A DNA stretch of 33,117 bases, taken from a virus. A program made the position numbers and the translations under genes. This document shows, piece by piece, positions 1 through 33,117 of the stretch. The stretch covers positions 1 through 33,117 of IMG/VR virus record IMGVR_UViG_3300049919_000235; one strand, given 5' to 3'. The notes below the pieces were generated by a model, which worked only from the letters and a program-made list of their open reading frames with translations, did not search any database and was not told the origin of the DNA. Positions within the stretch are counted from its first letter, which is position 1; each line of letters opens with the position of its first letter.

Positions 1-46
1 ATTTATATAACTTATTGTAGTTCAATTAAATAAATTTTTAAAAAGC

Positions 47-71
47 ATAAAAAAAGCCGAATTAACGGCTT
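47..71 (-). terminator. Rho-independent terminator closing the late operon
   Basis: A 6-bp stem (AAGCCG at 54-59 with CGGCTT at 66-71) encloses a six-base loop and is followed, on the minus strand, by a run of seven T. It lies just past the stop of the last gene (97) and should end the leftward transcript. I see no gene in the remaining bases 1-46. Confidence 0.75.
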
Positions 72-96
72 AGTTTTAATGTTGAAAAGTGTGTTT

Positions 97-528
97 TTAA
101 TCAATTTTCATTATTTTTCGTAAAAAGAATGAGCTTGCCAACAAATACACTGGAAAATACCAGTAATTAATAAAAATAACACCCTTTAAAAGCTCTACAA
201 TTACAGGAAATGTAATAAAACCTATCCAAATATTTAAGCAAATAGAGCAACCTCCAAGCACTTTAAATAAACCATTTGTACCAGCTAATTCAATAAATGT
301 TTCAGAACGTTTTTCTTTATCTTGAATATTCATTACGCGCTTATATTTAATAGGTTCTAATAGCTTTGTAGCGTTTTTTGCAACAAATGGCAACCAAAAA
401 GAAAATATGTTTCCACGCCAAAAACAGAAGTCTAAGAAATATGAAAACAATGCAAGTAAAAGAGAAAAAATACTAGTAACCGTAATCAGTAGTAGTATCT
501 GTATCATCACAGCTATTTGAGCATCCAT
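97..528 (-). CDS. Small multi-pass membrane protein
   Basis: Protein of 143 residues with a long hydrophobic N-terminus (about residues 8-32), a central soluble stretch, and two hydrophobic segments near the C-terminus (about 98-132). A conserved-looking motif, GGCSICLNIWIGF (residues 92-104), includes two cysteines just before a membrane segment; I recall similar proteins in Bacteroidota phages but know no function. The start at 528 overlaps the upstream gene by 56 nt. An internal ATG at 507 (residue 8) gives a shorter overlap and a protein that begins directly with the membrane segment, so the start is uncertain. It is the last gene before the terminator at 47-71. A role in the host membrane (lysis or superinfection control) is only a guess. 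Confidence 0.75.
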   Translation of the reverse strand: MDAQIAVMIQILLLITVTSIFSLLLALFSYFLDFCFWRGNIFSFWLPFVAKNATKLLEPIKYKRVMNIQDKEKRSETFIELAGTNGLFKVLGGCSICLNIWIGFITFPVIVELLKGVIFINYWYFPVYLLASSFFLRKIMKID

Positions 529-817
529 CTATTTGAGTATTAATTATTGTTTGTAAACCAAAAACATCACATTCATTTTGTGTAATAAAATTGCCATCAG
601 GTTTTTCAATTCTGAAAGTATGAACCATACTTTCGTTTAGAGTGGAAACAGGAATAATAAGCTTGTCACCAACTTCAAAATTAATTGTTAATGAAAAATT
701 ATTACTATTTGAAGTGGTAAAATAAAAAACATAATCACCAGTTGCAGGCGCAGTTATATTTGTGTTTATTTCTTTGTTGTGTGGGTATTTCCCAAGATTA
801 TTTAAGCAGCATTCCAT
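473..817 (-). CDS. Hypothetical beta-rich phage protein, Cys-containing
   Basis: Protein of 114 residues starting MECCLNNLGKY, with alternating hydrophobic/polar segments (residues 28-75) that suggest a beta sandwich, and a C-terminal tail rich in Asp, Thr and Cys. Such small beta domains occur in virion decoration or fibre-accessory proteins, but there is no diagnostic motif and I do not assign a function. It starts one base after the stop of the upstream glycosyltransferase (819) and overlaps the following membrane-protein gene, so it is translated as part of the same leftward operon. Confidence 0.75.
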   Translation of the reverse strand: MECCLNNLGKYPHNKEINTNITAPATGDYVFYFTTSNSNNFSLTINFEVGDKLIIPVSTLNESMVHTFRIEKPDGNFITQNECDVFGLQTIINTQIDGCSNSCDDTDTTTDYGY

Positions 818-818
818 A

Positions 819-1727
819 TCACAAATCTAATGCTTTTTTTATATAATTTCCAGTAGCTACATAAGAATGTCTTTCTAACATTAATGATCTAGTTTTTTCC
901 TGAAGTTCTTGAATTTTTTGTTTATCAAGAGAAAGCAAATGTTGTAATGTGCTTTTAAATTTTGTTTCGCAGTTTGCTATAAAAAATGGTGTTTCGCCAT
1001 ATTCTTTTTCGTAGACATCATTTCTAATATTATTTGTAATAACCAACTTTCCTAAAGATGCAGCCTCAAAAGAAGTAACGCCAAAGCAACCATAAGGCTT
1101 TCCATTTTGTTGCGGAGAAAATAACTCAATGTAAATGTCACACATTGACATTCTTTCAATTTGGCTATCGTGTTTTAATATAGCTGTATCAATTAAATAG
1201 TCTTTAATGTTTAACTCATTAAGCATTTTTTTTATATGAACGGTTCCTTTTACAGATGCATTGCTTGGATAATGAGCTATTACATAATTATCATTTACAT
1301 TCCAATTTGTGCACTGAAATTTATTAGTATTAATAGCAGTAGCAATATACTTTTCATTTTTCATTCCCAAGCCCATAAATTCGCATTGATCAGTAAAAGC
1401 AGCGTTTACGTAAGGATTAAAAATATTATTACAATGTTCTGAATTTTGCCTGAAAGTTGTGCCAGTGTGATAAACGTATATTTTTTTTCCTAATTCATAA
1501 GCGTATTTTAACCAAGTACTATCTGAATGAAACAACTGCAAAACATCACATTTTTTTATTTGACTCATTATATCCGAAGATGTTGATACTTTAGATTCAG
1601 TACCATAACCAAACCCGTGTTTAACCCTTTTCAGGTCAACACAATTTAAGCCAATACTTCTTAAGGCGTTTGCGTTTTCATGCCCAAAATTTGCGTAGTC
1701 ATCATACGATAAGTTTAGTATTTTCAT
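819..1727 (-). CDS. GT-B glycosyltransferase (GT4-like)
   Basis: A 302-residue protein with the layout of a GT-B glycosyltransferase, which moves a sugar from a nucleotide-sugar donor to an acceptor. The C-terminal half has AHYPSNASVKGT (about 151-162) and then GCFGVTSFEAASLGKLVITN (213-232). The latter resembles the glutamate-containing donor-nucleotide motif of GT4 enzymes, with E221 as the candidate. It is somewhat shorter than typical GT4 enzymes (350-400), mostly in the N-terminal domain. Its ATG overlaps the methyltransferase stop by four bases (ATGA), so the two are probably translationally coupled. It belongs to a block of glycosyltransferases at the end of the late region. The acceptor (virion protein, host surface or modified DNA base) cannot be read from the sequence. 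Confidence 0.85.
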   Translation of the reverse strand: MKILNLSYDDYANFGHENANALRSIGLNCVDLKRVKHGFGYGTESKVSTSSDIMSQIKKCDVLQLFHSDSTWLKYAYELGKKIYVYHTGTTFRQNSEHCNNIFNPYVNAAFTDQCEFMGLGMKNEKYIATAINTNKFQCTNWNVNDNYVIAHYPSNASVKGTVHIKKMLNELNIKDYLIDTAILKHDSQIERMSMCDIYIELFSPQQNGKPYGCFGVTSFEAASLGKLVITNNIRNDVYEKEYGETPFFIANCETKFKSTLQHLLSLDKQKIQELQEKTRSLMLERHSYVATGNYIKKALDL

Positions 1728-2245
1728 TTTGCGTATTCTAAAAATATTATTTTAGGATGAACTTGAACTCTTACTGTTTTTTTCCAACCGTCCATTTGAC
1801 TGTCTAAAAACTCTTCGGTAATTAAATGAGTATGATAAAGGTCGGGTTCAATATTTATTCCAGTTAAAATTACTATATTTTTTAGTGTAATTTCTTTGAT
1901 TTTATCAAATGCTCTTTCAAGATTTCTCATTCCATCAAGTGCAGCAAAAATAAATAATGTTTCGTATTTATACATAAACCCCCAAGTTTCCTCAATGGAA
2001 CTTATAATAACTTTATGACTAGCATGTTCAGGAATTTGAATTGCATCTAATCCAACATACAATGTTTCTTTAGGTAAATAATTTTTTAGCCAGCAAGTCC
2101 CACAGCCAACATCAAGTGCAGTTTTTCCTATAAATACTTTTTTTAATAAATTTTTGTAGTCAATTTGATGCTCACTTGATATGCCTTTAGTTCGGTTGTG
2201 TAAATTATACAACTTTTTTTTCCATTCTTCTGCTGTTGTTTTCAT
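1724..2245 (-). CDS. Class I SAM-dependent methyltransferase
   Basis: A 173-residue protein with the SAM-binding motif I ALDVGCGTCWL (residues 43-53), followed by a strand ending in an acidic residue (GLDAI, D67) that would bind the ribose hydroxyls. These are hallmarks of Rossmann-fold methyltransferases. There is no DPPY or other DNA-methylase catalytic motif and no PC motif, so it is unlikely to be a classical restriction-type DNA methylase. Placed between two glycosyltransferases, it more likely modifies a sugar or small metabolite. The start overlaps the preceding GT2 stop (TAATG) and the stop overlaps the next start (ATGA), which shows tight coupling. Such enzymes often act with glycosyltransferases in surface-glycan loci; its substrate is unknown. 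Confidence 0.82.
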   Translation of the reverse strand: MKTTAEEWKKKLYNLHNRTKGISSEHQIDYKNLLKKVFIGKTALDVGCGTCWLKNYLPKETLYVGLDAIQIPEHASHKVIISSIEETWGFMYKYETLFIFAALDGMRNLERAFDKIKEITLKNIVILTGINIEPDLYHTHLITEEFLDSQMDGWKKTVRVQVHPKIIFLEYAK

Positions 2246-2946
2246 TATAAAAATAACCCCCCGTAAATTTGTTTTAGTTTTTGTCTCATAATTTTTTCCT
2301 CAGGAACATTTTGATTAGTAAGCCTGCAAGTCATTGATTCTTGTGCATTATGAATAGTGTAATTCATTACAATATCTTCTATACAAGTCATTGCGCATTC
2401 CATTACACAGCGTATTTTAAATAACCAATCTACATAATACCTAAGGTCTTCATCAAACATGAATTTTTTCTTAAGATCGTTTTTCCACATCATTGTTGTG
2501 AAATTAATATACTCATTTTGAATTAAACGTGTTGGATTGGAACCTTGACCTTTATATGTTCCTAAAACTTTTCCATCAATTGTTTTGTTAACCCAACCAC
2601 CATAACACACTTCTAAGAATTTATCTTGTTTAAACTTTTCAACTCTTAATGTAATGCCATCTTTTGTGAGCATATCATCATCGTGGACTTGGCAAATTAG
2701 TTCGCCTGAACATTCTAACCAAAGCTTATTTAAAGCTCCTAAAATCGTGTTTTGTTCGTTTCTTAATATTTTGATGTTTGGGTGTTTATCAGCAATTTCT
2801 TTAAGAAATTCTGTTGACCCATCCGTGCAACCGTTATCCAAAACGATTAATTCAGAATTTTTGTAATCCTGTTCTATAAAAGAATAAACAGCCCTTTTTA
2901 AAAGGTTTATCCTGTTGTGGCTTAGTGTTATTACTGATACTTTCAT
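2245..2946 (-). CDS. Glycosyltransferase family 2 (GT-A fold)
   Basis: A 233-residue GT2-type enzyme. It has the N-terminal strand VSVITLSHNR (about 3-12), the nucleotide-binding acidic motif DNGCTDGS (37-44) and a metal-binding HDDDM (88-92), equivalent to the DxD of GT-A enzymes. A later YYVDWLFKIRC segment resembles the catalytic-base region. I place the start at the ATG at 2946: the reading frame stays open further to a TTG at 2979, but the ATG overlaps the stop of the small upstream membrane-peptide gene as ATGA, and MKVSVITLSHN is a typical GT2 beginning. Soluble, with no membrane segment. It acts with its neighbours in an unknown glycan or base modification. Confidence 0.88.
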   Translation of the reverse strand: MKVSVITLSHNRINLLKRAVYSFIEQDYKNSELIVLDNGCTDGSTEFLKEIADKHPNIKILRNEQNTILGALNKLWLECSGELICQVHDDDMLTKDGITLRVEKFKQDKFLEVCYGGWVNKTIDGKVLGTYKGQGSNPTRLIQNEYINFTTMMWKNDLKKKFMFDEDLRYYVDWLFKIRCVMECAMTCIEDIVMNYTIHNAQESMTCRLTNQNVPEEKIMRQKLKQIYGGLFL

Positions 2947-3080
2947 ACACAAAAGAACGAATAAATAATAGTAATCCAAAAAAGTAAACTAAAGCCCCCA
3001 ATTACAGACCAAGCTATAATTAAATTCCAATTTAACCTTTTTTTAAACTTCCTTTTAAATATTTGCTTTTCGCCATGCAT
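2943..3080 (-). CDS. 45-residue single-pass membrane peptide
   Basis: An intact 45-codon reading frame running from an ATG at 3080 to a TGA at 2943. The first 17 residues are very basic (KQIFKRKFKKR) and the next 25 or so are hydrophobic with Trp and Phe, a clear single transmembrane helix. It overlaps the end of the upstream GT2 gene by 26 nt and its stop overlaps the next ATG as ATGA, an arrangement typical of real phage genes. It fills what would otherwise be a gap of about 100 nt. It might anchor a neighbouring glycosyltransferase to the membrane or be a small lytic or inhibitory peptide; neither can be shown. Confidence 0.6.
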   Translation of the reverse strand: MHGEKQIFKRKFKKRLNWNLIIAWSVIGGFSLLFWITIIYSFFCV

Positions 3081-3699
3081 AGGTAATTTCTTTTAGAGTT
3101 CTTATTTTTTTTCCTGCTAGATACATTCTTTTCCATAAATCCACATCTTGATATCTTCCTGGTAATTTATAACCGCCAACATCTTTTACTGATTTGTTTT
3201 TATACATTACCGTTCCATGGTTAGTTAACCAACCCTCAGAACGTTCTTCTAACGTTGTAATATATTTGTGTGACGTTTGATATATTGGCGTTTTTGAAGA
3301 GTCAGATTCTTTAAAAGAGTACAAATTTGTACCCAAAACATCAATGTCAGGGTTTTCAATTAAATGCTCAACTTGTAGTTTAAATCGGTCTTTAGTTGAA
3401 ATATCACTACTACCCATAATAGCGATCCATTCATTTTGTATCGCTTCATGGCCAGCGTTTAAAGCAGCGGAAGTTCCCGAGTTTTTTTCTAATGTTATTA
3501 ATTTAACACCAAGCGTGTTTTTTAAAAATAACAAACATTTTATTGTTTCTTCTTTATCGCTTCCGTCGTCAACAACCCAAATATCATAAGTTTGTTCAAT
3601 GGTTTGGTTTTTAGGCAATACAGATAAAACAGCCTCTAATAGTTCAAATGGCTCTGTGTTGTAAACAGGAATTAATACAGCAAAATCTATTGTTTTCAT
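3055..3699 (-). CDS. Glycosyltransferase family 2 with altered DxD
   Basis: A 214-residue GT-A type glycosyltransferase. The N-terminal IPVYNTEPFELLEAV segment and VVDDGSD (42-48) are classic GT2 nucleotide-sugar-binding features, followed by NSGTSAALNAG (73-83). The metal-binding motif that is normally DxD reads GSSD (residues 96-99), so one of the usual acidic residues is replaced by Ser. The later motif YQDVDLWKRM resembles the ED catalytic-base region, which argues that the enzyme is still active. I chose the ATG at 3699, which forms a TAATG junction with the upstream gene, over an in-frame TTG six bases earlier. It is one of two GT2 enzymes here, possibly acting on the same glycan in sequence. 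Confidence 0.87.
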   Translation of the reverse strand: MKTIDFAVLIPVYNTEPFELLEAVLSVLPKNQTIEQTYDIWVVDDGSDKEETIKCLLFLKNTLGVKLITLEKNSGTSAALNAGHEAIQNEWIAIMGSSDISTKDRFKLQVEHLIENPDIDVLGTNLYSFKESDSSKTPIYQTSHKYITTLEERSEGWLTNHGTVMYKNKSVKDVGGYKLPGRYQDVDLWKRMYLAGKKIRTLKEITYAWRKANI

Positions 3700-4244
3700 T
3701 AGCAAATTTCTTGGTTAAAATTACATTGGTCGCAATTAGCTGAACTATAAAATAAATCAAAATCTACGGCAATCATAACTGGAAAATTACCGCCTTCATA
3801 CTCTTTTGAGGTTTCTTCTTTAAACACAACTTCTATGTTTGAATTAATTTTGTTTGGAACCAGGTAAACATTATACGCTTCACTTTGATAACCATTGAAT
3901 GATATTGTTTTTAAAGCATTCATTATAAGAGATTCCATTTTGTCAGAACTCAAATTTTGTATACCTGAAAAAGAATAAAACACGAGTCTACAAGAAGCCT
4001 TGTGTTGATATTCTTTTGTCTTAGATGATATTTTACGTGGCTCAGAAATTGTTTTAATTTGAGTTTGCCTTAAATAAATAGATGGCCCATTGCTATCTGA
4101 AATAGTGAATGTTTCTCGTTCTATTCCGTGTTCACTTATTACCTTTCCTTCATTCGTTTTTATAACACCACCAACGAATTGTGTAAGTTGAGGTATTTGT
4201 TTTTTTATTTCTACTGCTAAATATTTTAATGCTTCTGCTACCAT
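3699..4244 (-). CDS. Hypothetical virion protein, possible tail completion/connector
   Basis: A 181-residue protein with no motif I can name. It has an amphipathic N-terminal helix (VAEALKYLAVEIKKQ) and a long beta-rich middle, and ends in a cysteine cluster, SSANCDQCNFNQEIC. It follows two probable head-tail connector genes and a holin. Its length, its helix-then-sheet pattern and its position resemble the minor-capsid/tail-completion proteins found after major capsid genes in siphoviruses, but this is a contextual guess. It overlaps the upstream gene by 7 nt and the downstream glycosyltransferase by one base (TAATG). Confidence 0.72.
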   Translation of the reverse strand: MVAEALKYLAVEIKKQIPQLTQFVGGVIKTNEGKVISEHGIERETFTISDSNGPSIYLRQTQIKTISEPRKISSKTKEYQHKASCRLVFYSFSGIQNLSSDKMESLIMNALKTISFNGYQSEAYNVYLVPNKINSNIEVVFKEETSKEYEGGNFPVMIAVDFDLFYSSANCDQCNFNQEIC

Positions 4245-4684
4245 GAGTTGAATAGTTCTTGAATTTTTTCTCGAAGGTAATCTAAAAATGCATTACGAGC
4301 AATAGCTTGTTCTTCAATGGATGGTTTGAATATATCTTTTTTATAACGTTCTTCATTATAACCAGCAATTTTAGCTGCTTCAATATTATTATAACCTAAA
4401 ACTTTTCTTTGGCCTGATTCTCCAATAACAATAGAAAAGAATAAACCACCAGTTAATTGTAAATCAACATAACCAACTTGGTACCCACCATCTTTTCGAG
4501 TTTTGTTTTTATAACCACCTTCTTTATAATCTCCTATTTTTGATCCATCAGTAGAATTACCTTTATTAAATATACGATACGAATAAACCCCCAACAATGT
4601 GTTGAGGGCTGCTTCTTCTGCGTTAGGAATTTCTTTTTCCAATACTAAAATTATTTCGTCAATCCTGCTACTTATTGTTTTCAT
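4238..4684 (-). CDS. Putative head-tail joining protein (HK97 gp10-like)
   Basis: A 148-residue protein with a helical N-terminus, a glycine/lysine-rich segment (residues 45-70), a short beta hairpin (YVDLQLTGGLFFSIVIG, about 72-88) and a C-terminal helix. The mixture of 'DLQLTGGL'-like strands and a 'GYNNIEAAKIAGYNEERYK' region resembles the small virion morphogenesis proteins that join head and tail, but the match is by eye only. Between the holin gene, which it overlaps by 17 nt, and another probable connector, its position after the major capsid gene is consistent with this role. Confidence 0.7.
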   Translation of the reverse strand: MKTISSRIDEIILVLEKEIPNAEEAALNTLLGVYSYRIFNKGNSTDGSKIGDYKEGGYKNKTRKDGGYQVGYVDLQLTGGLFFSIVIGESGQRKVLGYNNIEAAKIAGYNEERYKKDIFKPSIEEQAIARNAFLDYLREKIQELFNSW

Positions 4685-5138
4685 TTTGAGGCTTTAATTC
4701 TTCAAATTCGTGCTTCAATTCTTTTGTCCTAGCCAATATATCCTTTAATTTTGACCATAAAGACTGCCCAGTGATAGCTTCAAAGTTTTCATCAATAGAT
4801 TTAACTTCAATAAAACAAAGCAATGCAGAAACAACTTTTGTTAGAAATAATGGTATTTGTATAAACATTTGCGTAAACTCCCCTAATATAAATCTATCTA
4901 TAAAAAAGAATAATACTACAACGCCTTGGTAAAGAAACATTTTACTTACTATTTCAGATAACCTTCTAGAAGTAATTTTTTGTTTTAACCTTTTAGCCTT
5001 GTAAACACCAGTAATTGTATCAGCTACGATTGCTAATCCAACTGCTAATAAAAGCCCATAAATAGGTATAAAGAACGCTAAGATAATACTAACAAGGGCA
5101 AACGCTTTTGATTTTACAGATGTCATTAATACTTTCAT
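4668..5138 (-). CDS. Phage holin, holin family 4 (Phage_holin_4_1-like)
   Basis: A 156-residue protein with an N-terminal basic stretch, a membrane segment at about 11-38 containing the family-typical 'AIVADTITGVYKAKRLKQKITSRRL' signature region, then two further hydrophobic segments (about 72-86 and 93-113) and a charged C-terminus. This pattern (hydrophobic, DTxTG-K-K-SRR, hydrophobic) is that of the TcdE/UtxA-type holins, which form holes in the inner membrane to release or activate lysis enzymes. It is displaced from the other lysis candidates near 30404-32182 and sits among connector genes. An ATG four codons further in (MTSVKSKAF) is an alternative start. Confidence 0.82.
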   Translation of the reverse strand: MKVLMTSVKSKAFALVSIILAFFIPIYGLLLAVGLAIVADTITGVYKAKRLKQKITSRRLSEIVSKMFLYQGVVVLFFFIDRFILGEFTQMFIQIPLFLTKVVSALLCFIEVKSIDENFEAITGQSLWSKLKDILARTKELKHEFEELKPQNENNK

Positions 5139-5140
5139 AA

Positions 5141-5248
5141 TTATCTCCAGCCTTTAGGTCTAATTGGTTTTGGGTTACTAGTTTTTGGTTTCGGTTTTGA
5201 TACTGATGTGCCGCAACATCCACGGTTTAAATAATTAAGGTGTACCAT
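5141..5248 (-). CDS. 35-residue basic Pro/Lys-rich protein
   Basis: A short reading frame from an ATG at 5248 to a TAA at 5141. It encodes a peptide with an RGCCGTS motif near residues 9-15 and a Lys/Pro-rich second half ending in RPKGWR. It overlaps the end of the upstream gene by 14 nt and stops two bases before the holin ATG, filling the gap exactly. The coding-like composition (repeated K-P pairs) supports expression. I recall similar small CC-containing, basic peptides in Bacteroidota phages next to capsid genes, but no function is known. Confidence 0.6.
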   Translation of the reverse strand: MVHLNYLNRGCCGTSVSKPKPKTSNPKPIRPKGWR

Positions 5249-6209
5249 AAGCATATCGGCTCCCATTACAGGTAAAACACTCACCGCGAGTGGATTTTAA
5301 AAAGTTAGTAATATTGTTTGCAAAGATTTTTTCTTCCTTTTCTAAAGAAAATTTTAATTGGTTTAATGTTTCTTTTGCTTGGTCCTTGGTAAATAGCGTT
5401 ATTGCGTTAATTCTATCGGAAGCCAATTTTTCGTTTAATATTTCTATTCCTGATTGGTACCAAATCATAAACGCCATCCTTGGGAGCAATTGGCAAATAA
5501 CTTCCTCTTCATAACATTGTACGTTTGCTAAAACACCAACACCATAACAAGAATAAGTTTCTTTGTCGCCATCCCAACCCATAATACCTAATTTATGATT
5601 AACTTTCCTGCTTTGGCCACAAGGAATACAACCGTGCTCTTCATTAATTTTGCATGTGTAAGTTGTAAAATTAGTTTGATTGAAAAGTATTTTAACGGAT
5701 TGACTTTTTGCTTTATAACGAAGTTTTACAACATTGTTAGTGTCTGCCAATAAAGAAACGCTATATGTTTTAGTTAGATCACCATCATATATCTTTAAAA
5801 TTGCTATGCCTGATTCTTTTACACGAATGTAAACTTCTTCAATATATATACGTGCCATTTCAGAACTCCATCTATTTAAAACCAATCCACGCTCTTTATT
5901 TAATGGATCGTTTGTTGTAGATGAAAACTCTGATATTTCACGGGCTTCAATTATTGAACTAAAATCAAACTTGCCTAATACCATTCCTGAAAACCTATTA
6001 AACACCATTTTCGTGGCTAATTTAATTTTATCGTTTAAAAGATTGATACCAGTTCTTTGTTCATCATTTACAATAGATGATGCAGATTTTAAGGATATAC
6101 CAGGAATGTCATTAATAAACAATACACTTTCAGGTGCAGGGCAATTTATGAAGTCTCTAACGCCAACCAGTGCGTATTTACCACACATTATATCATTTAT
6201 GCATTCCAT
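5235..6209 (-). CDS. Hypothetical structural protein downstream of capsid gene
   Basis: A 324-residue protein, first gene after the major capsid terminator. It is mostly soluble, with a mixed helical N-terminus (residues 1-130), a beta-rich centre (130-185), and two CxxC pairs (CIPC near 195 and CFTC near 314) that could hold a metal or form disulfides. A long C-terminal helix, rich in Lys, Glu and Asn, precedes the last pair. Its size and place right after the capsid gene suggest a head-tail adaptor or minor virion protein. No named family is recognised. Confidence 0.75.
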   Translation of the reverse strand: MECINDIMCGKYALVGVRDFINCPAPESVLFINDIPGISLKSASSIVNDEQRTGINLLNDKIKLATKMVFNRFSGMVLGKFDFSSIIEAREISEFSSTTNDPLNKERGLVLNRWSSEMARIYIEEVYIRVKESGIAILKIYDGDLTKTYSVSLLADTNNVVKLRYKAKSQSVKILFNQTNFTTYTCKINEEHGCIPCGQSRKVNHKLGIMGWDGDKETYSCYGVGVLANVQCYEEEVICQLLPRMAFMIWYQSGIEILNEKLASDRINAITLFTKDQAKETLNQLKFSLEKEEKIFANNITNFLKSTRGECFTCNGSRYAYGTP

Positions 6210-6221
6210 TTTATTGAATTT

Positions 6222-6244
6222 AAAAAGGGGGCTAAACGCCCCCT
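6222..6244 (-). terminator. Terminator after the major capsid gene
   Basis: A GC-rich 7-bp stem (AGGGGGC at 6226-6232 with GCCCCCT at 6238-6244) has a five-base loop and is followed on the minus strand by TTTTT. It starts 22 nt past the capsid gene's stop and lies 12 nt before the next start codon. There is no promoter-like element between it and the next gene, so genes to the left probably depend on partial read-through, which would make capsid mRNA the most abundant. Confidence 0.85.
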
Positions 6245-6265
6245 ATTATTTATGTTAGAATAATA

Positions 6266-7471
6266 CTAAGCATTAACACCTCTGTAGTGTAATGTGTAAT
6301 TTACACCCTCTAAGTCGTCGCTAGAAGCAAACGCATTAGCTGGTAAAAAATACAACATGTACCAAAGGCTAAATGTTAACGTGTAAACTTCGTTACAGTC
6401 ATCATATTTCCAACGCATATCCAATTCTAAGCCTGTTACAGGGTCAATAATTGTTCCTTTAGAGAACACATCATTTTCTTTTCTGTAAGCACCTTTGTAC
6501 TTGTTATAAGTAACTAACTGAACATTACCAGGAGCTAACCCGATAAAATCATTTGCGTTTCCTAAAATACCACCAACGTGTCGGTCATTGAAATAATCAA
6601 AATCACCTCCAGCGCCCAAGTCAACACCAACACTATTACAGCAACCTACATCCGTTAAGCGAGTGTAATCTCTTAACATTCCAGAACCAATTAACATTGG
6701 CCTTGAACCAGCGTCAATATCTTCAAAATCGTTAAGAATTGCAACTTCACCATTGTAAATCGCTTCACCACTAGCATTAATTAAAATCCTGTCTTTTCGT
6801 GCATTGCTTCCATCAGCAAAGTTTCCAAAATTAGCATTTTGTAAAGTGATTAAACGCTTGTTTAAAGCGGTCATAAATGGATTCAATTCTGAGTTAATAA
6901 CACGAGCCATCCAAGCACTATCCGCTTCACAAAGTTTTCTCATTTCATCTTCACTAAAAGAAATACCTAATGTTGATAATGGAGTGTCAACAGATACAAT
7001 ATCTTCAAATGGTGTTTTAGAAATTTCAGGAGTACAACCATTATTATATGTATCGGTTATATCCGCTTCCGTTCCTCGTTGAGCATAAGTAATACGAGCA
7101 GAACGTTTTTTTCCGTTTCCTTGGTCAATAGGTATACTAGAAAAACCAGCCCTATTTGTTGGGCTTAAAATAGCCTGTAAATATCCAACTGGTGTTCTTT
7201 TTGATTCAGGTGCATTGTTACCCATTAAGTCATTTAATGATGTTTGTACCTTTTCACACAAACCCTCTGTAAATACAGCGGGAGACGAATAAGCTAACAT
7301 TGGCAATTGCATACTTGTGACTAAAGATAAACTATAAATACCTCCTGATAAAATTGGTGCATATTCAATGTGACCAATAAGGGAGGTTATTGTTACGCCA
7401 CCGATGGCGCTAACAGCTAGCGAAAATGTCAAACTAGCGAGCAATGTGAAAATTGTTTTTAAATTTTTCAT
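6266..7471 (-). CDS. Major capsid protein
   Basis: A 401-residue protein that would assemble the icosahedral shell. Assignment rests on context and composition: it is preceded by a scaffold-like gene, flanked by its own promoter and terminators, has the right size, and contains a mid-region of alternating helices and strands with a late VTYNKYKGAYRKEN segment. The N-terminus is unusual: residues 1-50 are hydrophobic, beginning like a signal peptide (MKNLKTIFTLLASLTFSLA). I recall Bacteroidota phage capsid proteins with similar hydrophobic leaders. It could be a processed delta-domain-like region or a membrane-targeting segment. Separate Cys residues (71, 145, about 181, and a CC pair near 277) might form cross-links. 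No protease gene is obvious in this window. Confidence 0.72.
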   Translation of the reverse strand: MKNLKTIFTLLASLTFSLAVSAIGGVTITSLIGHIEYAPILSGGIYSLSLVTSMQLPMLAYSSPAVFTEGLCEKVQTSLNDLMGNNAPESKRTPVGYLQAILSPTNRAGFSSIPIDQGNGKKRSARITYAQRGTEADITDTYNNGCTPEISKTPFEDIVSVDTPLSTLGISFSEDEMRKLCEADSAWMARVINSELNPFMTALNKRLITLQNANFGNFADGSNARKDRILINASGEAIYNGEVAILNDFEDIDAGSRPMLIGSGMLRDYTRLTDVGCCNSVGVDLGAGGDFDYFNDRHVGGILGNANDFIGLAPGNVQLVTYNKYKGAYRKENDVFSKGTIIDPVTGLELDMRWKYDDCNEVYTLTFSLWYMLYFLPANAFASSDDLEGVNYTLHYRGVNA

Positions 7472-7644
7472 AAGAATTTTAATAAATGATTAATTATTGT
7501 TTGATTTGCTTTTTAATTTTCTGTGATTAAGTAGCCAATCTGCTATTTTTTTTGTCAATTAAGGATGACACCTCAGCATTTTTTTAGAAGGGAAAATTAA
7601 CCCTCGTTTTGTTCAGCAAATATAATGATATTTTTAAATAAAAA
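7472..7644 (-). other. Long 5' untranslated leader of the capsid mRNA
   Basis: Between the promoter at 7616-7624 and the capsid ATG at 7471 lies a leader of about 135-140 nt, long for this genome, where most genes overlap. It holds short inverted repeats: CCC/GGG arms around 7590-7605, and TGTCA/TGACA around 7553-7570. It also holds a possible six-codon upstream ORF (MLRCHP). It may stabilise the mRNA or tune translation of the most abundant virion protein. No known riboswitch is recognised. Confidence 0.5.
7616..7624 (-). promoter_or_regulatory. Bacteroidota-type promoter for the capsid gene
   Basis: Minus strand reads TATATTTGC, a perfect match to the TAnnTTTG(C/T) -7 element of Bacteroidota housekeeping promoters. 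It follows directly after the terminator at 7645-7670. Around 20 bases upstream the -33 box is only TTT instead of TTG. It should start a capsid-specific transcript near 7610. Confidence 0.72.
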
Positions 7645-7670
7645 AAGTCCCACTAAAAATAGTGGGACTT
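7638..7670 (-). terminator. Terminator between scaffold and capsid genes
   Basis: A perfect 11-bp stem (AAGTCCCACTA at 7645-7655 with TAGTGGGACTT at 7660-7670) has a four-base AAAA/TTTT loop and is followed on the minus strand by a run of T. It ends the transcript carrying the head genes just before the capsid promoter. Confidence 0.88.
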
Positions 7671-7699
7671 AAAATAATAACAGAAACGAAGAAAAACTG

Positions 7700-8527
7700 C
7701 TATTTTTTTAATGACTCTGCATGAGCCCTTGCGTTTTCTAAGTTTTGTTGAACAACAGTCTGTCTACCGTTTTGTTTTTCTTTTTTATTATCATCAATAA
7801 CAACCGCTGCTTTTTTCTTATCATCATCCCCGTTTGATTTTTCTACGAACCCATCCAATAAGTTAGATAAAATTTCTTTGCTTGATAAATAAGTACGGCC
7901 ATCGGATGTTGTTATTTTTGCTCCTTGACCAGTCAAAATTGTTAAATCTCCTTTTTCGTCAAGTTCAATTTTGTAACCTAATTTTTCTGCTTTTGCTTTA
8001 GCTAATATTAATGCATCTTCCGCATCAACACCTTGTCTAATTTTAATTGTAGAGAGCTCTTTGTTCAACAATGCAACTTTCTTAAACTCTTTCTTTTCAA
8101 CTTCAACTTGGTTTTTGATGTTTGGGATTTCTTCATCAGTTAAACGCTTATTCTCATCAAGAGCAGCTCTTAATTTTATTTGAAGGTCATCAGCCGTTGC
8201 ATCTTTTGATTTACTTGCTCTTTCAAAAGCTAAGGCAACAATATCATCCAGTTTTTTATCCTTTGTTTCTTCTGCTGTTAATCCAGCTATCTTTTTAATT
8301 TTGGCTTCAAATATATCTCTTTGTTTAGCCATTTCAGAGTCCTGAATACTTTTTTTATAGGTAACATCATTTTCAAACAATGAACGTTGGTGCTTAACAA
8401 TGCCATCTAATATTTCTGTACCATCCACAGAATCACCATCGTTTGATGTATTTTTTGTCAAAGTTTCTGCTTGTTCTTTTGTTGCCCCAAGGGACATAAA
8501 AAACTTAATTAATTCTTCTTTTTTCAT
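7700..8527 (-). CDS. Putative capsid scaffolding protein
   Basis: A 275-residue, highly charged, largely helical protein with long Lys/Glu-rich stretches predicted to form coiled coils (about 70-160) and a basic, Gln/Asn-rich C-terminal tail. Directly preceding the major capsid gene, this is the usual place and make-up of a head scaffold, which guides shell assembly and is then expelled or degraded. No protease catalytic motif is visible, so it seems to be scaffold only. N-terminal residues 1-40 resemble a small helical domain (EELIKFFMSLGATKEQAE). It is followed by a terminator 30 nt past the stop. Confidence in the role comes from position and composition. Confidence 0.7.
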   Translation of the reverse strand: MKKEELIKFFMSLGATKEQAETLTKNTSNDGDSVDGTEILDGIVKHQRSLFENDVTYKKSIQDSEMAKQRDIFEAKIKKIAGLTAEETKDKKLDDIVALAFERASKSKDATADDLQIKLRAALDENKRLTDEEIPNIKNQVEVEKKEFKKVALLNKELSTIKIRQGVDAEDALILAKAKAEKLGYKIELDEKGDLTILTGQGAKITTSDGRTYLSSKEILSNLLDGFVEKSNGDDDKKKAAVVIDDNKKEKQNGRQTVVQQNLENARAHAESLKK

Positions 8528-8531
8528 TTTT

Positions 8532-8696
8532 TTATTTAGATTTTGCGCCCCAAGAATCAGCTAATTTTATTCCTTTTTTTGGAGCTGGTGTATTTATTAA
8601 TTTAACTGGTATTTCTTTGTCAGGATTAACTACCGAAACAACTTTATCAGTAATCTCAATCTGTTCACTAAGGCTGTTTTTCTTCCGCTTGCTCAT
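8532..8696 (-). CDS. 54-residue hypothetical protein
   Basis: An intact frame from ATG 8696 to TAA 8532, overlapping the end of the preceding gene by 29 nt and stopping five bases before the scaffold ATG. The peptide starts with a basic SKRKKN stretch and ends in KLADSWGAKSK. A Trp in a conserved-looking 'DSWG' tail and the tight packing between two genes support it as real. The function is unknown; short proteins just ahead of scaffold genes are common in phage head modules. Confidence 0.62.
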   Translation of the reverse strand: MSKRKKNSLSEQIEITDKVVSVVNPDKEIPVKLINTPAPKKGIKLADSWGAKSK

Positions 8697-9045
8697 TATC
8701 TAAAGTTTTAGTTTTAAGTTTCTTCTTTGGTTTTTCAACTTCATCTTCCGTTAAATCAACTTGTTTTCCTGAAACAAGATTATCAACTTCATCTTCCGTT
8801 AATTCTTTTAACTCAACAATGTTACTGGTTAATACTTCGTTGTATTTTTCAGCACTTAAACTTTCCTCAATAATTTCTTTTTTAGAAGTACTATTGGCTT
8901 TTTGTATTTCCTCAAATTCTTCATCTGATATTGCACCAGCATATTTATATTCATCTGATTGGGGCATTTTTTCAAATGTTTCTTTTCCCTGTTGGCCATA
9001 GTATATTACTTTGCCAGTTTTTCTGTTGATAAATTTGTGTTTCAT
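8668..9045 (-). CDS. Acidic hypothetical head-module protein
   Basis: A 125-residue protein. Residues 1-40 form a small compact region (KFINRKTGKVIYYG...) and the rest is very acidic and repetitive: the sequence LTEDEV occurs twice (about 82-87 and 98-103), and Lys-rich pieces follow. This looks disordered and may act as an electrostatic assembly factor. It is the first gene after a promoter at 9070-9077, so it starts a head-assembly transcript with the 54-residue protein and the scaffold. Confidence 0.72.
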   Translation of the reverse strand: MKHKFINRKTGKVIYYGQQGKETFEKMPQSDEYKYAGAISDEEFEEIQKANSTSKKEIIEESLSAEKYNEVLTSNIVELKELTEDEVDNLVSGKQVDLTEDEVEKPKKKLKTKTLDNEQAEEKQP

Positions 9046-9069
9046 TTTTTATATAAATTAATTGTTTTC

Positions 9070-9077
9070 CAAATATA
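9070..9077 (-). promoter_or_regulatory. Bacteroidota-type promoter upstream of the scaffold transcript
   Basis: The minus strand reads TATATTTG here and has TTG exactly 20 nt upstream (inside the end of the MuF-like gene), which fits the -33/-7 spacing of Bacteroidota promoters. It is the best complete match in the window. It lies in a 43-nt gap before the ATG at 9045. Confidence 0.75.
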
Positions 9078-9088
9078 AGATGAAAATA

Positions 9089-9958
9089 CTATTTGACCAA
9101 GCGAATAGGAAAAGCTCTATGTCTACATCTATAACCGCCTCTGTTTATTAAAAAAGTCGAAGGTGTTGTACCTGGAATCATGCCACTACATTTTTTGTAT
9201 TTTCCAGCTACAAAATAAGAACCTCCATTTAAAGCAAAATCAATTTCTTCTTGTAATTGTTCATCACTTAATTGAGCCATTCCAACCCATTTAATACATT
9301 GCGCCCTACTATCTCTAATCAATGAGCCAGCGTATTGTATTCCGTTTAAGCCAAGATTGTTTTTTACACTTTGATTAAGTGATCCATCATATTGCCTTAA
9401 GCTATCTGCAGCAACTTGGCCAACATACTTTACCAGCTTACTATCAGTTAATGGTTTGCTAACTACATATTCAGTAATCAGTTTTTCTGTTTCTTCTACT
9501 GTTGCTCCAAATAATATATTTCTGTATAAGCCTTGCCTAACTGGATTAATAAAATCCTTATACATTCCCTGTTCTGTAAGGTTGGCTAATGTCTTAGATA
9601 CTTCTAATCTTTTTATAGGATTAACCGCCGAAGGGGGTATATTTCCGTTTTTTAAAGCACTATGGAGACTAATTACATTTTCGCTTATTTGGTCATAGTT
9701 TGACATAAATTCATTTACAGAATTTTTATAACCTGATCCAGCTAACGCCTGAAATATTCTAGCATCCAAAGAAGCCAAAAAATCCTCAGCCTTTGGGGTT
9801 GAGGATAATTTACCATTTGAAATATCAACGTTTTTAAATATTTGCATTAAAGCGTCATAAATATAACGCTCAGCAAGCTTAGTGTTTCTGATTAAATCAT
9901 CTTCACCATGTGACATTATTTTGTCACCGCTATTTATTATTGCTTGTATACGAGCCAT
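9089..9958 (-). CDS. MuF-like head morphogenesis protein (SPP1 gp7 family)
   Basis: A 289-residue minor head protein. The C-terminal region carries the family signature: DSRAQC (around 217-222), then some 55 residues later GGYRCRHRAFPI, with the paired Cys and CxH typical of MuF/SPP1 gp7 domains. In the family these proteins sit near the portal, enter the procapsid in a few copies and can be ejected with DNA. The gene starts within the portal stop (TAATG), matching the usual portal-MuF order. The protein is of plain length with no added nuclease or toxin domain. Confidence 0.85.
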   Translation of the reverse strand: MARIQAIINSGDKIMSHGEDDLIRNTKLAERYIYDALMQIFKNVDISNGKLSSTPKAEDFLASLDARIFQALAGSGYKNSVNEFMSNYDQISENVISLHSALKNGNIPPSAVNPIKRLEVSKTLANLTEQGMYKDFINPVRQGLYRNILFGATVEETEKLITEYVVSKPLTDSKLVKYVGQVAADSLRQYDGSLNQSVKNNLGLNGIQYAGSLIRDSRAQCIKWVGMAQLSDEQLQEEIDFALNGGSYFVAGKYKKCSGMIPGTTPSTFLINRGGYRCRHRAFPIRLVK

Positions 9959-11670
9959 TACATTTGTAATCCATTATCATTTGTTAAAGCGGTTTGCTGT
10001 ATCAAATAAGGTTTTATAGCAACTAAAAATTCGTTGTAAACAGTTTCGTTAGGCATTTCTAAAAAAGCAACTTCATCTTTTTTCTTAGATAAATTCAATA
10101 AAACAGAATACATCAAAACAGACTTTGTAACATCATCTTTATTTACATACCCAGCAACAAACATCGTTTGCTTTTCATTCAATGAGTAAATATACAATGG
10201 GTCAAACGTTGCAGTTATTTCAAATATTTTTTGATTTATTAAATCTCCTGAAAACCTTCTAGCTGCTAATTCTCTAGCAATTGCGCCTACTAACATCGCT
10301 GGGGCGTTTCCATTTTTCATTGCTGTTAATTCAGCCATTAACTCTTCTTCTGTTTTAATTCTAAAGGTGTTTGGCTTTGTTAATTTAATAGGTGCCTCAT
10401 CATAAGTTGAAGCGTTTTTATAAGCTGTTAAGATTCGTGCTGATGTTTGTTGAGCATCTAAATACTGAATTGATATTTTACCCAACATATCTTCATGGGA
10501 AAGCAAATCGATTTCTTTTGCTTTTCCTGATAAAGAAATATTACCTAAATTTAAATGTAAAGCATCCTCTGCGCTTAATAAAAGGCTTTTATATGATTCT
10601 TCGGCATTCTTAACGTATTCTACACCTGGCGAAAGCCATCTAAGGCTTGGTATTTCATAAGGTAAATGAGCTTCGCTTACTGCTGAATTTTCTTTATTAT
10701 AAACCTCACGTTGTATTGACTCAAATGGGCTTTTCTTTGAGATAGGTTTAACTTCAACTCGACGACTGTATGATTTGTTAGCGTTTAATTTGTCTAATGA
10801 ATTTTCTGATCTAACAGGTTTTTCTATAATATCGCATTGGGTAAAAAACTCTTCACGAATTGGAAAAGCAGAAGTTGTGCTAATCGCCTGCCAATCTGAA
10901 AATTGTCTAATTGATTCGTTACCAAAAGCTACATAAGGGGCAAAGAATGATTCAAAATATCCTTCTGAATTTAAGTCGCCACCCATAGGTACCAAAGGAA
11001 ACTCACCTAAATTATGAACATAAACTTCTACTAGTTCATATTTTCCACTTTGCTTTTGAATTAATTTATAAAACCCATTTTTTGAAAATATATAATATAC
11101 TAAGCCAATAGCTTCTTGAACATTGTCTTTGTTTTTTATAATTGTTTTTTCTTCACTTAGGAATGTTACAAAATCATCCGACCAGTCTACCATGTTGAAT
11201 GAAAATAATAATACTGGATAAGCATAAACTTTTTTAGAGCCATTTTCTACACCTTCACCACCTGGAAGCCAAGCAATGAATCCATTAGGGTCCTCAATCA
11301 TTCTTTTTAAAAATATTTTTGTAAAAAATAAATCAAAAGTATTTTTCATAAAAGACTTAGTACCCATGTATGTTCTAATCTCATCATCTACACCCAAACT
11401 ATAATTAATGCCATTAACAATTCTGTATAAATTATCAAAGGCTTTATTCATAGAGCCATACGTTATTGGCTCGTAATTGTCCAAACGATAATTATAAACA
11501 TCGTCAGGCTCGTTTGGTCTTCTTTTCAATAATAAGTCCTTAGGCTTGCGTTTTCGTGTATGAACAGCCATTTCATCGTAAAATTCTTTGAAGTCTTCTG
11601 CATAGCGAAATTTAGGCAATTTGGGTATGGTTTGGGCGTATGCCTTTACATCATTAAAAGTTATTTCCAT
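9958..11670 (-). CDS. Portal protein
   Basis: A 570-residue protein that would form the dodecameric DNA-entry ring of the head. Evidence is the size, position immediately before the MuF-like gene, and a portal-like arrangement. It has an N-terminal region rich in Arg/Lys/Tyr, a central alternating sheet (about 130-230) with PLVPMGGDLN, and a helical stretch with LNLGNISLSGKAKEIDLLSHED resembling the clip/stem surroundings of SPP1-type portals. After it come long helices (crown). The start ATG is one base after the stop of the upstream glycosyltransferase. I see no frameshift or truncation. Confidence 0.78.
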   Translation of the reverse strand: MEITFNDVKAYAQTIPKLPKFRYAEDFKEFYDEMAVHTRKRKPKDLLLKRRPNEPDDVYNYRLDNYEPITYGSMNKAFDNLYRIVNGINYSLGVDDEIRTYMGTKSFMKNTFDLFFTKIFLKRMIEDPNGFIAWLPGGEGVENGSKKVYAYPVLLFSFNMVDWSDDFVTFLSEEKTIIKNKDNVQEAIGLVYYIFSKNGFYKLIQKQSGKYELVEVYVHNLGEFPLVPMGGDLNSEGYFESFFAPYVAFGNESIRQFSDWQAISTTSAFPIREEFFTQCDIIEKPVRSENSLDKLNANKSYSRRVEVKPISKKSPFESIQREVYNKENSAVSEAHLPYEIPSLRWLSPGVEYVKNAEESYKSLLLSAEDALHLNLGNISLSGKAKEIDLLSHEDMLGKISIQYLDAQQTSARILTAYKNASTYDEAPIKLTKPNTFRIKTEEELMAELTAMKNGNAPAMLVGAIARELAARRFSGDLINQKIFEITATFDPLYIYSLNEKQTMFVAGYVNKDDVTKSVLMYSVLLNLSKKKDEVAFLEMPNETVYNEFLVAIKPYLIQQTALTNDNGLQM

Positions 11671-11671
11671 T

Positions 11672-12541
11672 TTAGAATTTTTGTCTTTCTGTTATTACTT
11701 CTTTTTTATCAATATGAAAGTGCCTTGTTTTTATATCGTTTTGGTAACAATATTTATCTACTAAGCGATTATACAAATGTACTAATTTTGTAGAAACTTG
11801 GTTGCCACCAGTAGCAACACCCCAAAAATTTGACTGAATTAATTGTTCTGAAATGCTACCATTAATTTTGTCAAAGTAAAAAACATGGAAATTTTCTTGC
11901 TTATACTCTATTTTACCTAATGCCACATTTATACAGTATTCATCAGGTTTACCATTAGCCCATTCAATCGTAGGAGCTTTTGGGTCGTCGTAAACCTCTC
12001 TAGCATTTAAAAATAACTCATCTGCTTTATCTCCATTTCTAAAAAAGAAAAAACCGCTAACAGTTTGTGGCAAATGTTTAATTGAATGGTAAGCACATAT
12101 ATTTTTTGGTTCTCCCCAATATGTATATCCTATGCTTGTTTGTTTTTTTGTTATTGCATTGTAATGGCCATTATGGCCAATATAAAACTCTTTTTTAAAT
12201 AGTTGGCCAAATAGCCAGTTTACAGGTTTATCTAGCCAAATATTATCGGCATCCATGTAAATTGTATAATCCCAACCTAATTTATTACTTATTAAATTAA
12301 CGCACAATTTAGCTCTTTGATATTGTTTTTTGCCACCTACAGTATACCAAGATTCAGGCATTTTAATAAACTTATCAAAATAAGTAAGCTCTCGTTCTGA
12401 GAGCTTACTTATAGTTTTTGGTTCATAAACAAGGGCTATTTCAACATCTTTGCATGAGGCTTTTAAACTCAAAGCTAAGTTATATGCTGCGTTTCCGTAT
12501 AACGGATAACCCAGCGCAATGATTACTACACCATACTTCAT
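11672..12541 (-). CDS. Glycosyltransferase with DxD motif (GT8-like)
   Basis: A 289-residue GT-A-fold enzyme inserted between the probable tail tube and portal genes. YMDADNIWL (residues 95-103) is the DxD metal/nucleotide-sugar motif in the setting usual for GT8-type enzymes: a strand that ends 'xxxDAD', followed by aromatic residues. N-terminal MKYGVVIIALGYPLYG resembles the start of the nucleotide-binding fold. The ATG at 12541 is two bases after the TAG of the upstream gene; open frame continues upstream to a TTG at 12574, but MKYGVVIIAL is the better beginning. Its place in the core structural operon suggests that the acceptor is a virion protein or the phage DNA, but this is not visible from sequence. 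Confidence 0.83.
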   Translation of the reverse strand: MKYGVVIIALGYPLYGNAAYNLALSLKASCKDVEIALVYEPKTISKLSERELTYFDKFIKMPESWYTVGGKKQYQRAKLCVNLISNKLGWDYTIYMDADNIWLDKPVNWLFGQLFKKEFYIGHNGHYNAITKKQTSIGYTYWGEPKNICAYHSIKHLPQTVSGFFFFRNGDKADELFLNAREVYDDPKAPTIEWANGKPDEYCINVALGKIEYKQENFHVFYFDKINGSISEQLIQSNFWGVATGGNQVSTKLVHLYNRLVDKYCYQNDIKTRHFHIDKKEVITERQKF

Positions 12542-12542
12542 A

Positions 12543-13157
12543 CTAGTAGCAAGAAGTTTCATCGAAGTTCTCAAGCAAGTTCAACAAGCCTGGAACTGGG
12601 ATTGGTTTAATGATAGATTCAGTTTGAGTAGTAATCACACCATCATAGTATGTTTTACCTTGCTCACTGTTATCATCTGCTACTTGGTCAATTTCTAAGT
12701 CCCAAGACCCATCAAATTGGTACCATAAATCGTCACAAGAAATCCAGCCGAATTTCAAACGGCTTCTGTTTTCTGCAACCCAAGCCCAAAAATCAAAATC
12801 AATTAAATCGTCAGACGAGTTATAATCTTGAAAATTTATTGGTTTTGTTCCTCCGATTGTTTCCTCAGGTGAACAGCTACCCATTCTACGTTTAGTAAAT
12901 GAGCCTTTAGGTTTTGAACCTAATACTTCACCTGAAAAGTTTAATAACCCTGCACACATAGCAGCTTTAACGTTATCTAAATTTTCCCAAGGCGAAACAC
13001 CTTCGTCCATTTCATTAGGGTGTACGTAATCAGGGTCGCAAATTAAGAACGTCAAGCGAGGAATACCACCCTTGCGGCTCTTAATTTTACAACCATTTGC
13101 ATAGCCTACTTTAGGCTTGTTTGTGTTGTCCACACAGGATGGCATACATGTTTGCAT
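12543..13157 (-). CDS. Putative major tail tube protein
   Basis: A 204-residue protein with a Cys-containing start (MQTCMPSCVDN), a central mix of strands and loops, and a C-terminal stretch, EQGKTYYDGVITTQTESI, followed by a hydrophobic Pro-rich segment. The size, single-domain beta-rich pattern and position in the structural region fit a tail tube subunit, but it is not next to the tape measure. It could instead be another abundant virion protein. I could find no signature that decides it. A 66-nt gap before it contains no clear promoter. Confidence 0.65.
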   Translation of the reverse strand: MQTCMPSCVDNTNKPKVGYANGCKIKSRKGGIPRLTFLICDPDYVHPNEMDEGVSPWENLDNVKAAMCAGLLNFSGEVLGSKPKGSFTKRRMGSCSPEETIGGTKPINFQDYNSSDDLIDFDFWAWVAENRSRLKFGWISCDDLWYQFDGSWDLEIDQVADDNSEQGKTYYDGVITTQTESIIKPIPVPGLLNLLENFDETSCY

Positions 13158-13223
13158 AATTGTAATTTGTTTTAAGGTTTAACTTTTGTTTTGGGGCATA
13201 TTTGGTTTTAATCACAGACTTTT

Positions 13224-14192
13224 CTAATCGCAGGTAAAATTAATTTCACCGCATCTTTGTACTAATGTAGTTTTTATTATCCACATGGTACCTTCTTCAT
13301 TGTTTTTTGATAAATTAACTGCTCTTTTATACATGTTTCCATCAACGTAAATTTCTTTGGATGCAAATATATTAGCTATTTTTCTAGCAACATAATACGG
13401 TATTCTTTTAGTCATAAATGTAAACGTTTCTACCATTGTTGTAGATTTTCTTTCGTCCTGGTCTACAACAACTTCTTCAATATCAAATTGATTTGGGCTA
13501 ATTTCTCCAAACACTCTAATTGCAGATTTATATAGGTTTGTAGTTGTGTTTGTTGACTTATAATACAAACCATCACAGTCATAATTAGTATACACACCTT
13601 CAATCATTATAGTATCTTCACAAGCTACTTTACAGTACGGTTCGCTATAAACAGAATATGACACTGCACAAAATTGATTATAACACTCTTCTAATATTAT
13701 TGGGTCTGTTACATCTTCTATTTCAAGGTCGCTAACACAAGTTTCAGCCTCTTCCGTTTCTTCTTCTGTTAAATTACACGTTAAAAATTGAACCATTAAA
13801 TAAAAGCAAGTTTGAACCAAGTTAGTGGTATCAATTAAAATATTTAAATAGTAGGTTTCATTTTCATCAATTAATGTTTGCTTTACTATTGTTCCTTCGG
13901 GCACTGTTAAAGGAAGCCCAGTTTCGCTATCCATTAACTGAATTCTATGGCCATTATTTATTAACGCTTGTTCCTTTGAATACTTATATTGAAAATAAAT
14001 AGTATCGCCTTTTACAAATGGATTACAATACAAGGAATCATTTGTGCACCTTGTATTGTTCCACATCGCACAAAGGTTAGTGTTTTCAGAACTTGTACCA
14101 CAATCAATAACCCTGATAGTCTTTTTTGCTATCAGGGTTTCATTTGATTCTGCTGTTACAGTAAGTGGAACGTTATAAATTATCTTTATCAT
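13224..14192 (-). CDS. Hypothetical structural protein, Cys-rich
   Basis: A 322-residue protein, beta-rich, with a repeated pattern of Cys pairs (for example CVSDLEIE..., EECYNQFCAV and YCKVACED between about 148 and 192) and an Asn/Thr-rich composition like those of secreted or virion-surface proteins. It may be a tail or baseplate component. Its start overlaps the end of the two-helix membrane protein by 20 nt, and a 66-nt gap follows. No named family. Confidence 0.7.
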   Translation of the reverse strand: MIKIIYNVPLTVTAESNETLIAKKTIRVIDCGTSSENTNLCAMWNNTRCTNDSLYCNPFVKGDTIYFQYKYSKEQALINNGHRIQLMDSETGLPLTVPEGTIVKQTLIDENETYYLNILIDTTNLVQTCFYLMVQFLTCNLTEEETEEAETCVSDLEIEDVTDPIILEECYNQFCAVSYSVYSEPYCKVACEDTIMIEGVYTNYDCDGLYYKSTNTTTNLYKSAIRVFGEISPNQFDIEEVVVDQDERKSTTMVETFTFMTKRIPYYVARKIANIFASKEIYVDGNMYKRAVNLSKNNEEGTMWIIKTTLVQRCGEINFTCD

Positions 14193-14421
14193 TTTCTTTT
14201 TGTTTGTCTAATTCGGTTTGTTTCGTTTTGCTACCAATACTACTTCCGAAATAAAAACCAGCTATTAAGAATATTAAACCCTTTAAGCATTCAACTATTG
14301 ATATAGTCGTTGCTGAATCTGTTTTTACTTCATGGAACATAACCAAAGTGAAAACACCGAATGAAAAAATAACAAATATTATTGCTAAAATTTCTGTGAA
14401 AACTGTTTTTGAATATTTCAT
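14173..14421 (-). CDS. Two-segment membrane protein, holin-like
   Basis: An 82-residue protein with two hydrophobic segments (about 9-30 and 44-61) separated by a short polar stretch (EVKTDSATT) and a charged, Lys/Asp/Glu-rich C-terminal tail. This is the size and topology of small class II holins. However, the tail module is an odd place for a holin, and a family-4 holin already exists at 4668-5138. It might instead be an antiholin or a membrane factor in DNA injection. The ATG is directly against the stop of the upstream gene. Confidence 0.7.
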   Translation of the reverse strand: MKYSKTVFTEILAIIFVIFSFGVFTLVMFHEVKTDSATTISIVECLKGLIFLIAGFYFGSSIGSKTKQTELDKQKENDKDNL

Positions 14422-14673
14422 TTATAATGTATTTATAAGTTCTAAAACTCTATTTAAAATATCATCGTCAGTGTATTGACCTATTTTTTCATATTCTTCG
14501 CCTTGGTTCCAAAGTGTAATGTTTCTTATGTTTAAAATATCATCATTAAACGAGATAGAAGCTATGACCGACTTGAAGTCATCAATAAATGCAACTACAG
14601 TAACCGAATTTATTGTTTTTTTTAATTCTTTTTGCTCAACTATTTCTATAGGAGCATTTAATGTTATTTTCAT
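14422..14673 (-). CDS. 83-residue hypothetical protein
   Basis: A small soluble protein with N-terminal strands (MKITLNAPIEIVEQ), an internal beta-rich stretch and an acidic C-terminus (DDDILNRVLELINTL). It sits between the tail fibre and a membrane protein and abuts both. It may be a fibre assembly or chaperone-type factor, which would be typical downstream of a fibre gene, but no motif supports this. Confidence 0.68.
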   Translation of the reverse strand: MKITLNAPIEIVEQKELKKTINSVTVVAFIDDFKSVIASISFNDDILNIRNITLWNQGEEYEKIGQYTDDDILNRVLELINTL

Positions 14674-14684
14674 GTTTTATAATT

Positions 14685-16943
14685 TTAATTATTAGCTGCT
14701 GCAAACCAAGAACCTCTTGACATTTTTAATACGATATCATTTGTTGCTGCACCAGAACCAGCAGAAGTTCCAGTTATTTTTAAAATATTAGTTCCACTCA
14801 GTGTTAATGTTGCAACGCCACCTGTACTAGTGTATGATTTTAATGGTGTTGATTCCGCTGTAAAAACAATCATATAACGAACAGTTGTTGAGCTTGACCT
14901 CATAATTTTCACCGAACAAGTCCACCCAGTAGAATTGCTTACTAACAATGCGCCCGAATCAAATATTGTGTAACCAGCAAAATATACTTTTATTTGTCTT
15001 GTGGCAGTTGCACTACTAAGATATAAACCACCAAATTCAGCATCCAATGATTCCCCGTCAGTTGCAAATGTATTAGCAGGGGTAGTGTAACTATATAAAT
15101 CAGTTTCTGTTGTTGTTGTATTTCCAGCATCTGCAAAAGAATTAAATATTACACCGCCTAAACCATATCTTAATCCGCTATTTTTAGTATCGTAAAAAGA
15201 ACTTTTAAACTCCCTAGATCCAGCTTGTGCAGTGGTCAATAGATTGGAGCTATTATCATGTTTTAACGCAGACATAGTTGTTGTACTAGCCGCTATATGA
15301 ACTAAAGAAGTAGGGGCTGTTGTTCCTCCAAAATAAGAGGAACCTCCTACTTTAACTTGTCCTCCACTACCTAATACAGTAACTATTCCTGTAGACCCGT
15401 TAGCATATTCAATTGCTGATTTTTCTGTAGTTCCTGAATAGTAAGCTAATACTACCTTTGACCCAACAGTTTTATTATCCGAAGAAGGTATTATACCTAT
15501 TGAGCCAGTAGTACCGTTTCCACTAACTAAAGATGTTATTCCCGTTAATTCGTTTGATCCAGTGTAATCAGGGGTAATCAACATTTTAGATGTAACTCCA
15601 AATGTTGCTATGCCTAAATTTGAAACCGCAAATTTTGTAAATCCAACTCCTTGATTAGCTGAATTAGCTGTGTTGAATGAAAGAGAACCACCTTGAATAT
15701 AAAGCATGGATCCTATTGCTGCTGTATTTGGATTTACCCAAGTTGTTCCATTATAGTAAAGATTCTGACCAAGATAAGAGGTAGCAGCTAGTGATCCCAA
15801 AAAACTATTTGGATTACCTGCACCTACATCACCCATTTGCATTACAGATGTAGAACTACCTAATTTTGCAACAATATTTGTTCCTAATACATTTAAAATA
15901 CCACTAGAATAAGAAAAATTAGGATTAGTTGTGGTTGTGTTAGCAACACCTGTGCCTATTGGTATTATTCCAACAGTTGATGCCACACTACCTAATATAG
16001 TACCTACTTGTAAATCAGTTGAACCTAATAATGTTGAACCATTAACTGTACGTATATTTGTGCCACTAACTAATGTCGCTTGTTTTGAATTTATTTGCGG
16101 TTGAATTGAGCTTGTAACACCCTTCACGTAACTTAATTCTGTAAATGATGGGTATGTGGAAGTAGACAAAGATTTAATATTCTTACTAGCGTCAAAAGAT
16201 GCTATTGTGTTTGCTGTTTCGGCACTTACGATTATTGCTGGTGTTGTAACAGTTCCTGAAAATGTAGGATTTGAAATTGTTGAATAAACTGTATTAAATA
16301 TTCCTAACAAATAATTTGCTACGTTCAAACAAGTGACTTTCATTAAAGAAAACGAACTTGCAGAGTTCATGCCCGCAAGCAGATCAGCATCAACAAGAGT
16401 CGTCTTAGCGCTGGCGCTATTATTAATAGTTGCAATACTAGTTAATGTTTCGTTTCCAGTATTAGTACCACTATTTACACCTGTAATATCAATTAATCTT
16501 GCTACTTCTGAGCCATTCTTTTTTACGCTAGTAGCTACCAAATCTATTTCAGAATCGTGATATACAGTAGACCTTGTGTTATCTATTGAATAAGCACCGT
16601 AGTTTGTAGCACATTGTGCATCAAAAGACGCCGTTGCGTTACCTAATGATATTTGAGAAATTGTAGCCCCAGCATCTCTAATTAACTTAATGTTATTTCC
16701 GCCAAATCTTAAGATACCGTTACCGTCTAAACTAGTTACATCAATGTTTGTGCTATTTCCTGTTGTTAAAACTTCTTGCAATGTTGGTTTTGGTATAACA
16801 TCCCATTTAGGCACTCCACCAACACCTGAAACTATTACGCTTCCTGAGGTTGCGGCTTTTTCTAATTGTTTTAGCTTAATTAATGTTTGAGCCTCGGAGA
16901 TACTCGACAAGGCAAATACTAATAGGATAATTATTTTTTTCAT
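14685..16943 (-). CDS. Tail fibre protein with an N-terminal signal peptide
   Basis: A 752-residue host-recognition fibre. Most of the length consists of low-complexity, Gly/Ser/Thr/Asn-rich beta-repeat sequence including GVNSGTNTGNETL and SASSFSLMKVT, phrases usual in fibre shafts. The last 170 residues form a distinct domain (TDLYSYTTPANTF...) of the type that ends many phage fibres. Residues 1-18 are a standard Sec signal peptide (MKKIIILLVFALSSISEA, likely cut before QT), which is unusual for a phage virion protein. It could imply export to the periplasm before assembly, or a retained hydrophobic anchor. The gene lies downstream of two tail genes and starts 26 nt past the stop of the small fibre-like protein. 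Confidence 0.83.
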   Translation of the reverse strand: MKKIIILLVFALSSISEAQTLIKLKQLEKAATSGSVIVSGVGGVPKWDVIPKPTLQEVLTTGNSTNIDVTSLDGNGILRFGGNNIKLIRDAGATISQISLGNATASFDAQCATNYGAYSIDNTRSTVYHDSEIDLVATSVKKNGSEVARLIDITGVNSGTNTGNETLTSIATINNSASAKTTLVDADLLAGMNSASSFSLMKVTCLNVANYLLGIFNTVYSTISNPTFSGTVTTPAIIVSAETANTIASFDASKNIKSLSTSTYPSFTELSYVKGVTSSIQPQINSKQATLVSGTNIRTVNGSTLLGSTDLQVGTILGSVASTVGIIPIGTGVANTTTTNPNFSYSSGILNVLGTNIVAKLGSSTSVMQMGDVGAGNPNSFLGSLAATSYLGQNLYYNGTTWVNPNTAAIGSMLYIQGGSLSFNTANSANQGVGFTKFAVSNLGIATFGVTSKMLITPDYTGSNELTGITSLVSGNGTTGSIGIIPSSDNKTVGSKVVLAYYSGTTEKSAIEYANGSTGIVTVLGSGGQVKVGGSSYFGGTTAPTSLVHIAASTTTMSALKHDNSSNLLTTAQAGSREFKSSFYDTKNSGLRYGLGGVIFNSFADAGNTTTTETDLYSYTTPANTFATDGESLDAEFGGLYLSSATATRQIKVYFAGYTIFDSGALLVSNSTGWTCSVKIMRSSSTTVRYMIVFTAESTPLKSYTSTGGVATLTLSGTNILKITGTSAGSGAATNDIVLKMSRGSWFAAANN

Positions 16944-16969
16944 AGGATAAAGGTATTGTTTTATTTTTT

Positions 16970-17317
16970 TTAATATTTATATGATACAACAAATAAATCT
17001 GATAATGCTGCGTTTAGTAAAACTATATTTGTTGTAATTATAGTGTAATCAACAGAAACAGTCAGCCTAACACCATTCATAAAAACACCATAGACGAACG
17101 ACGGGCTATTTGCTAATGAAATTGAACTTCCAGTTACTGTAAATACTTCTTCTATATCTGTTCCTACTGCCCCTGTCGCAAAATCTGAAACTTTAATTTT
17201 TACTGATGAATAGCCAGTTGCGGATGAAACATCAATTTCAGCAGCTTCAATTAACGTTGTACTTGGGTCAAATCCTGGCGTTATAAAGTCAGGTATTTGT
17301 GGGATTGTTGAATTCAT
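16970..17317 (-). CDS. Small fibre-like tail protein
   Basis: A 115-residue protein with a Pro-rich beginning (IPQIPDFITPGFDPS) and a compact beta domain in the second half: GVFMNGVRLTVSVDYTI is the 'NGxxL-xxxDYT' pattern found in small domains appended to phage tail fibres and appendages. It lies between the large tail protein and the main fibre. It likely forms a collar, connector or fibre-adaptor trimer. Function inferred from pattern and context. Confidence 0.72.
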   Translation of the reverse strand: MNSTIPQIPDFITPGFDPSTTLIEAAEIDVSSATGYSSVKIKVSDFATGAVGTDIEEVFTVTGSSISLANSPSFVYGVFMNGVRLTVSVDYTIITTNIVLLNAALSDLFVVSYKY

Positions 17318-17338
17318 TTTATGATTTTTAGCTTTTTA

Positions 17339-19432
17339 TTATTCTATTATTCTTTTGTTGCTTGGTTCTGTTATTCTTTGCTTTGAGTCTTCTGTAATTC
17401 TAAAACCAGTTTCAACAAATTTCTTAGCAATTGCAGAAATATTGTATTGCGAATTTACAACTAATTTAGTTCCATCAACACAAAATTTAGACGCCTTTTC
17501 TGAAAATAATGTGGCGTAATTTTCTTCTTGATTAACTATTTTATTAGTGTTTAGTTTTTCAAGTTCTGCGCCATCCCAAACTTCCGCTTCGTTTATACTT
17601 GTAATTCCTCCATTTAAAGGATAAATATTTGTAATTAATTTTCTATCTGTTAAGGAATTATCGTCTAAAATTCCAGCAAAGCAAGTTTCTGAATTAGAAC
17701 AAATTGATGATTGCTCTATAAAAGCAGATTCATTTACTGCAGAAACAGTCATTTTCCCATAATCTTTTACTCTTATTTGTTGATCTATTACAAATTCTTC
17801 TGTAAATGGATTTGAATATGAACGGTAAAAAAATGTTAATGTCCATCTAACTTTTAGTGTTTTGCCACCCCAATATTGATTGCTCATTACTGGTAAATAA
17901 GGCGCACCGTTAATAAGAGTTTGTACGTTTGGAACATTTGATTCAAATCTGTTTCGCCATGAATACGTAAACTCAGCCCATGTTGTACCAAAAACAGAAG
18001 TCATATTTTCTTCTGTTGTAAAGCCTGATAAACCTGCGTTAGTAATTGTTTTTGTATCAAAAACATTTCTTATTGTACCCAAACCATAAGTGGTGTCAAA
18101 ATACTCTTCAAATATTTCTATTTTAACTGTCCTTAAAAATACACGAATATCATTTGACGATACTAATCCAAACCTATCAAATAAATCATTTTTCCATTTG
18201 TTAAAAGCAAAATCAAGCTTTAGTTTTGTTCGCATTCTTTCCTCTATACAACATTCTAGGTTATGACCATCATATTGTTTATTATAGTCGTCTAACGAAG
18301 CCCTTATGTTCATTCCGTTTCCTGTATATTCAGGAACAGCATTTACTATTATTTCAGTGCTAATAAAACTATTTACTTTATAAGGCTGGCCAACAACAGA
18401 TGAATAAGCAATTCCTATAAGCCTATATTTTGCATTAGAAACCAATGGCTTTAATTCAAAGGTAGCTTTAAATTGATTGCTTCCTGGCGTTACCTCAACT
18501 GGATCAGTCATTGGAGCACTAATATCAGATGTTGATGTGTTTGCTAATTTAATCCATTGTGAATCGGCTTCATAGTTTTGCCAAAAGTCAACAGTATCAT
18601 CAAATTTATCTACCCTGATTAAGGTTACAGAAAAGTGCGTTACTGGATTAAGCGCATTTTCTGTGTTAGCGTAAACTTCAATTTGAGAGTTTCTGTAATC
18701 CGCTAAATTGCTAACTTCTACACCATCCCTTTTTATTTTAAAAAAAGTGTTTGTAAACCATGCCGCTGTATTGTATTTGTTTCTATTGTAGAAACCAGCA
18801 CCAAATCCAGTAAACTTTTCTTCTACTGATGTTTTTATTGCGGTGTTACTTGGGTTTTGAGCAAACAAATAAATTCTTGGCGAATAACCAACCTGAGAAT
18901 AAACATCGTTAGGGTATGCAAAATTAGATATGTTGCTATTATCTGATGCTAATTTAAAAATTACGTTTGTAGAATCTTGTAACAATTTACTGTGATTAGA
19001 TGAAGGTTTTAAATATTCGCCTTCATCTGCTGTCATTATAAATTCAATTATTAAATTAAAAACAAAACCACCATCAGGAACTAAAGTCACTTTGTAGTTT
19101 TTCATTGGAGCAATATTTATTGTTCCTGCCGTTGTCTGTAAAGACATGTTGTAATCTATTCCTGTTGTAGAGTTATAGGTTGCAGCATAATAATAAGTTC
19201 CTTTATCAACTATTGTATTAATAAATCCCTCTTCTATAAAAAGAGCTGGATTAACATATATATTAAACCCAGTCAAATCAACATCCGAACTATATTCTAG
19301 TTGTATTTGTTTTTTTTCTCCTATTCTATGTTCACCGTCAGACCATGAGCCACCGCTTTCAGAAAATACTTTTATAATACTACCATCAGGAAGTATTGTT
19401 CCTATTGATTTGCTTACCGTTGTTAATACCAT
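17339..19432 (-). CDS. Large tail/baseplate protein
   Basis: A 697-residue beta-rich protein with no transmembrane segment. It lacks a motif I can name, but sits between the putative tail tip and the fibre proteins. The N-terminal part resembles an immunoglobulin-like/all-beta fold (about 20-140), and the final 100 residues carry Asn/Thr/Ile-rich strands ending in repeated ITE-like units (RITEDSKQRITEPSNKRIIE). It is likely a baseplate hub, upper fibre or receptor-binding protein. It starts one base after the upstream stop. Confidence 0.7.
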   Translation of the reverse strand: MVLTTVSKSIGTILPDGSIIKVFSESGGSWSDGEHRIGEKKQIQLEYSSDVDLTGFNIYVNPALFIEEGFINTIVDKGTYYYAATYNSTTGIDYNMSLQTTAGTINIAPMKNYKVTLVPDGGFVFNLIIEFIMTADEGEYLKPSSNHSKLLQDSTNVIFKLASDNSNISNFAYPNDVYSQVGYSPRIYLFAQNPSNTAIKTSVEEKFTGFGAGFYNRNKYNTAAWFTNTFFKIKRDGVEVSNLADYRNSQIEVYANTENALNPVTHFSVTLIRVDKFDDTVDFWQNYEADSQWIKLANTSTSDISAPMTDPVEVTPGSNQFKATFELKPLVSNAKYRLIGIAYSSVVGQPYKVNSFISTEIIVNAVPEYTGNGMNIRASLDDYNKQYDGHNLECCIEERMRTKLKLDFAFNKWKNDLFDRFGLVSSNDIRVFLRTVKIEIFEEYFDTTYGLGTIRNVFDTKTITNAGLSGFTTEENMTSVFGTTWAEFTYSWRNRFESNVPNVQTLINGAPYLPVMSNQYWGGKTLKVRWTLTFFYRSYSNPFTEEFVIDQQIRVKDYGKMTVSAVNESAFIEQSSICSNSETCFAGILDDNSLTDRKLITNIYPLNGGITSINEAEVWDGAELEKLNTNKIVNQEENYATLFSEKASKFCVDGTKLVVNSQYNISAIAKKFVETGFRITEDSKQRITEPSNKRIIE

Positions 19433-19433
19433 T

Positions 19434-21146
19434 TTATACTGTTCCTTTAATTGTTAATGTTTTATTTAAATCGTCTATTACAATACTATCTATTTTATTT
19501 GAAAGCCCTAATGAAGTTATTATTTGGCCATCCAAATCAACATCTGATAGCATTTGGCAATCGTACGAAACAACCGCTGTAAAATCTTTTCCCTGGTAGC
19601 CTGAAATTCTAGGATCGTCAATGTACCAAAACCTATCATATAAATTACCAGGATAACCTTCTTTGAACCACATTGCATAATTGTAATATTGGTTTAAGCC
19701 AACGTCAGGAATACCCAAACTATTTGCAGAAAAGAATTTACTTACACTTGCGTTACTAACATCGTTTCCATCCCATATTAATATCATTGGGCTATATGAA
19801 CAGTGGGCGTTCATTAGCATAGCATTTTTATATTGTTTTAGTATTGTTCCTATTGTTGGAAGGTCTTCGTAGAATGTCAATACATCCCTATCAATTCCAT
19901 CATCCCTAAAACGAGCAGAAGCAAATTCTATTAGTGGTGTGAATGCTCCTTTTTGTAAATTATTATAGGGGTTATTCCACTCTACAATATCAGACCATCT
20001 GCTGTTAGCTTCTGAACCTACCCAATTAACAGCATCTTTTTGGTAACGGAAGTCAGCGTATGAGTATCTATTTTTTACTGACCACTCCCAACAAACACTA
20101 ACCACTTTATTACTATTTGTTAAATCTAGCCATGGGTTTTTTGGTGTAAAGAAATCCCTTCTTTCTAAAATTAGATTATTGTTTATAATATCAAATTTTG
20201 AATTAAAAATGCCTTTTAATTTATCAAAAAACATTACACCGTTTAATATTGGAGCATTTTTATCTAGCCAATAAGTTGTAGTATCTGTTGGTTCAACTCC
20301 TTTGTCTATTGGCGCATTATGGTATACAGCGTTATAATAATCACTTGCTGGGTCATTAAATATTGATGATTGAAAAGTTAAACCGCATTTACCACAAACG
20401 TTAGCTGCGTATTCTCTTATTAATGGCGAAGGGTGTTTTCTGCCGCACCCAAATGAATTTGCTAATAGTTTTTTAACCCAATTATTAAGCTCTGTATAAG
20501 CATTAGTGCTTGGGTCGCCATCTAAATCAATATTAGGTATCTCATCAAGGCTTCCTCCTATTGAATTTATAAAACCAATAATAGCATTAACAACATTAAT
20601 TATAAAATTTATCGTTTGGACTATTGATGCAATTACTAATAATAAAGGACCGATAGTTAAAAAGCTTGTCCAAGTAGCTATTGTAATTATAATTAAAGCG
20701 TCGTGCAACCAATTAGGGCGTAGTTCATTACAATACGATATTCTAGGGTGTTGTTTGCTTTTAAAACCCGTAGTGTCGTCCCAAATCATTGTGTTCATTA
20801 AACAAGTGTAATGGTCGTCTGCAATTGATTTTTCTATTGCCGAAGCTTTTAATTCACATTGACCTTCGCACCAAGTTAAAGAACGGTGATCTATATAAAA
20901 TTCATAAGTTTGATTTTGACTACAGCAATCGTTAACGAATTTTAAAACAACTTTATTATTTAATGCGTTGGGTGATTCTATTAATTGCGAATATAAGTAG
21001 TTGTAATCTGAACCTGTAAATGTTAAATCTCCCGTAAACGAAAAAGCCCTATCTCCTGTCTCGTCCTTACGACGAAGTGTGAAGCTAGGGTGTTTTAAGT
21101 TCTTTTCAGGAAAAGCAACTGGAATGCCATCTAAATATGCCTTCAT
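19434..21146 (-). CDS. Tail tip protein (Dit/Tal-like) with a membrane-spanning insertion
   Basis: A 570-residue protein directly downstream of the tape measure, a place normally held by distal-tail or tail-associated proteins. The N-terminal segment (FTLRRKDETGDRAFSFTGDL, 22-41) resembles distal-tail-type domains in Bacteroidota phages that I recall. An insertion at residues about 149-197 is strongly hydrophobic and would make one or two membrane helices, which is remarkable in a virion tip. After it comes a Cys/His cluster (FGCGRKHPSPL, CGKCG, about 234-258) that may bind zinc. I infer a tip that penetrates the host membrane or caps the channel for ejection. Its ATG overlaps the tape measure stop by four bases (ATGA). 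Confidence 0.72.
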   Translation of the reverse strand: MKAYLDGIPVAFPEKNLKHPSFTLRRKDETGDRAFSFTGDLTFTGSDYNYLYSQLIESPNALNNKVVLKFVNDCCSQNQTYEFYIDHRSLTWCEGQCELKASAIEKSIADDHYTCLMNTMIWDDTTGFKSKQHPRISYCNELRPNWLHDALIIITIATWTSFLTIGPLLLVIASIVQTINFIINVVNAIIGFINSIGGSLDEIPNIDLDGDPSTNAYTELNNWVKKLLANSFGCGRKHPSPLIREYAANVCGKCGLTFQSSIFNDPASDYYNAVYHNAPIDKGVEPTDTTTYWLDKNAPILNGVMFFDKLKGIFNSKFDIINNNLILERRDFFTPKNPWLDLTNSNKVVSVCWEWSVKNRYSYADFRYQKDAVNWVGSEANSRWSDIVEWNNPYNNLQKGAFTPLIEFASARFRDDGIDRDVLTFYEDLPTIGTILKQYKNAMLMNAHCSYSPMILIWDGNDVSNASVSKFFSANSLGIPDVGLNQYYNYAMWFKEGYPGNLYDRFWYIDDPRISGYQGKDFTAVVSYDCQMLSDVDLDGQIITSLGLSNKIDSIVIDDLNKTLTIKGTV

Positions 21147-24031
21147 GGTTTTGCTATTTGTTTTAATTTATTCTCACGATTAATTATGGAGTTCATTCTA
21201 GTTATAACACCTCTTTCATTCCAAACCAAGTCGTTACCGAAGCGTTTATTTTGCATGATAAATATTAACTCTGTCATTTGGCTTTCTAAACGCTTCATGT
21301 CAGCTCCACTATTTATTATTTGCGGTTGTAACATTTGCATTGGAGCAGAAGAAACCATCATTCTATGTGTAGCCATTTGGTCATAAGCCTGTACTTTTTC
21401 TTTCCATTTGTTTAAATCAATTCTACCAGCATGCACATCTTCGAATATGTCACGATAGCTTCTAGTTTTTTTATGATCCATTACAAATTCGCCTTTGTGA
21501 TACATGTATGGTCTGGAACCAACTTTTTTAGATTCGTCTCTTGGGTTACCGTCACCTGTATAACCACCTTCGTAGTATGCAGCTTGTGATGCTACCGAAC
21601 GAGCCGAAGCTAACCCAGCTACTAAAGCAAGTAAAGCTGCTGCAATTGTAACACCTGCTGCGGCACCACCCTCTGCTGCTGCTTTAGAAACTGCAATGGC
21701 TGTATTAGCGACTAATTCAACCGCTGCTAAAGCTTGTTGTTGTTTAACGTAATTAGCTCGCTTTTTATTTAACTCGTCCAAGCGTTTTTGTTCAAGCTCT
21801 AACACCTGAGAGTTTCCTTTGTCTGCTATGTCTTTAGCTTCGTCAACTCTTTTTTGTTGCAAAGTAATTTGCCCTTCAACTTCTTTCTGTTTAGCTGAAA
21901 GTATTTGGCTTGTTGCAGAAACAGCAGCGTTAATAGCGGTTTCAAAGTATGATATTACTTCTAAAATCCTTTGCTTTTTAGCTTCCTTTTCTAATAAAGT
22001 TATTTTGTCTAATTGTGTTTTGTATTCCTGCGAATATTGGCCAAAGGATTGCTCCATAATATCCAGTTTTTGTTTCTCATAAGCTATGTCTGAAAATAAC
22101 TTACTACTGTTTGATTTGTTCTTTATGGTTAACAATGTGCTTGCGTGCTGTTTTTCAAACTCAATTTGTTTTTGTGAATCCGCACTATTAGCTGCAAGCA
22201 AATCATTTGAAGCTTTGGCAAACTCAACTTCTTGGTTTAATTTTAAAATACCAAGCTCTTTTTCTAATTCAACAGTACTTAAAACAAGTTCTTTTTTTTT
22301 GGCTATATTATCTTCTAACAGTTGTATTGTTTTTTTATTCGCATCTTCTTGTATCTGTACAGAAATATTAGCTTTTTGGCTTTCCGTTTGTGTTGTTAAA
22401 GCTAAAGACGCATCAGCAACTTGTTTTTCAAAAGCTATTTGTTTTTGTCCATTTACTAATGCTAATGATAAACTAGCTTCGCTATATTCGTTTTCCCTAT
22501 TTGTCTTTGTTTTGCTGGCTATTGTTGCAAGCTCAACCTTAGCATCAGATATATCTTTTTCCGTTTTTAAACCTTTTAATGTAGTTTTTTCTAGCTCTTT
22601 TTGGGCTTTTTCTTCAATGTCTTTTCTTAATTTATAAACTTCATCTAGCTGAGCTTGGCTTCCATCCTGAAATTTAAATTTGATGTTGAACTCAGAGCCC
22701 TTATTCGTTAAGTCTATTATTTTTTTATTTAAATCATCAAATGTTTTAGTAACATCTTGCGTATACTTTTTTGCCAAATCAGCTCTAGCCTTATAATTAG
22801 AAGCTTCAATAACTTGTAATTCTGTTTTTGAATCAACAATTTTATCGGCTAGTTCTTGTTGTTCTTTTATTTCAGCGGTTGTTAAATAGCTTTTTTTATT
22901 GTACGCTTCTAAAGCAACTTGCAATGTCTTTATGTAAGCCCTTTGTTTTTCAGCTTCCATTTTACTAGTTTCTTTTCCTAAAGCCTTTGCAACTTCTATT
23001 TGTCTTTCAGCAGCTTTTTTAGTTCTTTCAGCCAATTGATTAGCAGAATCTATTGTTCTTTTTATACTATCATCCATTGCGTTTTGGGTTAAACCAACCG
23101 CATCTGAAAGAGCATAAAAAGTATTTATTACACCATCAATTATATTTCCAACAATCCTAAAAGCACTCCCTATTAATCCTGTTGAATTTTTTAAATCATT
23201 AAACTTTAAAACTACAATGGCAACTGCTGCACCTATTAAGAATAAAGGATTTTTTAATAAAGATTTTCCAACGTTTAAAAGAGTTGAACCCAAATCTTTA
23301 ATACCTCCAAGGGCTTGCGAAAATGTTATTTGTTGCGTAGCCTTTACTAATAATTGAGATTGCCTTGCTGCTCCTGCAAAATCTAAGCTTAATAGTTTTT
23401 GTCCAACGCTACCCAAAGCATTTCCAACAGCTTCAAATGGCGAATCGGTAGTAAATACCCTTGCAGCGTCGCCAGCTTCCTCTATTGCATCTTGTATTTT
23501 ACCAGCCTTAATAGATAACTCTTCAAATTGTCCATCATCTAAATTATCATCCGCTAATTGGGCTTTTAATTCTCCTAACTGAGCTTTTAACGAAATCGTT
23601 TTTTTCTCAGCATTCTCTACACCTGTTGAAGTGCCTTCAAATGATTTTGCTATTTTATCAACTTCTTTTGAAGCTGCTGCTAATGTAGTTCCTTTGAAAG
23701 CGTTGGATATTGCCTTTGATACAGCGTTTGCCTCTGCTGCTGTTTTGGATTCAGAAGCTGTTAGTTTATCGGTTGCCTCTTTTAAAGCTCCTATATCCTT
23801 TACGGTTGCATCTATCGCAGCGTTATACTTAATTATGGCGGTTGGGTTAGCAGACTTTTCACGAGCTGCAATTAACTCCTTTTCCTTTTTTTCGAGTAAC
23901 CCTAATTGTATCAATTGTTGCTCCTGTTCCTTTGTAAGCTCACTGTAAACACCCTTTGCTTGCCTTAGCTTAGTTATTAAATCGTTAGTGTCAGCGTTAA
24001 GCTTAAATATTTCTTCGACTACATTTGCCAT
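21143..24031 (-). CDS. Tape measure protein
   Basis: A 962-residue, mainly helical protein that would set tail length and be ejected ahead of the DNA. It is the longest gene, lies directly after the frameshifted chaperone pair, and contains long Lys/Glu/Ala-rich coiled-coil stretches, a membrane segment at about 261-277 (NPLFLIGAAVAIVVLKF) and an Ala-rich hydrophobic region (about 785-850). At the ~1.5 Å per residue known for tape measures this suggests a tail near 140 nm (inference). The C-terminal part has a YYEGGYTGDGNPRDESKKVG segment resembling known TMP 'GG-TG-G' motifs. The start overlaps the upstream stop (TAATG). Confidence 0.93.
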   Translation of the reverse strand: MANVVEEIFKLNADTNDLITKLRQAKGVYSELTKEQEQQLIQLGLLEKKEKELIAAREKSANPTAIIKYNAAIDATVKDIGALKEATDKLTASESKTAAEANAVSKAISNAFKGTTLAAASKEVDKIAKSFEGTSTGVENAEKKTISLKAQLGELKAQLADDNLDDGQFEELSIKAGKIQDAIEEAGDAARVFTTDSPFEAVGNALGSVGQKLLSLDFAGAARQSQLLVKATQQITFSQALGGIKDLGSTLLNVGKSLLKNPLFLIGAAVAIVVLKFNDLKNSTGLIGSAFRIVGNIIDGVINTFYALSDAVGLTQNAMDDSIKRTIDSANQLAERTKKAAERQIEVAKALGKETSKMEAEKQRAYIKTLQVALEAYNKKSYLTTAEIKEQQELADKIVDSKTELQVIEASNYKARADLAKKYTQDVTKTFDDLNKKIIDLTNKGSEFNIKFKFQDGSQAQLDEVYKLRKDIEEKAQKELEKTTLKGLKTEKDISDAKVELATIASKTKTNRENEYSEASLSLALVNGQKQIAFEKQVADASLALTTQTESQKANISVQIQEDANKKTIQLLEDNIAKKKELVLSTVELEKELGILKLNQEVEFAKASNDLLAANSADSQKQIEFEKQHASTLLTIKNKSNSSKLFSDIAYEKQKLDIMEQSFGQYSQEYKTQLDKITLLEKEAKKQRILEVISYFETAINAAVSATSQILSAKQKEVEGQITLQQKRVDEAKDIADKGNSQVLELEQKRLDELNKKRANYVKQQQALAAVELVANTAIAVSKAAAEGGAAAGVTIAAALLALVAGLASARSVASQAAYYEGGYTGDGNPRDESKKVGSRPYMYHKGEFVMDHKKTRSYRDIFEDVHAGRIDLNKWKEKVQAYDQMATHRMMVSSAPMQMLQPQIINSGADMKRLESQMTELIFIMQNKRFGNDLVWNERGVITRMNSIINRENKLKQIAKP

Positions 24032-24354
24032 TATTTATTTTCTTTTTTAAATCGTTCAGCTTCCTCTATTGCTCGTTTTACTCTTTTTAGATGATTGTTT
24101 ATTATGCTGAGAAATTCAATGTAAGTCTTTGTGCTTTCAAGAGCTTTTATATCCGAAGGTCTACCGTCACAAGTATGGTAAATCAAGTCATCCATAAACG
24201 CTACGTACTGAGCGTCTAACTCCTGGGGATGAATTGGTAAATCCTTTCGCTGATTTCCTTCGTTTGGTTCAAAAATTTCATCAAATCTTCTTCGGGCGTG
24301 TCCGAAAAGCGTTTCGTGAGCCCGATTGCAATGTGCAAAAAAAAACTCCGACAC
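24031..24354 (-). CDS. Tail assembly chaperone, frameshifted C-terminal part (gpT-like)
   Basis: This -1 frame runs for 107 codons from a GTG at 24354 to a TAA at 24031. It is probably not translated from that GTG: it lies in the -1 frame relative to the upstream chaperone, opens after a stop two dozen bases before the T9 tract, and continues through it. It would be made as a fused protein of about 240 residues (138 from the first gene plus 102 here). The C-terminal part is helical and charged. In lambda and many siphoviruses the equivalent G-T fusion binds tape measure and tail tube. It is immediately followed by the tape measure gene. Confidence 0.85.
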   Translation of the reverse strand: MSEFFFAHCNRAHETLFGHARRRFDEIFEPNEGNQRKDLPIHPQELDAQYVAFMDDLIYHTCDGRPSDIKALESTKTYIEFLSIINNHLKRVKRAIEEAERFKKENK

Positions 24355-24752
24355 TCGTCGTCTTTATTCCAAATGTCACGCTTTATGGCATTGTGGTGTT
24401 CGCTGGTAAATTCAGGATCTTCATCTTTTAGAAGATAATATATTGCTGCTAGGTCCAACAAACTATTTTCTTCGCTTAAGAACTCTAAACGATATTTTAT
24501 AAGGTGTAATATTGAAACGGCTCCAACCAAATCTTGACTCTTGTTAATACCATCAATAGCAGTGTTTACCAAGTCTTTTAAATTACCTTCCGACAACTTC
24601 ATGCCAACAAATCTATCTGCTCTTGCGGCACTTACACCCCTTGAAGGAGACAAATCTAATATATTTTTGTATGAATAAAATTCTTGTCCTGTTTTACTTT
24701 TGTAAACCAATTCTAAATTAGTTTCTTTTGAGTTGTCAACTTTGTTTTTCAT
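24216..24752 (-). CDS. Tail assembly chaperone (gpG-like)
   Basis: A 178-residue helical protein starting at ATG 24752, the first gene of the tail transcript. It is acidic with long amphipathic helices. Its end overlaps a second reading frame in the -1 register. Together with position right before the tape measure, this makes it the gpG-like partner of the tail assembly chaperone pair. It is preceded by a terminator and a TACATTTGC promoter, so the tail module is transcribed separately from the packaging module. It has no enzymatic motif. Confidence 0.85.
   Translation of the reverse strand: MKNKVDNSKETNLELVYKSKTGQEFYSYKNILDLSPSRGVSAARADRFVGMKLSEGNLKDLVNTAIDGINKSQDLVGAVSILHLIKYRLEFLSEENSLLDLAAIYYLLKDEDPEFTSEHHNAIKRDIWNKDDECRSFFLHIAIGLTKRFSDTPEEDLMKFLNQTKEISERIYQFIPRS
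24337..24345 (-). promoter_or_regulatory. Programmed -1 frameshift site (T9 slippery run)
   Basis: On the minus strand a run of nine T follows codons for CRS in the chaperone gene. It can be read AGT TTT TTT TTG in the 0 frame, and TTT-TTT slippage by one base leads into the downstream open frame (TTT GCA CAT). The preceding stop in the -1 frame (TAA, near 24370) and the later end of the 0 frame (24216) define an overlap that exactly contains this run. Confidence 0.83.
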
Positions 24753-24772
24753 TTTTTTGATTTATTTGTAAA

Positions 24773-24781
24773 GCAAATGTA
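24773..24781 (-). promoter_or_regulatory. Bacteroidota-type promoter for the tail operon
   Basis: Minus strand reads TACATTTGC, matching the TAnnTTTG(C/T) -7 element, right after the terminator at 24788-24816. A TTG is present 16 bases upstream, slightly closer than ideal. The leader before the ATG (24752) would be only about 15 nt. Confidence 0.68.
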
Positions 24782-24782
24782 A

Positions 24783-24816
24783 TGAAAAAAGCCTCCACAA
24801 TACATCGGGAGGCTTT
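24783..24816 (-). terminator. Terminator after the large terminase
   Basis: A perfect 9-bp stem (AAAGCCTCC at 24788-24796 with GGAGGCTTT at 24808-24816) has an 11-base loop and is followed by T-rich sequence on both strands. It separates the packaging operon from the tail operon. Confidence 0.87.
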
Positions 24817-24868
24817 GGTTTTTTTATTGAATTAAACGGGTTAATTTCAAAACGCTTGGCAAATTTAG

Positions 24869-26152
24869 TTATAATTTTACTTTGACAAAGTATTTAAAGA
24901 AAGAATTTAAGTAATAACGCCAACAATCTAGTAAATGGGTTTGGTGTTTATCCTTATCCTTATCTATTTCGCCTTTTGAATTAACTTCTACGTACTGTAA
25001 ATCTTCTATTAGAAATACGCATTCAGGATGTACATAAATGCTAGGGTGTCTTAACAGCAATGAATTACATAAAACCCTGCTATCTTTTATTAACGGGTTA
25101 GCGCCTGGAACAACTACTTGCCTATCAGTTAAACCAAGTTCTGTTTTTATTATAGTGTAATAGTTTTGACCATCCTTAGTCATGGCGCTTCTATTTTTAC
25201 CTGAGGCATCGCCTGTAACTATCATATAGTAATCACCAAGCTTAGCGTTTATCCTATCACATAATTGCCATATATCAGAGTTTGATAATCTAAATTCATA
25301 CCTCGTGTAAATGTAAGAGTGATCCTTTGGGTGTTGTGAGGCTATGCATGTTATCGGGTCTACGTTAAAGTCAAAGGATAAATAAACTGGCTCTTCGTGG
25401 TTTAGTTCGCCCATATCTTTAATATGGGTTGTAGGGTTAAACGAATAGCAGTATGGCATATCAACATCTATAATATCCCAATTACCTTTAACAAACCGCT
25501 CGTACGTTATTAAATCAAGTGTTTCTAAGGCGTCCTTGTAAGATTGTGGTAAATGTGGGTTATCATCCATCATTGCAGGAATAAAGCAATAAGGTTCTTT
25601 TAGCTCACCTTTTTTACTTGGTGTAATAAATGTTTTTTTTGGCCATCTTTGGGTAGGGTTTCCTGTAACTAACACCAACGTTGGTGGGTATGGTTCTATA
25701 ATGTGACGCCCAGCTCTAAGTTTACACTTTTCAAATGTTTTTTCTTGAAGCTCTTGCCCTTCCTCTAAAAGGAATCCATTAACCTCCAAACCATCAAACT
25801 TTGTCAAATCTTTATCGGATGAAAACCCTTCGCCCATAAACATTATGATTGATCCGTTTGTAAACCTCGCGGTGTTATCTACTATTCTTCCATCCTTTAA
25901 AAATCGTTTGGGGCATATCTTATAAAACGTTGGGTATGTAGTTTTTTTTAATTTGCCTAAATCTTTACGTATAACACACCATCTAGAACCAGGGTAAATC
26001 TTACATAATAATATTAATAAAGCTAAGCCAACGTACGTTTTACCGCCACCAGCAGCACCGCCATAAAATATATATCTAAACACACCACTTAAACAAGCAA
26101 CTAAAAACTTTTCCTGTTTTTCGTGTGGTTTAAATATTACTTCCTTTTCCAT
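24869..26152 (-). CDS. Large terminase subunit (ATPase-nuclease)
   Basis: A 427-residue DNA packaging motor. The ATPase domain has Walker A GGAAGGGKT (31-39), Walker B VNGFLLEEGQ (124-133) with catalytic Glu, and the coupling motif LVTGNPTQ (161-168). The RNase H-like nuclease domain has YLSFDFNVDP (D261/D265), VTGDASG (D315) and HLLDCWRYY (406-414, D409), giving all the metal-binding acids. It cuts concatemeric DNA and pumps it through the portal. It begins inside the stop of the TET/JBP-like gene (TAATG) and so is translationally coupled to the modification cassette. Length and motifs are complete. Confidence 0.96.
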   Translation of the reverse strand: MEKEVIFKPHEKQEKFLVACLSGVFRYIFYGGAAGGGKTYVGLALLILLCKIYPGSRWCVIRKDLGKLKKTTYPTFYKICPKRFLKDGRIVDNTARFTNGSIIMFMGEGFSSDKDLTKFDGLEVNGFLLEEGQELQEKTFEKCKLRAGRHIIEPYPPTLVLVTGNPTQRWPKKTFITPSKKGELKEPYCFIPAMMDDNPHLPQSYKDALETLDLITYERFVKGNWDIIDVDMPYCYSFNPTTHIKDMGELNHEEPVYLSFDFNVDPITCIASQHPKDHSYIYTRYEFRLSNSDIWQLCDRINAKLGDYYMIVTGDASGKNRSAMTKDGQNYYTIIKTELGLTDRQVVVPGANPLIKDSRVLCNSLLLRHPSIYVHPECVFLIEDLQYVEVNSKGEIDKDKDKHQTHLLDCWRYYLNSFFKYFVKVKL

Positions 26153-26934
26153 TAATCTAAGCCTTTGAACGCTTTTAATGGGTAAAATACAAGGCTATTC
26201 CTATAACCATCTTTTTTTGTTGGGATTATCGGCGTTACACCATGGACATTTTTCCAAGCAGGATAAACTAGCATAGAATTGTCACAGCTATCCATGGTTG
26301 CCCAATAATCAGGGACCGTTGTGTTTCCGCCTGTAGCGTTTTGTTTCTTTGCTATGATAACGTTAACACAATCTACCAAGTTACCAGCGTCTCGATGAAA
26401 TGGTGCTGAAATGTTATAATTTGAAATACTAGATGTGAATAGTTTACCGAACCTCCATTTTTCAGGAATGTTTTCTTCTATTATTTTCTTTTGCTTTTCA
26501 TAAACATCAGGCAATATTTTGCGGATTAATTCTTCGGACTCATAGCAAGCTAATATCATTGCCTTTATAAAGTTAGTTGCGGTTGGGTGTGAATGAACGC
26601 TTGATATCGTCGGATAAGGCCTTCTCATATGTGGCTTTGGAGGAACAGAACCAATAATTGTAGAGTATTGAAGTACCTCGTTTTCTTTACTATGTAATCC
26701 TGAAGAACGTTTCATTTCAGACTTTGGAACTCTTTTGCTTCTTAGTTCCTTGTTAGCAATATCAACGTACTTATATAACATTTCAGAATGTTCCTTTATG
26801 TTTCTAATATAAAACCCAATAGGCTCGTCATTAAAGTAAAATATAGAATCCTCTGTTACATTAGGCTCTATTGGCCCACAAATATCACCTATTTTTGTTT
26901 CGTGAGGTATTTCTATTAAATCAATTCTTTTCAT
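26152..26934 (-). CDS. TET/JBP-like Fe(II)/2-oxoglutarate dioxygenase
   Basis: A 260-residue protein whose C-terminal half is a double-stranded beta-helix dioxygenase of the TET/JBP class. It has SNYNISAPFHRDAGN, giving the iron-binding HxD (H180, D182), a GGNTTVPDY stretch (202-210) that matches the 'GGxLxxPxY' strand typical of this family, the distal iron ligand H231 in WKNVHGVTPI, and R245 (YRNSLVFYP), which would bind 2-oxoglutarate. Members hydroxylate methylated pyrimidines in DNA. In phages, TET homologues are known to sit with glycosyltransferases and act on replicated DNA. Here its ATG overlaps the glycosyltransferase stop and its stop overlaps the terminase start. The substrate (5mC or thymine) is not visible here. 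Confidence 0.88.
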   Translation of the reverse strand: MKRIDLIEIPHETKIGDICGPIEPNVTEDSIFYFNDEPIGFYIRNIKEHSEMLYKYVDIANKELRSKRVPKSEMKRSSGLHSKENEVLQYSTIIGSVPPKPHMRRPYPTISSVHSHPTATNFIKAMILACYESEELIRKILPDVYEKQKKIIEENIPEKWRFGKLFTSSISNYNISAPFHRDAGNLVDCVNVIIAKKQNATGGNTTVPDYWATMDSCDNSMLVYPAWKNVHGVTPIIPTKKDGYRNSLVFYPLKAFKGLD

Positions 26935-27665
26935 TTTACGATTTTTTTATAATGTTTAGCCAATTCTTTTAGCTTTAATTTAGCATCAAACCTTCCCCCT
27001 TTATAATTAGGCAAAGCAAAAGGGTGCCATTCTAATATTAATTTTGTTGCTGATATATTGTCTTTATTTATTTTGTAATCCTCGTTTAAACCCCCTTTAT
27101 TTTCTCCTATTCCTGGGGACGAAATGCCGATTTTGTTAAATCTTAAAACACCTTTACCATATTTGATGCATTGTAGAATAAAATCCCTATCCTCCTTTAA
27201 ATCAAATTCACCTCTGTAACGCCATTTTATTTTTGGTATATGAAGTATTACGCATTGCTCTACAGTTGCAGAATTAATACTGTATGTTTTATCTGCTACC
27301 CAAATGAATCGGTTATAGTTGAATCCGTATACCTCGTAATTAAGTGTTTTTATCTTCTCAAACACGTCTAAGAACATGAATCCACTTTGCCTTACATTCT
27401 TACCGTTTATGTATTTGTAAAAAGCAACTACATCATCATCACAAAATATAACCCATTCGTGGTTATTTAATTTGGCATAATCAAGCATGTAATTACGTAC
27501 ATAGGATATACCAATGTTATTTCTTTCTATACTTACTTTATTAGGAACATCGTATAAGTCAATTTCTTGTGGCTCTATAAAATGAATAACTTCTATTCCT
27601 ACTTCTTCAAATATCTTGTAAGTTAAAGTTGCTGGCCTGCCCTTGCTAGGTATGTAGCAAATCAT
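26931..27665 (-). CDS. TET-associated glycosyltransferase (TAGT family)
   Basis: A 244-residue glycosyltransferase of the GT-A-like class described next to phage TET enzymes. The N-terminal signature IPSKGR (5-10), a conserved NIGISYVRNYML (50-61) with a basic residue, then WVIFCDDDV (71-79) with the metal-binding DDD, and a later EFDLKEDRDF (about 153-162) that would provide the catalytic acid, are all present. TAGT proteins are thought to attach a sugar to the hydroxymethyl base produced by the dioxygenase. The gene overlaps the ParB-like gene by 20 nt and the dioxygenase by 4 nt (ATGA), so the three are coupled. Confidence 0.85.
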   Translation of the reverse strand: MICYIPSKGRPATLTYKIFEEVGIEVIHFIEPQEIDLYDVPNKVSIERNNIGISYVRNYMLDYAKLNNHEWVIFCDDDVVAFYKYINGKNVRQSGFMFLDVFEKIKTLNYEVYGFNYNRFIWVADKTYSINSATVEQCVILHIPKIKWRYRGEFDLKEDRDFILQCIKYGKGVLRFNKIGISSPGIGENKGGLNEDYKINKDNISATKLILEWHPFALPNYKGGRFDAKLKLKELAKHYKKIVK

Positions 27666-28257
27666 TCTTTTGTTTTATATCTTTTAGTTTGTCAATTAAG
27701 TATTTTCCTATATACAGATTCTTTTGCCTGCAGTACTTTACTAAATTCTGAGCTTCTTCGTAATCAGATGGCTCAAATTCAATTTGGATAGCCTTTCGGA
27801 TTCCAGTCTTAAATTTATCAATCTCGTTGTTTAGTTCTGAACCGCTTAACAAGCCAATATTTGAGCTCTCTTCCTCTTGATCAATAGTTATATTCATATC
27901 GAAGTCTATAACTATATCATCAAAATACAAATCTATTAGTTCACCGTCAAACTCACCAGCATGAGTATTACCGATTAGCATGTATTCCTTTGCCTCTTGC
28001 TCGGTTAATGGTCTACTTGGTACCCTAACATCAATCTTTTCGTTTTTTCGACCTATCATACCAAGTACGGTTACGCGTTGGTTTCCTGTAATTAAGGTAT
28101 TATCAGTATTGATTACGGGTATTTCAGCAAGGTTAAACTTATTTAAACTATCCTCCAATGCCTTTAGCTTTTCAGGTTTTATTTTACGTGGGTTAATTTC
28201 TGACTTCAACAAGTCCGATACTTTTCGTTTTTCTGTTTTCCAGGTTAAATCTGTCAT
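27646..28257 (-). CDS. ParB/sulfiredoxin-fold protein
   Basis: A 203-residue protein with a ParB N-terminal domain: INPRK (21-25), a helix with LEDSLNKF, then PVINTDNTLITGNQRVTVL (47-65) with the GNxR core of the family, followed by an N-T-H-x-G-E-F-D motif (about 97-104) often seen in phage versions. These can be nucleotide-dependent DNA clamps or nucleases. Homologues are found beside phage DNA-modification genes. I start it at ATG 28257; the frame stays open to 28356 but the earlier part overlaps the upstream gene and does not look like ParB. Its C-terminal half is helical and may bind DNA or the partner enzymes. Confidence 0.83.
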   Translation of the reverse strand: MTDLTWKTEKRKVSDLLKSEINPRKIKPEKLKALEDSLNKFNLAEIPVINTDNTLITGNQRVTVLGMIGRKNEKIDVRVPSRPLTEQEAKEYMLIGNTHAGEFDGELIDLYFDDIVIDFDMNITIDQEEESSNIGLLSGSELNNEIDKFKTGIRKAIQIEFEPSDYEEAQNLVKYCRQKNLYIGKYLIDKLKDIKQKNDLLHT

Positions 28258-28321
28258 GGTTTTTGCTGTTTTGTAGTAAATACTGGTGTCTTTCCGATGA
28301 ACAAAACGCACCAATGGTTTT

Positions 28322-28606
28322 TTAATATGATAAAAATAAGGTTTCAAATGTATCAAAAGCGCAATCTATTACAAATTCTTCGCCTGAACCCCTTAAAACT
28401 ATACATGTTTTATCTAGTATGTCCGAATCTTCGTATGAGGATGGTCTAAAACCTGCTACATCTTGTGGGTCAAATACAAATGGAACAATTTGTGATTCTT
28501 CTTTTGCATCAATACCTAAATCTTGTAATACATTGCTTACGATTTGAATTGTAGTCTTAAAGAATACTTTCCCGTAATTATTTCTTATTGCCTGTATTTT
28601 TTTCAT
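28322..28606 (-). CDS. 94-residue hypothetical protein in the packaging operon
   Basis: A compact alpha/beta protein with a basic N-terminus (KKIQAIRNNYGKVFF), an acidic middle and a C-terminal hydrophobic end. Positions 42-60 hold PFVFDPQDVAGFRPSS, which may be a small conserved motif, but I do not recognise it. It starts 13 nt after the structured RNA element, so its translation could be controlled by it. Function unknown. Confidence 0.72.
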   Translation of the reverse strand: MKKIQAIRNNYGKVFFKTTIQIVSNVLQDLGIDAKEESQIVPFVFDPQDVAGFRPSSYEDSDILDKTCIVLRGSGEEFVIDCAFDTFETLFLSY

Positions 28607-28616
28607 GTTTTTTTTT

Positions 28617-28777
28617 ATAAATAAGTAGCTCTGTGGCGTCGCACCACCCCTTCGGAATACGAGTAGGTATTGAAACCTAGCTTTTTAGAGGTAGCCAACC
28701 TTCCGATGTAAACCTACTCGTTAAACGGTCATGTCATGCCTTTTTAACGTTGCCCTTCACTATCGGCTACTTATTTT
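28617..28777 (-). ncRNA. Unclassified structured intercistronic RNA element
   Basis: The 177-nt gap between two packaging genes is almost wholly enclosed by a perfect 11-bp helix (minus-strand AAATAAGTAGC at 28776-28766 with GCTACTTATTT at 28629-28619). Inside is another perfect 10-bp helix (28659-28668 with 28712-28721), a 5-bp hairpin at 28633-28647 that includes one U-G pair only possible in minus-strand RNA, and a 6-bp pairing (28652-28657 with 28701-28706) that crosses the 10-bp helix and would form a pseudoknot. It has no ORF and ends 12 nt before the next ATG. No known riboswitch, ribozyme or tRNA signature matches. It could also act as a DNA site for small terminase. Confidence 0.55.
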
Positions 28778-28783
28778 ATTTAT

Positions 28784-28948
28784 TTAGCCCTTTATAAACT
28801 CTGGTGTTTGAAACGATTGAATGCCTTCTACTAATTCACATTCAGTTGAGTTTACAATTACCGTTACGTGTGGATTAAAGTTTTCAGCCAAATATTTCAT
28901 TAATGGCTTACAAGATTCTTCAAATTGTTTACGCTGTTCTTCGTTCAT
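28784..28948 (-). CDS. 54-residue conserved-looking phage protein
   Basis: An intact frame from ATG 28948 to TAA 28784. It starts MNEEQRKQFEESC with an acidic helix containing KPLMKYLAENFNPH, then TVIVNSTECELVEG, a short strand-helix ending. I recall very similar small proteins widely in Bacteroidota phages and prophages near terminase or lysis genes, so it is very likely real; no function is established. It begins 21 nt after the small terminase and stops 7 nt before the structured RNA. Confidence 0.75.
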   Translation of the reverse strand: MNEEQRKQFEESCKPLMKYLAENFNPHVTVIVNSTECELVEGIQSFQTPEFIKG

Positions 28949-28969
28949 GATCTTTTGTTTTAATTTTAA

Positions 28970-29458
28970 TTAAAATTCAATTTCTTTACCTCCAATGACA
29001 AACACCTGTTTCTTAACAGGTTCGTCATTATCCTGTTCCCTGTACCCAGTTCCAGGCTTATTAAACATGGCTTGGTCAGCAACCTTTAAAGCAAATATGA
29101 TGGCGCCTGTGCTTGGTGGGTAATACTTCTTTACAGTTTTTAACTTTGACACTTTAGCTTTACCATCTGCTCCAACGGTGTACTCTTTTGTTTCCTCGTC
29201 CATGTGGAAACCTGTTAGAAGCCTTCCAAAGCCATTAAGGGCTATTTCTTTTAAGACTTCAACCCTTTCGCTCATCGCAATTTTCTGGGCCTCCTTATAC
29301 AGCTCGGAAACTTCGGATATTCTTGTACGCCACTCAAAGAACGTTCTTACTAGTACCCCTTCTGAATTCGCGGCACTTTCAATAGTATGGTTACCTAATG
29401 CGTATATGTCGCATATGCGTTTAGCCTTATCTATTTTTTCATCTTTTGTTAGAAACAC
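28970..29458 (-). CDS. Small terminase subunit
   Basis: A 162-residue protein with an N-terminal helix-turn-helix region (about 23-50; TIESAANSEGV...FFEWRTRISEV), then a Tyr/Lys-rich helix, a short beta hairpin region and a C-terminal segment with VKKYYPPSTGAIIFALK, typical of small terminases, which recognise the packaging site and regulate the large subunit. The start codon is GTG at 29458; no ATG is available in the early frame. It is the first gene after the promoter at 29481-29489. Function from homology pattern and from the large terminase downstream. Confidence 0.85.
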   Translation of the reverse strand: MFLTKDEKIDKAKRICDIYALGNHTIESAANSEGVLVRTFFEWRTRISEVSELYKEAQKIAMSERVEVLKEIALNGFGRLLTGFHMDEETKEYTVGADGKAKVSKLKTVKKYYPPSTGAIIFALKVADQAMFNKPGTGYREQDNDEPVKKQVFVIGGKEIEF

Positions 29459-29480
29459 GGTTTTAAGTTAGGTTATCCCG

Positions 29481-29489
29481 ACAAATATA
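29481..29489 (-). promoter_or_regulatory. Bacteroidota-type promoter for the packaging operon
   Basis: Minus strand reads TATATTTGT, the TAnnTTTG(C/T) -7 element, in the 44-nt gap before small terminase. No TTG is present at the right spacing, only a T-rich stretch, so strength is uncertain. It would transcribe the terminase subunits and the base-modification cassette as one unit down to the terminator at 24788. Confidence 0.65.
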
Positions 29490-29502
29490 TAAAAATATCC
29501 GT

Positions 29503-29712
29503 TTAAACTAAAAACAAAGCTTTTGGATACGCTTTTGTTGTCTTGGGTATAATTGATTTGAATTTATAATTTATGCATTTAGGGCTGTTCTGTTTGTCTA
29601 ATCTTAGTTTTTCAAGCTCCCAGTATTTTTTACGTTTTTCTAAGGCTATTTTGCTTGGTCTACCAACCTTCCAAACCTCATAGTATGGGTTGTCAATATT
29701 AAATAGTTCCAC
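29503..29712 (-). CDS. 69-residue basic protein with AT-hook-like motif
   Basis: A small protein beginning MELFNIDNPYYEVW, with a KVGRPSK sequence (15-21) that resembles an AT-hook/GRP minor-groove motif, then a Lys-rich helix. It begins at a GTG and lies just before the packaging promoter. It could be a DNA-binding regulator or packaging accessory. The motif is short and could be coincidental. Confidence is moderate because the start is not ATG. Confidence 0.6.
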   Translation of the reverse strand: MELFNIDNPYYEVWKVGRPSKIALEKRKKYWELEKLRLDKQNSPKCINYKFKSIIPKTTKAYPKALFLV

Positions 29713-29755
29713 GAATCTTTGGTTTTAACGATTTGTTATTATTAAATTCTATTAT

Positions 29756-29866
29756 TTATTCTTCGGTAAAATTGGAGTAAACAAGTGGGTTAAGCTGTTT
29801 TAATGGTTTCTGTTTAAAACATTCGTCCAAAGTGTTTTTAAATTTTTTACCTTTTTCAAATAGCAT
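29756..29866 (-). CDS. 36-residue small ORF after a terminator
   Basis: A short frame starting with an ATG at 29866, 23 nt downstream of a strong terminator hairpin, and ending at a TAA near 29756. It reads like a small basic-to-neutral peptide (LFEKGKKFKNTLDECFKQ...). A longer reading of the same frame runs upstream from a TTG through the hairpin and is rejected. No promoter is visible after the terminator, so expression would need read-through. Confidence 0.4.
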   Translation of the reverse strand: MLFEKGKKFKNTLDECFKQKPLKQLNPLVYSNFTEE

Positions 29867-29885
29867 TTTGTTGTTTTTAGAGTTT

Positions 29886-29981
29886 ATACAAAAAACCCCC
29901 ACTGTTATAGTAGGGGTTCTTTTTTGCAGATAAGTTGACAACCTTAACCTTGGCGACTTTTTAAGTCTTTTAGGAATCTGC
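29886..29981 (-). ncRNA. Candidate small RNA (promoter, structured core, terminator)
   Basis: Downstream of the promoter at 29986-29994 the minus-strand sequence starts with GCAGAT (29981-29976), which pairs perfectly with ATCTGC (29931-29926). Inside is a 5-bp GACTT/AAGTC hairpin with a three-base loop (29955-29967). Directly after the closing helix comes the terminator. No sizeable start-initiated ORF is present within. The expected start point matches the first base of the closing helix, and total length is about 95 nt. It could be a regulatory sRNA, or a leader with attenuation for the small ORF at 29756. Confidence 0.5.
29890..29925 (-). terminator. Strong bidirectional-looking terminator
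   Basis: A 10-bp stem with one G-U pair (AACCCCTACT/AGTGGGGGTT on the minus strand) and a five-base loop, flanked by runs of T on both strands. It would end the candidate small RNA and insulate the packaging region from the lysis-like genes. Confidence 0.85.
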
Positions 29982-29985
29982 GATT

Positions 29986-29994
29986 GCAAATATA
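29986..29994 (-). promoter_or_regulatory. Bacteroidota-type promoter before the candidate sRNA
   Basis: Minus strand reads TATATTTGC, a perfect TAnnTTTG(C/T) -7 element, immediately past the stop (29997) of the preceding gene. TTG is seen only 11 bases upstream, too close to be a standard -33 box. Confidence 0.65.
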
Positions 29995-29996
29995 TA

Positions 29997-30404
29997 TTAT
30001 TTAAGCAATTCTGCGTTTATTATTTCTGCATTAATAAGTGTGTTTACCTCTTTTTTAGCTTGGTCTATCGCTTCGTTATAATACCTGCTCATGTTATCGA
30101 GCATAATGAGCGATTGTTTTGTTGAAACTCCGTTTATTCTTACTGTTAAATCAGTATTTATTGGCTTTTTAAATAAGTTTTGAGTAGATAAACCATAAAT
30201 AGGATAAACATTATGCTTATGATCGTCACAATAGAATAAATCTTGTTGTTCTTCTTTTTGAGCTTCGTTTGTTTCTACTATTAACCTAACATTTATTGTT
30301 TGTTTATTGCTTAATAATTTTTCAGCAATATGATTTATCACGCTTAACTCTTTTTGATAGTCAAGTATAGTAGCTGTTAATTGGTTTATTATTTCGTAGT
30401 TCAT
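29997..30404 (-). CDS. 135-residue hypothetical protein
   Basis: A mostly helical protein: an N-terminal helix (residues 1-30), a short Tyr/Cys-containing middle (FYCDDHKHNVYPIYG, about 57-71) and a long C-terminal helix. It begins within the preceding stop (TAATG), so it is coupled to the membrane protein. The region suggests lysis or DNA-metabolism accessory genes. The CDDH and surrounding His might bind metal, but no known family is evident. Confidence 0.68.
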   Translation of the reverse strand: MNYEIINQLTATILDYQKELSVINHIAEKLLSNKQTINVRLIVETNEAQKEEQQDLFYCDDHKHNVYPIYGLSTQNLFKKPINTDLTVRINGVSTKQSLIMLDNMSRYYNEAIDQAKKEVNTLINAEIINAELLK

Positions 30405-31087
30405 TATAAATGATATTTTAGCGTTCCATAAATAGGGTTAATTATAATCATAGTGTCGTTTCTAACGTATGATATTTGATAAACAAAAGATGATGTTTGG
30501 GTGCTTATTAGAACATCAGTGCAATTTTGCTTTGACCATATACCAAATTGATTTCCGTTTTGGTAAAATTTGTAAGTTGTTGCATCAAAAATCAAGTCAG
30601 CATGTATAGTTTTTACTGGAATCCATGTTTTGTTTGTAAAACAGCTATCGTTAAAGTTACATTGGTTTCCGATTTGTTGTGTATTGCTTGGAATTGAGTT
30701 TGTTTTTTTACAAGAAACCATTAACGCTGCTATTAATATTGCCAAAAGAAGTATTCCTATTTTAATTAATTGATCCTTTATTATGGTTGGTTTCATTTTT
30801 AAATAATACCTACGTTTATCTAATTGTTGTTGTTTTAACTCGTCTTTTGTGTGTTGAGCTGTTATTTTAACTGGCATAAACCTAGTGTAGCAATAACCAA
30901 GTATGATGTAAATTAAACTGGCAAGTAAATAGGTAATTAATGGCACAAAAGACCACTTCCATTCAACATCTTGGAAGTATAATTTTGTTAGTTTTAAAAT
31001 TATAAACCCCCAAGTCCAACCAACAGTTAAAGATAAAAGTATTTTGTAGAAAGAATTGAAAAATGATTTTTGGGGTGTTGTTTTCAT
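30404..31087 (-). CDS. Membrane protein with a possible internal lipoprotein start
   Basis: A 227-residue protein. The first third has two hydrophobic segments (about 16-36 and 46-66), the middle is a charged linker, and from about residue 98 a third segment leads into LMVSCKKTN. This last part looks like a lipoprotein signal: M98 is followed by basic residues, a hydrophobic core and S-C with Cys126 as the lipidation point. The remaining 102 residues are beta-rich with an NQFGIWSKQ type of lipocalin-like strand pattern. The in-frame ATG at 30796 has an A/T-rich upstream like other starts here. Alternatively the whole is one three-pass protein with an outer domain. Next to the spanin-like gene, a lysis role is possible. 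Confidence 0.72.
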   Translation of the reverse strand: MKTTPQKSFFNSFYKILLSLTVGWTWGFIILKLTKLYFQDVEWKWSFVPLITYLLASLIYIILGYCYTRFMPVKITAQHTKDELKQQQLDKRRYYLKMKPTIIKDQLIKIGILLLAILIAALMVSCKKTNSIPSNTQQIGNQCNFNDSCFTNKTWIPVKTIHADLIFDATTYKFYQNGNQFGIWSKQNCTDVLISTQTSSFVYQISYVRNDTMIIINPIYGTLKYHL

Positions 31088-31092
31088 GTTTT

Positions 31093-31686
31093 TTATTTTA
31101 GAGTTGATATTCCTAATCCGATAAAGAAACTTCCTATTGAAGCTCCAATTGTTTTTACGTTTCCTTTAAATTTTGATGATTTTACCTTTTTTTCTAAAGA
31201 ATTATTGTCTTCCTGCAGGTAATTAATTGAATCCCTGCATGTGGAAATTTGGTAATTTTTAATTGATATTACATCGTTTAGCTGGCCAACAATTTGTTTA
31301 TATTCAAGTAAAGATGAATCTTGAAGTAATATATAGTTTGTTTTTAAGCTATCTGACTTTAAAAACGAATCGTAAACCCTATTTATATAATCAAAACAAG
31401 TGTCAGGAGCGTTTTTAATAACATTTTCATGTATAATGTTAGCTTCATGATTATATGAGCTTAAAAGCGTTTTTTGCCTTTTTATCAAATTATCTCTTTT
31501 TTCTATTGAAGTTGAAAGGTTTTTTATTATTTGGTTTTTTAAATTTAATAAATCGTTCAAAACGTTAGGCTTCGTAACAGTTTTTGATTTAACGTGGCTA
31601 TTTTCTGTTTCCGATGTGCAAATTAAAAGTAATAACGCTACAATTATTGCAGCAACTATAAGTGCTATTTTCCTTTTATTATTCAT
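31093..31686 (-). CDS. Coiled-coil membrane protein, spanin-like
   Basis: A 197-residue protein with an N-terminal membrane anchor (about 7-23, ending in LLLLICTS), a long Lys/Ser/Asn-rich coiled coil through about residue 172, and a Gly/Ile-rich mildly hydrophobic C-terminus (GASIGSFFIGLGI). One-anchor proteins with a periplasmic coil next to lysis enzymes are often inner-membrane spanins that help break the outer membrane. The C-terminal hydrophobic patch would suit a unimolecular spanin-type fusion. The sequence alone does not prove this. It starts inside the end of the DUF5675 gene. Confidence 0.68.
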   Translation of the reverse strand: MNNKRKIALIVAAIIVALLLLICTSETENSHVKSKTVTKPNVLNDLLNLKNQIIKNLSTSIEKRDNLIKRQKTLLSSYNHEANIIHENVIKNAPDTCFDYINRVYDSFLKSDSLKTNYILLQDSSLLEYKQIVGQLNDVISIKNYQISTCRDSINYLQEDNNSLEKKVKSSKFKGNVKTIGASIGSFFIGLGISTLK

Positions 31687-32182
31687 TGTCTATGTATTCA
31701 ACAGTTACTTTACCAGCTTTAATTGCGCGCCAAATGATAGGATATATTTCCGTGTATTTTTTTCTTGAATTTAAAACGGCAGCCTGTTTCTTTATCCAAC
31801 CAAATACGCAACCAACTAAATAGCATGCATCAGTGTCATCATCCGTGTTACCCCAATGCCAAAGAACCCTTGTAAAATTCTTAACGTTTTCTACAGTTAT
31901 CAATTCGTGTGGCCATTTATATTTTTGTTTAAGCTCTTCGTTTACCCTGTCTTTGGCCAATATCAAATTACCAAATTCATCCCTGTAATATTCTTTTGAA
32001 AATTTAGGAGAATCAGTTAACGATAAATTGTAAATTCCAGCGTCAATTCTAGTTTCGCCATGAACTTTAACTGTTCTTTTTTCATCTTCTATACCTACTC
32101 CACTTATTTTTCCGCAGAGGCTTTTAAATGTTGACAAAGTCCAGTCTAATGAACTTTTTTGTCTATATACTTTTATTTCCAT
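31679..32182 (-). CDS. DUF5675 family protein, possible peptidoglycan-active enzyme
   Basis: A 167-residue protein matching what I recall of DUF5675. It has a GVGIEDEKRTVKVHGETRI stretch (about 29-47), followed by a 'AGIYNLSLTDSPKF' strand pair and the motif HWGNTDDDTDACYLVG (109-124) with a conserved His and Cys. This resembles the H...[S/T]xxC core of L,D-transpeptidase-type folds, which suggests a cell-wall activity such as lysis. I begin at the ATG at 32182; the frame also opens from a TTG six bases upstream. Neighbour: the spanin-like membrane protein directly downstream, overlapping by 8 nt. Confidence 0.8.
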   Translation of the reverse strand: MEIKVYRQKSSLDWTLSTFKSLCGKISGVGIEDEKRTVKVHGETRIDAGIYNLSLTDSPKFSKEYYRDEFGNLILAKDRVNEELKQKYKWPHELITVENVKNFTRVLWHWGNTDDDTDACYLVGCVFGWIKKQAAVLNSRKKYTEIYPIIWRAIKAGKVTVEYIDNE

Positions 32183-32198
32183 TTTCAAATTTATAAAA

Positions 32199-32507
32199 TT
32201 AAACTAACCTGTTTGCCATACCACCATTATTTATATATTCTTTAAATGCATTAGCTTGCTTATCAGTCATAGATAACATTTGTGATTTAACCTCGGCATC
32301 TGTTGGCTTAAACCATTCTATCCTGTGTGGAAGCGTTTGTGTTACTTGATACATCATACTTATTGATGGTTTTGCGCATTGAGGACAAGATATTTCATTT
32401 GGAATCATGCCTTCATCTACGTTTTTTGTCACAACTGAGTGTAAATCAGGGCAAATATATGCGTTTATAAGCCCTTTTCTTTTTTGTTTAATATTTGATA
32501 GGTTCAT
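32199..32507 (-). CDS. Zinc-ribbon-like hypothetical protein
   Basis: A 102-residue protein with an ICPDLHSVVTKNVDEGMIP stretch (about 18-36) and CPQC (41-44), giving Cys/His pairs in the order of a zinc ribbon (C19, H23, C41, C44). The C-terminal region is helical (MTDKQANAFKEYINNGG). Similar proteins occur in Bacteroidota phages, but the function is unknown; metal and nucleic-acid or protein binding are the usual guesses. Its ATG overlaps the preceding small gene's stop as ATGA. Confidence 0.75.
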   Translation of the reverse strand: MNLSNIKQKRKGLINAYICPDLHSVVTKNVDEGMIPNEISCPQCAKPSISMMYQVTQTLPHRIEWFKPTDAEVKSQMLSMTDKQANAFKEYINNGGMANRLV

Positions 32508-32641
32508 TTTTTATGTATTAATATTAATCTAGTCATTTTATTTTCTATTCCACACATTGATTTTATCCATTGCTTATCGGATATTCTTAATATTGTTTTT
32601 TTACAAAGTGTACATTTGTATTTACGCTTTCTTATTTTCAT
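32504..32641 (-). CDS. 45-residue basic small protein with CxxC
   Basis: A short frame from ATG 32641 to TGA 32504. The peptide has a very basic N-terminus (KIRKRKYKCTLCKK) with a CTLC pair at 9-12 and one later Cys near residue 29, resembling half of a zinc ribbon. It overlaps both neighbours by four bases (ATGA at each end), an arrangement very hard to get by chance and good support for a real gene. It may pair with the next zinc-ribbon-like protein. Confidence 0.65.
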   Translation of the reverse strand: MKIRKRKYKCTLCKKTILRISDKQWIKSMCGIENKMTRLILIHKK

Positions 32642-33000
32642 ATTAAATTATTTTCAAATATATAATCAAATGCTTTTGAGTAGGCTTCTTGTGGTGTTTT
32701 AAATTCATATCCACTATATTCTATAGTTTCATCAACGATTGTATACATAAATGTATCATTACCATCAACATCTACTGTAATCCAAATACCATACTTAACC
32801 CTAAGAAATTCAACGCCCATCCATTGTTCTAGTGCTGAATGTTTTTCAGGATTTATTTCTGAATTTTTAAAGTAACCTCTTAATCCTGATAAATTATCAT
32901 TATTATACCATGCGTTTACTCTAATATTAAATCCTTTATCCTTAAAATGTTTAGCTTGTTTAGCTGTTACGTATGCTGGTTTTATCTCTATTTCTTTCAT
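32638..33000 (-). CDS. Conserved hypothetical phage protein
   Basis: A 120-residue protein starting MKEIEIKPAYVTAKQAKHFKDKGF, a beginning I recall in many Bacteroidota phage and prophage proteins of unknown role. In those the second part, like here, contains a Trp-Met/Gly-aromatic segment (EQWMGVEFLRVKYGIW, about 58-73) and a helix with FKTPQEAYSKAFDYIF. The fold appears alpha/beta and soluble. It is the first complete gene of the leftward block. No function is established. Confidence 0.75.
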   Translation of the reverse strand: MKEIEIKPAYVTAKQAKHFKDKGFNIRVNAWYNNDNLSGLRGYFKNSEINPEKHSALEQWMGVEFLRVKYGIWITVDVDGNDTFMYTIVDETIEYSGYEFKTPQEAYSKAFDYIFENNLI

Positions 33001-33035
33001 AATTTATTTATTATTTTATTTTTATCAAACCATTC

Positions 33036-33116
33036 TTATAAAGTTAAAACATAATTATCTATTAGGTACAGGTAAAACTTTCCGTTTCTATAAAAATTAT
33101 TAGTTAATATTTTCAT
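33036..33116 (-). CDS. Possible 26-residue ORF at the window edge
   Basis: A 26-codon frame from ATG 33116 to a TAA at 33036 (MKILTNNFYRNGKFYLYLID...). It could be a small protein or the tail of a gene that begins beyond the window; there is not enough sequence to decide. Confidence 0.25.
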   Translation of the reverse strand: MKILTNNFYRNGKFYLYLIDNYVLTL

Positions 33117-33117
33117 A

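Follow-up and report, generated by a model that had tools for sequence, protein, structure and literature searches.

A three-gene cassette on the minus strand of a phage contig is probably a DNA-hypermodification system in which thymine is hydroxylated within the DNA and then glycosylated, with a ParB-fold protein choosing or licensing the sites; judged from sequence, we give this reading a probability of roughly 0.6. The window analyzed here is the whole stretch of 33,117 nucleotides, a 33-kb viral contig that is possibly incomplete. Its cassette encodes the ParB-fold protein, a TAGT glycosyltransferase and a TET/JBP-type Fe(II)/2-oxoglutarate dioxygenase as an overlapping chain.

The gene identities, the fold and the iron-site residues are observed, as are the conserved order, the exchangeable slot and the C5-methylase-free cassette; from these we infer the substrate, the sugar, the role of ParB, the timing and the benefit. 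Acting on thymine that is part of the DNA, the dioxygenase would hydroxylate its 5-methyl group; the TAGT would add a sugar to the resulting 5-hydroxymethyluracil (5hmU) and so yield a base-J-like O-glycosyl-5-hydroxymethyluracil. The ParB-fold protein accompanies the dioxygenase as its fixed partner and most likely sets where or when oxidation occurs, by loading onto DNA and perhaps with NTP gating. From the position of the cassette between the TerS and TerL genes, we would expect marking late in infection, after the DNA has replicated, with protection of virion DNA as the result.

Cassette layout and protein identities

The ParB-fold protein (203 aa; 27646..28257, ATG at 28257) is followed by the TAGT (244 aa; 26931..27665) and the dioxygenase (260 aa; 26152..26934). 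The coordinates confirm the three overlapping genes of the original prediction: ParB and TAGT overlap by 20 nt, TAGT and TET by 4 nt (ATGA), and the TET stop by 1 nt with the start of the terminase large subunit TerL (427 aa; 24869..26152, minus strand; Pfam Terminase_3, E = 3.4e-11; PHROG 2, E = 1.8e-27). Upstream of the cassette lies a terminase small-subunit-like (TerS-like) gene (28970..29458, minus strand; PHROG 309, E = 3.8e-8). Between it and ParB are two small minus-strand ORFs, one of 54 aa from a conserved phage family (28784..28948; PHROG 4621, E = 4.9e-14) and one of 94 aa taken from the ORF list (28322..28606), which has no significant match to Pfam or PHROG profiles. Just past TerL, a perfect 9-bp inverted repeat with an 11-nt loop (AAAGCCTCC/GGAGGCTTT; 24788..24816, minus strand) is a possible transcription terminator of the operon. 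For parS-like sites, the window offers only weak inverted repeats, and the search for a host via prophages gave only four MAG contigs with mixed labels (beta-proteobacterium, Oscillatoria, Flavobacteriaceae), which is not decisive.

The window TET matches Pfam Tet_JBP (PF12851) at E = 2.9e-7 and 30.3 bits, below the curated 34.9, and PHROG 6059 at E = 3.7e-52; the Tet_JBP profile matches all 43 relatives examined (best E = 1.6e-13). Its structural model (pLDDT 92.8) has CcTet, TET2, CMD1 or NgTET1 as each of its top 26 PDB fold matches, with E-values down to 6.5e-10. For the Tet_JBP identity, a missing match or a match to prolyl hydroxylase had been named beforehand as the contrary outcome; sequence and fold both give TET, and together they rule out prolyl hydroxylase or another 2OG enzyme. 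The protein carries H180xD182, N185, H231, R245 and Y251-x-L253, and the iron triad (H180, D182, H231) and the 2-oxoglutarate arginine R245 are invariant in 18 diverse relatives, actinophages included, and in 43 close relatives. The TET2 motif RISLVFYQH aligns with YRNSLVFYPL, so the TET2 histidine that contacts 5mC is replaced by leucine in the window protein and its relatives.

The glycosyltransferase matches Pfam PF20691 at E = 1.1e-10 and 42.2 bits, above the curated 27.5. It has the Asp-rich DDD motif, in which D77 is invariant in the alignment, and its closest cultured homologue (33%) is a TAGT from Nonlabens phage P12024L, encoded beside that phage's TET gene. Taken as single sequences, neither the TAGT nor the ParB protein had a direct match among PDB sequences.

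The ParB fold proposed originally stands on a match to PHROG 620 (‘ParB-like partition protein’, E = 3.5e-17), on ParB_N (PF02195) matches in 32 of 34 aligned family members and on the fold comparison; the window protein alone has no Pfam ParB_N match. It also matches the ParB part of PHROG 498. The domain plan is an N-domain of the ParB/sulfiredoxin type, which holds the NPR and GNQR boxes, and after it a conserved helical C-terminus (KAIQIEF..YEEA..LV...R...Y.G in the alignment). The top PDB matches of the model (pLDDT 85) are a pNOB8-like ParB-N and CTP/CDP-bound ParB. As for full-length similarity to a canonical partition ParB, HTH DNA-binding domain included, TM-scores by query length do not exceed 0.44, and the part past the N-domain is short and of low confidence.

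All motifs quoted in the original prediction occur exactly as given: GNQR in the ParB protein, IPSKGR with DDD in the glycosyltransferase, and H180/D182/H231/R245 with GG...PDY in the dioxygenase. Profiles, fold and gene order all bear out its TET/JBP-TAGT base-modification cassette within the packaging operon.

Conserved order and an exchangeable tailoring slot

About 80 viral contigs share the order ParB-tailoring-TET-terminase, which is far beyond chance; cultured Prochlorococcus phages have it too. ParB was found at all 72 loci with sufficient upstream sequence, and this near-obligatory linkage makes it plausible that ParB recruits the enzymes.

The content of the tailoring slot varies. 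Across 82 loci it holds a TAGT (40), an FkbM methyltransferase (21), an amino-acid:DNA transferase (ADDT) with a kinase (7), a gene of unidentified type (2) or nothing (9), and is truncated in 3. Slot content switched at least 18 times on the TET tree, and the pair of ADDT and P-loop kinase arose at least four times separately. The seven ADDT/kinase loci nest among TAGT and FkbM loci, and their TETs are about 60% identical to that of the window: L071 and L057 each group with FkbM relatives (99/99 and 100/99, respectively), and L063-L068 fall inside a TAGT-rich TET group (98/98). In other phages, as distinct from these homologues, the ADDT/kinase pair acts on 5hmU. Thymidine hypermodification systems with a 5hmU kinase and/or an amino-acid:DNA transferase are reportedly the subject of Lee 2018/2022; the window cassette has neither enzyme, and a TAGT occupies that slot.

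Target base and rival readings

No cytosine-C5 methylase was found in the window, as originally predicted, or between ParB and TerL in any relative's locus, and PF00145 is absent from ten complete cultured genomes of the wider family (MED4-184, P-HS2, LilMcDreamy, Tonitrus, Terij, AnarQue, Prince, Bolt007, P12024L and HTVC112P). Elsewhere in the fetched stretch, a C5 methylase occurs at 8 of 82 loci (six directly after TerL, including one ADDT locus), so 5mC is possible for those loci. A second TET clade, marked by a YxRE motif, is also without C5 methylases and so gave no positive control for a 5mC TET of the kind in the clade with reportedly proven 5mC activity (Burke 2021). Thymidylate-synthase-type PF00303 did not rise above the cut-off in 17 records, and nucleotide-level hydroxymethylation by a thymidylate-synthase-like enzyme was rejected on this ground.

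The original prediction had left the base open between 5mC and thymine. Thymine is now favored by the lack of a methylase, by the exchange with ADDT/kinase and by the leucine in place of histidine; one oxidase and ParB serving swapped decorating enzymes likewise points to thymine as the target. Thymine is probably the substrate of the window TET.

An unlikely yet substantial alternative is that 5mC comes from a C5 methylase of phage or host origin, is converted to 5hmC by TET and is then glycosylated by TAGT, as in the clusters of Burke et al. 2021. Known phage TET biochemistry on 5mC (summarized in PMC12730594) agrees with this route, as does the T-even phage TAGT that acts on glucosylated hmC (PMC13390438). 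So do the eight relatives with a C5 methylase, six of them carrying it just past TerL. The invariant N185, the counterpart of a second TET2 residue that contacts 5mC, fits as well, but the leucine at the contact histidine position, the swap of TAGT for ADDT/kinase in relatives and the lack of a C5 methylase in every cassette and in the ten complete cultured genomes (phage sequences only) all argue against it.

It is rather improbable that ParB marks the packaging site and that the modification labels DNA for packaging or controls packaging, instead of giving protection. The cassette does immediately precede the terminase genes in the window, in cyanophages and in Mycobacterium, Gordonia and Microbacterium phages, but in Bolt007 it sits apart from the terminase gene, and in HTVC112P and Tonitrus several genes intervene. 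Many phages carry ParB or ParB-methylase genes near terminases, so the position of the cassette may be historical, and terminase adjacency may reflect operon position only.

Another dioxygenase substrate (6mA, RNA or protein) is very improbable: CcTet, the top fold match, has also been crystallized with 6mA DNA, but the dioxygenase is partnered by enzymes that tailor DNA bases (TAGT, ADDT, 5hmU-type kinases) and the cassette has no adenine methylase.

Phage TETs are usually explained via 5-methylcytosine; the methylase-free ParB-TET lineage is widespread, with exchangeable tailoring enzymes, and suggests that hydroxylation of thymine in DNA, as practised by eukaryotes for base J, is used by many phages. 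The lineage would also make the ParB-fold protein a general partner of DNA-modifying enzymes. A broader proposal is that this phage family makes glycosylated 5hmU, a phage counterpart of base J, from thymine in replicated DNA; an obligatory ParB-fold factor would load on DNA in the manner of CTP-gated ParB clamps and license the dioxygenase, and the last decoration could be exchanged between sugar, methyl and amino acid. This proposal is tentative, and we would sooner expect parts of it to fail than all of it to hold. The swapped slot predicts differing products (sugar, methyl ether and amino-acid adducts), and cultured relatives (P-HS2, mycobacteriophages and Arthrobacter phage Bolt007) make thymine hydroxylation directly testable.

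Comparison with known systems

The window cassette is a variant of known phage DNA-modification systems. Prochlorococcus phages MED4-184, P-HS2 and MED4-117 (CPAG_00033-00037) share the order ParB-tailoring-TET-small gene-TerL and have a TET 53.6% identical to that of the window over its full length, but carry an FkbM methyltransferase in the TAGT slot and would thus be expected to make an O-methylated hydroxymethyl base. Existing annotations call genes of the Prochlorococcus cassette ‘DNA methylase’ and ‘queuine tRNA-ribosyltransferase’. The first label is wrong, the cyanophage gene being ParB_N, and the second, a PHROG/RefSeq label, is name transfer only.

Actinophages Tonitrus, LilMcDreamy, AnarQue and Prince also place ParB first, with TET next or close and then the terminase, and their TETs have an aliphatic residue at the TET2 histidine position, as in the window. 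They differ in carrying ADDT and a P-loop kinase without a TAGT, and in a TET about 25-33% identical to the window's; the authors of the Tonitrus study propose thymidine hypermodification (PMC11955845). Arthrobacter phage Bolt007 has the order ParB-TET-TAGT-like-PIG-L deacetylase, a separate pairing of the window-TET lineage with a glycosyltransferase. In flavophage P12024L (gp26-gp28), TET adjoins the closest cultured TAGT, but the TET belongs to the other (YxRE) clade, an N6/N4 methylase follows and the genes are about ten genes upstream of the terminase.

Phage clusters with TET, a C5 methylase and a glycosyltransferase are said to be described by Burke et al. 2021 and Iyer et al. 2013. They resemble the window in joining TET to a TAGT glycosyltransferase that acts on DNA bases, whereas the window cassette is without their C5 methylase and has ParB as a fixed partner. 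By pathway logic, the window is likened to kinetoplastid base J (JBP1/2 and JGT), with predicted thymine hydroxylation in DNA followed by glycosylation, although that pathway is eukaryotic and uses another glycosyltransferase.

Gene order and protein identities

Three minus-strand genes, encoding a ParB-fold protein (27646-28257), a TAGT glycosyltransferase (26931-27665) and a TET/JBP-type dioxygenase (TET, 26152-26934), are real and lie where the original prediction placed them, directly ahead of the large terminase gene (TerL, 24869-26152), downstream of which is a terminator-shaped inverted repeat (24788-24816). Translation of ParB, TAGT, TET and TerL is probably coupled as a chain, since the genes overlap by 20, 4 and 1 nt. 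Upstream of ParB are a small-terminase-like gene (28970-29458) and two small ORFs; in the gap separating these two ORFs, an imperfect 31-nt palindrome (28719-28749) is a possible protein-binding site. The host may be a member of the Bacteroidota: TerL has relatives among phages of Bacteroides, Polaribacter and Flavobacterium, GC content is 32.5%, and the A-rich leaders lack Shine-Dalgarno sequences.

Profile searches and structure modelling bore out the predicted families. The glycosyltransferase matched the TAGT profile above cut-off, and the dioxygenase matched Tet_JBP at E=2.9e-7, below the curated cut-off; all 43 aligned relatives also matched Tet_JBP (best E=1.6e-13). The TET model (pLDDT 92.8, pTM 0.90) has only TET-type folds (CcTet, TET2, CMD1, and NgTET1) among its 26 best PDB matches. 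The TET sequence has the residues of the iron site. The ParB protein matched PHROG 620 (E=3.5e-17), and 32 of 34 aligned family members matched ParB_N. Its model (pLDDT 85) resembles pNOB8-like ParB-N, CTP- or CDP-bound ParB and sulfiredoxin, mainly within the N-domain, and does not establish a canonical DNA-binding HTH; its NPR and GNxR boxes hint at CTP binding. The ParB C-terminus (27646-27800, alignment A3) carries a motif, KAIQIEF..HYEEA..LVKFWR...YVG, that is more strongly conserved than the N-domain and through which partner enzymes might dock.

A conserved locus with an exchangeable slot

One scan of viral contigs gave 147 relatives and 80 retained loci. Adding Prochlorococcus phage MED4-184 and the window itself brings the total to 82, many of them near-copies, so that counts are of contigs rather than independent events. 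ParB lies upstream of TET in all 72 loci with enough upstream sequence; in each of the ten loci without ParB, TET is ≤621 nt from a contig end. TerL follows TET within the fetched stretch in most loci. Cultured phages MED4-184, P-HS2 and MED4-117 carry TETs 53.6% identical to that of the window, and the first two share its ParB-slot-TET-TerL order. More distant TETs occur in Mycobacterium, Gordonia, Microbacterium and Rhodococcus phages, with ParB as gene 1 upstream and terminase downstream. Arthrobacter phage Bolt007 (L199:2929-6242) encodes, in this order, ParB, TET, a TAGT-like glycosyltransferase whose profile match (E=1e-4) falls below cut-off, and lastly a PIG-L deacetylase; its terminase lies elsewhere. 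This gene set suggests an N-acetylated sugar that would be deacetylated once on DNA. A second TET clade includes that of Pelagibacter phage HTVC112P, where the order is ParB-TET-FkbM; most of the clade lacks such a ParB in the vicinity, which 4 of 109 members have.

The slot between ParB and TET holds TAGT (40 loci), an FkbM methyltransferase (21), an amino-acid:DNA transferase (ADDT) with a P-loop kinase (7) or a 301-aa protein without family assignment (2), and is empty in nine and truncated in three. ADDT was identified by Pfam in loci L057 and L071, and in L063-L068 by weak similarity to L057 (E=1e-5, one comparison) and an adjoining P-loop protein. Slot content switches at least 18 times along a TET tree whose bootstrap is not fully settled and which has some long branches; its well-supported branches give at least four ADDT/kinase origins. 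Class-II amidotransferase and GNAT-like genes accompany ADDT and kinase in L057 (1117-3407) and L071, suggesting further base decoration. Elsewhere, a 598-aa protein, in part nucleotidyltransferase-like and in part kinase-like, which may supply a nucleotide sugar, lies between TAGT and TET (L051:4127-5923), and a tandem pair of TAGT-like genes is flanked by ParB and TET (L072:7973-10780).

Thymine or cytosine as the target

ADDT and 5-hydroxymethyluracil (5hmU) kinases reportedly act on 5hmU in known phages (Lee et al. 2018, 2022; cited in PMC11955845). Because ADDT/kinase repeatedly exchanges with TAGT and FkbM, beside TETs ∼60% identical to that of the window, the slot types appear to share one 5-hydroxymethyl base, for which thymine-derived 5hmU is the simplest candidate. 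A thymine origin requires no methylase, matching the absence of cytosine-C5 methylase (PF00145) from the window, as originally noted, from the ParB-to-TerL interval of all loci, and from ten cultured genomes.

C5-methylated cytosine is retained as an alternative target, as eight loci have a C5 methylase within the fetched stretch, six of them immediately after TerL, one with an ADDT cassette. This position 3' of TerL is a variable slot (six related contigs: L041, L055, L061, L062, L071, and L025). In TET2, the His of Y-x-H contacts 5mC; the window TET aligns Y251-x-L253 there and the second clade has Arg, so this residue differs by lineage. N185, which corresponds to a second 5mC-contact residue of TET2, is retained.

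Proposed pathway and relation to known systems

On the thymine reading, TET would convert thymine to 5hmU, onto which TAGT would transfer a sugar, presumably late, judging from operon position; the mark might act on DNA awaiting packaging, as originally proposed. ParB may recruit or license modification, given its near-obligatory linkage and the fusion of related ParB domains to N6/N4 methylases in Clostridia phages.

Public labels for these families vary: phrog_6059 and MED4-184 TETs are annotated as 'queuine tRNA-ribosyltransferase' and the cyanophage ParB as 'DNA methylase' (CPAG_00033 and CPAG_00035, L082:15790-17914), and the second TET clade as 'SNF2 DNA repair protein'. An actinophage homologue, Mycobacterium phage Prince gp2, is labelled 'thymidine hydroxylase' in GenBank. 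TET/TAGT clusters and thymidine-hypermodification cassettes with TET are already known or proposed; new relative to the open-licence library searched are the methylase-free ParB-TAGT-TET-TerL layout, its exchangeable slot and a predicted mark resembling base J, the glycosylated thymine-derived base of kinetoplastids.
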